DNA of 64,000 bases from NCBI GenBank assembly GCA_025965975.1, contig JAOPVX010000230.1, positions 35,398 through 99,397 on the forward strand. The letters are read 5' to 3'. The DNA comes from Mycobacterium sp. (lineage in GTDB: Bacteria; Actinomycetota; Actinomycetes; Mycobacteriales; Mycobacteriaceae). The translations under genes were made by a program, and so were the position numbers. Below are positions 1-64,000 of the stretch, piece by piece. How positions within the stretch are numbered: position 1 is the stretch's first letter; every line of letters begins with the position of its first letter. The notes under the pieces were generated by a model. The model was not told the DNA's origin. It was given only the letters and a program-made list of their open reading frames with translations, and ran no database searches.

Positions 1-1171
<1,171 letters not shown>

Positions 1172-1181
1172 CTATGCGTGG

Positions 1182-1562
1182 CTAGTCCGACGCGTCGAGC
1201 ACACTGACCGCGATGCCGTACGGCAGGAAGCGCACCTTACGTGTCGGATCGGTGTTGCCCTTGTTCGCCCGAAGCGCATCCAGTTCGGTCGGATACACCT
1301 GTTCAATATGGGCGCCGCCTTCGTCGTCGACGGTGTGGATCGCCCAGACGCCGTCGCCTGTCTCGCCGGTCGTCTCCGGCTCGGTCCTGGCCCGGGAATG
1401 GCGCGCGAATTCATCGAAGATCGACGCCCACCCGGCCCGTTCACCGGACGTGGTGAAGAACCTGCTGACTCCGTCGAGCGCGTCGCGCAGGCCCTCACCC
1501 GCCTCGCGGACCACGCGATCGAACTCTTCGGGGTCGAACCCGAAAGGCCCGTTGCTGCTCAT
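1182..1562 (-). CDS. Conserved hypothetical acidic actinobacterial protein
   Basis: A 126-residue protein of unknown function with no signal peptide or membrane segment. The start chosen (MSSNGPFGFDPEEF) is supported by a strong ribosome site, GAGGAGGAACC, a few bases upstream; a longer frame to 1664 lacks one. The N-terminal third is acidic and helical, resembling small mycobacterial proteins that begin with an FDPEEFDR pattern. It faces the SRPBCC gene tail to tail and diverges from the SnoaL-like gene at 1670. Confidence 0.7.
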   Translation of the reverse strand: MSSNGPFGFDPEEFDRVVREAGEGLRDALDGVSRFFTTSGERAGWASIFDEFARHSRARTEPETTGETGDGVWAIHTVDDEGGAHIEQVYPTELDALRANKGNTDPTRKVRFLPYGIAVSVLDASD

Positions 1563-1669
1563 TGCGGTTCCTCCTCGTGGCCGTACACCGCGGCATTGCG
1601 GTAACCACAGTGTGCCTGCGGGTGGCGAAGTAGTCGACTGACGCCAACGGCAGGTGGTAGGCAAACCTT

Positions 1670-2470
1670 ATGGCCTTCACGCGCGCGGACTTGCTGGCGA
1701 CCGCCGAGCGATCGCCTGCGGCGGCAAGCGCACGTGATCGGAGCGCCTGGGTGGGCCTGTTCACGCCGAACGGCCGGGTCGAGGACCCGGTCGGCTCGCG
1801 GCCGCACCGAGGGACCGCGGCGATCGGGCGGTTCTACGACACCTTCATCGGCCCGCGCGACATCACCTTCCGCCGTGACGTCGACATCGTGGCAGGCATG
1901 ACGGTGATCCGGGACGGGGAACTCGAGGTGACGATGGCCTCTGCGCTCACCCTGAGGGTGCCCGTATATATCCGCTACGACTTGCAAGACGAAGCGGATG
2001 GGCTGAAAATTGCTGCGCTGTCGGCTTTTTGGGAGCTACCGGCGATGGTCGGGCAGTTTCTGCGCGGTGGCGTCCTTGCCGTGCCCGCGGGCGTTGCGCT
2101 GTCACGGTTGCTGCTGACCAACCAGGGCCTTGCCGGCACTCTCGGCTTTCTCAGTGGGTTCAGCGGTATGGGCGGCGGCGGCAAGGGACTCTTCGCGCGG
2201 TTTCTGGACGACGCATGTGGTGGCGATGAAGTCGGCATGCGGAGACGGCTCGCCGGCCAGGTAGCCATCTCAAGCGGCGACGACCTTCAACTGAGCGCCG
2301 CCGACCTGCTGAGACACCTGTCGGGAGCGCGGTGGCGCAAGCTCATCGGATCCGGGCATGCCGTCGTCGCGGCGACCGAGCGTGCCGGGCAGCGCAGCGT
2401 GATCTTCGCCGAGGTGGGCGCCGAACCCGCCGCACTGAAGCGGATCCGGGTCTTCAGCGAGGCGGGTTGA
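1670..2470 (+). CDS. NTF2/SnoaL-like (ketosteroid isomerase-like) protein
   Basis: A 266-residue protein. Residues ~5-125 resemble the SnoaL/ketosteroid-isomerase cone fold (RSAWVGLFTPNGRVEDPVG, then HRGTAAIGRFYDTFI). The middle (~130-175) is a hydrophobic, glycine-rich stretch, and the end resembles a second, shorter NTF2-like unit. The fold is used by isomerases, cyclases and hydratases of steroids and polyketides; no catalytic Asp/Tyr pair can be assigned with confidence. It stands alone, divergent from the gene at 1182-1562. Confidence 0.72.
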   Translation: MAFTRADLLATAERSPAAASARDRSAWVGLFTPNGRVEDPVGSRPHRGTAAIGRFYDTFIGPRDITFRRDVDIVAGMTVIRDGELEVTMASALTLRVPVYIRYDLQDEADGLKIAALSAFWELPAMVGQFLRGGVLAVPAGVALSRLLLTNQGLAGTLGFLSGFSGMGGGGKGLFARFLDDACGGDEVGMRRRLAGQVAISSGDDLQLSAADLLRHLSGARWRKLIGSGHAVVAATERAGQRSVIFAEVGAEPAALKRIRVFSEAG

Positions 2471-2545
2471 GTCGTTCGGTGGTGTTGTCTCGATTCGGTC
2501 GCGTTGCCCCAGTCCGGTGTGCGGACGTGAGACGGTAGCAGCACC

Positions 2546-3109
2546 ATGGACGCCGATAACTACATGACCTACGAGGAATTCGGGCGGAAGTTCTTCGAGG
2601 TCGCCGTCACCGAGGACCGCGTCGGTGGCGCGATCGGCGCGATCGCGGGAAGTGCTTTCGAGATGGGCCCGATGGGTCAGGGGCCGGGCAAGATCGCCAA
2701 GGTGAGCGCCAAGGTCAGGATTCTGGACCCCCGGGTGACGCGGCAGCTCGGCGAGACGATCACCTTCGCCGTCCGGATCCCCCTCGAGATCGACCTGGTC
2801 GTCGACCTGCGGATCGACAAGCCGAAATTCATGGTATTCGGAGAGATCGCGCTGCGCGCGACGGCACGGGCCGCCGAGCCGCTGCTGCTGGTTCTCGATT
2901 TCGAGAAACCGAGGGCGTCCGATATCTCCATCCACGTCACGTCCAAGTCGTTACGCGGGGAGGTGCTCCGGATCGTCGCCGGCGTCGACGCCGAGATCAG
3001 GAGATTCATCGCCGCGCACGTCGCGGGCGAAATCGACAGCCCGGCGTCGACGAAGGCCAAGATCATCGACGTAGCCGATCGCCTCGACGCGGCCTGGACC
3101 GGAGTCTGA
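2546..3109 (+). CDS. Conserved hypothetical protein
   Basis: A 187-residue cytosolic protein I do not assign to a named family. It has an N-terminal acidic part (MDADNYMTYEEFGRKFFE), a predicted beta-rich centre and a C-terminal helical tail. The internal pattern of alternating hydrophobic residues (AVRIPLEIDLVVDLRID, then KFMVFGEIALRATA) suggests a beta sandwich or lipid-binding barrel. It is co-directional with the genes on either side but separated by 75 bp and 45 bp. Confidence 0.68.
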   Translation: MDADNYMTYEEFGRKFFEVAVTEDRVGGAIGAIAGSAFEMGPMGQGPGKIAKVSAKVRILDPRVTRQLGETITFAVRIPLEIDLVVDLRIDKPKFMVFGEIALRATARAAEPLLLVLDFEKPRASDISIHVTSKSLRGEVLRIVAGVDAEIRRFIAAHVAGEIDSPASTKAKIIDVADRLDAAWTGV

Positions 3110-3154
3110 CGTGCACGTTTAACCGGCCGGGCGCGGGGGCCGTACGATTCCGGG

Positions 3155-3520
3155 GTGCAGCGCAGCAGAACGATGGCCCTGGCCCTTTCCGCCGGCGTGT
3201 TGGCTTGGAGCCTGGTGTGGGCCGCGCCGGCGCAGGCCGACACGACCAACGACGCGTTTCTCTCGGCGCTGACGAACGCCGGGGTGGGGACCGCCGACCC
3301 CGGCAATGCCGCCGCTCTTGGCCAGCAGGTCTGCCCGATGCTGTCCCAGCCCGGTCAGACCGCCGCCGACGTCGCGGCGAAGGTGGCCGACGCGGGAGGC
3401 ATGTCGCTTGGCCCGGCGACGATGTTCACCGGCATCGCGATCTCCCTCTTCTGCCCTGCGGCGATGTCGTCGATCACCAGCGGGCAATCGCCGATCCCGC
3501 TGTCGATCCTTGGCTTCTAG
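3155..3520 (+). CDS. Secreted DUF732-family protein
   Basis: A 121-residue protein with a Sec signal peptide (charged RSR, hydrophobic core, cleavage after APAQA) followed by the mycobacterial DUF732 pattern: DAFLSALTNAGV, then a cysteine pair in LGQQVCPML and SLFCPAAM that probably forms a disulfide. The GTG start is preferred over the ATG at 3173 because it keeps the positive residues of the signal peptide. Function is unknown; proteins of this family are exported and common in mycobacteria. It overlaps the convergent GDSL hydrolase by 4 bp. Confidence 0.85.
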   Translation: MQRSRTMALALSAGVLAWSLVWAAPAQADTTNDAFLSALTNAGVGTADPGNAAALGQQVCPMLSQPGQTAADVAAKVADAGGMSLGPATMFTGIAISLFCPAAMSSITSGQSPIPLSILGF

Positions 3521-4287
3521 GTCGCCATAGCCGCCAGCCGCGGCCGTCGCGACACCCTTCCGTCGCCTTCGGACCGGCCTCGCGCATGCCGCCACACCCA
3601 TGGCATCAGCATGTTCTGGGTCCAGAGCAACTGTGAATTCGCCTGCGAGCGCAACGACGACTGCGCGGCTCCTTCGCTGGCTTGCGCCCAATCATGGTTG
3701 CTCTCAGGCAAACCCAGTGCCTCCGCGGCCGCCGCGGCGAACAGGGCATGACCTTTCGCCGAGCCGTGCACCCGGTCGGCGCTCCACGTGTCCGGCTCGT
3801 TCATCGACGGCGCGCCGTAGAGGTCGACGAGCCGGAACCCATGCCGCTTTGCGGCTGCCCGGATGGCCGCGTTGATCCGGACAACGCGTGGTCCGAGGAG
3901 CCGGCCAACCGGCAGAATCTGCGCGAGATCGGGAAAGGTCGTCGTGGCCACCGTCGCACCCGATCCCGCCAGCTGGTTGTGCAGGTCGTCGAGATCGGCG
4001 AGGGCACGGTCGAAATGGGGGCCGGGCCGCGTCACGTCGTTCATCCCGATACACACGGTGACGAGGTCGGGCCGCATCGCCAACGCCCGGGGCAGCTGCT
4101 CGTCGAGGAGGTCGCGGATGCGCCTGCCGCGCACGGCGAGGTTCGCGTACATCAGCCCCGGGTAGTGCTCGTCGATGAGCACGGCCAACCGGTCGACGAA
4201 GCCGATCAGGCCGATCGTGTCGTCGCCGTCCCAGAGTCCCTCGGTCTGGCTGTCACCGATCGCGACATATCGGGTGTACCCGGCCAC
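3517..4287 (-). CDS. SGNH/GDSL-family esterase-lipase
   Basis: A 256-residue hydrolase. Block I is AIGDSQTEG with the nucleophile Ser13. Block II is the Gly in NLAVRGRR, block III is the Asn in GMNDVTR, and block V is the DxxH of ADRVHGSAKGH. All four SGNH residues are therefore present and the enzyme should be an active serine esterase or lipase. There is no signal peptide, so it is probably cytosolic. The last ~45 residues, rich in Arg and Trp, extend past the usual end of the fold. Confidence 0.88.
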   Translation of the reverse strand: MAGYTRYVAIGDSQTEGLWDGDDTIGLIGFVDRLAVLIDEHYPGLMYANLAVRGRRIRDLLDEQLPRALAMRPDLVTVCIGMNDVTRPGPHFDRALADLDDLHNQLAGSGATVATTTFPDLAQILPVGRLLGPRVVRINAAIRAAAKRHGFRLVDLYGAPSMNEPDTWSADRVHGSAKGHALFAAAAAEALGLPESNHDWAQASEGAAQSSLRSQANSQLLWTQNMLMPWVWRHARGRSEGDGRVSRRPRLAAMAT

Positions 4288-4350
4288 AACGCGACTCTAG
4301 CGGCGAAGGGCGGCTTCTACCTGCAACGCTCCGGCGCGCAGGATGTCGAC

Positions 4351-4656
4351 TTACTTGACGTCTAAGTAGACAGTCTTGTTGGTGACGGTCGTGGAGATGT
4401 CGTTGCCGGCACCGGGAACGCCGGAGTCTGTGCGCGAGTACGTCTGCCCGGGCCGGACGGCCACCACGGTGGCCTTGTCGAGCGGGACGGTACCGACCCG
4501 GTCCACGATCACCGTGTAGCCCTGGGCCTGCAGCTCGCTGATGGTCTGCTGGGCGTTGCCGGGCCCGGTCGGCGCGGCGGCTGCCGGTGTCGCCAGTCCG
4601 ATGATCGCGGCGGCCAGCCCGCCGACGAACGTGGCGGCAAATCCGAACTTCTTCAT
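4351..4656 (-). CDS. Small secreted mycobacterial protein
   Basis: A 101-residue exported protein with a signal peptide (MKKFGFAATF, alanine-rich core, cleavage near TPAAAAP). The mature part has the pattern NAQQTISELQAQGYTV, then VDRVGTVPLDKATVVAVRPG, typical of a mycobacterial family of small secreted proteins of unknown function with a PASTA-like flavour. The ATG at 4656 is preferred over the GTG at 4662 because the AGGGA ribosome site is well spaced for the ATG and only 2 bases from the GTG. Confidence 0.82.
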   Translation of the reverse strand: MKKFGFAATFVGGLAAAIIGLATPAAAAPTGPGNAQQTISELQAQGYTVIVDRVGTVPLDKATVVAVRPGQTYSRTDSGVPGAGNDISTTVTNKTVYLDVK

Positions 4657-4897
4657 CTTCACGTCCCTGTCTGTTTCTCTTTTGTCCAGACCTTTACGCC
4701 AGCTGGTCCGCTATCAAATTCCAGTGGCAGGGTTCGGTGACGGCTAGCACAGCAATCCCTGCCGGCTGGGGTTCACAGTTAGAGGTAGGTGTCGAGGTTT
4801 CGTTGGGTCGTCTTGTCGACGGTTGGGCCGGCCTATGCGTGAGATTTGTCGGACCGTGTTGCCTCACGTCAAGATGCGCGCGAGGGACCGTGTTGGC

Positions 4898-6337
4898 ATG
4901 ATCGAACATGTGTTCGAAGACTTCACCGATGCGGCGCTGATCGACGCCATGGGTGAAGCGACGCGGGACGAGTCGGCGGCGGTTGCGCGGCGGTTCGCGT
5001 TGATCGGGCAGTTGGATGCGCGCCGGGCCAAGGACTTAGCGGAATCCATCTTCTGGCGCACCGACCCGTACGAAGAGGTGACCGCCGAGATCTCGGCGGC
5101 CCAGAACATCAGCCGGGGCCGGGCGTCGGGTCAGGTTCACTATGCGCGGGTGCTGCGTGATCGGCTGCCGCAGGTGGCGGCGGTGTTCGGCACCGGGGTG
5201 ATCGATTTCCGGATGGTCGCGACGATCATCGCGCGCACCGAGAACGTCGATGACGAGGTGATCGAGCGGCTGGATGCGGCGCTGGCCCGGCATTGCGTGA
5301 AGTGGATGCGGTTGTCGGGGTCCAAACTCACCGACCGTGTCGACATGTGGGTGGCCAAGTTCGACCCGGCCGGGGTGCGAATCCCACCCACGGTCGAGGC
5401 CAACCGCTATGTCGAGATGGGGCAGACCAGCCCGGGGATGGCAGGGATCTGGGCCAATGTGCACGCCACCGATGCCGCGGCGCTGGATCAGCGGTTGGAT
5501 GCGCTGGCCGCCAGCGTGTGCGACAACGATCCGCGCACCAACGAGCAGCGGCGCGCGGATGCCACCGGGGCGTTGGCGCGTGGTGAGGCCCAGTTGGCCT
5601 GCCAGTGCGGGGCCGAGGACTGCCCGGCCACCGCGGAACGTAACGCGGCCACTGCCGCGGTCATTCACGTGCTGGCCGAGCAGGCCACCCTCGACGGGAC
5701 CAGTGATCAGCCGGGGTATCTGCCCGGGTTTGGGATCCTGCCTGCCGAGTCGGTGCGCGATCTCGCCACGGCCGCACAGCTCAAGCCGTTGTCGGTGCCG
5801 GCCGGGGCTGCGCCGGATCCGGGATATCGCCCTACGGCTGCCACCGCGGCGTTCATCCGGTGGCGCGATCTGACCTGTCGATGGCCCGGCTGCGATGCGC
5901 CCATTGAGCGGTGCGATATCGACCACACAGTGCCCTATCCGGCCGGTGTCACCCACCCGTCGAACAACAAGTTGTATTGCCGCACCCATCATTTGATCAA
6001 GACGTTCTATCCCGGGCCTTGCGGCTGGACCGATCAACAGTTGCCCGATGGCACCATCGTGTTTACCGCCCCGACCGGGCATACCTACCGCACCCAGCCT
6101 CTGGGCGGCATGCTGTTTCCCGCACTCAAGCAATCCACCGGCGAACTACCGATCCGACTGGTCGACGAGCCGGGAACCAACCGGGCGTTGATGATGCCGC
6201 AACGCAAACAAACCCGCGAGCAAGACCGCCGCGACCGCATCACCGAAGAACGCCGCCAACGAAGCGAACTCATCGCCGAAGAAGAACGACAACGCCAAGC
6301 CTGGCTCGCCGCCAACTACGAACCCCCACCCTTCTGA
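4898..6337 (+). CDS. DUF222/HNH endonuclease, 13E12-repeat family
   Basis: A 479-residue protein. The N-terminal two thirds match DUF222 (GQLDARRAKD, QVHYARVLRDRLPQVAA, ANVHATDAAALDQRLD). The C-terminal HNH nuclease unit reads CRWPGCDAPIERCDIDHTVP, then NNKLYCRTHH, with zinc-type cysteines and the catalytic DH. Such genes are multicopy in mycobacteria, and in M. tuberculosis REP13E12 copies serve as phiRv integration sites. The start at MIEHVF is chosen by similarity of the N-terminus to the family; in-frame upstream ATGs exist at 4835 and 4874. The last 31 bp belong to a 92-bp direct repeat found again at 7168. Confidence 0.88.
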   Translation: MIEHVFEDFTDAALIDAMGEATRDESAAVARRFALIGQLDARRAKDLAESIFWRTDPYEEVTAEISAAQNISRGRASGQVHYARVLRDRLPQVAAVFGTGVIDFRMVATIIARTENVDDEVIERLDAALARHCVKWMRLSGSKLTDRVDMWVAKFDPAGVRIPPTVEANRYVEMGQTSPGMAGIWANVHATDAAALDQRLDALAASVCDNDPRTNEQRRADATGALARGEAQLACQCGAEDCPATAERNAATAAVIHVLAEQATLDGTSDQPGYLPGFGILPAESVRDLATAAQLKPLSVPAGAAPDPGYRPTAATAAFIRWRDLTCRWPGCDAPIERCDIDHTVPYPAGVTHPSNNKLYCRTHHLIKTFYPGPCGWTDQQLPDGTIVFTAPTGHTYRTQPLGGMLFPALKQSTGELPIRLVDEPGTNRALMMPQRKQTREQDRRDRITEERRQRSELIAEEERQRQAWLAANYEPPPF

Positions 6338-6398
6338 GGCGCAGCTTCCCGCGTCAGAACAGGCGTCCCAGCCTGGTGAGGTTCAGCGGCACGCCGAC
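6307..6398. repeat. 92-bp direct repeat, copy 1
   Basis: This stretch, which includes the last codons and stop of the HNH gene, recurs at 7168-7259 with a single mismatch (G at 6336, T at 7197). The offset is 861 bp. The repeat ends exactly where the stop codon of the secreted-protein gene (6398-6901) begins. Confidence 0.97.
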
Positions 6399-6901
6399 TA
6401 GGGCCCGTAAGGTGACGACCCGGCCGTGCGCCACTGGCACGAGCCTGTGAGCTTCAGGGTGGCCAGGTCAGGGAGCAGGAAGAAGTCCGTGAACGGAGCA
6501 CCTGCTTGAATCGGCTTTACCACGGGCGGCCCTCCGGCGGTGGAAGTTTGTGCCGCGCTGCAATCGTTGCCGCTGAAACCGATCCAATGGCTGCCAGGGG
6601 TGACATCGCCAGCGGTCAACGTTGCCGGCGGCCCATATGTGAACCAGGTTTGTGCGGGTCGCGCAATGTCGTCAAGGTGTTGCCATACAGATACCGGGTT
6701 ACCTTTCGCACACAGCAGGATCTCGCCCTGTGCTGTGAACGTTTGCGAACCGTCCATGGCCCCACTGCTGTCAGCGGACCCGCCGCATGGAGCGCCGGCT
6801 TTTGGCACGGCGCGGTCTGCGTATGCGATTCCCGTGGCGAGCAGCGCGGCAATGGTCACGCCCGTCAAGGCTGTCATGGTTACGGTCACGCTGCGCTTCA
6901 T
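6398..6901 (-). CDS. Secreted hypothetical protein on inserted segment
   Basis: A 167-residue protein with a signal peptide (MKRSVTVTMTALTGV, cleavage near AYA) and four cysteines in the mature part, enough for two disulfides. I do not recognise the family. The whole gene lies on the 769-bp segment between two 92-bp direct repeats, and its TAG stop straddles the repeat boundary, so the C-terminus may have been cut or fixed by the event that created the repeat. A good -10 (TATTAT, bases 6915-6910) sits 9 bp upstream of the ATG, suggesting a nearly leaderless transcript. Confidence 0.72.
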   Translation of the reverse strand: MKRSVTVTMTALTGVTIAALLATGIAYADRAVPKAGAPCGGSADSSGAMDGSQTFTAQGEILLCAKGNPVSVWQHLDDIARPAQTWFTYGPPATLTAGDVTPGSHWIGFSGNDCSAAQTSTAGGPPVVKPIQAGAPFTDFFLLPDLATLKLTGSCQWRTAGSSPYGP

Positions 6902-7167
6902 GGTCGCTGATAATAGGCCGTGTTCTGCGAAAGCGGACTTGTTTGGGCAAATCGAACTTGATGATGATAGCGCCGCATAACGGCGTCAGTGACCGTGCCG
7001 CAGCTAATCACGGATGCGCTTGCCACTGCCTTCGCGCCGACGGTTCCTGCATTGCTCCACTGGGCGTTCACAAAAGAGAAGGGTCACTGTCATGGCGGTG
7101 TCGCCTCTCATCGCGGAGGTAAGTGATCTAGGCGAGAAGACGTGCGATACGCGTGTGGCGCCCGGCC
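6902..7167. other. Gene-free remainder of inserted segment
   Basis: No convincing gene is seen in these 266 bp. They hold the promoter side of the secreted-protein gene and look less G+C-rich than the neighbourhood. Together with 6398-6901 this makes the 769-bp unit between the two 92-bp repeats. No integrase, transposase or terminal inverted repeat is visible. Confidence 0.6.
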
Positions 7168-7259
7168 CGCCGCCAACTACGAACCCCCACCCTTCTTAGG
7201 CGCAGCTTCCCGCGTCAGAACAGGCGTCCCAGCCTGGTGAGGTTCAGCGGCACGCCGAC
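7168..7259. repeat. 92-bp direct repeat, copy 2
   Basis: Second copy of the 92-bp repeat at 6307-6398, with one mismatch. It contains the 3' end (45 bp) of the LmeA-like gene on the minus strand and a non-coding copy of the HNH gene tail. Confidence 0.97.
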
Positions 7260-8045
7260 CACGCTGAGCTGATTGATGATGTCCTCCAAGCGTTTTCGCG
7301 GGACATCCATCCGCCATTCCGGCAGCGTTCCCGACAGGCACACCACGCCGGGCGCAAAGCTGATACCGGTCAGCGCAAGTCCGTGTGGAAGCTCGGGCAG
7401 GTGCACCGGGTAGGCCGGCGCGCGCGCCGGCAGCCGCCACCGCGACCGGCGGATGACCAGGCCGCAAGGCTTGAGCCACAGCGTCGAGCCGTCGAGGCGG
7501 GCATCGACCTCGACGTGACCCAACAGCGGTCTGCCGGCCAGTCGCAGCCGCGCGATCCCGTCGGCACCGACCTGACCGGACAGCCGCGGCGCCGCCCACA
7601 GGAACAAATCGTCGAGCACCGGCGCGGGAACCTCCAGCGTCAGCTCGACCGGTGCGGCCACCAGCATCGGCGGCGCCGTCGGCTTCATGTGGAAGTTGTG
7701 CAGCACCGCGGTCGCCCGGTCGAATCGACTACCGTGCCAACAGATATCGCGCGCAGCCAGCCGGACATCATTGAGCTGGCCGACCGACAGCCCGCGCACG
7801 TCGAGCCGAGAATCGAACTCGGTGACCGTCAGCGTGAGATCGCCCTGATCCAGACGGACCGTCAGCCGACGGCCGACCACCAGCCGGCGCACAGTCATGA
7901 ACAGCGTCCGGTAGGCCGCCGCGGCTCCGGAGCTGACCGGCGCCACCGCCGCCGACGACCACAGCGAGGTGAGCATGTCGATCGGCCGGAACGGGTCGAA
8001 CCGGCGCAGCGGTCGCGGGCGCGTCATGACATCAGCATCCGTCAT
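7215..8045 (-). CDS. LmeA-like (DUF2993-type) phospholipid-binding protein
   Basis: A 276-residue protein with the alternating beta pattern of DUF2993/LmeA-like proteins: LTVTEFDSRLDVRGLSVGQ, ARDICWHGSRFDRA, then VELTLEVPAPVLDDL and LAGRPLLGHVEVDARL. LmeA binds phospholipid and aids mannan elongation in the mycobacterial envelope; here only family-level similarity can be claimed, and no clear signal peptide is visible. Its start overlaps the TetR stop by 4 bp (ATGA), so the two are co-transcribed. The last 45 bp, including the stop, are duplicated upstream in the 92-bp repeat. Confidence 0.6.
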   Translation of the reverse strand: MTDADVMTRPRPLRRFDPFRPIDMLTSLWSSAAVAPVSSGAAAAYRTLFMTVRRLVVGRRLTVRLDQGDLTLTVTEFDSRLDVRGLSVGQLNDVRLAARDICWHGSRFDRATAVLHNFHMKPTAPPMLVAAPVELTLEVPAPVLDDLFLWAAPRLSGQVGADGIARLRLAGRPLLGHVEVDARLDGSTLWLKPCGLVIRRSRWRLPARAPAYPVHLPELPHGLALTGISFAPGVVCLSGTLPEWRMDVPRKRLEDIINQLSVVGVPLNLTRLGRLF

Positions 8046-8662
8046 CCGCGCGACGGAGTGAAACTGGATAACAGTGCCCGCATCGACTTGGCGACGGCGT
8101 GCCGCGTTTCTACCGGGTCGGGCGAGTTCGCGATCAGCATTGCGCCGCGGGTGAGCGCGCCGAGTAGCAGCCGGGTGGCGGTCTCGGGATCCTCGACCGT
8201 GATCGTTCCCGCCTGCGCGGCGGCCGTCAGCGCGTGCACGATCGCCGCGTGCGCGTATTGCTCGTCGAGTTCGGTGTAGCGGGCCAGGCCCAGCACCGCG
8301 GGCCCGTCGACGATCAGGATGCGCTGTATATCCGGCTGCAGTACGCCGTCGAGAAACACCTCGAAGCCACGAGCCAGCTCGTCAATGCCATCCGAGGCGC
8401 CCTGCGCCGCCTTCTTGGACGCCGTCATCAAGTCGGTGTGCGCCTGCACGAATACCGCCTCGAAAAGCGCCGTCTTGGTGGGGAAGTGGTGATACAGCGC
8501 CCCCGTGGTGACGCGGGCTTCGCGGGCCAGGTCCTCAACCGAGGTCGCGCGGAAGCCGTTCACGCCGAATAGCCGGCGGCCGGCCGCGACCAACGCCCCT
8601 CGCGTCTGCGCGACCTGTTCGGCGCGCAGCGAGGCGGGCTGCTCGGCCGCCGGATCCGACAT
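8042..8662 (-). CDS. TetR-family transcriptional regulator
   Basis: A 206-residue TetR protein. The helix-turn-helix spans residues ~20-65 (TSVEDLAREARVTTGALYHHFPTK), with the usual TGALYHHF recognition helix; the C-terminal ligand domain is uncharacterised. It diverges from the mycothiol-type enzyme at 8733, with an A+T-rich repeat-bearing intergenic region that is the probable operator. It is coupled to the downstream LmeA-like gene by an ATGA overlap. Confidence 0.92.
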   Translation of the reverse strand: MSDPAAEQPASLRAEQVAQTRGALVAAGRRLFGVNGFRATSVEDLAREARVTTGALYHHFPTKTALFEAVFVQAHTDLMTASKKAAQGASDGIDELARGFEVFLDGVLQPDIQRILIVDGPAVLGLARYTELDEQYAHAAIVHALTAAAQAGTITVEDPETATRLLLGALTRGAMLIANSPDPVETRHAVAKSMRALLSSFTPSRG

Positions 8663-8696
8663 CTATCGCTCCTCTTCGGTCAGACCCAGCATACCC

Positions 8697-8730
8697 TATT
8701 GACATAGTAACGATATGTGAAATAGTAAGC
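8697..8730. promoter_or_regulatory. Divergent promoter/operator of TetR and 8733 gene
   Basis: An A+T-rich patch contains TTGACA (8699-8704), two direct ATAGTAA repeats (8704-8710 and 8722-8728), and the short inverted repeat ACATA-N7-TATGT (8702-8718). It is the natural operator for the adjacent TetR. A -10 near 8721-8728 would place the plus-strand transcript start at or very near the ATG (8733), that is, a leaderless mRNA. The assignment is inference from position and symmetry. Confidence 0.5.
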
Positions 8731-8732
8731 CT

Positions 8733-9590
8733 ATGACATCAGCACCCGTGCGCTACACCGGACCAGCCGAGGACACCCGTCGCGGCTATCGCGCCACCCT
8801 CAACGCGCTGCGCGATGCCGCGGCACGAAGCGCCGACCTATGGCGCCACATCGACAAACCAGACGCACCAGCGCCCGGCCTCAGCTGGACCGCCGCCGAG
8901 ACCGCCGCGCACGTCGTCGGTGATCTCCGTGATTACACCCAGGCACTGACACGTCACGCCAAGGGCTATATGACCCATCCCAACCGGCCGACCGACTCAC
9001 CCTCGGCGCTCAGTGCGAAGGTCAATGCCCGCCACCTCGAAGAGGTGCCCGAACGCAACCTGCACCGCCTGGCCGACATGCTCGAGGTGTCCGCCGACGC
9101 GTACCTGAACGCGGCGGCCGCCGCCGACCCGAGCATCGAAATACCGACCCCCAACGGATTGGTGATCGGTCCGCCAACGATGGCCGCCCTGCTGCTGGGT
9201 GAGCAGCTCATCCACGGCGTCGACATCTCGCGCACGGCCAACATCGCGTGGACGATCACCGCAGCCGACGCGTTCCTGGTGATTCCGGGAGTGCTGAGCG
9301 TTGCGCCGCAGTACCTGCGGCCGCGGCGCGCCGCGGGCGTGCACATCAGCTTCGAGTTGCGGATGCGAGGCGGTGCCAGCTACCGCATGGCCGTCGACGA
9401 CGGCACGGCGGTCGTCACCGCTGCGGGAGAGAAGGCCGACTGTGTCATCACCGCGGATCCGGTCGCCTTCCTGCTGCTCGGCTTCGGCAGGGTCTCCCAG
9501 CTCTCGCCCGTGCTCCGCGGGCAGCTCCGGCCCGGCGGCCGCAGGCCGTGGCTGGCGATGAAGTTCGGGTCGCTCTTGTACAGCCCTTAG
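8733..9590 (+). CDS. Maleylpyruvate-isomerase-type mycothiol-dependent protein
   Basis: A 285-residue protein with an N-terminal DinB-like four-helix domain (LSWTAAETAAHVVGDLRDY; His and Asp/Glu as in the metal site of MDMPI_N proteins) and HGVDISR near residue 162, followed by a C-terminal SCP2-like half (FELRMRGGASYRMAVDDG, then ADCVITADPVAFLLL). The family includes mycothiol-dependent isomerases and detoxification enzymes. It diverges from the TetR at 8042, which probably controls it. Confidence 0.8.
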   Translation: MTSAPVRYTGPAEDTRRGYRATLNALRDAAARSADLWRHIDKPDAPAPGLSWTAAETAAHVVGDLRDYTQALTRHAKGYMTHPNRPTDSPSALSAKVNARHLEEVPERNLHRLADMLEVSADAYLNAAAAADPSIEIPTPNGLVIGPPTMAALLLGEQLIHGVDISRTANIAWTITAADAFLVIPGVLSVAPQYLRPRRAAGVHISFELRMRGGASYRMAVDDGTAVVTAAGEKADCVITADPVAFLLLGFGRVSQLSPVLRGQLRPGGRRPWLAMKFGSLLYSP

Positions 9591-9608
9591 CCCGTAGAGT
9601 GGGGGCCG

Positions 9609-10979
9609 ATGACCGCCGACGAGCGCGGGAGCGTGGGCGCACCTCCCGCCCGCAGGGCAGGGGGAGAGCCGACATCTGTGGTAATCGTCGGCAGCGGGTT
9701 CACCGGTTTCGAGTGCGCCCGTCATCTGGCCCGAAAGCTGCTTAAGCACAACACCTCGGCCGACATCACGATCATCTCGCCGGTCGACTACATGCTCTAC
9801 ACACCGCTACTGCCCGACGTGGCAGGCGGTGTGGTCGACGCCCGCTTTGTCGCGATTCCACTTGCCAACACGCTGCGGGGCGTGCAGGCGATCCGCGGCA
9901 GGGTCGACGGCGTCGACTTCGACAGGCGTACCGTCACCTTCACCGACCCCGAAGAGCGCTCACGCAGTCTGTCGTGGGATCGCCTGGTCCTCACGCCTGG
10001 TTCGGTGACACGGCTGTTCGACGTGCCAGGTCTCGCAGAGCACGCGCGCGGGCTGAAGTCGACGGCCGAAGCGCTGTACCTGCGCGACCATGTGCTGGAG
10101 CAACTCGAACTGGCCGATGTCGACGACGATCCCGGCCGGGCGGCGGCGCGCCGGACGATTGTGGTCGTTGGTGCGTCGTATTCAGGGACCGAATTGGTCG
10201 CCCAGCTGCGGGCGCTTGCCGATTCGGCCGCCAAACAGATGAACTTCGACCCTGCCGAGGTCAAGTTCGTGTTGATGGACCTGGCCGAACAGGTGATGCC
10301 CGAAGTGGGGGAGAAGCTCGGCGCCGCAGCGATGCGGGTGCTGAAATCGCGTGGCATCGACGTCCGGCTCGGCGTCACACTGAAGGAAGTCCACGCTGAA
10401 CACGTTGTGCTCAGCGACGATGCCCTGATCCGTACTCACACCGTGGCGTGGGTGACCGGAGTGACCGGCGCTCCGCTGATCGAAAAGCTTGGCCTGCCGA
10501 CCGAAAAGGGCCGGCTGAAGGTGCAGACCGACCTGCAGGTGCCCGGCCATCCGGAGGTGTTCTCCGCCGGGGATGCCGCCGCGGTGCCCGACGTCACCCA
10601 ACCCGGCAAGATCACCCCACCGACGGCGCAGCACGCGACCCGGCAGGGAAAAGTGTTGGCGCACAACGTCGCCGCCAGCCTCGGCTACGGCAAGACGAAG
10701 AACTACAAGCACCGCAACATGGGGTTGGTGGTCGACCTCGGCCCCCGCTACGCCGTCGCCAACCCGCTCAACATCTCGCTGTCAGGGTTCCCCGCCAAGG
10801 CCGTCACCCGCGCCTACCATCTGTATGCGATTCCGCGCTTCGTCAACCGCTGGGCCGTGTCGCTGGCCTACCTGACCGACGCGTTCTTCGATCGTTCGGT
10901 GGTCTCGATGGGCCTGTCCTCGCAGGAGGATGCGCGGTTCTCCGCCAGCGAGGGCATCCCGATGCCCAAACCGGACTAA
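9609..10979 (+). CDS. NDH-2-like FAD-dependent oxidoreductase (Rv1812c-like)
   Basis: A 456-residue (or 433-residue) pyridine-nucleotide-disulfide-type flavoprotein. It has an N-terminal FAD site VVIVGSGFTG, a second dinucleotide site VVVGASYSGTELVAQL, the FAD-ribityl motif FSAGDAAAVPD, and the TPPTAQHATRQG helix of type II NADH dehydrogenases. It probably passes electrons from NAD(P)H to a quinone or small acceptor at the membrane. Start choice is open: ATG 9609 begins with the 18 bases atgaccgccgacgagcgc also found at the 20.8-kb junction repeat, whereas GTG 9678 has a GGGGGAGA ribosome site and begins right at the FAD motif. I favour 9678 biologically but list the longer frame. Confidence 0.88.
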   Translation: MTADERGSVGAPPARRAGGEPTSVVIVGSGFTGFECARHLARKLLKHNTSADITIISPVDYMLYTPLLPDVAGGVVDARFVAIPLANTLRGVQAIRGRVDGVDFDRRTVTFTDPEERSRSLSWDRLVLTPGSVTRLFDVPGLAEHARGLKSTAEALYLRDHVLEQLELADVDDDPGRAAARRTIVVVGASYSGTELVAQLRALADSAAKQMNFDPAEVKFVLMDLAEQVMPEVGEKLGAAAMRVLKSRGIDVRLGVTLKEVHAEHVVLSDDALIRTHTVAWVTGVTGAPLIEKLGLPTEKGRLKVQTDLQVPGHPEVFSAGDAAAVPDVTQPGKITPPTAQHATRQGKVLAHNVAASLGYGKTKNYKHRNMGLVVDLGPRYAVANPLNISLSGFPAKAVTRAYHLYAIPRFVNRWAVSLAYLTDAFFDRSVVSMGLSSQEDARFSASEGIPMPKPD

Positions 10980-11653
10980 TCCTCGTCGGCGTAGCGGGCC
11001 AATTCGAGATGGCTGCGGGCGCGCAGTCGCGGTGTCGCGCTGTCCGGCATGCCGAGCACCCTGATGCATGCATCCGCAACGTGTTCTGGCAGTTTCCCTC
11101 GTTCTGGGCCCGGCCGTTTGGTCCACATGTTGACCAGCGACTCCACCAATCGGAACGGCAGATCGGCGGCCGCCTCGTCGACGCCGGTGTCCGCGACGAT
11201 GGCCTTGCTCAGCGCCAGATAGTGCAGCCGCAGCCGCTCCCGGTCCGACCAGAACGGCTCGAGGTGCGCCCCCCGCAGTTCGGGCTGCAGGTACAGCGCG
11301 CCCAGGTTCCAGCGGCCATCCAGCAGCTGGCGGCCGTCGAACAGAGCCAGGGCATGCAGATGCTCGGGCGCGCTCATCGCGGGCTCGGTGCCCGCCAGGC
11401 CGTCGATGATCGTCAGCGTCGGCGTCACCGTCTGACTGAGCAGGGCGCACAGGATGTCGTCCTTGGTCTTGAAGTAGTGATACAGCGAGGCCTGACGTAT
11501 ACCGACGGCCTCGGCGATGGTGCGGGTCGAGGTGTTGGTGTAGCCCAGGGTCGTGAAAAGTTCGCCCGCGGCGTCGAGGATCTCGTCACGTGCCGTCGTC
11601 CCCGGTCGCCGCTGGGTCGTCAACCGCGGGCGGCCGGCACGAGTGATCGACAT
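10976..11653 (-). CDS. amtR: AmtR-type TetR nitrogen regulator
   Basis: A 225-residue TetR protein starting at MSITRAGRPRL. The HTH (residues ~25-70) reads AGELFTTLGYTNTST, then EAVGIRQASLYHYF, very close to the corynebacterial/mycobacterial nitrogen regulator AmtR; the centre WNLGALYLQPEL and ERLRLHYLALSKAIV also fit. Two copies of the AmtR motif CTGTC-N4-GACAG lie in the intergenic region that separates it from the ureide/ABC operon, so it probably represses both itself and that operon under nitrogen excess. An upstream GTG at 11698 would sit inside the first operator and is not chosen. It overlaps the NDH-2-like gene tail to tail by 4 bp. Confidence 0.85.
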   Translation of the reverse strand: MSITRAGRPRLTTQRRPGTTARDEILDAAGELFTTLGYTNTSTRTIAEAVGIRQASLYHYFKTKDDILCALLSQTVTPTLTIIDGLAGTEPAMSAPEHLHALALFDGRQLLDGRWNLGALYLQPELRGAHLEPFWSDRERLRLHYLALSKAIVADTGVDEAAADLPFRLVESLVNMWTKRPGPERGKLPEHVADACIRVLGMPDSATPRLRARSHLELARYADED

Positions 11654-11685
11654 CTCCCCATCGTGGCCCACTGAACTGCATAAAT

Positions 11686-11711
11686 GCGTTTCTGTCACAC
11701 GACAGAAACGC
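11686..11711. promoter_or_regulatory. AmtR box 1 (perfect 11-bp inverted repeat)
   Basis: A perfect inverted repeat with 11-bp arms around ACAC; its core is CTGTC-ACAC-GACAG. The core equals the AmtR consensus CTGTC-N4-GACAG reported for M. smegmatis. It lies 33 bp before the amtR ATG, so autoregulation is expected. Confidence 0.85.
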
Positions 11712-11745
11712 GGGACACGAATCGGTTACGCAGCGCCGGTGTTTG

Positions 11746-11761
11746 GTTACGCCAGCGACAC
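11746..11761. promoter_or_regulatory. Possible GlnR box
   Basis: The sequence GTTAC-GCCAGC-GACAC fits the mycobacterial GlnR pattern GNNAC-N6-GNNAC. It lies between the two AmtR boxes upstream of the transporter/ureide operon. The motif is short and degenerate, so its support comes mainly from context: nitrogen-related genes and an AmtR neighbour. Confidence 0.45.
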
Positions 11762-11786
11762 CTACCGCCCCGCCACGCCATGAAAA

Positions 11787-11800
11787 CTGTCAAGTGACAG
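11787..11800. promoter_or_regulatory. AmtR box 2
   Basis: The sequence CTGTC-AAGT-GACAG is a perfect match to CTGTC-N4-GACAG. It ends 23 bp before the ATG of the ABC ATPase gene, a position suited to repression of the operon. It shares its arms with box 1, centre-to-centre 95 bp. Confidence 0.85.
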
Positions 11801-11823
11801 GCCGGGGGTGCTAGGGAGCGTGG

Positions 11824-13782
11824 ATGAGTAGCGCAGTATCCGAGGTCGACGCGCAGTCGTCGAGCCCGGTGCACGGCGCTGCGCTGGTGGCGGCGATCAC
11901 CGACCTGCACGTCACGTTCCGCCGCAACGGCAGTGACGTGCACGCGCTTCGCGGGGTGTCCCTCGACATCGCGCCCGGCGAGATCCTCGGCCTGGTCGGC
12001 GAATCGGGGTCCGGCAAGACCGTCCTCGGGTTCACCATGCTCGGTCTGCTGTCGCACGCCCGGGTGCAGGGCTCGGTGAAAGTGGCGGGCACCGACATGG
12101 TGACCGGCGACGCGAAAACGCTGCGCAAGGTGCGCCGCCTCGACCTCGGCGCCATCTTCCAGGACCCGATGACGTCCCTGAACCCGACCATGCGGATCGG
12201 CAAGCAAGTGGCCGAGGCCGCGGGCAGCGAAGAGGAGGCGCTCAAGCTGCTCACCGCGGTCGGCATCCCGGAACCCAAGCGCCGGTTCCGGGCGTACCCG
12301 CACGAGCTGTCCGGTGGGCTGCGGCAGCGGGTGATGATCGCCATCGCGATCGCAGGCAACCCGGAGTTGATCATCGCCGACGAACCGACCACGGCTCTCG
12401 ACGTCACAGTGCAGGCGCAGGTCCTTCGGCTGCTTCAGCGGTTGCGCGCCGAAATCGGTTGCAGCATCGTGCTGATCACCCACGACCTCGGGGTAGCCGC
12501 GCAGATCGCGGATCGCATCGCGGTGCTCTACGCCGGCCGCATCGCCGAAATCGGGCCGACGGCAGAAGTTCTCGGCCAGCCCGCCCATCCCTACACCCAT
12601 GGACTGCTGCGCTCCAGGCTGACCCTTGATACCGCCCGGCACCGCAAACTCGCAGCGCTGGCTGGTGCGGTGCCAAGCCCGGTGGACCCGCTGCCTGGCT
12701 GTGCGTTCGCCCCTCGATGCGTGGTGGCCAGCCCGGCATGTGAGGCAACCCCTCCCGACCCGACCACGATCGCCCCCGGCCGGGTCAGCGCCTGCATCGT
12801 GCCGTTCGAAGCGGTGTCCGCAGAACTCGGCTCGCGCCTTACCACCACCACCGAGGACATCGAGCCGGAATCAGAGTCCACCGAAACATCCGAGCCGCCA
12901 GCGGTGGTGCTCCATGAGGCGGTCAAGGTCTTCGGCAAACTTCAAGCGTTGCGTGGCATTTCGCTGACCGTCGCCCACGGCGAATCGGTTGCGTTGGTCG
13001 GCGAGAGCGGATCAGGCAAATCCACGCTCCTGCGGGTCGTCGCGGGCCTTGAGAAACCGAGCTCGGGGACCATCGAGCTGGCCGGTGGCCAACGGCCACA
13101 GATGGTGTTCCAGGATGCGGGCGCGTCGCTGACGCCGTGGTTGTCCGTCGGCGAGCTGATCGCTGAGCGGTTGCGCGGAAACGGCATGTCCCGCAGCCAA
13201 AGACGGGATGTGGTGGCGCAAGTGCTGCAGCGTGTCGGCCTGCCGCTGGACATCGCGAAGTCACGGGCAGGCCAGCTCTCCGGTGGTCAGCGCCAGCGGG
13301 TGTCGCTGGCCCGGGCGACCGTGGTGCCGCCGTCGGTGCTGCTGTGCGACGAGCCCACCAGTGCGCTCGACGTCTCCCTTGCCGCCTCGGTGCTCAACCT
13401 CATCGGCGATCTTCGCCGCACCCTTGACATGTCGGTGGTGTTCGTGACGCACGACCTTTCGGTCGCGCGCGTGGTCGCCGACCGCATCGCCGTCATGTAC
13501 CTCGGACGCGTCGTCGAGATCGGGCCCGCCGACGACGTCATCAACAATCCGGTGCACCCCTACACCCAGGCGCTTGTCGACTCGATCCCGGACCTCGGGC
13601 GCGAATCACGGGTGTTGCCTGGCGAACCCGCAAGCCCGCTGTCCCCGCCGACCGGCTGCGCGTTCCATCCACGCTGTCCGATCGCCGTCGAAACGTGCTC
13701 CGACAGCCAGCTCGATGTCCGGCTCGAGGGGGCACCGGGTAGTCCGCATCAAGTCGCCTGTATCGAGCGGAAGGCGAGCTGA
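11824..13782 (+). CDS. Fused OppD-OppF-type ABC transporter ATPase
   Basis: A 652-residue protein with two complete peptide/nickel-type ATPase domains. Domain 1 has Walker A GESGSGKT (residues 59-66), signature LSGGLRQRV and an oligopeptide C-terminal cysteine motif GCAFAPRC. Domain 2 has Walker A GESGSGKS (~393-400), signature LSGGQRQRV and GCAFHPRCP. It supplies both nucleotide-binding domains for the importer whose permeases and binding protein follow. The neighbouring catabolic genes suggest a small nitrogen compound such as allantoin or a related ureide rather than a peptide; the substrate is inference. It is the first gene after the AmtR boxes, with AGGGAGCG as ribosome site. Confidence 0.92.
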   Translation: MSSAVSEVDAQSSSPVHGAALVAAITDLHVTFRRNGSDVHALRGVSLDIAPGEILGLVGESGSGKTVLGFTMLGLLSHARVQGSVKVAGTDMVTGDAKTLRKVRRLDLGAIFQDPMTSLNPTMRIGKQVAEAAGSEEEALKLLTAVGIPEPKRRFRAYPHELSGGLRQRVMIAIAIAGNPELIIADEPTTALDVTVQAQVLRLLQRLRAEIGCSIVLITHDLGVAAQIADRIAVLYAGRIAEIGPTAEVLGQPAHPYTHGLLRSRLTLDTARHRKLAALAGAVPSPVDPLPGCAFAPRCVVASPACEATPPDPTTIAPGRVSACIVPFEAVSAELGSRLTTTTEDIEPESESTETSEPPAVVLHEAVKVFGKLQALRGISLTVAHGESVALVGESGSGKSTLLRVVAGLEKPSSGTIELAGGQRPQMVFQDAGASLTPWLSVGELIAERLRGNGMSRSQRRDVVAQVLQRVGLPLDIAKSRAGQLSGGQRQRVSLARATVVPPSVLLCDEPTSALDVSLAASVLNLIGDLRRTLDMSVVFVTHDLSVARVVADRIAVMYLGRVVEIGPADDVINNPVHPYTQALVDSIPDLGRESRVLPGEPASPLSPPTGCAFHPRCPIAVETCSDSQLDVRLEGAPGSPHQVACIERKAS

Positions 13783-13783
13783 C

Positions 13784-14650
13784 ATGGCGATCGCACTGCC
13801 GGCAGGCACGTGGTCACGGGGCAGGGTACGACTACTGTCGCTGCCGAAATCCTCGCCGATGCTGATGAATTGGGTCGCCGTCTCGTTGGTGTTCGTGGTC
13901 ACGGTCGTGGCAGTGGCCGTGCCGCTCATCTCTCCTCACGATCCTCTGGTTCCTGCCGGCATGCCGTTGCAGGCGCCGGGCAAAGGCGGGTTCCTTCTCG
14001 GCACTGACGCCATCGGCCGCGACATCCTGAGCCGGGTTCTCTACGGCGTCCGAGCGAGCTGGTTTGCGGCGCTGGTGGTCGTCGCGGTCGGATTGTTCAT
14101 CGGCGGACTCATCGGGCTGATCGCCGGTTCTGTTGGCGGCTGGATCGACAGCCTGCTGATGCGGATCACCGACGGGTTCCTGTCATTGCCCGCGCCCGTG
14201 CTGGCGATCGCGGTGGTCGCCGCGCTCGGCCCCGGCTTCGTCCACACGCTGATCGCGGTGTCGATCGTGTGGTGGCCGTTCTACGCGAGGCTGGTGCGCG
14301 GTGAAGTGGCCCGGCTCGCCGCCCGTCCGCACATCGAGGCCGCGAGGCTTGCCGGAGTCGGCCCGATTCGATTGGCCAGCCGTCATCTGCTGCCCGGCGC
14401 GGTGCCCAACTCCTTGGTGGCCGCCAGCCTCGACATCGGCACCCTGATCCTCACGCTGGCGGCGCTGTCGTTCCTTGGCCTTGGTCAAGCGGCCCCCGCG
14501 CCGGAGCTCGGGGCGGATACCGCTCGCAACTTGACGTATTTCCTTCAGCAGTGGTGGGTCCCTGTGATGCCGGGTCTCGCGGTCCTTGTCCTTGCCCTTG
14601 CCGCCAACGTGGCGGGCGACGGCCTGCGCAATCTGATGAAGACGAGCTAG
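13784..14650 (+). CDS. DppC/OppC-type ABC permease
   Basis: A 288-residue inner-membrane permease. It has an N-terminal membrane anchor (MNWVAVSLVFVVTVVAVAV), the DppC motif FLLGTDAIGRDILSRVLYG and an EAA loop EAARLAGVGPIRLASRH, with five to six membrane segments in total. The start is the ATG one base after the ATPase stop. It forms a heterodimeric channel with the next gene product. Confidence 0.92.
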   Translation: MAIALPAGTWSRGRVRLLSLPKSSPMLMNWVAVSLVFVVTVVAVAVPLISPHDPLVPAGMPLQAPGKGGFLLGTDAIGRDILSRVLYGVRASWFAALVVVAVGLFIGGLIGLIAGSVGGWIDSLLMRITDGFLSLPAPVLAIAVVAALGPGFVHTLIAVSIVWWPFYARLVRGEVARLAARPHIEAARLAGVGPIRLASRHLLPGAVPNSLVAASLDIGTLILTLAALSFLGLGQAAPAPELGADTARNLTYFLQQWWVPVMPGLAVLVLALAANVAGDGLRNLMKTS

Positions 14651-15664
14651 GTGCCAGGCATGCGGAATTTCGTCCTGACCCGCGTCGGCGCCATGATCGT
14701 CATCCTCATCGCCCTGATCGCGGTGATGTTTGTGCTGCAGCACATTTCGCCAATGGACCCGGTCAAGGCGCAACTCGGCGCTAACGCCTCGGCTGAGGCC
14801 GTCGCGGCCCATCGGCACGCGCTCGGGCTGGACCAGCCGATGCTCAACCAGTTCTGGAACTACCTGACCGGGGCCGCCCACGGCGACCTTGGCACCTCCT
14901 ATCGCACCAGGCACCCGGTGAGTAGCGACCTCGGCGACTTCTTCCCTGCGACACTCGAGCTGGCGATGTACGGTCTTGGCCTTGCGCTGATCCTGGCCGG
15001 GCTGTTGGCGTTCGGCACGACGCTGAAGTGGCCGGGCGCGGGTGTGCTGCGGGCCGTACTGTTCACCGGCGCAGCGGCACCGATGTTTCTGCTCGGCATC
15101 GTCGGGCTGATCGTGTTCTACCAGAGGCTGGGTTGGGTGCCCGCGAACGGCAGGATCAGTGTGCCGAATCCTCCGACAGGACCCACAGGGATGCTGACCG
15201 TCGACGGGCTGCTCGCCGGGCGGCTCGACGTCGTCACCGACGCGCTGCACCACTTGATCCTGCCGGCCGTGGTGATCGCCCTCGGCCCTGCGGTCGCGAT
15301 CGGACGCGTCCTGCGATCCAGCCTGTTGACCGACTCCAACAGCGACTACGCGAGAACGGCACGGGCCAAAGGACTTTCGGAAGGCCGGATCATGGCCGGC
15401 CACGTGCTGCGCAACTCCGTCGGCGGGGCGTTGTCGATGACAGGGCTGCAGGTCGGCCTGATGTTCTCCGGCGTGCTGGTCGTCGAGCAGGTATTCGGTT
15501 GGCCCGGAATCGGTCAGTACATCGCGCAAAGCATTCCGGTGGCCGACTTTCCCGCGATCGCGGGCGTCACGCTGATGCTTGGCGTGCTCTACGTCGCCAT
15601 CAACACGGCGGTCGACCTATTGCAGGCAGCCGCCGATCCACGAATAACCGTAGGAGGAGGTTAG
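14651..15664 (+). CDS. DppB/OppB-type ABC permease
   Basis: A 337-residue permease with the DppB N-terminus (MRNFVLTRVGAMIVILIALI), the motif ALGLDQPMLNQFWNYL, and an EAA loop TARAKGLSEGRIMAGHVLRN. About six membrane helices are evident. The GTG at 14651 directly follows the upstream stop; an ATG at 14660 is an equally good start. The gene order ATPase, DppC, DppB, hydrolase, binding protein is unusual in having an enzyme inserted before the binding protein. Confidence 0.92.
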   Translation: MPGMRNFVLTRVGAMIVILIALIAVMFVLQHISPMDPVKAQLGANASAEAVAAHRHALGLDQPMLNQFWNYLTGAAHGDLGTSYRTRHPVSSDLGDFFPATLELAMYGLGLALILAGLLAFGTTLKWPGAGVLRAVLFTGAAAPMFLLGIVGLIVFYQRLGWVPANGRISVPNPPTGPTGMLTVDGLLAGRLDVVTDALHHLILPAVVIALGPAVAIGRVLRSSLLTDSNSDYARTARAKGLSEGRIMAGHVLRNSVGGALSMTGLQVGLMFSGVLVVEQVFGWPGIGQYIAQSIPVADFPAIAGVTLMLGVLYVAINTAVDLLQAAADPRITVGGG

Positions 15665-16324
15665 GTGCCAACACAGCCACTGATCGTGGGCAACCCCGTG
15701 CTGGTTGTCATCGACATCCAACAGGGCGGCGCAATGCCCGTGGCAGAGGTGGGAATTCCCCACATGTCCGGGCACGCCGAGCGTGTCGAGCGGGCCGAGA
15801 AGCTGGTTGCGGCGGCGCGCGCCGCCGGCGTGCCGGTGGTGTTCTTCCAGGAGGTGCACCGGCCCAGCGGGGTGGACTTCGGTCGAGAACTGGACGGCAC
15901 CGAAGGTGTGCACTGTATCGAAGGCCAGCCGGGCACCGAGCTCGAGCCGTCGCTGCGGCCGCTGCCCGACGAGTTTCATATCGTCAAGCGGCGCTATTCG
16001 GGTTTCATCGGAACGGATTTCGAGATCGTGTTGCGGGGGCTTCGGGCATCGACGCTGATCCTGATCGGCGGTTTGACCGACGTCTGTGTGCATTACACGT
16101 TCGCCGACGCGCATCAGCGCGACTACTACGTCCGCGTCGTCACCGACTGTGTCGGTGGCTCATCGCAATACCTGCACGACGCGGCGCTGGCCGCCATGGA
16201 GTACCTGCAGACCGGCGCGATGCGCACCACCGAAGAGATCCTCTCCGCATTTGATGAATGTCGCCGCCGTCGCGGCTCCGCTCAACAGCCCGAACAACCC
16301 GTCCTCGAAGGAGCAACTCGATGA
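15665..16324 (+). CDS. Isochorismatase-family cysteine hydrolase
   Basis: A 219-residue cysteine hydrolase with the full catalytic triad: Asp17 (VVIDIQQ), Lys108 (HIVKRRYSGF) and Cys141 in GGLTDVCVHYT, plus the nonproline cis-peptide region. The family hydrolyses C-N bonds in N-carbamoylsarcosine, ureidoacrylate, nicotinamide and similar amides, so in this operon a ureide or carbamoyl amide is a likely substrate. The GTG start has a strong GTAGGAGG ribosome site. The 3' end overlaps the binding-protein gene by 4 bp. Confidence 0.88.
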   Translation: MPTQPLIVGNPVLVVIDIQQGGAMPVAEVGIPHMSGHAERVERAEKLVAAARAAGVPVVFFQEVHRPSGVDFGRELDGTEGVHCIEGQPGTELEPSLRPLPDEFHIVKRRYSGFIGTDFEIVLRGLRASTLILIGGLTDVCVHYTFADAHQRDYYVRVVTDCVGGSSQYLHDAALAAMEYLQTGAMRTTEEILSAFDECRRRRGSAQQPEQPVLEGATR

Positions 16325-17898
16325 GCAAACGACTACTGGCCATTGCGGCGGCGGGCGCCGCCGCAATGCTGACCTTGTCGTCCTGTGGTGGCTCGGGTTC
16401 TGGCGGCGGCACGCCGAACGCGGCGCCGACCGACAAGGTGCTGCACCTGTCGTTCCTGCAGGACCCCGGCCAGCCGCCGGATCCCGACGTGTACTACGCC
16501 GGGCAGGGACTGCTGCTCACGACCAACCTCTACGAGGGTCTGTTGCAGTTCAAGGGCGGCCAGGGCAAGGCCGAGCTCGAGCCACTGCTGGCCACCGAGT
16601 ACACCGCCTCGCCCGACAACAAGGTCTTCACGCTCAAGCTGCGTGAGGGCGTGAAGTTCCACGACGGGACACCGTTCAAGTCCGACGCGGTCAAGGCGTC
16701 GTTCGACCGCCGACTGGCCGTCAACGGTGGACCCGCCTACATGGTCAAGGACATCGACTCCATTACGACGCAAGGCGATTACGGCGTCACGATCACGTTG
16801 AAGTCACCCAACTCGGAGTTCCTCGATTACCTCGGATCCGCCTACGGTCCGCGGATGCTGAGCCCGACCGGGCTGCAGAAGAATGGCGGCTCGGACTTCG
16901 CGCAGAACTACCTCACCACCCACGACCTCGGGACCGGTCCGTACACGCTGACCGACGCGCAGGTCGGCTCGCACTATGGGATGGCCTCGTTCGGAGACTA
17001 CTGGGGTCCGAAGCCGTACTTCGAGAAGGTCGACCTGCCGGTCATCACCGACACCTCGGCGCAACAACTCCAGTTCAACAACGGCCAGCTCGCCGCGATC
17101 CTGCATGACCTGCCGTCGTCGGCGGTCGGGCAGTACCTGAACAACGCCAAGTACTCGCACTACTCGTTGCCGACGATGATGGCGGACTTCATCTACATCA
17201 ACCCCACCAAGGGCATGATGACGGACCAGGCGACGCGGACCGCGGTGATGAATGCCATCGACGTCGACCAGCTCGTCAAGCAGACGTATTTTGGCCGAGG
17301 CAAGATCGGCGCACAGATGTACCCGCCGTACGTGCTCGCCGCCGAGTACGGGAAACAGGCTCTGACACATGATCCCTCGGCGCTGACCAAGATCGCTGCG
17401 GGACTGCCCGCCGATCAGAAGTCGGTCACCATCGGCTTCGACACGAGCAATCCGGACAATCAGCTGATCAGCAACCTCGTTCAGACTCAGCTCGCGGCGG
17501 CAGGGGTCACCGCGAAGGTACAGGGCTATCCCACTTCGCAGATCTACGCCTGGATCGGCAACGCCGCGGCAGCGCCGGACATCCTCGCCAATCTGGTGTG
17601 GCCGGACGCTCCTTCGCCGTACACCTGGGGCCACATCTCGTGGGACCCCGATGGCGGGATCAATTACCTGAGCTGCTCGTCGCCGAAGGTCAGCGCCGCT
17701 CTGGCACAGGGGCTGCCAAACGGCGCGCCGCAACCGTACTCGGACGCGGGTACGGCAGCCGAAGAGACCGGTTGCTGGTTGAACGTCGCCGACATCGACG
17801 ACTTCATGGTCGCCCAGCCGTGGCTGAAGGGAGTCGAGCAGGCGCACGCGGTGTCGAACCCGAACTCGCTGCGGATCGCGGCGCTGTCGGTGGGCTGA
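16321..17898 (+). CDS. ABC substrate-binding lipoprotein (SBP family 5)
   Basis: A 525-residue extracytoplasmic binding protein. The signal peptide ends in lipobox LSSC (Cys22), so it is a membrane-anchored lipoprotein. The family-5 pattern is seen in LLLTNLYEGLLQF, KVFTLKLREGVKFHDGTPF and NDLGTGPY-like DLGTGPYTL. It should deliver the substrate to the DppB/DppC-type permeases upstream. It overlaps its neighbours on both sides (ATGA at 16321 and at 17896-17900). Confidence 0.93.
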   Translation: MSKRLLAIAAAGAAAMLTLSSCGGSGSGGGTPNAAPTDKVLHLSFLQDPGQPPDPDVYYAGQGLLLTTNLYEGLLQFKGGQGKAELEPLLATEYTASPDNKVFTLKLREGVKFHDGTPFKSDAVKASFDRRLAVNGGPAYMVKDIDSITTQGDYGVTITLKSPNSEFLDYLGSAYGPRMLSPTGLQKNGGSDFAQNYLTTHDLGTGPYTLTDAQVGSHYGMASFGDYWGPKPYFEKVDLPVITDTSAQQLQFNNGQLAAILHDLPSSAVGQYLNNAKYSHYSLPTMMADFIYINPTKGMMTDQATRTAVMNAIDVDQLVKQTYFGRGKIGAQMYPPYVLAAEYGKQALTHDPSALTKIAAGLPADQKSVTIGFDTSNPDNQLISNLVQTQLAAAGVTAKVQGYPTSQIYAWIGNAAAAPDILANLVWPDAPSPYTWGHISWDPDGGINYLSCSSPKVSAALAQGLPNGAPQPYSDAGTAAEETGCWLNVADIDDFMVAQPWLKGVEQAHAVSNPNSLRIAALSVG

Positions 17899-18725
17899 TG
17901 GCTCACGTTTCCAAGGTCCGCAGGATAGTTCTGCTGACACTCGGCTGGGAGGAGCTGCCGAAGTCCGTATCGGTCTACGGCGCTCCGCCCGAAGAGCGGA
18001 TGCGCGAGCCGGTGCCAGGGGTGCTGCTGCAGACCGACGGCGGCTGGGTGCTGCTTGACACCGGGTTCAACACCGCGCTCATCCGCGATCCCGCGCTGTA
18101 CCGGCGGTTCTACCCGACCGTCGAGTACATCCCTGTGCTGCCGGGACCGGGTGAACCGATCGAACAATCGCTGCACGACATCGGCGTCGACATCGACGAC
18201 ATCCACACCGTCGCGGTGAGCCATCTGCACCACGACCATGCCGGCGGCCTGAAACTGTTCGCAGGCAAGGTTCCCGTGCATGCCCAACGCCGCGAAGTCG
18301 AATACGGGCTGTCCAACCATCCCGAGCCGGAGCACAACGCGATCGCGCGCATCGACTTCGACGATCCGCGCATCGAGTGGCAGCTCGCCGACGGCGAAGC
18401 CGAGATCGCCCCTGGTATCACGGCCGTCCCGACCTACGGGCATACCCCTGGGCACCAGAGTTTCGTGGTCGAACTCGACGAGTCGGTCGGCGGCGACGGG
18501 TTCGTATTCGCGTTCGACGCCGCCGACCTGACCGAGAACATCGAGCACGAGTTGGCGATCGGCGGCTACATCGGGGTGACACCCGAGGAAACCGTCGAAC
18601 CCATCCGCAAACTCAAGAGGCTGGCCAAAGAGAAGGGCTACCAACTGATCCCCGGTCACGACCCGCACGTGTGGCCGCAGCTGACCCGCCACTTTCACGA
18701 TCGGTTCGGTCCGGTGGTCGCGTAG
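17898..18725 (+). CDS. Metallo-beta-lactamase-fold hydrolase (AHL-lactonase-like)
   Basis: A 275-residue MBL-fold enzyme with metal motif SHLHHDHAGG (His109, His111, Asp113, His114), the third metal His region in TYGHTPGHQSF, a metal-bridging Asp in FAFDAADLTENI, and IPGHDPHVWP near the end. Overall wording is like the AttM/N-acyl-homoserine lactonase branch, whose members open lactone rings. In an allantoin-type cluster a cyclic-ureide or lactone hydrolysis step is conceivable but not shown. Stop-start overlaps at both ends indicate tight coupling. Confidence 0.85.
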   Translation: MAHVSKVRRIVLLTLGWEELPKSVSVYGAPPEERMREPVPGVLLQTDGGWVLLDTGFNTALIRDPALYRRFYPTVEYIPVLPGPGEPIEQSLHDIGVDIDDIHTVAVSHLHHDHAGGLKLFAGKVPVHAQRREVEYGLSNHPEPEHNAIARIDFDDPRIEWQLADGEAEIAPGITAVPTYGHTPGHQSFVVELDESVGGDGFVFAFDAADLTENIEHELAIGGYIGVTPEETVEPIRKLKRLAKEKGYQLIPGHDPHVWPQLTRHFHDRFGPVVA

Positions 18726-20023
18726 TGGACCTGATTGTCCGGGCCGAGAGGGCGGTCATCGACGGCGAGATCCGGTCGGCCGCTGTGGCGGTGGCCGACG
18801 GCATGATTCGTGCGGTCGGCCCGATCGGCGCGGACTACCCGGCCACCGAACAGATCCGGCTCGGCGAAGCGACGGTACTCCTGCCGGGTTTCGTCGATTC
18901 ACATGTGCACATCAACGAGCCGGGCACCGACTGGGAAGGCTTCGCCACCGCGACGGCGGCCGCTGCGGCTGGCGGCATCACCACCCTTGTCGACATGCCG
19001 CTCGACAGCGACCCGGTGACTACCACGGTCGGCGCGCTGAGCGACAAACAGCAAGCGGCGCAGGGCAACTGCGACGTCGATGTCGCGTTCTGGGGCGGTG
19101 TCGTCCCCGGCAATCTTGCCGGGCTAGGCGATCTGGCCGCCGCAGGCGTGCTGGGCTTCAAGTGCTTTCTCACCGACTCGGGAAACCCGAACTTCCCGGC
19201 CCTGGACGCCGACGAGTTCCGGCGCGCGGTGTCGATGTGCGCCGTCCTTGACGCGGTGCTGCTGGTGCACGCCGAAAGTGAACATGTCATCGAGGGCAGT
19301 CCGCGGCCACGCGGCCGCAGCTATGCGTCGTTTCTGTCGTCGCGGCCCGATGCCTCAGAGGAGCATGCCGTTGCGCTGGTCATCGACGCCGCAAGAGAAA
19401 CGGGTGCGCGGGTCCACGTCGTGCATGTCTCCAGTGCCCGCGTGTTGCCGATGCTCGCCGATGCCAAGCGGTCCGGCGTACGCATCACCGCCGAGACGTG
19501 CCCGCACTATCTGATCTTCGCGGCCGAAGACATCCCCGACGGCGCAACACAGTTCGCGTCGTGCCCGCCCATCCGCGATGGGGACAACCGCAGCCTGCTG
19601 TGGCAGGGGCTGGCCGACGGCACCCTTGACATGATCGTGTCCGACCACTCACCCTGCGCGCCGCCGATGAAGGCCGACGGCGACTTTGGGCGTGTGTTCG
19701 GCGGAATCAGTTCCCTTCAGGTCGGACCGCGGGCCGTGTGGACACACGCCGTCCGGCGCGGTTTCGGGCTGGCGGAGCTGTGTCGGTGGATGTCCGAACA
19801 GCCTGCCGCCCTTGCGGGCCTTGGCGACAGGGGACGCATAGCGGTCGGGCGGCGGGCGGACCTGTGCGTATTCGAACCGGATATCGAGCAGACCGTACAC
19901 GCCGCGACGCTGAGACACCGGCACGCGGTCACGCCCTATGACGGTGCCGTGCTGCGCGGCTCGGTGGTGCAGACCCGGCTGGCGGGCCGCCTCATCTACG
20001 AGCGGGTCGGTCAGCCGGCATGA
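18725..20023 (+). CDS. allB: Allantoinase (AllB-type amidohydrolase)
   Basis: A 432-residue cyclic amidohydrolase. Metal ligands are seen in order: DSHVHINEPG (His60, His62), the carbamylated lysine in GFKCFLTDSG (Lys146), His182 (VHAESE), His234 (VVHVSS) and Asp307 (SDHSPC). The HINEPG-x4-WEGF block and MPLDSDP are hallmarks of allantoinases rather than dihydropyrimidinases. It should hydrolyse allantoin to allantoate. The GTG start overlaps the upstream TAG, and the stop overlaps the next gene by 4 bp. Confidence 0.88.
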   Translation: MDLIVRAERAVIDGEIRSAAVAVADGMIRAVGPIGADYPATEQIRLGEATVLLPGFVDSHVHINEPGTDWEGFATATAAAAAGGITTLVDMPLDSDPVTTTVGALSDKQQAAQGNCDVDVAFWGGVVPGNLAGLGDLAAAGVLGFKCFLTDSGNPNFPALDADEFRRAVSMCAVLDAVLLVHAESEHVIEGSPRPRGRSYASFLSSRPDASEEHAVALVIDAARETGARVHVVHVSSARVLPMLADAKRSGVRITAETCPHYLIFAAEDIPDGATQFASCPPIRDGDNRSLLWQGLADGTLDMIVSDHSPCAPPMKADGDFGRVFGGISSLQVGPRAVWTHAVRRGFGLAELCRWMSEQPAALAGLGDRGRIAVGRRADLCVFEPDIEQTVHAATLRHRHAVTPYDGAVLRGSVVQTRLAGRLIYERVGQPA

Positions 20024-20772
20024 GACTGCTCGTCCTTAACCCGAACACATCGGAGTCGATGACCGCCGAGATCGCCGCGGCCGCTGCCGGGGTCGCCGCG
20101 CAGGAAACCGAGATCATCGCGCGCAATCCGCGTTTCGGCGCGACGGCGATCGACTCGGCCGGCGAAAGCTACCTGTCCGCGGTCGGCGTGATGGATCTGG
20201 TGGCCGCCATGCTCGCAGCGGGCGAATTCGACTATGACGCAGTGATTCTGGCCGGGTTCGGCGAACACGGCAAGGATGCGCTGCAGGAGATGCTCGCCGT
20301 GCCCGTGCTGGACATCGCCGAGGCCGCGGCTGCGGTCGCGCACCTGATCGGACGGCGCTTCTCGGTGGTCACCACGTTGGCCCGCTCGATACCGCCCATC
20401 GAGGACAGGTTGATGCTCGCGGGCCTCGATGCACACTGTGCGTCGGTGCGGGCGTGCGGGCTCGGTACCGCGCAGGTGGACGCTGACCCTGCCGGCGCCG
20501 TGCAGGCGATCGTCGACGAGGCGGCCAAGGCGGTCGCCGAGGACGGCGCCGACGTGATCTGCCTGGGATGCGCCGGGATGGCGGGTGTCACCGCGGCGAT
20601 CACCGCCAAGCTTGGTGTGCCCGCCGTCGACGGCGTCGCCGCCGCGGTGGCGCTGGCCCAGGCGTTGGTCGGGCTTGGGCTGAGCACAAGCAAGGCAGGC
20701 GTATACGCCGAGGGGCCGGACAACCCGCGCAGTCACTGGCCACTCTCGACGTCGTTGGGCCTTGACCGATGA
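20020..20772 (+). CDS. Hydantoin/allantoin racemase relative lacking first Cys
   Basis: A 250-residue member of the Asp/Glu/hydantoin racemase superfamily. The N-terminus RLLVLNPNTSESM is typical of hydantoin and allantoin racemases. The second catalytic cysteine is present in ICLGCAGM (Cys184). The first, normally in an ACFGDPG-type motif near residue 79, is replaced by glycine (LAGFGEHG, Gly79). Two-base racemisation needs both cysteines, so the protein may be a one-cysteine enzyme (arylmalonate decarboxylase has a comparable Gly/Cys arrangement) or may act otherwise. Position between allantoinase and allantoicase argues for a ureide role. Confidence 0.82.
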   Translation: MRLLVLNPNTSESMTAEIAAAAAGVAAQETEIIARNPRFGATAIDSAGESYLSAVGVMDLVAAMLAAGEFDYDAVILAGFGEHGKDALQEMLAVPVLDIAEAAAAVAHLIGRRFSVVTTLARSIPPIEDRLMLAGLDAHCASVRACGLGTAQVDADPAGAVQAIVDEAAKAVAEDGADVICLGCAGMAGVTAAITAKLGVPAVDGVAAAVALAQALVGLGLSTSKAGVYAEGPDNPRSHWPLSTSLGLDR

Positions 20773-20834
20773 CCGCCGACGAGCGCTCGCGCGAGGAGCC
20801 CATATGCGAGCGCTCGCGCGAGGAGCCGATATGA
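20769..20834 (+). other. Junction micro-ORF spanning tandem repeat
   Basis: A 21-codon frame (MTADERSREEPICERSREEP plus Ile) starts within the racemase stop (ATGA) and ends in the TGA that overlaps the allantoicase ATG (ATGA). It consists almost wholly of the two 27-bp repeats, so its likely role is translational coupling rather than a functional peptide. Confidence 0.5.
20781..20834 (+). repeat. Tandem 27-bp junction repeat (2 copies)
   Basis: Two adjacent 27-bp units, each starting GAGCGCTCGCGCGAGGAGCC and ending ATATG plus one base, differ at two positions (20781-20807 and 20808-20834). Each unit carries an AGGAG ribosome-site core followed by an ATG, so both 20804 and 20831 could start allantoicase. 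The core GAGCGCTCGCGCGA recurs at 30.5 kb and in degenerate form at 60.2 kb. Confidence 0.9.
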
Positions 20835-21835
20835 AGGTGGATCTCGCGTCGCGCGCCCTCGGCGGCAGCGTCGTCGCCGCCAGCGATGAATCGTTCGGCG
20901 TCAAGGAACGCTTGATCGACCCTGGCGAACCGGCGTTCGTGCCTGGCACGTACGACGTGCGCGGTGAGGTCGTCGACGGCTGGGAGACCCGCAGGCATGC
21001 CGACGTCGACTGGGCGATCGTGCGGCTCGGAGTCGGTGGCCGGCTGCGCGCGATCGATGTCGACACCCGCTTCTTCTCCGGCAATCATCCGACCGGCTGC
21101 CGCATCGATGCCTGCGTCCTCGACACCGTCGCCGACCCGACCGCCGCCGGGGTGCACTGGACGACGATCGTCGACAGCGCCGCGTTGAAACCCGATTCCC
21201 ACAACGTCTTTGCCGTCGACGATCCGCGGCGCTATACGCACCTGCGACTGCAGCTGGAATCCGACGGGGGAGTCGCGCGGCTACGCGCCTATGGCGAGGT
21301 CGTCCCTGACCCGGCGCTGTGGGCAGGCGTCACCGTCGAGGTGTCGGGCGTCGAGCAGGGCGGCCGGGTCGAATGGTCCAGCGACAGCTTCTATTCCGAT
21401 GCTGGCGCGCTGATCACGCCGGACCGGCCACGCAACATGGGCGACGGGTGGGAGGCCAGGCGGCGCCGCGATATCGGCCCCGACACCCACGACGCGGTGA
21501 TGATCTCGTTCGCGGTGCCCGCCGATCTGCAGCGAGTCGAGATCGACACCAGCCGCTTCGTGTTCAACGCATCAACCGAGGTCGCGGTGCTTGGCAGCCG
21601 CGCGTTGCCATGTGGCGAACACGGCTGGGCGCTGGTGCCGTTCGACGTGGAAGTGCTGGCCCGCACCCGCATCGCAGCCGATTCGCGGCACGTCTTCGTC
21701 GTGGACGCCGCGGACATCACCGCGCTGCGGGTGCAGGCCTATCCCGACGGCGGAATCGCCCGCGTCCGGGCCTTCGGCCGGCCCACCGACCACGGAATCG
21801 CCTTGCTGCAATCCATCTGGGAGGGGTCGGCGTGA
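20831..21835 (+). CDS. alc: Allantoicase
   Basis: A 334-residue protein with two homologous allantoicase repeats: DGWETRRHADVDWAIVRLG, then HLRLQLESDGGVARLRAYGE, and again DGWEARRRRDIGPDTHDAV, then LRVQAYPDGGIARVRAFG. The enzyme cleaves allantoate to ureidoglycolate and urea. The start at MKVDLASRALGG follows the second 27-bp repeat, which provides AGGAG; an in-frame ATG at 20804 lies in the first repeat. Its stop overlaps the next start (GTGA). Confidence 0.92.
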   Translation: MKVDLASRALGGSVVAASDESFGVKERLIDPGEPAFVPGTYDVRGEVVDGWETRRHADVDWAIVRLGVGGRLRAIDVDTRFFSGNHPTGCRIDACVLDTVADPTAAGVHWTTIVDSAALKPDSHNVFAVDDPRRYTHLRLQLESDGGVARLRAYGEVVPDPALWAGVTVEVSGVEQGGRVEWSSDSFYSDAGALITPDRPRNMGDGWEARRRRDIGPDTHDAVMISFAVPADLQRVEIDTSRFVFNASTEVAVLGSRALPCGEHGWALVPFDVEVLARTRIAADSRHVFVVDAADITALRVQAYPDGGIARVRAFGRPTDHGIALLQSIWEGSA

Positions 21836-22359
21836 GCACCCGAAGCACCGTGCAGATGACCGAATGCAGCGGACTGTGGCAGCGCACGTTGCTCATCGAC
21901 GGCGACGGGTCACGCGACGTCAGCACCGGTGTGGCATGGCTGCAGGGAATCACCGCGTACGCGGACACCCGGGGCTTTGCCGGCCGACTCAGCCAGCACG
22001 ACGACGTCTTCGCGTGGCAGCGGCTCATCGATGTCGAGCCGCAGGGGCCGTTCCCCGACGAGGGGCGGATGCGGTGGGAGGCGGGCGTTTTGATCGAACG
22101 CGGCGTGCACCAGAACTACGCCGAACATTGGGTCAGGCGGGACGGCCCGGCCGCACCGTGCTGGGCGCTGTTCGGAGCGAACGCGATCCTGCTGCGCGCC
22201 GGTGCGCAATTCGGCTGGGCGGACCGGCGCGGTGTTGCGCTTGGCACAATCGGCGATCCGCAGTGGACCGCGCTCAATCCGCACATGAATGGTAGTGACC
22301 TGGTGGCCAACGGCGTCCGATGGAACATTGAGGATAGCGAAGGAGATGTGGATCTATGA
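21832..22359 (+). CDS. Unassigned protein of ureide operon (lipocalin/HRI1-like?)
   Basis: A 175-residue protein, GTG start inside the allantoicase stop. The pattern CSGLWQRTLLIDGDG, VAWLQGITAYADTRG and the GxW-like ends suggest a small antiparallel beta barrel of lipocalin or HRI1 type; this is only a weak impression. It does not look like ureidoglycolate lyase (AllA), the activity expected after allantoicase. Its conserved place between allantoicase and the oxygenase suggests a role in ureide or purine handling. Confidence 0.6.
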   Translation: MSTRSTVQMTECSGLWQRTLLIDGDGSRDVSTGVAWLQGITAYADTRGFAGRLSQHDDVFAWQRLIDVEPQGPFPDEGRMRWEAGVLIERGVHQNYAEHWVRRDGPAAPCWALFGANAILLRAGAQFGWADRRGVALGTIGDPQWTALNPHMNGSDLVANGVRWNIEDSEGDVDL

Positions 22360-23393
22360 GTGGGGCAACGTCATTCACATCGGTGCCGATCGTCGACATC
22401 AGCGGACTGAACTCGCCGGAGCCGGCGGAACGCGAACGAGTGGCGGGCGAGATCGGTAGCGCGGCCCGCGAGGTCGGGTTCTTCTATGTGAGCGGCGCCG
22501 GTGTCGACGACGCGTTGTTCGAGCGCACGTTGGCAGCGACGAGGCAGTTCTTCGCGTTGCCGCTCGAGGAGAAGATGCGCTCCTACATCGGGCTGTCCAC
22601 CTGCCATCGGGGCTACGTGCCGGTCGGCGAGGAGGGCGTGGAGACGGGAACACCAGATCTCAAGGAGGCGTTCGACACCGCGCTGGATCTGCCCGCCGAC
22701 GACCCCGACCATCTGGCGGGCAACCCGATGCTTGGCCCGAACGTGTGGCCCGACCTGCCGGGGTTCGCCGAGACGGTGACGGAGTACTACCACGCGGTGC
22801 TCGACGTCGGGCACCGGCTGCTGTCGGCGTTCGCGGTGGCGCTGAAAGAGGACCCCGACACGTTCTCCCGGCACGCGACCAAGACGCCGAGCCAGTTGCG
22901 GCTGGTGCACTATCCGTACAACCCCGAAGCGCAGGACGGTCAGGGTATCGGCGCGCACACGGACTACGAGTGCTTCACGCTGCTCAAACCCACCGCGCCG
23001 GGCCTTGAGGTGCTCAACGGCGCCGGTGAGTGGATCGACGTGCCGCCGGTGCCCGGCACGTTCGTCGTAAACATCGGCGACATGCTGGAACTGTGGACCA
23101 ACGGTGCATACGTGGCGACCAGCCACCGGGTGCGCAAGGTGCCCGAAGAGCGGTATTCGTTCCCGCTGTTCTTCAACGTCGATTACCACACCGAGGTGAA
23201 ACCGTTGCCGCAGTTCGCCTCTCGCGACGGAAAGGAGCGCCCCACGCTGCGCGCGGGTGAGCACCTGTTCGCCCAGACCGCTCAGACGTTCGGCTATCTG
23301 CGCAACCGCGTCGAGACCGGTGAGCTGGTGCTTCCCGACGGCTCGCTGGAAATCGGACAGTTCGGACAGCAGGCGTTGCAGAACCGGGGATAG
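22356..23393 (+). CDS. 2-oxoglutarate/Fe(II) oxygenase, isopenicillin-N-synthase type
   Basis: A 345-residue non-haem iron oxygenase. The DIOX_N part is VPIVDISGLNS, AAREVGFFYVSGAGVDD. The iron triad is His201-x-Asp203 (GAHTDYECF) and His257 (TSHRV), with the 2-oxoglutarate-binding Arg266-x-Ser268. It likely hydroxylates or demethylates a small molecule; in this cluster a purine or ureide is a reasonable guess (thymine and xanthine are oxidised by other 2OG enzymes). ATGA overlap with the previous gene and an AGGAGA ribosome site mark it as the last gene of the AmtR-controlled run. Confidence 0.88.
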   Translation: MSGATSFTSVPIVDISGLNSPEPAERERVAGEIGSAAREVGFFYVSGAGVDDALFERTLAATRQFFALPLEEKMRSYIGLSTCHRGYVPVGEEGVETGTPDLKEAFDTALDLPADDPDHLAGNPMLGPNVWPDLPGFAETVTEYYHAVLDVGHRLLSAFAVALKEDPDTFSRHATKTPSQLRLVHYPYNPEAQDGQGIGAHTDYECFTLLKPTAPGLEVLNGAGEWIDVPPVPGTFVVNIGDMLELWTNGAYVATSHRVRKVPEERYSFPLFFNVDYHTEVKPLPQFASRDGKERPTLRAGEHLFAQTAQTFGYLRNRVETGELVLPDGSLEIGQFGQQALQNRG

Positions 23394-23413
23394 CCTTCGG
23401 TAGTTTCGGCAGC

Positions 23414-24433
23414 GTGCCCGAACTGACGAACCGCCAGATCCTGCTGCGTCGCCGTCCGACCGGGCTGGTTGCGCCCGGTGACACCGAGCTGGTCACCAGC
23501 CCTGCGCCGGAGCCCGCAGACGGTGAGGCGCTGGTGCGCACCACCTACGTCGGGATCGACGCCGCGGCCCGTACCTGGCTCGACGGCCAGCCCGGCTATC
23601 TGCCCGCGCTGCAGTTGGGCGACGTCATCCGGGCGGCAGGAATCGGCGAGGTGGTGGCGTCACGCTGCGACGCCTACGCCGTCGGCGACGTCGTCACCAC
23701 GCTGACCAGCTTCCAGGAATATGTCATCATCCGCGACGACGTGTTCACCACGCCGATCCCTGGGGAGACCGATCAACTGGCGATCATGTCGGTCTATGGC
23801 CCGACGGGCGCCACCGCCTACTTCGGGATGACCGACATCGGCAGGCCCCAGCCAGGGGAGACCGTGGTGGTCTCGGCCGCGGCGGGTGCAACGGGGTCGG
23901 TGGCCGGGCAGATCGCCAAGATCGCAGGCGCACGGGTGGTCGGTATCGCGGGCGGTCCGCATAAGTGCAAGGCGGTTGTCGAAGACTTCGGGTTCGACGC
24001 GTGCATCGACTACAAGGAGGCCAACCTCCCCGCGTCGCTCAAGGAACACTGCCCGAAGGGTGTGAACGTCTACTTCGACAACGTCGGCGGGCCGATTCTC
24101 GACGCGGTGCTTGGCCGACTCGCTCCACGAGCACGGGTCGTGCTGTGCGGCGTCATCTCCAGCTACCTGACCGGCGAACACCCAGGCCCATCCAACTACG
24201 TCAACCTTCTGGCCAGGACCGCGCTCATGCAGGGATTCAATGCGCTCGACGAGTGGGGCCGCTTCGATGAAGCCTTCACCTCGCTTCGCCAGTGGGAGGC
24301 CGATGGCCGGCTCGTGCACCGCCAGACCATCTTCGAGGGCATCGAGTCTTGCGTTGACGCCCTCAACGGGCTGTTCACCGGCGCCAACATCGGCAAGACG
24401 CTGGTCAAGATCAGCGAACCCACGCCGGCCTGA
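23414..24433 (+). CDS. MDR-family NADP-dependent oxidoreductase (CurA/alkenal reductase-like)
   Basis: A 339-residue medium-chain reductase without the structural zinc cysteines. It has the GroES-like half, then the NADPH-binding AAAGATGSVAGQIAK, and NVYFDNVGG, features of 2-alkenal reductases and curcumin/leukotriene-B4-type reductases. Expected role is reduction of a conjugated enone using NADPH. It starts 20 bp after the oxygenase, so it could be read through from the ureide operon, but its function looks unrelated. Confidence 0.9.
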   Translation: MPELTNRQILLRRRPTGLVAPGDTELVTSPAPEPADGEALVRTTYVGIDAAARTWLDGQPGYLPALQLGDVIRAAGIGEVVASRCDAYAVGDVVTTLTSFQEYVIIRDDVFTTPIPGETDQLAIMSVYGPTGATAYFGMTDIGRPQPGETVVVSAAAGATGSVAGQIAKIAGARVVGIAGGPHKCKAVVEDFGFDACIDYKEANLPASLKEHCPKGVNVYFDNVGGPILDAVLGRLAPRARVVLCGVISSYLTGEHPGPSNYVNLLARTALMQGFNALDEWGRFDEAFTSLRQWEADGRLVHRQTIFEGIESCVDALNGLFTGANIGKTLVKISEPTPA

Positions 24434-24918
24434 TGCCGAAGCTGAGCGCGGCCCTGCTGCTCTACCGGGTCATCGACGGAGGCGTCGAAGTGCTGATCGG
24501 CCATCCCGGCGGCCCGTTCTGGGCACGCAAAGACGAAGGAGCGTGGTCGATTCCGAAGGGTGAGTACGTCGAGGGCGACGACCCGTGGACCGCCGCACAA
24601 CGTGAATTCGGAGAGGAACTCGGCAAAAAGCCGCCAGACGGGCCGCGCATCGAGTTCGCGCCGCTGCGGCAGCCCAGCGGCAAGGTCATCACGGCCTTCG
24701 CCGTTCGCGGCGATCTTGACCTCGATGGCACCGTCAGCAATACGTTCACGCTCGAGTGGCCGAAGGGTTCGGGCAAGATCCGCGAATATCCCGAGATCGA
24801 CCGCGTCGGTTGGTTTTCGGTGGCCGAGGCCAACACGAAACTGCTGAAGGGTCAGCGGCCGCTGCTGGACCGTCTCATGGTTGCTCTCGAAGGCGGCGAA
24901 CCGGGTGGGTCTCGATAG
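24433..24918 (+). CDS. Nudix hydrolase
   Basis: A 161-residue protein with a Nudix box starting GEYVEGDDPWTAAQREFGEE (Gly-x5-Glu-x7-REFxEELG form; the first conserved Glu is at GDDP, somewhat altered). These enzymes hydrolyse nucleoside diphosphates linked to another moiety. The N-terminus KLSAALLLYRV and WFSVAEANTKLLKGQRPLLDRL fit the small Nudix group that lacks further domains. It overlaps the MDR gene by 1 bp (TGATG) and the convergent SnoaL-like gene by 44 bp. Confidence 0.88.
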   Translation: MPKLSAALLLYRVIDGGVEVLIGHPGGPFWARKDEGAWSIPKGEYVEGDDPWTAAQREFGEELGKKPPDGPRIEFAPLRQPSGKVITAFAVRGDLDLDGTVSNTFTLEWPKGSGKIREYPEIDRVGWFSVAEANTKLLKGQRPLLDRLMVALEGGEPGGSR

Positions 24919-25339
24919 CGTTTATGGTCAGCGCGCGGCCGTGGATGCGCCACCCGGCCCGCGTGTGCAGATACTCGTCGTCGTAGCGCAGATGCCACAC
25001 CAAATCGGTGATTTGTCCATCGGCGACCGACCAGTGGTGGGCGATACATGTGATGCGGCCCAGCGCGTAGTTGGAGTCGTCGGCCCCCGCATAGACCTCA
25101 CCGACGATCGCGTGCTCGGTTCGAGTCACGGTGGCCACCGCAGCAATCGCCTCCCGCACGCCGTCGCGCCCGTGGTGACGGCGCACCGGCTCCAGTGATC
25201 GGGGCGGGTCGGGCAGCCGCAGTTCTGCGGTGTCGGTGAACAACTCGACCACATCGTCGAATCGCCGGTCGTCGACCGCCGACGCGTACAGGTGAACCAG
25301 GTCGCTCAGCGCGAGCCGATCGAAAGCGTTGAGCCTCAT
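24875..25339 (-). CDS. SnoaL/NTF2-like protein
   Basis: A 154-residue NTF2-fold protein: residues ~5-35 ALSDLVHLYASAVDDRRFDD then VVELFTDTAELRLP, then HHGRDGVREAIAAV and a C-terminal WHLRYDDEYLHTRAGWRIHG. The His and Tyr/Asp pattern is that of polyketide cyclase-like or scytalone-dehydratase-like SnoaL_4 proteins. [11 protein letters not shown] is chosen as start; the stop of this gene overlaps the Nudix gene by 44 bp. It is coupled by ATGA to the LLM gene upstream. Confidence 0.82.
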   Translation of the reverse strand: MRLNAFDRLALSDLVHLYASAVDDRRFDDVVELFTDTAELRLPDPPRSLEPVRRHHGRDGVREAIAAVATVTRTEHAIVGEVYAGADDSNYALGRITCIAHHWSVADGQITDLVWHLRYDDEYLHTRAGWRIHGRALTINAIETHPVRRLREQP

Positions 25340-26211
25340 GGCGTGAGCGCCAACCGCTGCGCGCACGTCGACAGCAGGTCACACGCCTCGCCGATGTCGG
25401 AGGTGGGCGGCATGGCCAGCACGACTCTGTCGGCGCCGAGCGCCGCGAGTTTGCCGGCGCGATCGCCGTCGATCTTGGTCACGAGATGGCCCAGCGACAG
25501 CTCGAGCGCATCCGGGTCGCGGTCGGCGGTAGCCGCCTCGGCACGCATTATCCCGATCAGTTCGGTCAACTCCGAACCGCCGACGCCGAGCGGCTGAAAG
25601 CCGTCACCAAACCGACCTGCCCGGCGGGCCGCCGCGCGGCTGTGCCCGCCGATGTGGATGGGCACGCGCGTGGTGGGCTTGGGATAGCAAGCGGCGTGAG
25701 CGAATTCGAAGAACTCGCCGGAAAAACTCGCACCGTCGGGCCGGTCCTCCCACAGCAGCCGCATCACCTCGAGCTGTTCGTCGGCGCGGCGCCCGCGACT
25801 GGCGAACTCCGCTCCGCACGCCTCGATCTCCTCCTTGAGCCAACCCATTCCTACGCAGAGCCGCATCCGCCCGCGCGACAACGCATCCACGGTGGCCACC
25901 CGCTTGGCCAACACCACAGGATGGTGGTTGGGCAGCACAAGTACACCGGTCGCCAACCCGAGCCGATCGGTCTGCGCTGCCAGAAAAGTCAGCAGGTCAA
26001 GGGGATCGGGCACCGCGCAGTCGGCAGGCAACTCCACCCGTCCTGATGCGTCGTACGGGTACACGCTGCTGTACTCGGTCATCAGCACCGTGTGTTCGAC
26101 GGCGACGATCGACTCGAAACCACAGGCTTCGACGTGTCGGGCGAAGGCGGACATCCATCCGGGATCGGCGGTGACCCCTGCCGCGACGGGCGCTATGACG
26201 GCGAACTTCAC
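25336..26211 (-). CDS. LLM-class F420-dependent oxidoreductase
   Basis: A 291-residue luciferase-like TIM barrel: [82 protein letters not shown]. These are the marks of the TIGR03619-type F420-dependent subgroup common in mycobacteria. The GTG at 26211 is chosen because it overlaps the kinase stop (GTGA) and starts at the first beta strand; the longer frame adds a low-complexity leader. Confidence 0.9.
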
Positions 26212-27596
26212 GGCAGCCCAAGGTTGCTGCGTCGGATCTCTTCGCGGCACTGTATGCGGGTCCGGCCGGTCTGCTGCATGCACACCCGCACGGGCGACTC
26301 CTCCGCGATCGGCAGCGGTTGCTCGGTCGGGGCGGTGGTCACGGTCGGGCTTGGCACATCACCAGGATTGAGCGACCAGATCGAGGCGCCGGTGGTCTGC
26401 AGCGTCGAACAGTACGCGGTGGCCCCGTTGGCCGTCGTTGCCGTGCTGCCCACAGGTGAGCATTTGGCACCGATCACCGCGACGGGCGCGGCGGGCGACG
26501 TCGCGGCCGGCGGCGCCGCTGGCTCAGGTGGCGGAGGCAGCGGCATGAACGTCGGGGTTCTGAGCGCAGGCGACTTCGCCGTCGCAGTGGTTGGCTCCGG
26601 GCGGTCTGCGCGGCGAAACTCCGTGATCGCCACCGTAATTGCGCCGATCAGCAGCACCGCCAGGATCGTAGGCACGATGATGCCGGCTCGTAGCATGGAG
26701 CGTTTCGGCGGTGTTGCGGCGGGGGCGAGGGTAGTGCCGACATCGCCGGTCGGCGCCGCGTCGAGCCCGTGGGCGAGCGCACGGGCGAAGTCGTCGCACC
26801 GCTCGAAACGGTCCTTGGGATCCTTGGACAACGCCTTGGCCAACACCGGGTCGAGCGCGGACAGCTCGGGGCGCCGCGCGCCGATCGCCGGCGGAGACGC
26901 AGACAGATGCTGGCTGATGACGACCGCCGGGTTGGAATGCTGAAACGGCGGAGCACCGGTCAACAGGTGAAAGGCGGTGGCCGCCAACGCATATTGGTCA
27001 GCCCGCCCGTCGAGCCGCGCACCCATCAGCTGCTCAGGTGCGGCGTAGGACACGGTACCGACCGTCATATTCGTGGCGGTCAGCCCGCTGATGTCGTTCA
27101 CCCAGCGGGCGATGCCGAAGTCCGCCAACAGAATTCGGTGATCGCCCGACGCCGGGCGGGCCAGCAGGATGTTGGCGGGTTTGACGTCGCGGTGCAGCAG
27201 GTGGCGCTCATGCGCGTAGTCCAACGCCTCCGCGACGGCGGCCACGATGTCGGCGACCTCGGTGTTTCCCATCCCGTCCGGATTGCGCTCCCGCAGCAGT
27301 CGCGCCGCGTCGGTGCCGTCCACATAGTCCATCGAGATCCAGATCTGGCCCTCGAAGTCGCCGCGATCGTGCACACCGACGATATGGGGATGCCACAGCG
27401 TGGCCGCGATGTCGGCCTCGCGGTTGAACCGCTCGCGATACTCGCCGTCCGCCGACACCGACGCGGGGAGCACCTTCAGCGCGTCGCGCCGTGGCAGCCG
27501 CGGATGCTGCGCCAGATAAACCTCGCCCATGCCGCCCGAGCCGAGCATCCGCACGATGGTGTACCCCGCGAACGTCGCACCATCGGCCAACGGCAT
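26208..27596 (-). CDS. Transmembrane Ser/Thr protein kinase (PknF/PknI-like)
   Basis: A 462-residue Hanks-type kinase: glycine loop GSGGMGEVY (residues 20-27), Lys41, HRDVKPAN (135-142), DFG (159-161), and SYAAPEQ. A single membrane helix at ~303-325 separates it from a Pro/Ala-rich extracytoplasmic part with four cysteines (two near 378-400, two near 437-450), possibly a disulfide-stabilised sensor. It is followed, with a GTGA overlap, by the LLM oxidoreductase and SnoaL genes, an unusual partnership for a kinase. Confidence 0.93.
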
Positions 27597-27617
27597 GGGC
27601 GAATAGTACAGACGCGG

Positions 27618-28715
27618 CTACAGGTCAAGGGTCAGAGGCGAGCCGCCGGCCGCCCGCGAGATGCAGATCAGCATCATGCCGTTGTCGCGTTCGGGATCGG
27701 TGAGCAATGTGTCCCGGTGGTCGACCGTGCCGTCGAGCACCCTGGTGCGACAGGTACCGCAGAAGCCCTGCTGGCACGAGTAGGACGCATGCACCCCCGC
27801 GCTGCCCAGCGCCGAAAGCAACGTCTCTTCGGCGCCGACCCGCACCGTCTCGCCGGTGGACGCCACCGTGACCGTGAACTCGGTGCCGTCGACGACCGGC
27901 GGTGCGGCGAACCGCTCGAAGTGCAACTCGACGTTGTCCCTTGCGGCGAGTTCGGATCGAATCGCTGTCAGCATCGGCGCAGGCCCGCACGCGTAGACCG
28001 CGGTGCCGTCGGGACAATCGCCGAGCAACTCAGCGGCCGTGGGGAGGTCGCTGACGTCGTCGGTGCGGATCGCAATCCGGTCGCCGAACTGACTCATCTC
28101 GTCGATGAACGGCAGGCTGTCGCGGCTGCGCCCGGCGTAGACCATCGACCAGTCGACGCCGAGGCGCTGTGCCAGACCCAGCATCGGCAGGATCGGCGTG
28201 ACGCCGATGCCGCCCGCGATGAAGCGGAACCGCCGCGCGGGCGACCCGTACCCCGGCACGGTGAGCGGGAACGCGTTGCGCGGGCCGTGCGTCGTCACGG
28301 TGGCGCCGACGAGCAGCGCGTCGTGTACCTCGATTGAGCCACCGCCGCCGTCCGGTATCCGCCGGACGGCGATGCGATAGGAGTCCGATGTCGCGGGGTC
28401 TCCGCACAGCGAGTACTGCCGCACCAGTCCGCTGGGCAGGTGAATGTCGATGTGGGCGCCCGGATGCCAGCGCGGCAGGTGTTGGCCGGTCAACGTCAGC
28501 GCGATGACGTCCTGGTCGTGGGCGACGACTTGGCGATCCGCGACGGTCAACACGACGGTGTTGTCGGGTTCGGGTGGCGACGACATGTTGCGGATCGCGC
28601 CCGACATCGCCCACAGTCCCCTGAGGGCGGCGTCGGCGACGCCGAGCGTCACGTCGTGGCGCATTCGCCCGAAGGCACTGGGTGGCGCTTGACGGTACCG
28701 GTCGAAGAGCCGCAT
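27618..28715 (-). CDS. Ferredoxin-NADP reductase with C-terminal 2Fe-2S domain
   Basis: A 365-residue flavo-iron-sulfur reductase. FAD-binding RQYSLCGDP, NAD(P)-binding IAGGIGVTPILPML and YACGPAPML, then a plant-type 2Fe-2S domain with YSCQQGFCGTC and a fourth Cys in MLICIS. Such proteins feed electrons to oxygenases and desaturases (KshB, Rv3230c types). The ATG overlaps the stop of the upstream diiron-like hydrolase gene (ATGA), so that protein is the obvious redox partner. A much longer open frame upstream is not coding. Confidence 0.92.
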   Translation of the reverse strand: MRLFDRYRQAPPSAFGRMRHDVTLGVADAALRGLWAMSGAIRNMSSPPEPDNTVVLTVADRQVVAHDQDVIALTLTGQHLPRWHPGAHIDIHLPSGLVRQYSLCGDPATSDSYRIAVRRIPDGGGGSIEVHDALLVGATVTTHGPRNAFPLTVPGYGSPARRFRFIAGGIGVTPILPMLGLAQRLGVDWSMVYAGRSRDSLPFIDEMSQFGDRIAIRTDDVSDLPTAAELLGDCPDGTAVYACGPAPMLTAIRSELAARDNVELHFERFAAPPVVDGTEFTVTVASTGETVRVGAEETLLSALGSAGVHASYSCQQGFCGTCRTRVLDGTVDHRDTLLTDPERDNGMMLICISRAAGGSPLTLDL

Positions 28716-29614
28716 CAAAGGTGCGCGGCGCGGGCCGCGGGGGAGCTGGCGAGGTAGGCGACGGCCTGCGCGGTCGAACCCATCTGCTCGGGCGAGAACC
28801 CCGGCCTGAAGTACATCGCGGTGTTGGAGCCAAACAGCTTGCGGTACTTGGGAAGCAGCCCGAGCTTGGAGTCTGTCATCCGCATCCGATTGAACTTCCA
28901 CCAGCCGATGTCGGTGTTGGGGTCCGTCTTCACCAGGTACCACGCCGCGCGTTGGAAGAACACGAAGATCATCGCCACCGCCATCGTCATGGCGCGGATC
29001 CGGTCGAGGTAGCTGTCGTGGAAGTAGATCGCGACGTCGTTGGCGACCATTCGGTGTTCGACCTCCTCGCTGCCGTGCCAGCGGAAAAGGTCGACCATCG
29101 TCGGCGATGCGCCGTGGTCGTCCCAGGCGCAGTTCAGCGCGAAGTCGCCCATCACCGCGGTGTAGTGCTCGATCGCCGCGATGAGCCACAGCCGGTCGCA
29201 CAGATGGTTGAGCCGCCGCCTTGGGTCGGTGGACGTGCTCGGCGCCAGCATCTTTTCGAAGACATACTCGATCTGATCGAGGATCGGCGTGGGGTCGATG
29301 CCGTTGACCACCATGTACTCGTGCAGCACTTGCTCGTGAACGTCGGCGTGCATGGCCTCCTGGCCGATGAACCCGCGCATGTCGTCGGCGAGATGCGGGT
29401 CCTTCACCAGCGGCAGGGCTTCGTTGAGCGTCTCGACGAACCAGCGCTCGGCGGCGGGCAGGACGACGTTGAGCAGGCTGACGACATTGCTCGCCACCGG
29501 ATGTCCCGGAATCCAGTGCAGCGGGATGCCCGCCACATTGAAGTGCACTCTGCGGGCCTGGATCTGTACGGGGCCCGGATCGACTTCCCGTTCGAAGCGG
29601 TGAGGTCGCAGCAT
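28715..29614 (-). CDS. PF10118-type metal-dependent hydrolase / diiron-like protein
   Basis: A 299-residue protein of the Metal_hydrol (PF10118) family. Its many His and Glu residues (QEAMHADVHEQVLHEYM, AAIEHYTAVMGDF, EEVEHRMVANDVA) form a ferritin-like pattern of paired E-x-x-H motifs, and residues ~205-230 are hydrophobic. Together with the adjacent ferredoxin reductase it could be a diiron oxygenase; that is inference. The start MLRPHRFER is supported by GAGGC just upstream and by the divergent gene; a frame to 29686 would overlap that gene heavily. Confidence 0.82.
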   Translation of the reverse strand: MLRPHRFEREVDPGPVQIQARRVHFNVAGIPLHWIPGHPVASNVVSLLNVVLPAAERWFVETLNEALPLVKDPHLADDMRGFIGQEAMHADVHEQVLHEYMVVNGIDPTPILDQIEYVFEKMLAPSTSTDPRRRLNHLCDRLWLIAAIEHYTAVMGDFALNCAWDDHGASPTMVDLFRWHGSEEVEHRMVANDVAIYFHDSYLDRIRAMTMAVAMIFVFFQRAAWYLVKTDPNTDIGWWKFNRMRMTDSKLGLLPKYRKLFGSNTAMYFRPGFSPEQMGSTAQAVAYLASSPAARAAHL

Positions 29615-29684
29615 GCCTCGGAAGTCTAGCGAAGTAACTGGGGACGCAGGTTTCAAGTTCTTGGGCGGTGTCAATATCCCAGTC

Positions 29685-30530
29685 ATGGCGGGGATAGCCG
29701 ATGTTGTCGCATGGGCCAGGCATCAGGTCTCGTCGCGTGTCCCGAGGGCCGACCTGGACCAGCGCGACCCCGACTACATCCGGGACCAGCTGCCCGGTAC
29801 ATGGTTGCTGGCGTCGCTGTATTTCCGGGCCGACGTGCGGGGTCTTGACCGCATTCCCGCCGAGGGCCCTGTGCTGCTCGTCGGCAATCACAGCGGCGGC
29901 AACGTGCCGCCCGACACGTTCGTGTTCACCCTGGCGTTCTGTTCCTATTTCGGGGTGGAGCGGCCGTTCTACCAACTTGCCCACAATCTTGTCGTCTCCG
30001 CCCCGCCGCTTGGCTGGTTGCGCAAGTTCGGCACTGTGGCCGCCAATCACGAAAACGCCCGAATGGCACTGGAATCCGGGGCCGCGCTGCTGGTGTATCC
30101 GGGCGGCGACTACGAGGTGTTCCGGCCGTCGTGGGAGCGGCACAAGGTCGACTTCGGCGGGCGCAAGGGTTATGTGCGGCTGGCCCGCGAGGCCGGTGTG
30201 CCGATCGTGCCGATCGCCAGCGTCGGCGGCCAGGAGACGGCGCTGTTCCTCGACCGCGGACAGTGGCTGGCCAAACTGCTGATGGTCGACAAGCTGGCCC
30301 GGCTCAAAAGCGTGCCGATCTCGCTGGCGTTGCCATGGGGCATCAACATCGGCGACCTGGCTGGCCACATCCCGCTGCCGGCCAAGATCGTCGTCGAGGC
30401 GCTGGACCCGATCGAGGCCGCAGAGATTCAAGCTGGGGACGACGACGTCGTGCACAAGAACGTGGTGGCCAGCCTGCAGGCGGGCGTGGATCGGCTCGCC
30501 GCGGAGCGTCGATTCCCGGTGATCGGCTGA
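29685..30530 (+). CDS. Lysophospholipid acyltransferase-like protein
   Basis: A 281-residue acyltransferase of the PlsC/DAGAT kind. The active-site His is in LLVGNHSGGNVPPD (H-x7-D rather than the classical H-x4-D, as in the DAGAT-like branch), followed by LLVYPGGDYEVFRPSW and VPIVPIASVGGQETALFL. It should acylate a glycerolipid or other alcohol with an acyl-CoA at the membrane. ATG 29685 (MAGIADVVAW) is preferred; 29613 is an upstream alternative. Four junction repeats follow its stop. Confidence 0.85.
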   Translation: MAGIADVVAWARHQVSSRVPRADLDQRDPDYIRDQLPGTWLLASLYFRADVRGLDRIPAEGPVLLVGNHSGGNVPPDTFVFTLAFCSYFGVERPFYQLAHNLVVSAPPLGWLRKFGTVAANHENARMALESGAALLVYPGGDYEVFRPSWERHKVDFGGRKGYVRLAREAGVPIVPIASVGGQETALFLDRGQWLAKLLMVDKLARLKSVPISLALPWGINIGDLAGHIPLPAKIVVEALDPIEAAEIQAGDDDVVHKNVVASLQAGVDRLAAERRFPVIG

Positions 30531-30658
30531 TGAGCGCTCGCGCGAACAACCGAGGGCACTGATGAGCGCTCGCGCGAAGAACCGAGGGCACTGATGAGCG
30601 CTCGCGCGAAGAACCGAGGGCACTGATGAGCGCTCGCGCGAAGAAGCGAGGGCACTGA
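30531..30658 (+). repeat. MIRU-like junction repeat, four tandem 32-bp units
   Basis: Four 32-bp units (30531, 30563, 30595, 30627) differ at only two positions. Each unit makes an 11-codon frame, ATG AGC GCT CGC GCG then stop TGA (peptide MSARA-[N/K]-[N/K]-RGH), and each ATGA junction both stops one frame and starts the next. The chain begins in the acyltransferase stop and ends at the ATG of the SRPBCC gene, so a ribosome could pass from one gene to the other by repeated re-initiation. Mycobacterial MIRUs have the same overlapping stop-start design, but unit length and sequence differ. Confidence 0.95.
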
Positions 30659-31092
30659 TGAGGGTCGAGCGACTGAGGGTCATCGACGCCGATCGCCATG
30701 CCGTCTGGAAGGTCGTCAGCGATCCAGACTGCTATCCGGAGTTCATGGCCAGCCTCGAACGCTGGGAGACCGAGACGGAAGGCCCGGTACGCCTTGGTGC
30801 CCGCTACACCGTGCACTGGAAGATCGGCTCGGTGCCGATCGGCGGGGTGGTCGAGGTAGTGGATTTCGATCCGGCTCGCGACCTGGCGTGGATCGGCATC
30901 ACGGGCGTCTCGCTGCGCGGGCGGTTTCGGCTGCGCGACACCGACGACGGCCGAACGAACCTCACCTTCCGGTTGGCCTACGAGTCGGCGGGCGGAATCC
31001 TCGGCCTGATCGCCGACCGGGTGGCATCACGTCAGGTCGGCAGAAACATGACCGAGACGCTGAAGAACCTGAAACGGATGGTCGAGCCCTAG
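30658..31092 (+). CDS. SRPBCC-family protein
   Basis: A 144-residue helix-grip protein: RLRVIDADRHAVWKVVSDPDCYPEFMASLERW is the first strand plus the two short helices, then GARYTVHWKIGSVPIGG, and the C-terminal helix VGRNMTETLKNLKRMVE. This is the coenzyme Q-binding/polyketide-cyclase-like subgroup. The start codon is the last ATGA of the junction-repeat chain. Ligand unknown; its coupling to an acyltransferase suggests a lipid. Confidence 0.8.
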   Translation: MRVERLRVIDADRHAVWKVVSDPDCYPEFMASLERWETETEGPVRLGARYTVHWKIGSVPIGGVVEVVDFDPARDLAWIGITGVSLRGRFRLRDTDDGRTNLTFRLAYESAGGILGLIADRVASRQVGRNMTETLKNLKRMVEP

Positions 31093-31508
31093 CCAGGCGG
31101 AGGGGCGGCCGGGCCCGGTGCGCCCGCAATCGGCACCACCGGGGTGGGGGTCACTGTGGTGATGCCGTTGGAGCCGACGGTCGGCCCGCCGGAGGGGCCG
31201 GAATTCGCGATCTGGTCGGCGGCCTTCTGGGTGCAGTCCAGCATCAGCAGCATCCGGCGGCCCGAGGTGATCTTCTGCTGATCGACCAGGCACTGCGCCT
31301 GTGGCAGCACGCTGCCAAACGAACCGCCGAAGTATGCCTTGACGCCCTGGCTCTTCAGGATCTGCAGCGCCTTCTGGTACTGCTCGCCGATCACGTTTTG
31401 CGAGCCAGTTTCCGACGGTCCCGGCTGCGAAAGGGCAACGCCAGCGCCGATCAAAGCGGCCGAGCCGGCGGCGACGAGGCCACCGCTGAGCACAACGAGC
31501 TTCTTCAC
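31089..31508 (-). CDS. Small secreted hypothetical protein
   Basis: A 139-residue exported protein: signal peptide KKLVVLSGGLVAAGSAALIG, mature part starting near SQPGPSE, two cysteines in PQAQCLVDQQK and MLLMLDCTQKA that probably pair, and a Pro/Val-rich C-terminus. The mature pattern YQKALQILKSQGVKAYFGGS resembles other mycobacterial small secreted proteins of unknown function. The GTG at 31508 has a good TTAGGAGAG ribosome site; the longer frame does not. Tail-to-tail overlap of 4 bp with the SRPBCC gene. Confidence 0.82.
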   Translation of the reverse strand: MKKLVVLSGGLVAAGSAALIGAGVALSQPGPSETGSQNVIGEQYQKALQILKSQGVKAYFGGSFGSVLPQAQCLVDQQKITSGRRMLLMLDCTQKAADQIANSGPSGGPTVGSNGITTVTPTPVVPIAGAPGPAAPPPG

Positions 31509-31586
31509 GAGATCTCTCCTAAGTCGGTGCGGTGCGAACATATCGCAGCGGTGACAATTGTGAAACCGGAGACAGGTGGCGCACCG

Positions 31587-33740
31587 TTACACCAGCGGGT
31601 GCACGATCCGCTTCATCGCCTCGGCAAGCGAAGCCGCCCGCCGATCCGTGAACAGCTCTTCTAGCAGCACTTTCTTGCCGTCGGGCCCGTGCAGCGGCAC
31701 CCGCCAATTCGGGTACTCGTCGGTGGTGCCCGGTTGGTTCTGGGTGCGCAGCTCGCCGACCGCGTCGGCAAGCGAGAGAGCCAGCAGCTTGGACGGCGTG
31801 CGGCCCAGATAGCGGTACAACGCGAGGACGATCGCCTCGACGGCCTGGTCCTTCATGTCGTCCATGTCGTCGCGGAGCAGCCCCACCCGGCGCAGCTCGG
31901 CCAGCCAGGCTGCCTGTTGGGCCTGGTCACCGGCCAGTTCCTGGTCGGCCGGACGGGTCAGGAGGCCGAGCCGTTCGCGCAGCCGCACGTGCTCTCCCGC
32001 CAGGTAGCCCGCCGTCGGCGGCAGGTCGTGGGTGGTTACCGACGACAGGCAGTACTCGCGCCACTTCTCGGCGGGCAAGGGGCCGCCTTCACCGTCTCGG
32101 TCGGCCTCGAACCACAGGATCGATGTGCCGAACAGGCCGCGTTCGCGCAGGTAGCCGCGCACCCAGGGTTCGACGGTGCCGAGATCCTCGCCGACGACGA
32201 CGGCGCCGGCCCTGTGCGCCTCCAGCGCGACGATGCCGATCATGGCCTCGTGGTCGTAGCGCACATAGGTGCCGTCGGTCGGTGGGGAGCCCTTCGGGAT
32301 CCACCACAGCCGGAACAGGCCGATGATGTGGTCGATGCGAACGCCGCCCGCGTGCCGCAGCACCGCGTTGACCAGGGCGCGAAACGGCTCGTATGCCTGC
32401 TCCACCAATTGATCGGGGCGCCACGGCGGCTGCGACCAGTCCTGGCCGAGCTGGTTGAACTCATCGGGCGGCGCACCCGCAGTGACACCGAGTGCCAGCA
32501 CATCCTGCAACGCCCACGCGTCTGCGCCATTGGGATCCACGCCGACCGCGAGATCGTGCATGATGCCGAGCTCCATGCCCGCCTGGACGGCGGTGGCTTG
32601 TGCGGCGGTGAGCTGGTCGTCGAGCTGCCACTGCAGCCAGCGGTGAAAGTCGACGGCGTCGGCATGCTCGGCGGCGAAATCGGCGACCGCCGGGCTGGAC
32701 GGATGCTGCAGATCCTCGGGCCACTGGTGCCAGTCGCTGCCGTACCGTTCGGCGAGCGCACACCAGGTCGCGAAATCGTCGAGGCTGTGTCCTTCTCGCT
32801 CGCGGTGGGCGGTGTAGGCGAGCTCCCGTCCCGCCGACCGCTCGACGAGGTGAACGCTTTCCAGCGCCGCGCGTTTGGCCTTCCACGCGGCGTCACGGTC
32901 GATCCGCTTCGCCTTGTCCGCGAGGGCCTGCAGCTGGATGCGCGCCTTGCGAATGCGGCCGCGGTGCGCGACATAGGCCACTTCGGCTATCGCCTCGACG
33001 CGCAGGTACAGCGGGTTGATGAACCGGCGCGATGTCGGCAGATACGGCGACGGCTCCATCGGCGGGGTAGGAGCCGCCGCGTGCAACGGGTTGACCAGAA
33101 TGAAACCCGCGCCGTGCCGCGAGGCCGACCACACCGCGAGGTCGGCCAGATCGGTCAAATCGCCGATGCCCCAAGAGTGTTGCGAGCGCACGCTGTAGAG
33201 CTGGGTGGCCAGCCCCCATGCGCGGCTCGGGCCCAGCCTGGCGGGCAACTCCAGCGACGGGGGCGAGACGATCATCAGCGTGCTGGTGTCGGACGAGCCG
33301 ACCTGAAGATGCAGTTGGTGATAACCCATGGGAAGGTCGCCGGGCAATTCGAAGGTGGCTTCACCTACCAGTCGGCCACCGAGATCGTAAGGCGTCCTGT
33401 TGTTTTCGAGCTGGCGCAGACCGGTGCGCACGGTACCGTCCTCCAGCCGGATCCACAGACCCGCTGGATCGCCGTGGGTGACGTGTACCCAGAATGACGA
33501 TGCGACGCCGGACCGGCCGACGATCGTCGGCGGCAGCGAGCGCGCCCAGTAGTCGGTGTCGTGCGCGAGAAGTGCGGCACTGCGTTCGTCCTCGGTGGCG
33601 GCGGGCACGCCGAGGGCGTCGAGCACGGCGATCAGCGTTGACTCAACGACGGTCCTGTGGCCGCCCGTCCAGTCCGCGTATTCGGTTGCGACGCCATACC
33701 GGCGCGCCAACTCGACGAGCGAGGCCGACAGGTCGGTCAT
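31587..33740 (-). CDS. malQ: 4-alpha-glucanotransferase (GH77 amylomaltase)
   Basis: A 717-residue GH77 enzyme that transfers alpha-1,4-glucan segments in maltodextrin and glycogen metabolism. Visible motifs are GFILVNPLHAAAPTPP, the catalytic region GVRIDHIIGLFRLWWIP, VVVGEDLGTVEPWV (acid/base Glu) and SVTTHDLPPTAGY. The length exceeds plant-type MalQ owing to an N-terminal ~150-residue extension common in actinobacteria. The start MTDLSASLVELARRYG is taken because the longer frame lacks family-like sequence and a ribosome site. Confidence 0.92.
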   Translation of the reverse strand: MTDLSASLVELARRYGVATEYADWTGGHRTVVESTLIAVLDALGVPAATEDERSAALLAHDTDYWARSLPPTIVGRSGVASSFWVHVTHGDPAGLWIRLEDGTVRTGLRQLENNRTPYDLGGRLVGEATFELPGDLPMGYHQLHLQVGSSDTSTLMIVSPPSLELPARLGPSRAWGLATQLYSVRSQHSWGIGDLTDLADLAVWSASRHGAGFILVNPLHAAAPTPPMEPSPYLPTSRRFINPLYLRVEAIAEVAYVAHRGRIRKARIQLQALADKAKRIDRDAAWKAKRAALESVHLVERSAGRELAYTAHREREGHSLDDFATWCALAERYGSDWHQWPEDLQHPSSPAVADFAAEHADAVDFHRWLQWQLDDQLTAAQATAVQAGMELGIMHDLAVGVDPNGADAWALQDVLALGVTAGAPPDEFNQLGQDWSQPPWRPDQLVEQAYEPFRALVNAVLRHAGGVRIDHIIGLFRLWWIPKGSPPTDGTYVRYDHEAMIGIVALEAHRAGAVVVGEDLGTVEPWVRGYLRERGLFGTSILWFEADRDGEGGPLPAEKWREYCLSSVTTHDLPPTAGYLAGEHVRLRERLGLLTRPADQELAGDQAQQAAWLAELRRVGLLRDDMDDMKDQAVEAIVLALYRYLGRTPSKLLALSLADAVGELRTQNQPGTTDEYPNWRVPLHGPDGKKVLLEELFTDRRAASLAEAMKRIVHPLV

Positions 33741-33789
33741 GCCGCCCATCTTGCCCGACTGCGCCATCCCCCGAGCGCTGCCGCGAGGA

Positions 33790-35067
33790 TCAGTCGACAT
33801 CGCGGATCAACAAGTCGTCCCAGGTGTCGCGTCGGACCACGAGCCGGGCAGTCCCGTTGCGGGCGAAGACAACCGGGACCCGGCGCGCGCCGTTGTACTG
33901 ATTGGACATGGTGTAGCAGTAGGCGCCGGTGACCGGCACGGCGAGCAGGTCGCCGATCGCGGGTTCGGCCAGCGGCACGCCATCGACAAGCTGGTCGCCG
34001 GATTCGCAGTGCCTGCCGACCACACTGACCATCTCGCCGCCGCCCACCCGGTTGACGATCGTCGCCTCGAACCGCTGCCCGGTCAGCGACACCTCGAGGT
34101 TGTCGCCCATCCCGCCGTCCACCGCCACATGGGTGAGGGCCCCGCGTTTGATCGTCGTGATGCGGTACACGGTGCATGCGCTGTTGGCGACCATGCTGCG
34201 GCCCGGCTCGACGATGATGCGGGCACCGGCGGGCAGCAGCGCGCGGGCCTGCGTCACCATCGCGTCGGCGTACTCGTCGAGGCTGGGCGGGTGCTCGTCG
34301 TAGGTGTAGCGCACCCCGAGGCCGCCGCCGAGGTCGTAGACCTCGAAGGTGCCGAGCTTGGCGATCGGTTCGACCGCCTGCGCGAGCTGTTCGACGTTGA
34401 GCAGTTGCGATCCGACATGGGTGTGCACGCCGTCGAGCCGCAACTTGGCGCTGCGCTCGATCCGGGTGATCGCGTCACGCGCGTCGTCGGGCAACAGCCC
34501 GAACTTCGAGCCGGCGTGGCCCGTCGCCTGCGAGGCGTGGGTGGCGGCCTGGACGCCAGGAATGACGCGGACCAGACACGGCTGCTGGTGTCCCGCCGGC
34601 ACGATGCGCTCGAGCCGGTCGATGTCGTCGAAGTTGTCGACCACCACCAGGCCGACGCCGTGCTTGACCGCCAGCTCGAGTTCCTCGTCGCTCTTGGCGT
34701 TGCCGTGCAGGATGAGCTTGGCCGCATCGGCGCCCGCCTTGAGCGCGGTCAGGATCTCGCCGCCTCCTGCGACGTCGAGGTGCAGGCCCTCGTCAACCAT
34801 GACCCGCTGAACGGCCGTGCACGGGAAGGACTTTGACGCGAACGCCACATTGCAGCGCGGCCATCGGCCGCGGAACGCGGCGAGGTAGTCGCGAGCCCGC
34901 TGACGCAGCGCGTCTTCGGAGACAACGATGGCCGGTGTGCCGAACTGTTGGGCCACATCGTCGAGGCGGCACCCCCCGACGGTCACGGTGCCGTCGCTGT
35001 CGAGGCCGGTTCCTGGCGGGAAGAGGCCGAGCAACTCGTCGGTGGTCACGTCGGTGTGGATCGTCAC
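33790..35067 (-). CDS. lysA: Diaminopimelate decarboxylase paralogue
   Basis: A 425-residue fold-III PLP decarboxylase: PLP-Lys in FASKSFPC, GGGEILTALKAGAD, phosphate-binding DLGGGLGVRY, substrate-binding EPGRSMVANSA and the interface Cys motif HCESGD, then YCYTMSNQYNG. It converts meso-diaminopimelate to lysine, although a second copy may serve another decarboxylation. The GTG start (VTIHTDVTTDEL) is the only reasonable one. It lies ~50 bp upstream of malQ on the same strand and diverges from the carotenoid oxygenase gene. Confidence 0.9.
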   Translation of the reverse strand: MTIHTDVTTDELLGLFPPGTGLDSDGTVTVGGCRLDDVAQQFGTPAIVVSEDALRQRARDYLAAFRGRWPRCNVAFASKSFPCTAVQRVMVDEGLHLDVAGGGEILTALKAGADAAKLILHGNAKSDEELELAVKHGVGLVVVDNFDDIDRLERIVPAGHQQPCLVRVIPGVQAATHASQATGHAGSKFGLLPDDARDAITRIERSAKLRLDGVHTHVGSQLLNVEQLAQAVEPIAKLGTFEVYDLGGGLGVRYTYDEHPPSLDEYADAMVTQARALLPAGARIIVEPGRSMVANSACTVYRITTIKRGALTHVAVDGGMGDNLEVSLTGQRFEATIVNRVGGGEMVSVVGRHCESGDQLVDGVPLAEPAIGDLLAVPVTGAYCYTMSNQYNGARRVPVVFARNGTARLVVRRDTWDDLLIRDVD

Positions 35068-35153
35068 GAGCTCAGCGTGCCACTGGGTGGTGCGCTTCGT
35101 CGGGAAGTGAGCTCGAGGGCTTGCCGGTCTCTCGACGCGGTGCTACGTTCCGT

Positions 35154-35171
35154 CTGTAACGATCCCTACAG
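35154..35171. promoter_or_regulatory. Possible TetR operator (CTGTA-N8-TACAG)
   Basis: An inverted repeat with 5-bp arms lies 10 bp before the carotenoid oxygenase ATG. TACAGT (35167-35172) could serve as a -10, giving a leaderless transcript. The TetR gene at 36569 in the same operon is the likely binder. Assignment rests on position and symmetry only. Confidence 0.4.
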
Positions 35172-35180
35172 TAAGGCACG

Positions 35181-36572
35181 ATGACGATCACCGATGCGCC
35201 CGCCCAGGAGTTCGGCGTTCCGTTCACCTACGCCAACGGAGTCTTCGCGCCGGTCTACGAGGAGCGCACGGCCTGGCATCTCGCCGTCACCGGGTCAATC
35301 CCTGACGAACTCGACGGGGTGTTCCTGCGCAACGGTCCGAACCCGCCGCCGGTCCCGTTCGAGGGGACGTATCACTGGTTCGTGCCGGACGGCATGATTC
35401 ACGGCGTCAAGCTGTCCGGCGGGCGCCCGATTTGATACCGGAACCGCTGGGTGCGCACCGACGCGCTGGCCGCCAAGCTCGGCACCTCTGCCGCCACCGG
35501 CCCCGACGATGTCGCTCTGATTCCGAACACATCGAACACGTCCGTTGTCGCCCATGCCGGCCGGCTGCTGTCGCTCGCTGAGTACGGCCTGCCCTACGAG
35601 ATGGACACCGAGCTGAATACCGTCGGCCGCTACGACTTTCATGGACGCCTGCGGGCACCCATGACCGCGCATCCGAAAATCGACCCCGTCACGGGTGAGA
35701 TGTTTCTCATCTCGTTCGGCCCCGTCCCACCGTATCTGTCCTACCACGTGGTCGGAGCCGACGGGCAGCTGCGGCGATCGGAGGTGATTGACGTGAAGGG
35801 CCCGTCGCTGATGCACGACTGGGCGATGACCGAACACCATGTTCTGTTCTTCGATCTGCCCGTGGTCTTCGACTCCGAGCACCTGATTGAAAGCGGGTTT
35901 CCGTATCGCTGGAACGAGGACTACGGCGCGCGCATCGGTGTGATGCCGAAGGAGGGCACCAGCGCCGACGTGGTTTGGTTCGACATCGAACCGTGCTACT
36001 TCGTGCACTCAGCCAACGCATACGAGACCAACTCATACGAGACCAACGAGTCGATCATCCTCGAGGCACCGCGGTATCCGACGTTCATGGCGGCGGCCAA
36101 GCCCGACATCCTGGCTCAGGGCGTGCGATCGCGGTTGCATCGCTGGACGTTCGACCTGGCCGCGGGGCACGTCAGCGAAGACACCCTCGACGATCGCTCG
36201 GTCGAGTTTCCGCGCATCAACGAGCGACACACGGGCCGGCGTCACAACCTCAGCTACGCGATCGGTGGTGAGGTCACCGAGGCTGCCGTCGCGTTTGGGT
36301 CGATTGTCAAGCACGACAACCGCACTGGGCGAAGCGCCGTGTTCGAGATGGAATACGGCCGGGTGCCATCCGAGGCGATCTTCGTGCCCGCAGCCAACGC
36401 AGTCAACGAAGACGACGGCTGGCTGCTGTCGTTTGTCTACGAACCGCGGCGCGACGCCAGCGATTTGGTGATCGTCGACGCATCGCGGCTTGCCGTGCAG
36501 GCCGTCATCGAACTGCCTGCGCGTGTCCCGTTCGGATTCCACGGCACGTGGGTCGACGCGAATCCGTCATGA
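35181..36572 (+). pseudogene. Carotenoid oxygenase interrupted by one in-frame stop
   Basis: A 464-codon RPE65/carotenoid-cleavage-dioxygenase reading frame (iron enzyme that splits a conjugated C=C bond) is broken at 35433-35435 by TGA, where relatives have the tryptophan of a W-Y-R-N-R-W-V motif (TGG). The remainder runs on in the same frame to 36572 with family sequence intact (DVKGPSLMHDWAMTEHHVLF, GFHGTWVD). A second oddity is a tandem 15-bp duplication at 36021-36050 that repeats Tyr-Glu-Thr-Asn. Either a recent nonsense mutation or a base-calling error fits. It overlaps the TetR start by 4 bp. Confidence 0.85.
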
Positions 36573-37174
36573 ACAGTCCACTGACGAAAAAGCAGCAGCA
36601 GGGCGAGAACTCGCGCGAGCTGATCCTCGACGCCACCGAACGGCTGATGGCAACGCGCGGATACGCCGCCACGTCGATCAATGACATCCGCAAGGCGTGC
36701 GGGCTGCCGCCCAGCTCCATCTACTGGCATTTCGGTTCCAAGGAAGGCGTGCTCGCGGCGGTGATGGCGCGCGGCGCCGACCGGTTCTTCGCCGCGATCC
36801 CGACGTCAGAAGACGCCGAAGGACAGCTGGCCGTGCTGTCGAGGTTGCAATCGCAGCACCCGGACTTCCTGCGGCTGTTCTACATGCTGTCGCTGGAGCG
36901 CAGCAACGATCCGGCGGTCGCCGCGGTGATACGCCGCGTCCGCGACACCGCTATCGGGCGGTTCCGCGACGCGATCACCCAACTGCTGCCCGCCGACGCA
37001 CCGCCGAAGAAGGCCGAAAGCGTCGTCACCGAACTCACGGCGCTCGCCGTCGCGATCTCGGACGGGGTGTTCTTCGCCGACCACCTCGAACCCGACACCG
37101 ATGTCGAACAGATGTACCGGCGGCTGTCGGGGGCCGTGACGGCGCTCATTCCGATTCTGTTGGAGGAGAAGTGA
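36569..37174 (+). CDS. TetR-family transcriptional regulator
   Basis: A 201-residue TetR protein: HTH residues ~15-60 (DATERLMATRGYAATS, then GLPPSSIYWHFGSKEGVLA). ATG 36569 overlaps the oxygenase stop (ATGA), so the regulator is translated with the gene it probably controls. The ligand domain is not assignable. An inverted repeat at 35154 upstream of the operon is the probable operator. Confidence 0.9.
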   Translation: MNSPLTKKQQQGENSRELILDATERLMATRGYAATSINDIRKACGLPPSSIYWHFGSKEGVLAAVMARGADRFFAAIPTSEDAEGQLAVLSRLQSQHPDFLRLFYMLSLERSNDPAVAAVIRRVRDTAIGRFRDAITQLLPADAPPKKAESVVTELTALAVAISDGVFFADHLEPDTDVEQMYRRLSGAVTALIPILLEEK

Positions 37175-37188
37175 ACGGAGAAGTGAAC
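37165..37188 (+). repeat. Perfect 12-bp tandem duplication at SDR start
   Basis: The 12 bases GGAGAAGTGAAC occur twice in a row, each carrying a ribosome-site-like GGAGAA and a GTG. This gives three in-frame start candidates for the SDR gene: GTG 37171, GTG 37183 and ATG 37189. Confidence 0.95.
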
Positions 37189-38100
37189 ATGGCGAACATG
37201 AGGACAGCGATCATCACCGGCGCCAGCGCCGGGCTCGGGCTCGAGTGCGCACGAGCGCTGCTGCGCAGCGACCCGTCCTGGCACGTCGTCCTGGCGGTCC
37301 GCGATAGCAGCCGCGGCGCCGAAGCGGTCACGCGGTTGGGCGAACCGCAGCGCTGCACCGTGATGCGGATGGACCTCGCATCGTTGGCGTCGGTGCGCGC
37401 CTTCGTGCAGAACGTTCGGGGCGCCACACTTGCGCCGTTACACGCGATCGTGTGCAACGCCGGTGTCCAGGTGGTGTCGGGCACGGAATGGACGGCGGAC
37501 GGCTTCGAGATGACGTTCGGCGTCAACCACCTCGGCCATTTCGCGCTCGTGCAGGGTCTTCTCGACGAGCTGGCACACCCGGCGCGGATCGTCGTCGTCA
37601 GCAGCGGCACCCACGACCCGAGCAAGCACACCGGCATGCCCCACCCCGGCTACACCTCGGCCGCCGACCTCGCACGGCCGCGCGCCGAGCCGTCGGCGGG
37701 CGACGGCCGCCGCCGCTACACCACGTCCAAGCTGTGCAACGTGCTCTTCACCTACGAGCTCGACCGCCGGCTCGGCCACGGCGGCCATGGTGTTGCGGTC
37801 AACGCGTTCGACCCCGGCCTGATGCCCGGCTCCGGGCTGGCCCGCGACTACCCGCCGCTGCAGCGACTGGCGTGGCGCTATCTGCTCCCCGCGCTGCGGG
37901 TGTTGCCGGGTGTGCGCGGCACCCGTACCTCCGGCCGCTATCTGGCCGCGCTGGCCAACGACGACCGGTTCGACGGTGTCAGTGGTCGGTACTTCGACGG
38001 GCTGCGGCCGATCCGGTCGTCTGCGGAATCCTACGACGGTGACAAGGCGCTCGACCTGTGGGAGACCAGCGAACGGCTGCTGACCCACGCGCCCACGTAG
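37189..38100 (+). CDS. Short-chain dehydrogenase (protochlorophyllide-reductase-like)
   Basis: A 303-residue SDR: NAD(P)-binding TGASAGLGLECARAL, CNAG in IVCNAGVQ, NHLGHF, catalytic Tyr-x3-Lys in RRRYTTSKLCNVL and the preceding Ser in VVVSSGTHDP. The C-terminal AVNAFDPGLMPGSGLARDY is typical of the protochlorophyllide-reductase/retinol-dehydrogenase-like group, which makes a carotenoid or retinoid substrate plausible given the oxygenase upstream. The ATG after the 12-bp duplication is taken as start; GTG 37171, which overlaps the TetR stop, is an alternative. Confidence 0.88.
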   Translation: MANMRTAIITGASAGLGLECARALLRSDPSWHVVLAVRDSSRGAEAVTRLGEPQRCTVMRMDLASLASVRAFVQNVRGATLAPLHAIVCNAGVQVVSGTEWTADGFEMTFGVNHLGHFALVQGLLDELAHPARIVVVSSGTHDPSKHTGMPHPGYTSAADLARPRAEPSAGDGRRRYTTSKLCNVLFTYELDRRLGHGGHGVAVNAFDPGLMPGSGLARDYPPLQRLAWRYLLPALRVLPGVRGTRTSGRYLAALANDDRFDGVSGRYFDGLRPIRSSAESYDGDKALDLWETSERLLTHAPT

Positions 38101-38131
38101 CGGCGATGAGCGCCTGCGTAGTGTCCGGTAC

Positions 38132-39304
38132 GTGGCGCAGGACCGGCGGGCGCGGATCGCAACCGCGGCGCTGTTTTTGACCAACGGGGCGATCTTCGCC
38201 AACCTGCTGCCGCGCTATCCCGAGATCAAGGCCGACCTGCATCTGTCCAACGCGGTCTACGGCGCGGCGATCGCGGCATTCTCCGGTGGCGCGCTGGTCG
38301 CCGGGCTTGCCGCGGGGGCGCTGATCCGGCGATTCCGGTCGTCACGGGTCGCGGTGGTCGGCACGATCGGCATCGCGGTGTTCGTCGTCGCCGCCGGCCT
38401 TGCGAGGTCGCCGCTGGTGCTTGGCGCGACGCTGTTCGTCGCGGGCGCCTGGGACGCGATCACCGACGTCGCGCAGAACGCGCACGGCCTTCGGGTGCAG
38501 CGCACCTACGGCCGGTCGATCATCAACTCGTTTCACGCGGTGTGGGCGGTCGGCGCGATCCTTGGCGGCTTGATGGGTGCGGGCGCGATCGCGTTGCACA
38601 TCGGAAGGTCAACGCATCTGGCGATCTCCGCTGCGGTGTTCAGTGTCGTCGTCGTCATCGCATACCCGTATCTGTTGCGCGGCCCCGATCACGACGATCA
38701 TCCGTCGGCGCGGTCGGTGCGCGGGGGAGTCCGTGGCATCGCGGTGTATGCGTCGCTGGTGGCCCTCGTGGTGATCGCGATCGCGGGCGCGACGGTTGAG
38801 GATGCCGGAAGCTCCTGGGCCACCTTGTATTTGCGTGACAGCCTGGACGCGCCGGGGGCGATCGCGGTGTTCGGTTACGTTGCGCTCGTCGGGTTCATGT
38901 TCATCGGCAGGCTGTTCGGCGACCGGTTGGTGGACCGCTTCGGCGAGCGCGCGGTGGTGCGGACGGGAGGATTCGTCGCCGCCGCGGGCATGGGCGCCGC
39001 GCTGGCGGTTCCGAGTGTGCCCGGCACGATCGCGGGGTTCGCGGCTGCGGGTCTGGGTGTCGCGACGCTGATACCGGCCGCCATGCACGGGGCCGATCAG
39101 TTGCCCGGCATGCGCCCTGGCACGGGGCTGACGGTGGTGACCTGGCTGATGCGGGTCGGCTTCTTCGGCGCACCGTTGCTTGTCGGCGTCATCGCCGACG
39201 CGACGAGCCTGCGCGTCGGGTTGCTTTCCGTTCCGGTGGCCGGTGTGGTGGTGATGGTGCTGGCCGGTGCGCTCAATGCGCGGCGCCGGCCATCTCGATC
39301 GTGA
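38132..39304 (+). CDS. MFS transporter
   Basis: A 390-residue integral membrane protein with about twelve helices and the arrangement of the fucose-permease/FsrC-like MFS group: NGAIFANLLPRYPEIKADL at the N-terminus, the A-like loop GALIRRFRSSR, NSFHAVWAVGAILGGLMG in helix 5 and GRLFGDRLVDRFGER between helices 7 and 9. Probably a drug or metabolite exporter. The 3' end overlaps the convergent SMR gene by 32 bp. Confidence 0.88.
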   Translation: MAQDRRARIATAALFLTNGAIFANLLPRYPEIKADLHLSNAVYGAAIAAFSGGALVAGLAAGALIRRFRSSRVAVVGTIGIAVFVVAAGLARSPLVLGATLFVAGAWDAITDVAQNAHGLRVQRTYGRSIINSFHAVWAVGAILGGLMGAGAIALHIGRSTHLAISAAVFSVVVVIAYPYLLRGPDHDDHPSARSVRGGVRGIAVYASLVALVVIAIAGATVEDAGSSWATLYLRDSLDAPGAIAVFGYVALVGFMFIGRLFGDRLVDRFGERAVVRTGGFVAAAGMGAALAVPSVPGTIAGFAAAGLGVATLIPAAMHGADQLPGMRPGTGLTVVTWLMRVGFFGAPLLVGVIADATSLRVGLLSVPVAGVVVMVLAGALNARRRPSRS

Positions 39305-39599
39305 GCACGCCGGCGACGATGAGGGCGATGCCGCAGGCCATCACCCAGGTCAGCGGTTCTGCGAACAGGAATCGCGCGATGACCGCGACAAGGGCGACAC
39401 CGCAGGCCGTCCAGATGCCGTAGGCGATGCCGACCGGCATGCCCTGCGACAGCGACAGCCACAGCAGATAGAACGACGCGAGATAGCCCACCGTGACAGG
39501 GGCGATCCAGCCCTTCTTGCGGAATCCGTCCGATGCACGCAGAGACAGCGTCGCGACGACTTCGATGAGGATGGCGCCGGCCAGCGCCCACCACATCAC
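39273..39599 (-). CDS. SMR-family transporter, subunit 2
   Basis: A 108-residue four-helix protein of the small multidrug resistance family with the essential Glu in helix 1 (ILIEVVATLSLRAS) and GMPVGIAYGIWTACG. Such proteins work as dimers that exchange cations for protons. Its start overlaps the stop of the next SMR gene by 4 bp (ATGA), so the two form a pair, probably an asymmetric heterodimer of the EbrAB or YkkCD kind. Confidence 0.92.
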   Translation of the reverse strand: MMWWALAGAILIEVVATLSLRASDGFRKKGWIAPVTVGYLASFYLLWLSLSQGMPVGIAYGIWTACGVALVAVIARFLFAEPLTWVMACGIALIVAGVLTIEMAGAAH

Positions 39600-39934
39600 G
39601 GCTCATCCGCTCTGGCCGGCCGCGATCCGAACTCGACGAGCAGCACGCCCGCGATGATCAGCCCGATCCCCGCCACGATCGGCCAGGTGAATGGGTCACC
39701 GAAGATCTCGGCGGCCAGCGCCGCGGTCGCCGCAGTTCCCGACGCGCCCCAGATCCCGTATGCCACGCCGACCGGCATTCCGGCCCGCAACACCATCGTC
39801 AACAGCACGAATGAGCCCACATAACCCGCAACGACCAGCAGCAGCCACGCCGAGTGGTCCTGGGATGCGCGCAGGGACAACGTGGCGGCAACCTCGACGG
39901 AGATGGCCGCGAACAGCAGCGCCCATATCCGCAC
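39596..39934 (-). CDS. SMR-family transporter, subunit 1
   Basis: A 112-residue SMR protein with helix-1 Glu (AISVEVAATLSLRAS), GMPVGVAYGIWGASG and a charged C-terminal tail (GSRPARADEP). It is the first gene of the SMR pair and diverges from the esterase gene at 40044. The mix of two similar but distinct subunits suggests they insert with opposite topology; that is inference from known pairs. Confidence 0.92.
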   Translation of the reverse strand: MRIWALLFAAISVEVAATLSLRASQDHSAWLLLVVAGYVGSFVLLTMVLRAGMPVGVAYGIWGASGTAATAALAAEIFGDPFTWPIVAGIGLIIAGVLLVEFGSRPARADEP

Positions 39935-40043
39935 GCGACCAACTTATCCGACCCCGCGGTGCACCATCGGCGTCAGCACCTCGTGCGCGAACCGCCTTCG
40001 CCTGTGGCGCCGAATAGTGCTCCTTGCCCGTACGATCGTCCCG

Positions 40044-41591
40044 ATGGGAAACGCAGACACGGTGGTCGACACCCGTGACGGGCCGATCCGTGGCAGCGAC
40101 GACGGCCTGGTCAAGGCGTGGAAAGGCGTGCCGTACGCCGCCGCCCCGACCGGCAACCTGCGATGGCGCGCGCCCGAGCCTCCTGCGCCGTGGCGCGAGG
40201 TCGCCGATGCGACCGCGTTCGGAGCGGTCTGCCCGCAACCGGTGGAGCCGCGGATACCCATCGACCTCGGTGCGCCGCAAGGCGACGACTGCCTGAGCCT
40301 CAACGTCTGGGCACCCTCGGATACCGCCGCCGGCGACCGGAAACCGGTGATGGTGTGGATTCACGGCGGCGCGTACATCTTCGGCTCGGCCAGCCAACCG
40401 CTCTACGACGGGGCAGTGTTGAGCGCCGGCGGCGACGTGGTGGTCGTGACCGTCAACTATCGCTTCGGGGCCTTCGGATTCCTCGATTTGTCCTCGTTTT
40501 CCACCCCGGCACGGCGCTTCGACTCCAATCCCGGCCTGCGCGACGTGATCCTGGCCCTGCAATGGGTGCGCGACAACATCGCCGCGTTCGGCGGCGATCC
40601 GAACCGGGTGACGCTTTTCGGTGAATCCGCAGGCGCAGGCGTCGTCACCACCCTGCTGACCACTCCAGTCGCCGCGGGCCTGTTCAGCGCCGCGATCGCG
40701 CAGAGCTCGCCAGCCACGTCGGTGTACGACACCACCAGGGGCCGCAGGGTCGCCGAAGAGTTTCTCGACACACTCGGCGTTGGGCCCGACGACGTCGACC
40801 GGTTGAGTGATGCGCCTGCCGAGGCGATCGTGGCGGCGTCGCGGGCGCTGTTCAACGACGTGCCGTTGCGTAGCCCAGGCCTGCTCGCCTTCGCGCCGAT
40901 CGTCGACGGCGACCTCGTGCCCGATTATCCGGTCAAGCTGGCACGCGAGGGCCGCTCGCACCCTGTGCCGTTGATCATCGGCACCAACAAGCACGAGGCG
41001 GCACTGTTCAAGTGGATGAAGTCGCCGCTGATGCCGATCACGCCCCACGAGATCAGGCGGATGTTCGCCGAGATGGCCGCCGAACAACCCGACATACAGC
41101 TGCCGACGGAGGATCAGATCGGGGCCGTCTATCGCAGCCGCCGTACCAAGACCCGGGGGATGGGTGTCGCGCGCGACATCGGCTTCCGGATGCCGTCGGT
41201 CTGGCTGGCCGAGGGGCACAGCGCTGCCGCGCCGGTCTACCTGTACCGATTCGACTGGTCCACCCCGATGCTGAAGGCGATGGGAATCGGTGCAACACAC
41301 GCCACCGAATTGCCCTACGTTTGGGGAAATTTGATCGCCGGACCCAAGGACGTCACGTTCAAACTGGGTGGGTTGAAGACCGGTGCGGCGGTGTCGGCGC
41401 GGGTGCGGGCCCGCTGGGTGAACTTTGCCATCGATGCGAAGCCCAATGGGCTGCCCGGCGAACCGGAGTGGCCGCCGTATCACGAAGCGGATCGGGCATG
41501 CCTGATCATCGACCGGCGCGATGCGATCGTGAACGACATCGATCTGCACATCCGGACCACCTGGGGCGATGCGGTACTCAACTTTCGGTAG
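40044..41591 (+). CDS. Type-B carboxylesterase
   Basis: A 515-residue alpha/beta hydrolase: oxyanion PVMVWIHGGAYIFGS, nucleophile elbow GESAGAG, catalytic acid in the GTNKHEAALF segment and His in GATHATELPYVWG. These are the marks of COesterase (type B) enzymes that hydrolyse aryl and alkyl esters. No signal peptide at the chosen ATG (MGNADTVVDTRDG), so likely cytosolic. It stands alone between the SMR pair and the desaturase. Confidence 0.92.
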   Translation: MGNADTVVDTRDGPIRGSDDGLVKAWKGVPYAAAPTGNLRWRAPEPPAPWREVADATAFGAVCPQPVEPRIPIDLGAPQGDDCLSLNVWAPSDTAAGDRKPVMVWIHGGAYIFGSASQPLYDGAVLSAGGDVVVVTVNYRFGAFGFLDLSSFSTPARRFDSNPGLRDVILALQWVRDNIAAFGGDPNRVTLFGESAGAGVVTTLLTTPVAAGLFSAAIAQSSPATSVYDTTRGRRVAEEFLDTLGVGPDDVDRLSDAPAEAIVAASRALFNDVPLRSPGLLAFAPIVDGDLVPDYPVKLAREGRSHPVPLIIGTNKHEAALFKWMKSPLMPITPHEIRRMFAEMAAEQPDIQLPTEDQIGAVYRSRRTKTRGMGVARDIGFRMPSVWLAEGHSAAAPVYLYRFDWSTPMLKAMGIGATHATELPYVWGNLIAGPKDVTFKLGGLKTGAAVSARVRARWVNFAIDAKPNGLPGEPEWPPYHEADRACLIIDRRDAIVNDIDLHIRTTWGDAVLNFR

Positions 41592-41628
41592 CCCTGCCCG
41601 CCGCTAAACTTGCGGGGGAGGTGTCGTC

Positions 41629-42555
41629 GTGGACATGGCAAATGCATTCTCGGGTGTGCTGCCGCCGCTGATGCACGATCCGGTGATGTTCGCGGTCCCG
41701 TTCTTCCTGGTGCTGCTGATCATCGAGTGGGCCGCGGCGCGCAAGCTCGCGCACACCGAAGCCGATCGCCCACCTTCGGGTGCGTACATGAAGTCCGACG
41801 CGTGGGCCAGCATCTGGATGGGCCTGGTGTCGGTAGGGACCAGCGGGGTGCTCAACGGGATCGCTCTGCTGGCGTATGCGGCGCTCTACGTTTATGTCGC
41901 GCCGTGGCAGCTGCCTGCCACGCAGTGGTACACGTGGGTGATCGCCGTTGCCGGCGTTGACCTGCTCTACTACCTCTACCACCGGATGGCACACCGGGTG
42001 CGGCTGTTCTGGGCCACCCATCAGGCCCATCACTCGAGTCAGTACTTCAACTTCGCCACCGCGCTTCGGCAGAAGTGGAACATCAGCGGCGACGTGTTCT
42101 TGCGGGCGCTGTTACCGCTGTTGGGTGTTCCGCCCTGGATGGTGTTCGCGAGCTTCTCGATCAATCTGATCTATCAGTTCTGGATACATACCGAGCGCAT
42201 TGACAGGCTTTGGCGGCCAATCGAATTCATCTTCAACACGCCGTCACACCACCGGGTGCACCATGGCATGGACCAGCAGTACCTCGACAGGAACTACGGC
42301 GGAATTCTGATCCTGTGGGACAGACTGTTCGGCAGCTTCTGCGCAGAGAACACACGACCGCACTACGGTCTCACCAAACAGGTGGACACCTTCAACATTT
42401 GGAAGCTGCAGACGGGGGAGTACGTGGCGATCGCCCGCGATGTGCGGCACGCGAGGCGGTGGCGCGACAGGCTCGGCTACATCCTCGGACCGCCGGGATG
42501 GGCGCCGGCCGAACCGAAACTCGCCGTCGACGAATCGGCGAAAGTTCGCACCTAA
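41629..42555 (+). CDS. Sterol desaturase/fatty acid hydroxylase (Rv1814-like)
   Basis: A 308-residue membrane diiron enzyme with the histidine motifs HRMAH, HQAHH and HHRVHH of the fatty-acid-hydroxylase superfamily and at least four hydrophobic spans. It corresponds in position to M. tuberculosis erg3 (Rv1814), followed by the S1 protease as in that species. Expected role is oxidation of a sterol or lipid at the membrane. The GTG start has GGGGGAGG upstream. Confidence 0.9.
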   Translation: MDMANAFSGVLPPLMHDPVMFAVPFFLVLLIIEWAAARKLAHTEADRPPSGAYMKSDAWASIWMGLVSVGTSGVLNGIALLAYAALYVYVAPWQLPATQWYTWVIAVAGVDLLYYLYHRMAHRVRLFWATHQAHHSSQYFNFATALRQKWNISGDVFLRALLPLLGVPPWMVFASFSINLIYQFWIHTERIDRLWRPIEFIFNTPSHHRVHHGMDQQYLDRNYGGILILWDRLFGSFCAENTRPHYGLTKQVDTFNIWKLQTGEYVAIARDVRHARRWRDRLGYILGPPGWAPAEPKLAVDESAKVRT

Positions 42556-42557
42556 GC

Positions 42558-42948
42558 GTGCCGCTCGACCTGTGGGCCACCGAAACCAAGGGCGTCAAGC
42601 TCGTGCTGCAGGACGACCGCAACGTGGTGCTCTACGCCGGCGACGGACCGGCTTGGTCGTCGAAGACGGACACCACCGAGCCGCCTGCACCTGCACCCGA
42701 GGCCGAAGCCGCGACACCCGAGGTCGCTCCGGTGGCCGAGGAAGCGCCGGCACCCGCTCCGGAGGCCGAGCCTGCTCCGCCTCCGCCGCCCGCTCCCCGG
42801 ACGTACACGGTGGTCTCCGGCGACACTCTGTCGGCGATCTCCGAACGCTTTCTACGGTGACGGCAGCAAGTACCAGGTGATTGCCGACGCCAGCGGCGTC
42901 TCCAATCCCGACCTGATTCATCCGGCTCAGGTGCTGACGATTCCGTAG
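42558..42948 (+). pseudogene. LysM/lectin-like small protein, truncated and frameshifted
   Basis: The remains of a mycobacterial protein with a bulb-lectin domain and a C-terminal LysM. Only the last lectin turn (GVKLVLQDDRNVVLYAGDGP) remains, then a Pro/Ala/Glu-rich linker and LysM (RTYTVVSGDTLSAISERF). One extra T near 42853 (TTTC for TTC) shifts the frame, so YGDGSKYQVIADASGV continues in the next frame to a TAG at 42946. The N-terminal lectin turns are missing and the sterol desaturase stop lies just upstream. LysM domains bind peptidoglycan. Confidence 0.8.
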
Positions 42949-42960
42949 GGCAAACGCGAT

Positions 42961-42990
42961 GGTGGCCCGGGCCGAAAGGCTCGGGCCACC
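42961..42990 (+). terminator. Strong hairpin (13-bp stem, GAAA loop)
   Basis: GGTGGCCCGGGCC-GAAA-GGCTCGGGCCACC makes a 13-bp stem with one G-T wobble. It follows the LysM remnant stop by 12 bp and lacks a U-tract, as mycobacterial terminators often do. Confidence 0.75.
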
Positions 42991-43212
42991 ACTGCTTTAC
43001 GGGTGTGCCGCGGCCGTTGGCTTGCCGCGCGGTGCCTGGGCAAAGACGGGTGTGTAACGTCGCAGCGTTCCCGTGCGATGAGCAATTGCGTGTGCCGTTG
43101 CGCCAGTGGTGGACCAAGGTCGGCAGAGGGGTGCCGACCTTGGTCGCTGGGGTATAGCTATCCGCAGCTCACCGGTACGCTGGACAGCGTTGACGCATGA
43201 AGATCGGAGGCC

Positions 43213-43917
43213 ATGGTGTGCCGACGATGGTTGCGCATGCTCGTAGCGGCCGCCGCCCCGATCGCCACACTCGTACTGCTGCAGTCTGCGCCGGCGCAGG
43301 CCGCCCAGGGGGTGCCCGTGTTTCCCGGCATGGAGGTTCGCCAAGGCACCAACGTCTGCACGCTGGGTTACGTCGACCCGCAAATGCGGATCGCGTTCAC
43401 CGCGGGCCATTGCAGGGGCAGCGGAGTGGTCAGTGACAGGGACGGCAACCCGATCGGCAACCAGACACTGTTCCGGGACAACACACCGAACGGCGCCACC
43501 ATCGACACCAACCATCAGATTGCCGATTGGGAAGCGATCAGCCTTGCACCCGACGTCGCGGTCAACAACACCCTGCCGGGCGGACGGCAATTGATCGCCG
43601 ACCCAACCATCGTGCCCGCGGTCGGTCTGCCCATCTGTCACTTCGGTGTGATCACGGGGGAGAGCTGCGGGACCGTCCAGGCCGTGAACAACGGCTGGTT
43701 CACGATGGCCAACGGCGTGGTCAGCCAGAAGGGCGACTCCGGCGGGCCGGTGTACAGCCTCACCCCCGACGGCCGGGCAGCGATCATCGGAATGTTCAAC
43801 AGCACCTGGGGTCAGTACCCGGCGGCGGTCTCGTGGCAGTCCGCCAGCCAGGAGGCGAGCGAAGACGTCATCTCCGCCGCTTCGGGCAGCGTCCCCGCCC
43901 CACCGCCTTCGCCCTAG
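43213..43917 (+). CDS. Secreted S1-type serine protease (Rv1815-like)
   Basis: A 234-residue exported protein: signal peptide to about residue 34 (LLQSAPAQAAQG), catalytic His in FTAGHC, Ser in KGDSGGPVYSL, with the Asp in the segment around ADWEAISLAPDVAV uncertain. Cysteines form pairs around TAGHC and ICHFG/GESCG. It matches M. tuberculosis Rv1815 in type and place. The start has a GGAGGCC ribosome site. It overlaps the convergent Ddn-like gene by 4 bp. Confidence 0.88.
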   Translation: MVCRRWLRMLVAAAAPIATLVLLQSAPAQAAQGVPVFPGMEVRQGTNVCTLGYVDPQMRIAFTAGHCRGSGVVSDRDGNPIGNQTLFRDNTPNGATIDTNHQIADWEAISLAPDVAVNNTLPGGRQLIADPTIVPAVGLPICHFGVITGESCGTVQAVNNGWFTMANGVVSQKGDSGGPVYSLTPDGRAAIIGMFNSTWGQYPAAVSWQSASQEASEDVISAASGSVPAPPPSP

Positions 43918-44354
43918 CGGACGAGCTCGAAAACCGGGATCGACGGGGCGGCAGCCCGCATTTCGTCATCGGTCGACTGCGGCGTCAACCCGCCGACGTG
44001 ACCCTTGACCTCCCAGTACCACCGGTCGAGGTAGCGCTTCAACAGCTGCGGCTTGGCGTCGTCGGCGACCTCGGCGATGCGCACGTCCCTGCTGCGCCAC
44101 CGCGGCCCCATCTCGACGACGCCCGCGCTACGCGCGTTGCGCGCCCACTGCGTGTTACCGCGCGGCGACACGACGTAGTCGCGGCCGTCGACGGTCAGCA
44201 TGTTGATCACCACGCCGCGGCGCTTGCCGGTCTTGCGGCCGCGGACCCGCAGAGCACGGGTTCCTGCGATGCTGATTCCGGCCTCGGCCAGCCAGCGGAT
44301 CAGCTCGTTGCCTGCGCGGGCGGCCAAATTGGGGGCGTCGTAACGCACGGTCAC
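43914..44354 (-). CDS. Ddn-like F420/deazaflavin-dependent nitroreductase-family protein
   Basis: A 146-residue split-barrel protein of the DUF385/Ddn type: RTRALRVRGRKTGKRRG-like segment LRVRGRKTGKRRGVVINML, then YVVSPRGNTQWARNAR, and a C-terminal DRWYWEVKGHVGGL. Members reduce quinones or nitro compounds with F420H2. It diverges from the TetR gene at 44468, and two operator-like sites lie between them, so that TetR probably represses it. Confidence 0.88.
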   Translation of the reverse strand: MTVRYDAPNLAARAGNELIRWLAEAGISIAGTRALRVRGRKTGKRRGVVINMLTVDGRDYVVSPRGNTQWARNARSAGVVEMGPRWRSRDVRIAEVADDAKPQLLKRYLDRWYWEVKGHVGGLTPQSTDDEMRAAAPSIPVFELVR

Positions 44355-44384
44355 CTGGGTTCCTTTCGTCGGATGGGGAGATTC

Positions 44385-44399
44385 GAGAGCGGTGCTCTC
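44385..44399. promoter_or_regulatory. TetR operator 1 (GAGAGC-GGT-GCTCTC)
   Basis: A perfect 6-bp inverted repeat with a 3-bp spacer. It and the related site at 44432 share the pattern RAGAGC-RGT-GYTCTC. Both lie in the 113-bp gap between the divergent Ddn-like and TetR (44468) genes. Confidence 0.7.
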
Positions 44400-44431
44400 C
44401 GTTCAGGGTGGCACGCCGGCCCGGAAAATTC

Positions 44432-44446
44432 AAGAGCAGTGTTCTC
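44432..44446. promoter_or_regulatory. TetR operator 2 (AAGAGC-AGT-GTTCTC)
   Basis: An imperfect copy of operator 1, 47 bp away centre to centre (about 4.5 helical turns). It lies 21 bp before the TetR ATG, where autorepression is expected. Confidence 0.65.
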
Positions 44447-44467
44447 GTTTTGTGTCACACTGGCCGC

Positions 44468-45148
44468 ATGGGCAAGCGGCGGGAAACCCGCGAGAAGATC
44501 GAGGCGCAGATCATCGAGCTCGGCCGGCGCCATCTGGCCACCGAGGGTGCGGCCGGGCTCTCGCTGCGGGCCATCGCGCGCGACCTGGGCATGGTGTCGT
44601 CCGCGGTGTACCGCTATGTGGCCAGCCGCGACGATCTGCTGACGCTGCTCCTCGTCGACGCCTATTCGGAGCTGGCCGACGCGGTCGACCGCGCCGGTGC
44701 GGCGGCCGGCGGGGCCTGGCGTGACCACCTGCTGGCAATGTCGCACGCGGCCCGCGCGTGGGCGATCGATCAGCCGGCCCGCTGGGCGCTGCTGTACGGC
44801 AGCCCGGTGCCGGGTTACCACGCGCCGCGGGAGCGCACGGTCGGGCCGGGGACCCGGGTAGTCGCTGCGCTGTTCGACGCGATCGGGGCCGGCATCGCGG
44901 CTGGCGCCATATCTTCGTCCAATGTCGCTGTGACGCAACCGTTGCCGTCGGACTTCGACCGGATACGTGAGGAGTTCGAGTTCGCCGGCGATGACTCCGC
45001 GGTGGCCAAATGCTTTCTGCTGTGGGCGGGACTGGTCGGTGCGATCAGCCTCGAAGTGTTCGGTCAGTACGGCGCCGACACACTGACCGAACCCGTGGTC
45101 GTATTCGACACCCAGGTCAGGCTGCTTATCGACATGTTCGGCGGGTGA
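44468..45148 (+). CDS. TetR-family regulator (Rv1816-like)
   Basis: A 226-residue TetR: HTH residues ~10-55 (AAGLSLRAIARDLGMVSSAV, then YRYVASRDDLLTLLL). The C-terminal TetR_C domain contains ARWALLYGSPVPGYHAP, a signature of the Rv1816 group. ATG 44468 is preferred over an upstream frame to 44408 because the longer form would run through operator 2. It probably controls itself and the Ddn-like gene. Confidence 0.9.
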   Translation: MGKRRETREKIEAQIIELGRRHLATEGAAGLSLRAIARDLGMVSSAVYRYVASRDDLLTLLLVDAYSELADAVDRAGAAAGGAWRDHLLAMSHAARAWAIDQPARWALLYGSPVPGYHAPRERTVGPGTRVVAALFDAIGAGIAAGAISSSNVAVTQPLPSDFDRIREEFEFAGDDSAVAKCFLLWAGLVGAISLEVFGQYGADTLTEPVVVFDTQVRLLIDMFGG

Positions 45149-45217
45149 CGGCCACCGGCGCTGCGGTCCTGGATGTTTGCCGCGGCGCAGGAACTATCCT
45201 GGATTGGCGAGGCACTG

Positions 45218-45526
45218 ATGAACCGCGACGAACTCTTCGCCTCGATCGTGGCTGCACGCCCCGGTCGTGAGGAGACGGTGTACCTCGAGCGCAGGGGGGA
45301 TTCCTACAGCTGGCGGATTGTGCCCATGGATGCGATTGTCACCGAAACGCCGTCGACGTCGTCCGACGACCCGGACGTATGGATGTGCCTTTCGGCCGCC
45401 TGGCCCGAGGACCCGGCACGGACCCTGGCGTTCTTCGACGATCTGCTTGCCGAACTCGAATCGATGGCCGACCGTGCCGACCGGTGCCGATGGCCGCTCG
45501 ACGACCCATGGCCGCATTCGCACTGA
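45218..45526 (+). CDS. Conserved hypothetical protein
   Basis: A 102-residue acidic protein (MNRDELFASIVAARPG, SSDDPDVWMCLSAAWPEDPA). No recognised domain. It ends 8 bp before the nuclease-like gene, so the two are likely co-transcribed and may work together. Not to be confused with longer overlapping frames. Confidence 0.6.
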   Translation: MNRDELFASIVAARPGREETVYLERRGDSYSWRIVPMDAIVTETPSTSSDDPDVWMCLSAAWPEDPARTLAFFDDLLAELESMADRADRCRWPLDDPWPHSH

Positions 45527-45534
45527 GGGCCGGC

Positions 45535-46611
45535 ATGGTGGATTTCCGCATCGACCCAGAGCAACGCGCGAGGTTCAAACGCTGTCGCCGGCAATGGGAT
45601 TTCGCCTCACGCCGTGGCCTCGAACCTGTCGAGGCGGCCGGGCCTGCACTGCCCGCCGCGCTCAAGGATGCGCTCGCGGTCTACTACTACCCTGGCACCT
45701 GGGACTGGCAGCACGACCTCAAGCAGTCGTTGGTGCACAAGGCGGTCGAACGGTCGCTGAACGATGCCGGCGCCGGCGATCTCGTCGATGCCGCCGCGGC
45801 CCTGCTGGACTGCTACGACGCGTGGGCGGGCACGATCGACGACTTCGCTCCCGTCAAGATCGATCACGACGTGGCCGGCTTGCTGACCGATCCGGCGGAC
45901 CCCGAACGGGGGCTGTTGACGCCCAACGGATCCGGGGTGATCTACGCGTGCCGGGTCGACCTGCTGGCGGTGGACGCCGCCGACGAGTACTGGGTCGTGC
46001 GCCACCAGATCGTCGACGACTGGCAGGACCTGGACACGCTGGTGCGCGACGAGGAGGCGATCACGGCGTGTTGGGCCTGGGAGCAGGATTACATGGGCAT
46101 GGAGGTTGCCGGCACGATCCACAATGAGGTGCACATCGACGGCCCCCTTGACCTTCCGGCGCGCGCGGCCGTCGAAGGGCGCGAGCGCCGGCCCGTTGCC
46201 CAGCATGAGGCCAGCGGCGGAGGCCGGTCGATCCCGCAGCATCAACGGGTTTCGGCGCGGGCGTCATGGGTCGACACCACGAGCCGGGTCGACCAGCACA
46301 CCGCGGGGCCGATGCGCCGCACCCGCATCCGTCGCACCCGCAACGAGATCGCCGCGGTCGGCACGCAACTGGCCGCCGAAGCGCTCGACATGGTCTGCGA
46401 GCCCGCGATCTATCCGAACCCCGCGGTGCACTGTTCGGTGTGCGAGTTCGCCGCGCCCTGCCTGGCGCTGTTCGCAGGAGCCGATCCCGAGCCGGTGCTG
46501 GCTGCGCACTTTCGGCAGCGGCCGGTGAGCGCCAAGCCCAAGCCGCGGTTGGGGCAGTCCACCTGGGGCTTCGGCAGGGGCGCCGCGCCGCCGCAGTGGG
46601 GAGACCGATAG
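45535..46611 (+). CDS. PD-(D/E)XK nuclease-like protein with cysteine cluster
   Basis: A 358-residue protein with the RecB/Cas4-like layout: an N-terminal helix SRCxRRWDFxxR-type (RFKRCRRQWDFASRRGL), core acidic CRVDLLAVDA, and a C-terminal cysteine cluster HCSVCEFAAPCLALF. The step normally carrying the catalytic E/D-x-K reads WVVRHQIVDD, with no Lys in place, so catalysis may be lost. In relatives such cysteines hold a 4Fe-4S cluster. A function in DNA repair is possible but not supported beyond fold similarity. Confidence 0.6.
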   Translation: MVDFRIDPEQRARFKRCRRQWDFASRRGLEPVEAAGPALPAALKDALAVYYYPGTWDWQHDLKQSLVHKAVERSLNDAGAGDLVDAAAALLDCYDAWAGTIDDFAPVKIDHDVAGLLTDPADPERGLLTPNGSGVIYACRVDLLAVDAADEYWVVRHQIVDDWQDLDTLVRDEEAITACWAWEQDYMGMEVAGTIHNEVHIDGPLDLPARAAVEGRERRPVAQHEASGGGRSIPQHQRVSARASWVDTTSRVDQHTAGPMRRTRIRRTRNEIAAVGTQLAAEALDMVCEPAIYPNPAVHCSVCEFAAPCLALFAGADPEPVLAAHFRQRPVSAKPKPRLGQSTWGFGRGAAPPQWGDR

Positions 46612-46622
46612 CTGCAGTCTTG

Positions 46623-46642
46623 ACTTATATAAGTGAGTACTT
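46623..46642. promoter_or_regulatory. ArsR-type operator, overlapping palindromes
   Basis: ACTTATATAAGT is a perfect 12-bp palindrome (46623-46634), and AAGT-GAGT-ACTT (46631-46642) is a second, sharing four bases. They lie 10-30 bp before the ArsR start. The A+T content stands out from the surroundings. Confidence 0.65.
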
Positions 46643-46652
46643 CTAGATTGGG

Positions 46653-46991
46653 GTGGTGCACGCGTTCGACGTCCTTGGGGATCCGGTGCGGCGCCGCATT
46701 CTGGAACTACTCGCCGATGGCGAGATGTCTGCGGGGGACATCGGCGCCACCATTCAGTACGAGTTTGCGATCACCCAACCTGCGGTCTCCCAGCATTTGA
46801 AGGTGCTGCGCGACAACGGATTCGCGTCGGTGCGGCCGGACGGTCAGCGGCGGCTGTATGCGGTTGACGGTAGGGCGTTGCGCGATGTCGACGAGTGGCT
46901 TGACGAGTTCCGCCGCTTCTGGACACCGCCGCTGCGCGCGCTGGCCACCGAGGTGGCACGGGGAAAGCGACAGCGGAGATCCGAAAAGTGA
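46653..46991 (+). CDS. ArsR-family regulator (SdpR-like)
   Basis: A 112-residue winged-helix regulator: FDVLGDPVRRRILELLADGE, then TQPAVSQHLKVLRDNGFASVRPDGQRRLYAV. No metal-binding Cys pair, so it is of the SdpR-like group often coupled to SRPBCC/AHSA1 proteins, which is exactly what follows. GTG 46653 and 46656 are both possible starts. Confidence 0.9.
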   Translation: MVHAFDVLGDPVRRRILELLADGEMSAGDIGATIQYEFAITQPAVSQHLKVLRDNGFASVRPDGQRRLYAVDGRALRDVDEWLDEFRRFWTPPLRALATEVARGKRQRRSEK

Positions 46992-47002
46992 GGGAAGGCA
47001 AG

Positions 47003-47632
47003 ATGATTGACGTCAACCATCAGATCAACGCGGTGCGGCGCACGGTCGGGACCCTGGTGCTGGAGGCGGGCGAGGCAAAGGTCGTCACCGTCAGCCAGTC
47101 GTATCCCACCGACCCCGCCGATCTGTGGGACGCATGCACCAACATCGAGCGCATACCGCGGTGGTTCCTGCCCGTCAGCGGCCACCTGCGCGAAGGCGGC
47201 CAGTATCAACTCGAGGGCAACGCCAACGGCACGATCCTGACCTGCCGCCCACCACACGAGTTCACCGCAAGCTGGGAGTACGGCGGTGCCATCAGCTGGA
47301 TCGAGGTGCGCGTCATCGGCGAGGGCCTTGCGCGGTCGCGGCTCGAGCTGCAGCACATCGCCCACATCGACGACCACTGGGATCAGTTCGGTCCTGGAGC
47401 GGTCGGGATCGGATGGGATCTGGGGCTGGTCGGATTGGCGATCCACCTGTCCACCGGCGAATCGCTCGATCCGGCGTTCGGGCAGCAGTGGACGGCCACC
47501 GACGACGGGCGCCGGTTCATGCAACTGTGCAGCGACGCGTGGTGCACGGCCGACGTGGCCGGTGGGGCCGACCGCGAGCGGGCACGCCAGGCGGCGGACC
47601 GCACCACGGCCGCCTACCTTGCGGAGGCCTGA
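47003..47632 (+). CDS. SRPBCC/AHSA1-family protein
   Basis: A 209-residue AHSA1-like protein: VSQSYPTDPADLWDACTNIERIPRWFLPVSG, GGQYQLEGNANGTILTC, and FTASWEYGG. Such proteins are typical targets or partners of SdpR-like ArsR regulators. ATG 47003 is favoured because GAGGGAAGG precedes it; a GTG at 46988 overlaps the ArsR stop. Ligand unknown. Confidence 0.87.
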   Translation: MIDVNHQINAVRRTVGTLVLEAGEAKVVTVSQSYPTDPADLWDACTNIERIPRWFLPVSGHLREGGQYQLEGNANGTILTCRPPHEFTASWEYGGAISWIEVRVIGEGLARSRLELQHIAHIDDHWDQFGPGAVGIGWDLGLVGLAIHLSTGESLDPAFGQQWTATDDGRRFMQLCSDAWCTADVAGGADRERARQAADRTTAAYLAEA

Positions 47633-47635
47633 AAA

Positions 47636-47651
47636 CTAGAACACGTTCTAG
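47636..47651. promoter_or_regulatory. KstR-type operator
   Basis: CTAGAAC-AC-GTTCTAG has perfect 7-bp arms and fits the mycobacterial KstR consensus T-NN-AAC-NN-GTT-NN-A exactly. It lies 28 bp before the VOC gene, so cholesterol/steroid-responsive control of the VOC and FAD-dehydrogenase pair is likely. Confidence 0.72.
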
Positions 47652-47678
47652 CCAGGCGGGCATGCCGGAGATATTCTC

Positions 47679-48179
47679 ATGGCGATGCTAAACCAGACAC
47701 CTGTCCAGATTGCCTGGGTGACGCCCGACCTCGATGCCACCGAAAAGGCGCTGACCACGCTGTTGGGTGCCAAGAAGTGGGTCCGGATGCCAGGTATCCA
47801 CTTCGGTCCCGACGCGTGCACCTACCGCGGGCGGCCCGCGGACTTCGTCGCCGACATCTCCCTCAGTTACGCCGGCGACACCCAGCTCGAACTCATCGCC
47901 CCGGTGACGGGCGAAAGTATCTACACGGAGTTTCTCGACCGCGCCGGGGCGGGCCTGCACCACGTCTGCATGGAGGCCACCGACGCCGACGCCTTCAACG
48001 CCGCGCTGCGCGACGCCGAACGCAACGGCGCACCCGTCGTGCAGCAGGGTGTGATGCCCGGCGGCATGCGGTTCGCGTACGTGTCGGCAGAAGGTGCCGG
48101 CGTGCCCTACATCGAGATCGCGCACATTCCGCCCGAGATCCGGGCGTTCTTCGACTACGTGAAACAGGAGCAACAGTGA
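47679..48179 (+). CDS. VOC-family (glyoxalase/bleomycin-resistance-fold) protein
   Basis: A 166-residue VOC protein: QIAWVTPDLDATEKALTTLL, then LSYAGDTQLELIAP and GAGLHHVCMEATD, PGGMRFAYVSAEG, YIEIAHIP. Metal-ligand His and Glu (HHV and YIE) are present. It may be an epimerase, dioxygenase or isomerase subunit. The KstR-type box just upstream and the coupled flavoprotein suggest a step in steroid or related catabolism. Confidence 0.87.
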   Translation: MAMLNQTPVQIAWVTPDLDATEKALTTLLGAKKWVRMPGIHFGPDACTYRGRPADFVADISLSYAGDTQLELIAPVTGESIYTEFLDRAGAGLHHVCMEATDADAFNAALRDAERNGAPVVQQGVMPGGMRFAYVSAEGAGVPYIEIAHIPPEIRAFFDYVKQEQQ

Positions 48180-49660
48180 GTACCAGCGATGATCGACTTG
48201 CGCGAACAGCATCCGCTGAAATCCCGCAGACCGTCAACGCCGCCGACGTCGCGGACTGGTCCGACGAGGTCGACGTGCTGGTGATCGGCTTCGGCATCGC
48301 CGGCGGCTGCGCGGCCGTTAGCGCCGCCGCCGCCGGCGCGCGGGTGCTGGTGTTGGAGCGCGCGGCGGCGGCGGGCGGCACCACCTCGATGGCAGGCGGA
48401 CATTTCTATCTCGGCGGGGGCACCGCCGTGCAGCAGGCCACCGGGCATGCCGACAGCGCCGAGGAGATGTACAAGTACTTGGTCGCGGTGTCGCGTGAAC
48501 CGGAGCTCGACAAGATCCGCGCGTACTGCGACGGCAGCGTCGAGCATTTCAACTGGTTGGAAGACTTGGGTTTTCAGTTCGAGCGCAGCTACTACCCGCA
48601 GAAGGCGGTCATCCAGCCCAACACCGAGGGCCTGATGTTCACCGGCAACGAAAAGGTGTGGCCGTTCAAGGACCAAGCCGTGCCTGCGCCACGTGGACAC
48701 AAGGTGCCGGTGCCCGGCGACACCGGCGGCGCCAGCATGGTGATCGACCTGCTGCTCAAGCGGGCGCACAACCTCGGGGTGCAGATTCGCTATGAGACTG
48801 GAGCCACCGCACTGGTTCTCGGTGACGGTGGCGTCGTCGGCGTCACCTGGAGGCACTTCAACGACACCGGCGCGATCCGGACCAAGGCCGTGGTGATCGC
48901 TGCGGGTGGCTTTGTGATGAACCAGGAGATGGTCGCCGAATACACGCCGAAGCTGGCCGAGAAGCCGTTCGTGCTCGGCAACACCTACGACGACGGGCTC
49001 GGGATCCGCCTCGGCGCGTCGGCCGGCGGCGCCACCAAGCACATGGACCAGGTGTTCATCACCGCCCCGGCGTACCCGCCGTCGATCTTGCTGACCGGCA
49101 TCATCGTCAACAAGCTCGGCCAGCGTTTCGTGACCGAGGACTCCTACCATTCGCGGACATCGGGTTTCGTGATGGATCAGCCCGATAGTGCCGCATTCCT
49201 GATCGTGGACGAGGCGCACATGCAGCGACCCGAGATTCCGCTGATCAAGTTCATCGACGGTTGGGAAACCGTGCAGGAAATGGAAGCGGCCCTTGGCATC
49301 CCGGAGGGCAACCTGGTGGCGGCACTGAACCGGTACAACGAGTACGCGACCCGCGGCGAGGACCCCGACTTCCACAAGCAGCCGGAATTCCTTGGGCCAC
49401 AGGATAACGGGCCGTGGGGCGCCTTCGACCTGTCGTTGGGCAAGGCGATGTACTCGGGCTTCACCGTTGGCGGGCTCACCACTTCCGTCGACGGCCAGGT
49501 ACTGACCCACGCCGGCAGCGTGATACCCGGCCTGTATGCGGCCGGCGCGTGCGCGTCCAACATCGCCCAGGACGGCAAGGGCTATGCCAGCGGCACCCAG
49601 CTCGGTGAGGGCTCGTTCTTCGGCCGACGTGCCGGCGCGCACGCCGCCTCGCAGCGCTGA
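48176..49660 (+). CDS. FAD-binding dehydrogenase (Rv1817/KstD-like)
   Basis: A 494-residue flavoprotein: FAD-binding VDVLVIGFGIAGGCAAVSAA, then GGTTSMAGGHFYLGGG, VVIAAGGFVMNQEM, and the C-terminal IPGLYAAGACASNIAQDGKG and SGTQLGEGSFFGRRAG. The domain architecture is that of fumarate-reductase/3-ketosteroid-dehydrogenase-like enzymes, and location matches Rv1817. The GTG start overlaps the VOC stop (GTGA). Substrate is not known; a KstR-type operator upstream points to steroid-type compounds. Confidence 0.88.
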   Translation: MSTSDDRLARTASAEIPQTVNAADVADWSDEVDVLVIGFGIAGGCAAVSAAAAGARVLVLERAAAAGGTTSMAGGHFYLGGGTAVQQATGHADSAEEMYKYLVAVSREPELDKIRAYCDGSVEHFNWLEDLGFQFERSYYPQKAVIQPNTEGLMFTGNEKVWPFKDQAVPAPRGHKVPVPGDTGGASMVIDLLLKRAHNLGVQIRYETGATALVLGDGGVVGVTWRHFNDTGAIRTKAVVIAAGGFVMNQEMVAEYTPKLAEKPFVLGNTYDDGLGIRLGASAGGATKHMDQVFITAPAYPPSILLTGIIVNKLGQRFVTEDSYHSRTSGFVMDQPDSAAFLIVDEAHMQRPEIPLIKFIDGWETVQEMEAALGIPEGNLVAALNRYNEYATRGEDPDFHKQPEFLGPQDNGPWGAFDLSLGKAMYSGFTVGGLTTSVDGQVLTHAGSVIPGLYAAGACASNIAQDGKGYASGTQLGEGSFFGRRAGAHAASQR

Positions 49661-49672
49661 AAGCTCACACGC

Positions 49673-51586
49673 TTACACCCGGACGGGTTCGTCGCCTTGC
49701 ACCCGGCCCAGCCGCCACTCGCCCTCGCCCAGCAATTCGAGTTCGTGCGTGTGATGCTGCTCGACGGTGGCGCGGTGGGTGACGCTGACCAGGATGGTGT
49801 CGGGTAGCTCCGTGCGCACCAGCTGGTAGCAGATGAACTCGAGGCCTTCGTCGAGCGCGGAGGTGGCCTCGTCGAGGAACACCACCTTGGGCTTGGTCAG
49901 CAGGATGCGGGCAAACGCGATCCGCTGCTGTTCGCCGGGAGAGAGGACCTTGGCCCAGTCCAGCACCTCAGCGAGCCTGTCGACGAGGTGCGGGAGCGCC
50001 ACCTTCTGCAGTGTGCGTCGCAGCGTTTCGTCGTCGATGGTGCCTTCTTTGCCCGGGTACGTCACCACGGCGCGCAGGTCGCCAAGCGGTACGTAGGGCA
50101 GCTGTGACAGGAACAACGTCTCGTTGGGCCCGCACGGCCGGGTCAGTGTGCCCGACGTGAACGGCCACAATTCCGCAAGGCTGCGCAGCAGCGTGGTCTT
50201 CCCGCTGCCGGACGGGCCGGTGATCACCAGCGTGTCGCCGATTTCCAGGCGCATGTCGAGGGGCTTGATGAGCTGCTTTCCGTCCGGCGTGCGGACCTCG
50301 ATGTCCGCGAGTTCAACGGTGCCGTCGACGCATGGCGTTGTCGTCACCGTAGGCAGCGCCCTTGCCTCTTCGTCGGCGACCACCAGTCCGTGCAGGCGGA
50401 TGATCGCCGCGCGGTATCCGGCGAACTGGTCGTAAGCGTTACGGAAAAAGGACAACCCGTCCTGGATGCTGCCGAACGCCGATGCCGTTTGGGTCATGGC
50501 GCCGAGCTTGATCTCGCCTGCGATGAACCGGGGGACCTGCAAAATATAGGGCAGCGGCACGATGATCTGACTTATCGACAGGTTCCAGCCGTAGAAACCG
50601 ATCATCCTGTTGATGTATCGCTTGTAGTTGGCGATGACCGGCGCGAAACGTTGGCGCAGCCCCGTCCGCTCGGCGAGTTCCCCTCGATAAAAGGCAACCG
50701 CCTCCGATGCATCGCGCAACCGCACCAGCGCGTACCGGAACACGGCGTTGAACTTCTCGTTGTTGAAGGACAGCCAGATGATCGGCCTGCCGATCCAGAA
50801 CGCGATGACGGTCGCGAACAGGACGTAGACGAGCCCGATCCAGAACATCGCCCTCGGAATGTTGATCCCGACGAGCGTGAGCGTGCCCGACAGGTTCCAC
50901 AGGATCGCGGTGAAGGAAATCATCGAGGTGACCGACGAGACCGCGCCGAACAGCAGCGTGGCGCCTGTGGTGTTGTTCGGCGTGTTGGGAAGTGGTCCGG
51001 TGCCCGCGGTGAAGATGTCGATGTCGGACTGGATGCGCTGGTCGGGGTTGTCGATCGTGTCGTCGATGAAGCGGGACCGGTAGTAGGCCTTTCCGTTGAG
51101 CCAGTCCCCGGTCAGCCGATTGGTCAGCCAGGCGCGCCAGGTCAGCATGAACCGCTGCATCATGAACAAATCAAGCATGGTACGCGCGACGTGTATCGCG
51201 GCCAAAACGCTGAAAATCAGAATGGACATCCAAAAGCCATGTGCACCGGAGCTTTTCACCGCTTGGTCGCCGGTGAGGCCCTGTGAGATGACCTGGAAAC
51301 TGGTCAGCATGTCGTTGCTCTGGAAGCTGAACAGCACGTCGAGTCGCACACCCAGGATCACCGACAGCAGCAGCGCCGCCAGCCAGAGCCAGATCTTGAC
51401 GCTGGCCGAACCGGTGAAGTACGCGCCGGTGATGCGCCAGAACTGCTTACCCCAGGTGGTGAAGCGGCCGATCAGCAGGAGGATTACCAGGGTGGACACC
51501 GCGGCGATCGCCCACGCCTTGGCGATCCACACGAGCGACGTCCACAGCTCGTTGCCCCAGTCCAACGTCGGGGTGAACATATCCAT
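49673..51586 (-). CDS. BacA/SbmA-like ABC exporter, copy 1 (Rv1819c-like)
   Basis: A 637-residue fusion of an SbmA/BacA-like membrane domain (ABC_membrane_2, about six helices up to residue ~330) with an ATPase: Walker [10 protein letters not shown], signature [15 protein letters not shown] and Walker [14 protein letters not shown]. In M. tuberculosis Rv1819c imports vitamin B12 and bleomycin-like hydrophilic compounds. It lies where Rv1819c is expected next to ilvG. A second copy of the same family follows upstream at 51634. Confidence 0.92.
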
Positions 51587-51633
51587 TCGGGCAAGGTACC
51601 TGGACTAGCTGCCGCTAGCGCTTTAGGGAGGCC

Positions 51634-53523
51634 TCAACTCCTGGTCGGGAGTGGATCGAGCCGCCATTCCCCGCGGCCGACGAGTTCGAGCTGGCGGCCG
51701 TGAAACTGCTCAACCGTGCTGCGATGACTCACGCTGACCAAGATGGTCTCCGGCAGCTCGGCACGGAGCAGTTCGTACAGCATCAGCTCGAGCCCTTCGT
51801 CCAACGCCGAGGTCGACTCGTCCAGGAACACTGCGCGCGGCTTGCTCAACAGCACGCGGGCGAAGGCGATTCGCTGCTGTTCCCCGACCGACAGCATCTT
51901 TGCCCACTCCCGGACGTCGTTGAGCCTGATGACCAGGTGTGACAGGGCCACCTTGACCAGCGCCTGCTGGATCTCGCGGTCGCCGACGGCGCCCCCTTCA
52001 TTGGGGTAGGACACGACGGCGCGAAGGTCGCCGAGCGGAATGTAGGGCAGTTGAGGTACGAACATCGCTTCCTGGCGACTGGCCGGCAGGTGTACCCGGC
52101 CGGACACGAATGGCCACAGCCCCGCGAGGCTCTGCAGCAGGACGGTCTTGCCGATGCCCGATGGACCGCTGATCAACAGCGTGTCACCAGGGTCGAGGCG
52201 CAAATCGAGGTCATGGACGAGGTAGTCGCCGTCGGGGGTGCGCACTCCGACACCGTCGAGGACGAGCGTGCCGTCCTCGGACGCGGTCGTAGTCAGCTTG
52301 CTGAATGCGCGGGCCAGTGAGTTCTGGTCGACCAATCCGTCCAAGCGGATGATCGCCGCTCGATAGCTGGCGAACGAGTCGTACGCGTCCCTGAAGAACG
52401 ACAGCGAGTTATGGATCGTGTGGAATGCGGTCGCCGACTGGAAGATATCGCCGAGCGATATCTGACCGGCGAACAACCGTGGCGCCTGAACGATGAACGG
52501 GAGAGGGTCGATCGCCTGACTCATCGACAGGTTCCAGCCCGTGAACAACACCATCCGGTTGCGCCAATAGCCGTAGTTCTCCATGACCGCCGACAGGCGG
52601 CCGTTGAGCACTTTGCGTTCGGCGTTCTCACCCCGGTACAAGCCAACGGCGGCGCCCGCGTCTCTCAACCGGACGAGTGCGTATCGGAAGCCGGCATTGA
52701 GAAGTTCGTTCATGTAGCTCAGCCGGATCAGGGGCCTTCCGATCACGAACGCGATGATGGTGGCCGCGAGCACGTAGAAGATGACGACCCAGAACAGGGC
52801 TCTTGGGACGGTGAGCGTAGCCAATGTCAAGGGCCCCGAGAGCCGCCAGAGGATCGCGCCGAAGGAAAACACGGACACCACCGCCTCGACGGCGCCGAAC
52901 AGCAGCAGATGATCAGAAGTGCGTGCCGGGTTGTTCGCCTCGCCGCCGACGCCCGCGGTGAAGATGTCGATGTCTTGCTGGATGCGCTGGTCCGGGTTGT
53001 CGATCGGCTGACGCGAGAACTGGCTGCGGAAGTAGGCATACTCGCCGAGCCAGTCGTCGATGAAGCGACGGGAAAGCCAGATCCTCCAGCGCATGATGAA
53101 CCGTTGTGTCAAATACAGGTCCGCCAGCGTCCGCGTCACATAGCACACGGCCAGAACGGCGAACACGAGCATCGTCGACCAGAACCCGGTTATGCCAGTC
53201 GCTCTCGCCGAATCCGCCCCGAAGGTGACTTGAAGCGCAGAAAACAGATCGTTGGCGTAGTAGCTCAGGAGCACGTTGATGCGAACAACGAGGATCGCCG
53301 ATAACAGCAGCAGCCCGACCACTGCCCACACCGGCGCGCTGCGCCTGCCCTTGAAGTAGTCGCCGGTGATGCGCCAGTACTGGCGCCCCCACTCGGTCGT
53401 CCGCCCGACAAGAACGAGTACGACCAGCAAGCACGAGGCGGTGATCACCCACACCTGCAGCACCCACATGGTCGAGTTGAGCAGTTCGTTGCTCCAGTCA
53501 ATCGACGGCCTGAACGTGTTCAT
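51634..53523 (-). CDS. BacA/SbmA-like ABC exporter, copy 2
   Basis: A 629-residue paralogue of the preceding gene: [20 protein letters not shown], membrane domain with YWRITGDYFKGR, Walker A GPSGIGKTV, signature [15 protein letters not shown] and Walker B AVFLDESTSALDEG. Substitutions are spread across the protein, so the duplication is old. The 3' end is 47 bp from the start of copy 1, and its ATG overlaps the stop of the flavin monooxygenase (ATGA), which ties the three genes into one unit. Confidence 0.92.
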   Translation of the reverse strand: MNTFRPSIDWSNELLNSTMWVLQVWVITASCLLVVLVLVGRTTEWGRQYWRITGDYFKGRRSAPVWAVVGLLLLSAILVVRINVLLSYYANDLFSALQVTFGADSARATGITGFWSTMLVFAVLAVCYVTRTLADLYLTQRFIMRWRIWLSRRFIDDWLGEYAYFRSQFSRQPIDNPDQRIQQDIDIFTAGVGGEANNPARTSDHLLLFGAVEAVVSVFSFGAILWRLSGPLTLATLTVPRALFWVVIFYVLAATIIAFVIGRPLIRLSYMNELLNAGFRYALVRLRDAGAAVGLYRGENAERKVLNGRLSAVMENYGYWRNRMVLFTGWNLSMSQAIDPLPFIVQAPRLFAGQISLGDIFQSATAFHTIHNSLSFFRDAYDSFASYRAAIIRLDGLVDQNSLARAFSKLTTTASEDGTLVLDGVGVRTPDGDYLVHDLDLRLDPGDTLLISGPSGIGKTVLLQSLAGLWPFVSGRVHLPASRQEAMFVPQLPYIPLGDLRAVVSYPNEGGAVGDREIQQALVKVALSHLVIRLNDVREWAKMLSVGEQQRIAFARVLLSKPRAVFLDESTSALDEGLELMLYELLRAELPETILVSVSHRSTVEQFHGRQLELVGRGEWRLDPLPTRS

Positions 53524-55118
53524 CCGGCGACACCTCCCTGTAGTCGGGCGAAAGTCGCGCCAAGGTGAGCCACCAGTTCGGCTGGGTCGACGCCGGCACA
53601 GGCGAGACCCAGGTAGCCGTCGGGGCGCACGACGTACGCCGACGGACCGGTTGGCGCGTACGCCCTTGCGAACTGGCCGCCGCTGTCGTGGACCACGGGC
53701 AGCTCGGTGGCGGCGACGTCCGCGCCAGGCGCGGCGATCAGATACACATCCATCCGGCCGTGCGCGGCGCTGACCGCGGCCCCGGCGGCACGCTCGAACG
53801 TCGCGACATCGAAGGGGCCGTCCGGCGCGTAGAGCAGCGTGGTGTGTTCGCGCCTGCCGAGCAGCGAGAACAGCCGCACCGGCCCGGTCACCGCGTCGCG
53901 GGTCAGGCCCGTCGCGTCGGGGGCACGGGCGCCTGCGCTCAGCCCCGATGTCGCAGGCCGAGCGGCCACGATCGGGCTCCCCTCGTAACTGATGAGCAGC
54001 TGGGCTTCGCGGCGGATGACGTAGCCGACGTCGGTCGAGTCGGCGCCGATGCCTTCCCTTGCGCTGCGCACGGTGCGCCCGACGACTTCTTCGCCGACCG
54101 GCCGCCGCTCGGCGTCATAGCTGTCCAATAGTCCCGGCGCGGCGTGCCCGGAGAGGGCAAGTGCCAGCTTCCATGCCAGGTTGTGGGCGTCCTGGATGCC
54201 GGTGTTCATCCCCTGCGCGCCCGTGCGCGGGTGGATGTGCGCGGCGTCGCCCGCGACGAACACCCGCCCCTTCCCGTAGGCGTCGACGATGCGGTGGCTG
54301 ATCCGGAAGACCGACGACCATCGCAGGTTGCGCGCGGTTGTCGGCTCGGGCAGAGCCGGTCCAGCACGGCCTGGATGTGATGCAGCTGCGGGGTGTCTCC
54401 TTCGCTTAGCTCGTCGGGCACCAGCATCGACATGCGGTAGCGGCCCCGGCCCGGCAGCGGGATGCACACCAGGAGGTCGTCGGTCTTGCCGTCGGTTTGG
54501 TGCATCGCCCTGATCCCGTAGCCGCGCGGAAATGACCAGTGCACCTCGACGTCGCCGAGCATGTACTGCTCCTCGAAACGCCGCGCCATCGAACGTCAAT
54601 CCGAGCCCCTTGCGCGTCGCGCTGTGCGCGCCGTCGGCACCGACGAGGTAGGCCGCGCGGAGGATCTGCTCGCCCGCGTCGCCGGCCATGGTGGCGGTCA
54701 CGCCGTCGTCGTCCTGCTCAAACCCGGTGAGACGCACGCCGCGTTGCACCAGGACGCCGTGCATAGCCAGCTCCTCACGCAGGATTGCTTCGGTGGCGTA
54801 CTGCGGAATCGCGATGAAGCCGAACGGCACATCCTGCGGCAATGTCATGTCAAGCTTGGCGACCCGCTCACCGTTGACGTAGACGATTTGGCCACGCATC
54901 AGCACGGCCGCGTCGAGAATGCGGCGCAACACTCCCATGCCCTCGAATACCTCGAGCGTCCTTGGTTGCACCCCAACGGCTTTCGCATACCGCGGCGGTT
55001 CGACGAGCGGGTCCACGATGCGGCACGCGATGCCGCGCCTCGCGAGCTCGATGGCGGCCGTCATGCCGATCGGACCTGCGCCTGCGATCAGCACTTGCGT
55101 CCGTGAAGCGTCGCTCAT
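53520..55118 (-). CDS. Flavin monooxygenase with internal out-of-frame segment
   Basis: A 532-codon open frame of the PheA/TfdB-like aromatic hydroxylase family: FAD-binding [19 protein letters not shown], middle [11 protein letters not shown], and [19 protein letters not shown]. Residues ~175-260 are not family-like, but the next frame of the same strand reads [19 protein letters not shown] and [20 protein letters not shown], as relatives do. Two compensating shifts therefore flank 54585 to ~54348: an extra T in TTTC near 54583 and a second change near 54348. The result is either a truly damaged enzyme or base-calling errors. Confidence 0.8.
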
Positions 55119-55139
55119 GGCCGCGATTATGCTGCCGCC

Positions 55140-56777
55140 ATGAGCATCGAGGCTCCAGTTACGGTCAATGCCGGACATCTGATCGCCCGACGGTTGCGTG
55201 CCAGCGGCATCGACACCATCTTCACCCTGTCCGGTGGGCACCTGTTCTCCATCTACGATGGCTGCCGCGCCGAGAACATCCGGCTGATCGACACCCGTCA
55301 CGAGCAGACCGCCGCGTTCGCCGCAGAAGGCTGGTCGAAGGTGACCAGGGTGCCAGGCGTCGCCGCCCTCACCGCGGGTCCTGGCGTGACCAACGGGATG
55401 AGCGCGATGGCGGCCGCGCAGCAGAACCAGTCGCCGTTGGTGGTGCTCGGCGGGCGGGCGCCCGCATTGCGCTGGGGGCAGGGGTCGCTGCAGGAGATCG
55501 ACCACGTGCCGTTCGTTGCGCCGCTGACGCGGTTCGCCGCCACCGCGCAGTCGGCGGATGCGGTCGGCCCGCTCATCGACGATGCGCTGAGGGCCGCGGT
55601 CGGTGCGCCGTCGGGCGTCGCGTTCATCGATTTCCCGATGGATCACGTCTTCGGCGAGGCGCACGACCCCGGCGGCCCCGGCGCGCTGGCCGATCCGCCC
55701 GTCCCGGTCAGCCCGGACGGGAATGCCTTGGACGCGGCCGTGGGTCTGCTGGCCGGGGCCAAGCGACCGGTGATCATGGCAGGCACCAATGTGTGGTGGG
55801 GACACGCCGAGGCGGGGTTGCGCAACCTGGCCGAGGCGCTGCGGGTGCCGGTGCTGATGAACGGAATGGCTCGCGGGACGGTGCCGGCCGATCACGAACT
55901 GGCGTTTTCACGGGCGCGCTCGATTGCGTTGGGGGAGGCCGATGTTGCGCTTGTGGTCGGGGTGCCGATGGACTTCCGGCTCGGCTTCGGTGCCGTGTTC
56001 GGCGCGCAGACCAAACTGATCGTCGCCGACCGCACCGAACCCGACCGGCCGCATCCCCGCGACGTCGCGGCCGGGCTCTACGGCGATCTGACCACCATTC
56101 TGTCGGCGCTGGCGGGCGCCACCGCCGCCGAGCACGAAGGCTGGATCGGCGAACTGCGGGCGGTGGAGAGCGCCGCGCGGGCAACCGAGCAGGCCGAGCT
56201 CGACGATGACCGCACCCCGCTGCACCCGATGCGGGTGTACGCCGAACTCAAGCCGCTGCTGGACCGCGACGCGATCGTCGTCATCGACGCTGGCGACTTC
56301 GGCTCCTATGCGGGGCGCGTCATCGACAGCTACGTGCCTGGCGCGTGGCTGGACAGTGGGCCGTTCGGCTGCCTTGGCTCTGGCCCCGGCTATGCCCTTG
56401 CCGCGAAGCTGGCCCGGCCCGACCGGCAGGTGGTGCTGCTGCAGGGCGACGGCGCGTTCGGCTTTTCCGGCATGGAGTGGGACACGTTGGTGCGCCACGG
56501 CGTTCACATCGTTTCGGTGATCGGCAACAACGGCATCTGGGCGCTCGAAAAGCATCCGATGGAGATGCTCTACGGCTATTCGGTGGTCGCCGAGCTGCGG
56601 CCGGGCACCCGCTACGACCAGGTGGTCACGGCGCTGGGCGGCCATGGCGAGCTGGTGTCGACGCCTGCCGAGGTCCGCCCCGCGCTGCGGCGTGCTTTCG
56701 ATGCCGGGCTGCCCGCTGTGGTGAACGCGCTGACCGACCCGACGGTGGCCTACCCGCGCCGCTCCAATCTGGCCTGA
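55140..56777 (+). CDS. ilvG: Acetolactate synthase-like TPP enzyme
   Basis: A 545-residue ThDP-dependent enzyme: catalytic Glu region [32 protein letters not shown], and the ThDP motif [15 protein letters not shown] with NN in VIGNNGIW. It corresponds to M. tuberculosis ilvG (Rv1820), between Rv1819c and secA2. Its exact role is unsettled, as IlvB is the main acetolactate synthase; a related 2-oxoacid ligation is possible. It diverges from the flavin monooxygenase with 21 bp between the two starts. Confidence 0.88.
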
Positions 56778-57243
56778 CCGTCCCGGCCGAAATTCACTGG
56801 CCGAAATTCACTGGCCGCGTTCGGCATTGGCGCCCATCTGTGCGCCCCGTGGGGATCGGCGGCCTTGGCCTTCGGGGGAATGGGGGCCGGTGACCAGCAC
56901 TGCTGCGGCTGCCAACCGAGCCAGCATCCGGTTTCCGACGCCATCTACCAACCGTCGTGTACCAACGGATCGGATTTGAGCCCGTCACATGCCGGTGTTG
57001 TAGAGGCTGCTGACCGACGGCTGACCGGCGCTGCGCCGAGACGTACGTTTGGCAGGAAAAGTGCGAGAGGACACCTGCAGAACGTGCATTTCGAGGCGAA
57101 CTAGCTCATCCGCAGCGGGGAGCCGCGCCGGCTGACGACCTGTCCGCTTCGACTTCGCGACCATTCGCTGATCGCTCCCGCGCGAGCGTGCGTGAACTGC
57201 ACGCCACGCTCGCGGTGGTTGGCGGGCCGCGTACCGTAATTGT
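56778..57243. other. 466-bp gap between ilvG and secA2 with repeats
   Basis: No convincing gene is seen. The gap starts with 2.3 tandem copies of GGCCGAAATTCACT (56785-56816). A 79-codon frame at 56865 has no homology I recognise. Near the secA2 start lies a hairpin (57181-57214). The gap looks like decayed or inserted sequence and contains the promoter of secA2. Confidence 0.6.
57181..57214 (+). promoter_or_regulatory. Hairpin upstream of secA2
   Basis: CGCGAGCGTG (57181-57190) pairs perfectly with CACGCTCGCG (57205-57214), with an inner CGTG/CACG extension and a 5-base loop. It lies 30 bp before the secA2 GTG. It may be an upstream terminator or a leader structure; the sequence does not decide. 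Confidence 0.6.
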
Positions 57244-59568
57244 GTGGCGAAGACCAAAACCCGCACCTCAGGTCGTGTCAGCAACCGGTTCTGGAAGCTG
57301 CTCGGCGCCAGCACCGACAAGGACCAGACTCACTCGATGCACCAGGTGCGCGAGTCGGCGGAATTCGCAGAGAAGGCCGCCGACCTCGACGACGAGCAGC
57401 TGCGCAAGGCCACCGAGCTGCTGAACCTCGACGACCTGGCCGATTCGGCGGACATCCCGCAGTTCCTTGCGATCGCCCGCGAGGCGTCCGAGCGGAGAAC
57501 CACGCTGAAGCCGTTCGACGTCCAGCTGCAGGGCGCGCTGCGCATGTTGGCCGGCGACGTGGTCGAGATGGCCACCGGTGAGGGCAAGACGCTCGCGGGT
57601 GCGATCGCCGCGGCCGGTTACGCGCTCGGCGGGCGCAACGTGCACGTCGTCACCATCAACGACTACCTTGCCCGCCGCGACGCCGAATGGATGGGCCCGC
57701 TGCTCGAGGCGATGGGGCTGACGGTCGGCTGGATCACCGCCGACTCGACGGCAGACGAGCGACGCGAAGCGTACAAGTGCGACATCACCTACGCCTCGGT
57801 CAACGAGATCGGCTTCGACGTGCTGCGCGATCAGCTGGTCACCGACGTCGACGATTTGGTGTCGCCCAACCCCGACGTCGCGCTGATCGACGAGGCCGAC
57901 TCGGTGCTCGTCGACGAAGCGCTTGTGCCCCTTGTCCTCGCAGGCACCACCCACCGCGAGACGCCGAAGGTGGAGATCATCCGGCTCGTCGGCGAGTTGA
58001 TCGCGGGCAAGGACTACGACACCGACGCCGACAGCCGCAACGTCCACCTCACGGAGTCCGGCGCGCAGAAGCTCGAGGCCAAACTCGGCGGCATCGACAT
58101 CTATTCCGAAGAACACGTCGGCTCCACCCTTACCGAGGTCAACGTCGCATTGCACGCCCATGTGCTGCTGCAGCGCGACGTGCACTACATCGTCCGCGAC
58201 GACGCGGTGCACCTGATCAACGCCTCTCGCGGCCGCATCGCGCAGCTGCAGCGCTGGCCCGACGGCCTGCAGGCCGCCGTCGAGGCCAAGGAGGGCATCG
58301 AGACCACCGAGACGGGCGAGGTGCTCGACACCATCACGGTGCAGGCCTTGATCAACCGCTACCCGACGGTGTGCGGCATGACGGGCACCGCGCTGGCCGC
58401 AGGAGAACAGCTGCGCCAGTTCTACAAACTTGGCGTCTCGCCGATTCCGCCGAATACTCCCAACATTCGCGAAGACGAGGCCGACCGCGTGTATATCACC
58501 GCGGCCGCCAAGAACGACGCGATCGTCGACCACATCAAGGAAATGCACGCGACCGGGCAGCCCGTGCTCGTCGGCACGCGCGACGTCGCGGAGTCCGAGG
58601 AGCTGCACGAGCGGCTGGTCAAGGCCAGCATCCCTGCCGTCGTGCTGAACGCGAAGAACGACGCCGAGGAGGCCCGCGTCATCGCCGAGGCCGGCAAGCT
58701 CGGTTCGGTCACCGTGTCCACCCAGATGGCGGGCCGTGGCACCGACATCCGGCTGGGTGGCTCCGATGAAGCCGACCACGATGACGTCGCCGAACTCGGC
58801 GGGTTGCACGTCATCGGCACCGGCCGCCACCACACCGAACGGCTGGACAACCAGTTGCGCGGCCGCGCAGGGCGCCAGGGCGATCCCGGCTCGTCGGTGT
58901 TCTTCGCCAGCTGGGAAGACGACGTGGTGCTTGCCCACCTCGAGCCGAACAAGCTCCCCTTGCAGACCGACGAGGACGGCCGCATCGTCAGTTCCAAAGC
59001 CGCAACGCTGCTCGACAACGCGCAGCGCATCGCCGAAGGCCGGATGCTCGACGTGCATGCCAACAACTGGCGCTACAACCAGCTGATCGCCCAACAGCGG
59101 GCGATCATCGTCGAGCGCCGCGACACCTTGCTGCGCACGCCGACCGCACGGGAGGAGCTGGCGGCGCGCGCATCGAAGCGCTACCAGGAAAACGTCGACG
59201 ACCTCGGTGAGGAGAAGCTGGAGAAGATCTGCCGGCTGATCATGCTGTACCACCTTGACCGCGGCTGGGCCGACCACCTGGCCTACCTTGCCGACATCCG
59301 GGAGAGCATCCATCTGCGGGCGCTGGGAAACCAGACCCCGATCGACGAGTTCCACCGGATGGCGGTCGACGCGTTCGCCTCGCTGGCGGCCGACGCGATC
59401 GAGGCCGCCCAGCAGACATTCGAGACCGCCGCCTCCATCGAGGACGAGCCCGGCGTCGACCTGTCCAAACTCGCCCGGCCGACGTCGACGTGGACGTACA
59501 TGGTGCACGACAATCCGCTGGCAGACGACACCATGTCGGCGCTGAGCCTGCCAGGGGTCTTCCGATAG
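57244..59568 (+). CDS. secA2: Accessory preprotein translocase ATPase SecA2
   Basis: A 774-residue SecA-type ATPase: Walker [16 protein letters not shown]-like [27 protein letters not shown]-like [17 protein letters not shown], and [13 protein letters not shown]. It is ~130 residues shorter than SecA1 and lacks the C-terminal zinc/SecB-binding tail, as mycobacterial SecA2 does. It exports a subset of proteins and lies in the conserved order ilvG-secA2-pgsA2-Rv1823. GTG start. Confidence 0.96.
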
Positions 59569-59577
59569 GTTTAGCCC

Positions 59578-60177
59578 ATGGCGGGCGCTGCCTCCGATGT
59601 GCGCGACCGGGTGCTTACGGTGCCCAACGCGCTATCCGTGCTGCGCCTGGTGCTGCTGCCGGTATTCCTGTACCTGTTGTTCGTGGCCAACGCCAACGGG
59701 TGGGCGGTAGGCGTGCTGATGTTCAGCGGGTTCTCCGACTGGGCCGACGGTAAGATCGCGCGGCTGGTCGCCAACCAATCTTCGCGGCTTGGGGAGTTGC
59801 TCGACCCCGCCGTCGACCGCATCTACATGGTGACCGTGCCTGTGGCGCTGGCGATTTACGGCGCGGTGCCGTGGTGGATCGTGCTCACGCTGATCGGTCG
59901 CGACGCCGTGCTGGCCGCGACGCTGCCGGTGGTGCGCACCAGGGGCTTGACGGCGCTGCCCGTCACCTACATCGGAAAGGCCGCAACCTTCGCCCTGATG
60001 TCGGCCTTCCCGCTGATCCTGCTCGGCGGATGGGACGCGCTGTGGAGCCGCGTCGTGCTTGCGTGCGGATGGGCGTTCTTGATCTGGGGCATGGCCATGT
60101 ATCTGTGGTCGGGGGTGCTGTACCTGGTGCAGGTGGCGATGGTGGTGCGGCAACTGCCAAGGGTGTCGAAGCGATGA
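59578..60177 (+). CDS. pgsA2: CDP-alcohol phosphatidyltransferase PgsA2
   Basis: A 199-residue membrane enzyme with the CDP-alcohol phosphotransferase motif D-G-x2-A-R-x8-G-x3-D-x3-D ([20 protein letters not shown] then LLDPAVDR) and about five helices. It transfers a phosphatidyl group to a small alcohol; Rv1822 (pgsA2) is the counterpart. It starts 9 bp after secA2. The stop is joined to the next gene by a junction micro-ORF. Confidence 0.93.
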
Positions 60178-60206
60178 GCGCTGGCGCGAAGAGCAGACCG
60201 CGATGA
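60174..60206 (+). repeat. Degenerate junction repeat with micro-ORF
   Basis: A single 32-bp unit of the 30.5-kb repeat type: ATGAGCGCTGGCGCGAAGAG then codons to TGA, encoding [10 protein letters not shown]. It begins in the pgsA2 stop (ATGA) and ends in the ATGA start of the DUF881 gene, like the units at 30531-30658. Confidence 0.85.
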
Positions 60207-61105
60207 GCACGCTGGGCGGCTACGACCCCAAAGCCGGCCGCAACGCCCACCAGGCCGACAGGCCGACGCTGATCCCAGTGCCCTCGCTGCTGCGCTCCCT
60301 GCTCTCCGATCATCTCGATCCGGGGTATGCCGCAGCGGCGGAGGCGAAAGCGGGCGGCGCGAAGCGCCGGGCGTGGTGGCAGGCGTGGACATGGCAGATC
60401 GCCGGCGCGCTGATGATCGCGGTGGTGTTCGCCGCGGCCGTCGCCCAGGCACGCTCGACGGCGCCAGGTGTGCGCGAGACGCGGCAGGTGCTTGCGGGCA
60501 GCGTGAAGTCCTCCGAAGCCACCACCGGCGACCTCACCGCCCGTCGCGACGCCCTGTCCGCGCAGGTGGACGCCGAGCGGCGCAGCAGGCTCGAAGGCGA
60601 CGAACGCGGCCAGCAGCTGCTTGGCAGCCTCGATGCGGCGAACTTCGCGGCGGCCGCAACGCCGGTGATCGGACCCGGCCTGACAATCACCGTCACCGAT
60701 CCCGGGATGTCCAAGGATCTGTCCGATGTCTCCAAGGAGCGCGTCGCGGGCAGCCAGCAGGTGATCCTTGACCGCGATCTGCAGCTAGTTGTCAACTCGC
60801 TGTGGGTCAGCGGCGCGGAGGCCATCTCGGTGGGCGGAGTGCGCATCGGTCCGAACGTGACGATCCGGCAGGCGGGCGGCGGCATCCTGGTCGACAATCA
60901 ACCGATCAGCAGCCCATATGTGATTCTCGCGGTCGGGCCGCCGCACGCGATGCGGGATGTGTTCGACCGCAGCCCCGGCTTGCAGCGACTCCGGTTGCTG
61001 GAGACCAGCTACGGCGTCGGGGTCAACGTCAGCGCAGGCGACGGCCTGACGCTGCCGGCCGGTTCGGTTCGAGATACCAACTTCGCCAAGCAGATTGGGT
61101 CGTAA
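60203..61105 (+). CDS. DUF881-family membrane protein (Rv1823-like)
   Basis: A 300-residue protein with a single membrane helix near residues 58-85 ([18 protein letters not shown]), a short coiled coil ([18 protein letters not shown]) and a C-terminal DUF881 domain ([31 protein letters not shown]). The fold resembles cell-division and septum proteins in other actinobacteria. The start is the ATGA at the end of the micro-ORF. Confidence 0.92.
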
Positions 61106-61118
61106 TGATCGGACGCAA

Positions 61119-61451
61119 ATGATCGGAGTCGCCGCGCTTGTCATCGGGATCGTGCTGGGCCTGGTGTTCCACCCCAGCGTGCCCGAGGTCATCCAGCCGT
61201 ACCTGCCGATCGCGGTGGTTGCCGCGCTCGACGCGGTGTTCGGCGGGTTGCGGGCCTATCTGGAGCGCATCTTCGACTCGAAGGTGTTCGTGGTGTCGTT
61301 CGTCTTCAACGTGCTGGTTGCTGCGCTGATCGTCTACGTCGGCGACCAACTCGGGGTCGGTACCCAGCTGTCCACCGCGATCATCGTGGTGCTCGGCATC
61401 CGGATCTTCGGCAACGCAGCCGCCCTGCGGCGCAGATTGTTCGGCGCATGA
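61119..61451 (+). CDS. Small basic DUF1290 membrane protein (Rv1824-like)
   Basis: A 110-residue protein with three membrane helices (MIGVAALVIGIVLGLVF, LPIAVVAALDAVFGGLRAYL, TAIIVVLGIRIFGNAAALRR). It is the Sbp-type partner placed between two DUF881 genes in actinobacteria. The ATG at 61119 is used; a GTG at 61095 has less support. Confidence 0.9.
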   Translation: MIGVAALVIGIVLGLVFHPSVPEVIQPYLPIAVVAALDAVFGGLRAYLERIFDSKVFVVSFVFNVLVAALIVYVGDQLGVGTQLSTAIIVVLGIRIFGNAAALRRRLFGA

Positions 61452-61454
61452 CCG

Positions 61455-62276
61455 ATGACTGAGCACCCGCCCCAACACGCCGCCGAGCCGGAACATCACG
61501 GCAGGCACGAGTTGCCGCCCGATGAGCCGACCCCGCAGATCGGCGATCTGCACGCCGGCGGGGCCAAGGGCGTGGCCCGCAGGGGCCGGTCGCAGCTCGT
61601 GTTCGGCGCGCTGGCGGTGCTGCTGTGCGTGGTGCTCGGCGTGGCGATCGTCACGCAGGTGCGGCAGAACGAATCCGGTGACTCACTCGTGACGGCGCGG
61701 CCCGCCGATCTGCTGGTGCTGTTGGATTCGCTGCAGCAGCGGGAGGCCGCGCTCAACACCGAAGTGACCGACCTGCAGCGCAACTTGGCGCAGTTGCAGG
61801 CGTCGGGCAGCAGCGATTCGGCCGCGATCGAGAACGCGCGGGCCCGGCTGGCCGCGCTGTCGATTCTGATCGGCGCGGTTGCCGCGACGGGTCCGGGTGT
61901 GACGCTGACGATCGCGGACGCCGCGCCTGGCGTGCCTCCCGAGACCATGCTGGATGTGATCAACGAGCTGCGGGCGGCGGGCGCCGAGGCGATGGAGATC
62001 CACGGCGCGGCGGCGGCGGTCCGGGTGGGCGTCGACACCTGGGTGGTGGGGAGCCCAGGCGCGCTTGTCGTGGATAGCGCGACGCTGAACCCGCCGTATT
62101 CGGTTCTCGCGATTGGTGATCCGCCGACGCTGGCCGCGGCGATGAACATCCCTGGCGGCGCGATGGACAGCGTCAAGCGCGTCGGCGGCTCGATGGTGAT
62201 ACAACAGTCCGACCGCGTGGACGTAACCGCCTTGCGGCAACCGAAACCCCGCCAATACGCTCAGCCAGTCAAATGA
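61455..62276 (+). CDS. DUF881-family membrane protein (Rv1825-like)
   Basis: A 273-residue paralogue of the Rv1823-like protein: cytosolic Pro/His-rich N-terminus, helix at ~48-67 (FGALAVLLCVVLGVAIV), coiled coil (REAALNTEVTDLQRNLAQLQ) and DUF881 domain (GPGVTLTIADAAPGVP, INELRAAGAEAMEIHG). Rv1825-type. The ATG lies 3 bases after the previous stop. Confidence 0.92.
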   Translation: MTEHPPQHAAEPEHHGRHELPPDEPTPQIGDLHAGGAKGVARRGRSQLVFGALAVLLCVVLGVAIVTQVRQNESGDSLVTARPADLLVLLDSLQQREAALNTEVTDLQRNLAQLQASGSSDSAAIENARARLAALSILIGAVAATGPGVTLTIADAAPGVPPETMLDVINELRAAGAEAMEIHGAAAAVRVGVDTWVVGSPGALVVDSATLNPPYSVLAIGDPPTLAAAMNIPGGAMDSVKRVGGSMVIQQSDRVDVTALRQPKPRQYAQPVK

Positions 62277-62298
62277 GCACTTGTCCACGAGGAGCGCC

Positions 62299-62694
62299 GT
62301 GAGCGAAATCCCACCCGACCTGTACTACACCGAAGAACACGAGTGGGTGCAGCGTACCGGCGACGACACCGTCCGGGTCGGCATCACCGACTACGCCCAG
62401 TCGGCGCTCGGCGACGTGGTGTTCGTCCAGTTGCCCGACGTCGGCGCCGACGTGACGGCGGGCGAGTCGTTCGGTGAAGTGGAATCGACCAAGTCGGTGT
62501 CCGACCTTTACGCGCCCGTCAGCGCGAAAGTACTTGCGGTCAACGGTGATCTGGAAGCTAACCCGCAATCGGTCAACTCCGACCCCTACGGCGAGGGGTG
62601 GCTCGTCGACCTCCAAATGGACGCCGCGTCGGTCGAGGACGGACTGGCCGGACTGCTTGGCGCCGAAGACTACCGCGAAACGCTGACCGAATGA
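62299..62694 (+). CDS. gcvH: Glycine cleavage system H protein
   Basis: A 131-residue lipoyl carrier that shuttles the aminomethyl group between P, T and L proteins. The lipoylated Lys65 is in VESTKSVSDLYAPVSA. The GTG at 62299 follows GAGGAGCGCC; an in-frame upstream start at 62281 is unlikely. It matches Rv1826 in order. Confidence 0.96.
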   Translation: MSEIPPDLYYTEEHEWVQRTGDDTVRVGITDYAQSALGDVVFVQLPDVGADVTAGESFGEVESTKSVSDLYAPVSAKVLAVNGDLEANPQSVNSDPYGEGWLVDLQMDAASVEDGLAGLLGAEDYRETLTE

Positions 62695-62849
62695 TGAGTT
62701 GTTAGGGTTTGGGCGACCGGAGGCCTACCGAGGCGGATCCGGCGGTGGTGGACACAATGATGTCCGCTGCGCGGTACGGTCGACACCAGACGCATGACGG
62801 CTGGCGGGCCCGGCCTGATATCGCCACAGCAGCCAGTGAGGAGCAGCGG

Positions 62850-63332
62850 GTGACGGACAAGGACCATAACTCTGGCCCTGACCAGACGTCTGACGAAGTC
62901 ACCGTGGAGACGACATCGGTTTTCCGCGCCGACTTCCTCAACGAGCTGGACGCTCCGCCCGCGGCGGGCACCGAGGGTGCGGTCTCGGGCGTTGAGGGGC
63001 TGCCGGTCGGGTCGGCGCTGCTGGTCGTCAAGCGCGGTCCCAACGCAGGCTCGCGATTCCTGCTCGACCAGCCCACCACATCGGCCGGTCGCCATCCCGA
63101 CAGCGACATCTTTCTCGACGACGTCACGGTCAGCCGCCGCCACGCCGAGTTCCGGCTGGAGGGCGGGGAGTTCCAGGTCGTCGACGTCGGCAGCCTCAAC
63201 GGCACGTACGTCAACCGGGAACCGGTGGATTCGGCGGTGCTGGCCAACGGCGACGAGGTGCAGATCGGCAAGTTCCGCCTGGTGTTTCTGACCGGGCCCA
63301 AGGGCGACGACGACAGCGGCCCGGGCAGCTAA
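62850..63332 (+). CDS. garA: FHA-domain metabolic regulator GarA
   Basis: A 160-residue protein with a conserved N-terminal phospho-switch (TVETTSVFRADF, Thr21/Thr22) phosphorylated by PknB/PknG in relatives, then an FHA domain (AGRHPDSDIFLDDVTVSRRH, then LNGTYVN). Unphosphorylated GarA inhibits glutamate dehydrogenase and alpha-ketoglutarate decarboxylase and activates glutamate synthase; phosphorylation releases them. The GTG start is preceded by GAGGAGCAGCGG. It ends directly before the MerR gene. Confidence 0.96.
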   Translation: MTDKDHNSGPDQTSDEVTVETTSVFRADFLNELDAPPAAGTEGAVSGVEGLPVGSALLVVKRGPNAGSRFLLDQPTTSAGRHPDSDIFLDDVTVSRRHAEFRLEGGEFQVVDVGSLNGTYVNREPVDSAVLANGDEVQIGKFRLVFLTGPKGDDDSGPGS

Positions 63333-64000
63333 GTGACCGCCCCCGACACGCCCGCGTTGGCCGGGATGTCGATCGGAGCGGTCCTCGATCTGCTGCGAGG
63401 CGACTTCCCGGACGTGACCATCTCCAAGATCCGGTTTCTGGAAGCCGAAGGCCTGGTCACGCCTGAGCGCACCGCGTCGGGATACCGGCGGTTCACCGCC
63501 TACGATTGCGCGCGCCTGCGGTTCGTCCTGACCGCCCAGCGCGACCAGTACCTGCCGCTGAAGGTCATCAAGGCGCAGCTGGACGCCCAACCCGACGGCG
63601 AGCTACCCCAGACCGGATCCGCTTACGGCGTACCGCGTTTGGTTCCCGTGGACTCACGGTTCGACGCAGTGTCCGGTGGGGGCGCCGCTGGACTGTCCGG
63701 CGTCGCGCCCACCCAGGTGCGGCTGCGGCGCGAAGATCTGCTGGCCCGGTCCGGAATCGACGAAGCCCTGCTGAACGAGCTGATCAAGGCGGGCGTGATC
63801 AAGCCGGGAACGGCGGGCTTCTTCGACGAGCACTCGGTGGTGATCGCACAATGCGCCAAAGCGCTGACGGAGTACGGCGTGGAAGCACGGCACCTGCGGG
63901 CGTTCCGCTCGGCGGCCGACCGCCAGTCCGACCTGATCGCCCAGATCGCGGGTCCGGTGGTCAAGGCAGGCAAGGCCGGGGCCCGCGACCGAGCCGACGA
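63333..64000 (+). CDS. MerR-family regulator (Rv1828-like), 3' end missing
   Basis: The GTG at 63333 directly follows the GarA stop and opens a frame that runs past the window end (222 codons visible). The N-terminus is a MerR winged helix: [20 protein letters not shown], then [20 protein letters not shown]. The rest, with [19 protein letters not shown] and [17 protein letters not shown], is typical of the Rv1828 regulators found next to garA. Confidence 0.93.

What the first reader, a model, noticed from the sequence alone, without database searches (positions are those of the whole stretch)
11686..23393. AmtR-controlled ureide (allantoin-like) uptake and catabolism island
An AmtR-type regulator diverges from a run of coupled genes: fused OppDF ATPase, DppC, DppB, isochorismatase-like hydrolase, lipoprotein SBP, MBL hydrolase, allantoinase, racemase-like protein, allantoicase, an unassigned protein and a 2OG oxygenase. 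Nearly all junctions are ATGA/GTGA overlaps, so it is one unit. Seen: gene order, motifs, two AmtR boxes. Known: allantoinase and allantoicase act in sequence and release urea; M. smegmatis AmtR controls urea degradation. Inferred: the transporter and extra enzymes bring in and process a cyclic ureide or purine derivative. Urate oxidase and ureidoglycolate lyase are absent here.
Basis: partly seen in the sequence, partly recalled or inferred. Interest (0 to 1): 0.85.

Follow-up and report, generated by a model that had tools for sequence, protein, structure and literature searches.

The report
Mycobacterial guanidine-linked demethylation and allantoin operon
This soil-mycobacterium gene cluster does hold a real allantoin-breakdown set, but its conserved heart looks like an importer plus a two-enzyme system that strips methyl groups from a nitrogen-rich guanidine- or urea-like compound, with the allantoin genes as an optional add-on.

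Summary
The gene list is right. The allantoin reading fits three of the operon's eleven genes: AllB and allantoicase pass curated cut-offs and the racemase shares the Gly/Glu signature of allantoin racemase. This triad is optional: in 68 loci of at least 14 kb it is complete in 39, partial in 7, absent in 22, while regulator, importer, isochorismatase, MBL, the "unassigned" protein and 2OG oxygenase are all present in 65. Loss looks recurrent. The conserved core points to guanidine. In L093-L095 relatives of the unassigned-protein/2OG pair follow a carboxylase and an allophanate hydrolase, fused to the latter. UAAP2 occurs in 68 of 76 core genomes and 49 of 221 others. In 8 of 8 inspected of 16 linked genomes the carboxylase operon adjoins the core with the AmtR-type regulator between; paired palindromes stand at both heads in 4 and at one head in 4. 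The best plasmid matches of MBL and 2OG share one guanidine-riboswitch locus. By analogy with MgdH/MgdL (PMC12508155) the pair should release N-methyl groups as formaldehyde. The substrate is unproven.

The parts
10976..11698 (-). AmtR-paralogue TetR regulator (local)
   Evidence: TetR_N; best PDB 5e57 M. smegmatis AmtR 181.5 bits; the orthologue is on C77, 342.5 bits
11689..11708 (.). operator-like palindrome 1, TTTCTGTC-N4-GACAGAAA
   Evidence: overlaps the listed regulator start
11787..11800 (.). operator-like palindrome 2, CTGTC-N4-GACAG, 95 bp from the first
   Evidence: such pairs also stand before UAAP1 in L093, L094, L182, L183, L185, L186, L188 and L189
11824..13782 (+). fused OppDF-type ABC ATPase
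   Evidence: two ABC_tran and two oligo_HPY stretches
13784..14650 (+). DppC-type permease
   Evidence: BPD_transp_1; start
14651..15664 (+). DppB-type permease
15665..16324 (+). isochorismatase-fold amidohydrolase
   Evidence: PF00857; biuret hydrolase model 73 bits, far under its cut-off 370
16321..17898 (+). SBP family 5 lipoprotein
   Evidence: PF00496; signal peptide and lipobox cysteine read from the sequence
17898..18725 (+). metallo-beta-lactamase-fold hydrolase
   Evidence: PF00753; 33% to a protein encoded downstream of a Guanidine-I riboswitch in L070
18725..20023 (+). allantoinase AllB (optional triad)
   Evidence: TIGR03178 487 bits, cut-off 358
20020..20772 (+). allantoin-type racemase (optional triad)
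   Evidence: 5lfd allantoin racemase E 5e-69, Gly/Glu signature shared
20762..21835 (+). allantoicase (optional triad); true start may be 20804 or 20831
   Evidence: TIGR02961 284 bits, cut-off 278
21832..22359 (+). MgdL-like candidate hemiaminal lyase (the 'unassigned' protein)
   Evidence: no Pfam, NCBIfam, PHROGs or PDB match; invariant D45-x-R47; profile chain through AtzF-fused domains to proteins encoded directly after 2OG genes
22356..23393 (+). MgdH-like 2OG/Fe(II) oxygenase, candidate N-demethylase
   Evidence: DIOX_N and 2OG-FeII_Oxy; 58-60% to the 2OGs of carboxylase loci L093-L095

Best explanation
It is a nitrogen-scavenging operon under a local AmtR paralogue, made of a conserved core and an optional allantoin triad. 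Core: the SBP-OppDF-DppBC importer brings in a small N-methylated guanidino or ureido compound, and the MBL-fold and isochorismatase-fold enzymes hydrolyse it. The 2OG oxygenase hydroxylates an N-methyl (or N-alkyl) carbon, and the MgdL-like protein splits the resulting hemiaminal into formaldehyde and guanidine or urea. The product is then used by the guanidine-carboxylase pathway (UAAP1/UAAP2, carboxylase, AtzF), encoded next door in some relatives and in part on contig C77 here, or by urease. Triad: allantoin racemase, allantoinase and allantoicase convert allantoin to urea and ureidoglycolate, and supply the only AllB found in this genome. Shown by computation: gene identities, core against triad, palindromes, physical and phyletic linkage to the carboxylase genes. 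Inferred: enzyme activities, order of steps, substrate.
For: 1) 65 of 68 loci of at least 14 kb hold all nine core genes; triad complete in 39, partial in 7, absent in 22. Tree of the core: 10 changes of triad presence, at least 9 forced by well-supported branches. 2) L093-L095: UAAP2, carboxylase, AtzF with the unassigned-protein domain continuing in its frame, then a 2OG at 58-60% to the window's; in L094 UAAP1, UAAP2, carboxylase and AtzF pass curated cut-offs. 3) UAAP2 in 68 of 76 core genomes against 49 of 221 others, Fisher 5e-26, not corrected for phylogeny; in 16 it lies within 17 kb of the core. Eight of these 16 were inspected and all 8 show carboxylase operon, regulator, core. 4) The top-ranked plasmid matches of MBL and of 2OG both lie in L070, which has two Guanidine-I and one Guanidine-II riboswitch, one directly upstream of SBP-MBL. 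5) The unassigned family keeps D45-x-R47 in 33 of 33 aligned close relatives (33 chosen of 41 loci) and in 12 of 12 of a second set (six divergent, six close), like the catalytic D49/R51 of MgdL (PMC12508155, parts 1-4 of 7 read). Profiles link it to proteins of about 295 aa encoded directly after 2OG genes: A1-A3 E 1e-39, A3-A2 E 3e-10; two of those three loci also hold AtzF (L078; L177, with a carboxylase end). 6) 2OGs linked to the unassigned protein form one clade, SH-aLRT 96, quick tree of 23 rows.
Against: No MgdL or MgdH sequence was available, so membership was not tested directly. A1 against A2 directly is weak (prob 30, E 6e-4). The third of the A2 loci (N. capsulatum L179) shows no carboxylase, AtzF or UAAP match, L178 has carboxylase, AtzF and a 2OG but no relative of the protein was recognised there, and in L070 the 2OG's neighbour is a xylose-isomerase-like protein and no relative was found. 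One mycobacterial locus (L176) keeps importer, isochorismatase and MBL without the pair, one (L171) lacks the isochorismatase, so the parts are separable. No guanidine riboswitch in the window or the mycobacterial loci scanned, nor in L078, L177-L179. 8 of 76 core genomes lack UAAP2. Here UAAP2 is on another contig. The carboxylase could prefer urea; the diagnostic Asp/Asn (passage in PMC12186494) was not located. An SBP_bac_5 importer is unusual for so small a ligand.
Confidence: 0.6

Rival explanations
1. Plain allantoin or ureide uptake and catabolism: the importer carries allantoin, AllB, racemase and Alc break it down, and the other enzymes finish the job.
For: The triad is genuine. In 38 of 48 genomes with AllB beside the core it is the only AllB found at E 1e-85. 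Uricase and OHCU decarboxylase are elsewhere in this genome, so allantoin is probably made here.
Against: 28 of 76 core genomes have no AllB beside the core (a few cut by contig ends) and 17 of those have none at that threshold; partial remnants are scattered on the tree. It gives no role to the 2OG pair, whose relatives occur with carboxylase and AtzF.
Confidence: 0.15
2. Creatinine or N-methylhydantoin route: MBL opens a cyclic amide, the isochorismatase acts like N-carbamoylsarcosine amidohydrolase, the 2OG pair demethylates.
For: AmtR controls creatine and creatinine genes including cshA and hyuB in C. glutamicum (passages of PMC8864220). Relatives of the pair in L099 sit near M24/Creatinase_N, creatininase-like, GS-III-like and AmtR-like genes, and L098 looks similar.
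Against: The creatininase-like protein of L099 is under both model cut-offs and the GS-III match is under its cut-off too. No creatinase, creatininase or hydantoinase other than AllB was identified among the operon's proteins. Isochorismatase and MBL reach no specific model.
Confidence: 0.15
3. An oligopeptide or opine importer with unrelated hydrolases co-transcribed by chance.
For: SBP, permeases and ATPase match peptide/nickel importer models.
Against: The nine-gene set is kept at 65 of 68 loci and the paired palindromes recur. A Streptomyces plasmid keeps an SBP (35%), ABC ATPase, two permeases, an isochorismatase (60%) and an AmtR-like TetR (39%) together.
Confidence: 0.05

Closest known systems
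[quoted passage not shown]
   Same: 2OG oxygenase beside a protein with a conserved D-x-R; related pairs sit with UAAP2, carboxylase and AtzF in L093-L095 (UAAP1/2 being CgdA/B is recalled)
   Different: Here AmtR-type control instead of riboswitches; the protein is shorter (175 aa); the operon has its own Opp-type importer, MBL and isochorismatase, no carboxylase inside it, and an allantoin triad
AmtR-controlled msmeg_2184, 2187 and 2189 of Mycobacterium smegmatis (passages of PMC4222082)
   Same: AmtR-family regulator and nitrogen scavenging; a carboxylase operon of related type lies beside the core in some relatives
   Different: That unit is a permease and urea-carboxylase/allophanate-hydrolase type genes (gene functions partly recalled); the passages seen do not mention an operon like this one
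Allantoin racemase of PDB 5lfd with AllB and Alc
   Same: Racemase signature, AllB and Alc above cut-offs; allB-racemase-alc also occurs on a Mesorhizobium plasmid at 54, 57 and 50%, without the core
   Different: Here inserted in or lost from a larger operon; the racemase alone is missing in 5 of 68 loci
C. glutamicum AmtR creatine/creatinine regulon (passages of PMC8864220)
   Same: AmtR governs uptake and breakdown of a methylated guanidino compound; its CshA acts after N-methylhydantoin (isochorismatase fold recalled)
   Different: Different transporter and enzymes

Membership tests
Allantoinase AllB | Score above TIGR03178 cut-off 357.85 | tested here: met
   487.3 bits
Allantoicase | Score above TIGR02961 cut-off 277.9 | tested here: met
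   284.2 bits, narrowly; PF03561 241 bits
Allantoin racemase | First catalytic Cys replaced by Gly with Glu three residues on (meaning recalled, not from a call) | tested here: met
   AGFGEHG aligns with AGYGEHG of 5lfd; 3qvj putative hydantoin racemase has CFGDPG
AmtR orthologue | Best own-genome match to M. smegmatis AmtR 5e57 | tested here: not met
   window 181.5 bits, C77 342.5 bits: a paralogue
AmtR-type operator | Binding of the regulator to the palindromes | not testable with these tools
   Only conservation was seen
MgdL hemiaminal lyase | Sequence similarity to V. boliviensis MgdL | not testable with these tools
MgdL hemiaminal lyase | Catalytic D-x-R pair | tested here: met
   D45-x-R47 invariant in 33 and in 12 aligned sequences; that it is the same pair as D49/R51 is inferred
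MgdL hemiaminal lyase | Beta-barrel with the pair inside | not tested
   Structure prediction switched off
MgdL/MgdH locus | Pair encoded with guanidine-carboxylase genes | tested here: inconclusive
   Met for relatives in L093-L095; for the window type, adjacency to the carboxylase operon in the 8 inspected of 16 linked genomes; in the window's own genome UAAP2 is on another contig
Biuret hydrolase BiuH | NF050097 cut-off 370 | tested here: not met
   73.1 bits
AHL lactonase AttM | NF045700 cut-off 390 | tested here: not met
   112.6 bits
Guanidine-riboswitch regulon | Rfam guanidine riboswitch in the window | tested here: not met
   No match; present in relative L070

The most novel reading that the evidence does not exclude
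The MgdH-like oxygenase and MgdL-like lyase form a portable N-dealkylation cassette that bacteria attach to different nitrogen pathways (guanidine carboxylation, a creatinine-like cluster, amidohydrolase clusters and, here, ureides). In the window it works with the triad on N-methylated ureides such as methylallantoins or methylurea left from methylated purines, so that methylated purine waste yields urea, formaldehyde and ureidoglycolate under AmtR-type control.
Probability: 0.22. Interest if true: 0.75.

Novelty: new variant of a known kind. Interest (0 to 1): 0.6.

Why it matters
It gives a testable role to an unannotated protein family found in about a quarter of the sampled genus genomes (76 of 297 with strong matches). 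It suggests that dedicated hemiaminal lyases, reported in 2025 for a methylguanidine pathway, are more widespread. It also changes what AmtR-type regulators in mycobacteria appear to manage, from urea-type genes alone to uptake and demethylation of guanidino or ureido compounds.

Tried and rejected
AlphaFold was off. A centre outside the own lineage was not accepted by the genome search, so MgdL-bearing Gammaproteobacteria could not be searched; tblastn of the window protein in plasmids found nothing at E 1e-3 and four unconvincing hits at E 10; the L091 relative found nothing at E 1. A single weak hit of the L094 domain (E 0.8) was kept because it lay just after a 2OG homologue. The 297-aa hypothetical of Sphingobium L178 first looked like the same family but aligned to none of the others over more than 83 residues or better than E 0.1. 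Neighbourhoods of isochorismatase relatives in Rhodobacterales and the unannotated Rhizobium record gave no substrate clue. Kozakia, Klebsiella and Sulfitobacter 2OG loci showed no relative of the protein that I recognised. PHROGs gave nothing. Literature: no held paper has allantoinase, allantoicase and Mycolicibacterium together; two hold guanidine, Mycolicibacterium, nitrogen source and carboxylase, none of these in title or abstract (listing only); 'methylallantoin' does not occur in the 14 papers listed; 'guanidine carboxylase' does not occur in the 20 of 65 papers listed. The Asp/Asn test of guanidine against urea carboxylase could not be run. Quality notes: the dppC query was translated out of frame, so its identities there are meaningless; one search repeats the count in frame. 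ORF picking was a G+C heuristic; it missed AtzF in L188, later found by tblastn, and UAAP2 in L184, L186 and L187, placed there. UAAP1 of L093 was not resolved.
Full report
WHAT IS THERE. The window holds a divergent TetR-type regulator (10976-11698, -) and an eleven-gene run, 11824-23393 (+): OppDF, DppC, DppB, isochorismatase fold, SBP family 5 lipoprotein, MBL fold, AllB, racemase, allantoicase, an unassigned 175-aa protein, 2OG oxygenase. Nine of ten internal junctions are an overlap of 4 or 1 bp, an abutment or a 1-bp gap; the tenth depends on the allantoicase start. Four are ATGA/GTGA. The genome is 7.4 Mb in 449 contigs; the nearest named row in the core tree is Mycolicibacterium moriokaense L060.

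ALLANTOIN TRIAD. AllB scores 487 bits (cut-off 358) and allantoicase 284 (cut-off 278). The racemase matches allantoin racemase 5lfd at E 5e-69 and shares its Gly-x-x-Glu where 3qvj has Cys; the meaning of that signature is recalled. This is the only AllB above cut-off in the held genome, while uricase and OHCU decarboxylase with a second allantoicase lie elsewhere, so the triad probably also serves the cell's own purine breakdown. The allB-racemase-alc order occurs without the core on a Mesorhizobium plasmid at 54, 57 and 50%.

THE TRIAD IS OPTIONAL. The unassigned protein has a match at E 1e-3 in 97 of 297 sampled genus genomes. I took the 76 with strong matches as core genomes; of the other 21, five were inspected (L093-L095, L098, L099). 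Of the 76, 70 have the isochorismatase within 9 kb, 48 have AllB within 6 kb and 28 do not, a few of these because the contig ends. Of the 48, 38 have no other AllB at E 1e-85; of the 28, 17 have none at all and 11 have one elsewhere. I fetched 75 of these loci (all but the window's own) plus two with the isochorismatase but no match of the protein. Of the 68 that are at least 14 kb long, 65 hold all nine core genes; exceptions are L171 (no isochorismatase), L175 (no match of the protein) and L176 (neither pair gene). The triad is complete in 39, partial in 7, absent in 22. On a tree of 78 rows the presence of triad genes needs 10 changes, at least 9 forced, with partial states scattered; with remnants such as 107 residues of AllB in L109 this reads as repeated loss.

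REGULATION. CTGTC-N4-GACAG occurs twice in the window, 95 bp apart, at the regulator-oppDF gap, and such a pair, 94 bp apart, is found in L062, L063, L066, L067 and L068. Single sites are not informative genome-wide (11 against 14 reversed). The regulator is an AmtR paralogue; the orthologue (342 bits to 5e57) lies on C77 next to two DUF1989 (UAAP-type) proteins and a carboxyltransferase. In M. smegmatis AmtR acts on msmeg_2184, 2187 and 2189 below GlnR (passages of PMC4222082).

THE PAIR AND GUANIDINE. The unassigned protein has no Pfam, NCBIfam, PHROGs or PDB match. Divergent relatives occur elsewhere. In L093, L094 and L095 UAAP2, carboxylase and AtzF come first, the domain continues in the AtzF frame, and the 2OG follows; L094 was checked against NCBIfam. 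L099 has the pair near nitrilase-like, creatinase-like, creatininase-like, GS-III-like and AmtR-like genes, and L098 looks similar. L090 has the pair after two amidohydrolases. L091 has the protein near UAAP1, carboxylase, an AtzF end and an arginase-family protein, without a 2OG seen. D45, R47, W36, Q38, D76, E89, Y96, E98 and W100 never vary in 33 close sequences (chosen from 41 loci) or in a set of 12, six of them divergent. Proteins of about 295 aa that directly follow 2OG genes in Acinetobacter NCu2D-2 (with AtzF and an SMR transporter), Novosphingobium PP1Y (with AtzF and a carboxylase end 5 kb away) and N. capsulatum (no such genes found) join the family by profile: A3-A2 prob 96.8, E 3e-10; A1-A3 prob 100; A1-A2 directly only prob 30. 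In V. boliviensis, MgdH hydroxylates methylguanidine and MgdL, with essential D49 and R51, splits N-(hydroxymethyl)guanidine (PMC12508155, parts 1-4 of 7 read). I infer the same chemistry here. The MgdL sequence itself was not available.

THE CORE AND GUANIDINE. UAAP2 occurs in 68 of 76 core genomes and 49 of the other 221 (Fisher 5e-26; the genomes are related, so this p is too small), including 27 of the 28 without adjacent AllB. In 16 it lies within 17 kb. In the 8 of these inspected, UAAP1-UAAP2-carboxylase-AtzF comes first, then the regulator (75-79% to the window's), then oppDF and the core; UAAP2 in L184, L186 and L187 rests and AtzF in L188. Exact palindromes stand near both operon heads in all 8: as complete pairs at both heads in L182, L183, L185 and L188, and as a pair at one head with single sites at the other in L184, L186, L187 and L189. 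Independently, the top-ranked plasmid matches of the MBL (33%) and of the 2OG (59%) lie in one Paraburkholderia locus, L070, with Guanidine-I riboswitches before UAAP1 and before SBP-MBL and a Guanidine-II before the carboxylase; its 2OG has a xylose-isomerase-like neighbour rather than a relative of the unassigned protein. No guanidine riboswitch was found in the window, in the 12 mycobacterial loci scanned, or in L078 and L177-L179.

HOW IT PROBABLY WORKS. Import by the Opp-type system; hydrolysis by MBL and isochorismatase proteins (order unknown; a second sbp-mbl pair follows the 2OG in L063, L064, L066 and L067, suggesting these two act together); oxidative N-demethylation by the 2OG oxygenase; hemiaminal cleavage by the MgdL-like protein; guanidine or urea to the carboxylase pathway or urease (two strong urease-alpha matches). 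The imported compound is not identified; methylated guanidino compounds (including creatinine-derived ones) and methylated ureides are the leading candidates.

VERDICT. The surprise is that a supposed allantoin operon is, at its conserved heart, a guanidine-linked importer and demethylation module with a candidate new branch of hemiaminal lyases.

Noticed in passing
L093, L094:9072-11528 (-), L095: Allophanate hydrolase continues into an MgdL-like domain in one frame, beside a 2OG oxygenase, in three genus genomes.
   Followed up: partly
L098, L099: Unassigned-protein/2OG pair with a permease, LacI-type regulator, nitrilase-like, M24/Creatinase_N, creatininase-like and GS-III-like genes; L099 also an AmtR-like regulator (43%). 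The protein's frame looks interrupted in L099.
   Followed up: partly
L005:9633-11222 (own contig C285): OHCU decarboxylase and a second allantoicase next to inorganic pyrophosphatase; no AllB match on that contig.
   Followed up: partly
L071 (Streptomyces NBC_00564 plasmid): AmtR-like TetR, amidohydrolase, SBP, ABC ATPase, two permeases, isochorismatase (60%), two phosphotriesterase-family proteins and a RidA-like protein: a different hydrolase set on a similar importer-isochorismatase unit.
   Followed up: partly
Genus AllB set: AllB falls in score classes: those beside the core 462-495 bits when full length, most of those elsewhere 551-571, a few 290-400; possibly different specificities.
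   Followed up: no
L070:8330-10469 (-): Guanidine-I riboswitch directly upstream of an SBP gene and an MBL-fold 'AHL lactonase family' gene, suggesting that this MBL branch acts in guanidine metabolism rather than quorum quenching.
   Followed up: partly
L063, L064, L066, L067: A second sbp-mbl pair follows the 2OG gene in some species.
   Followed up: no
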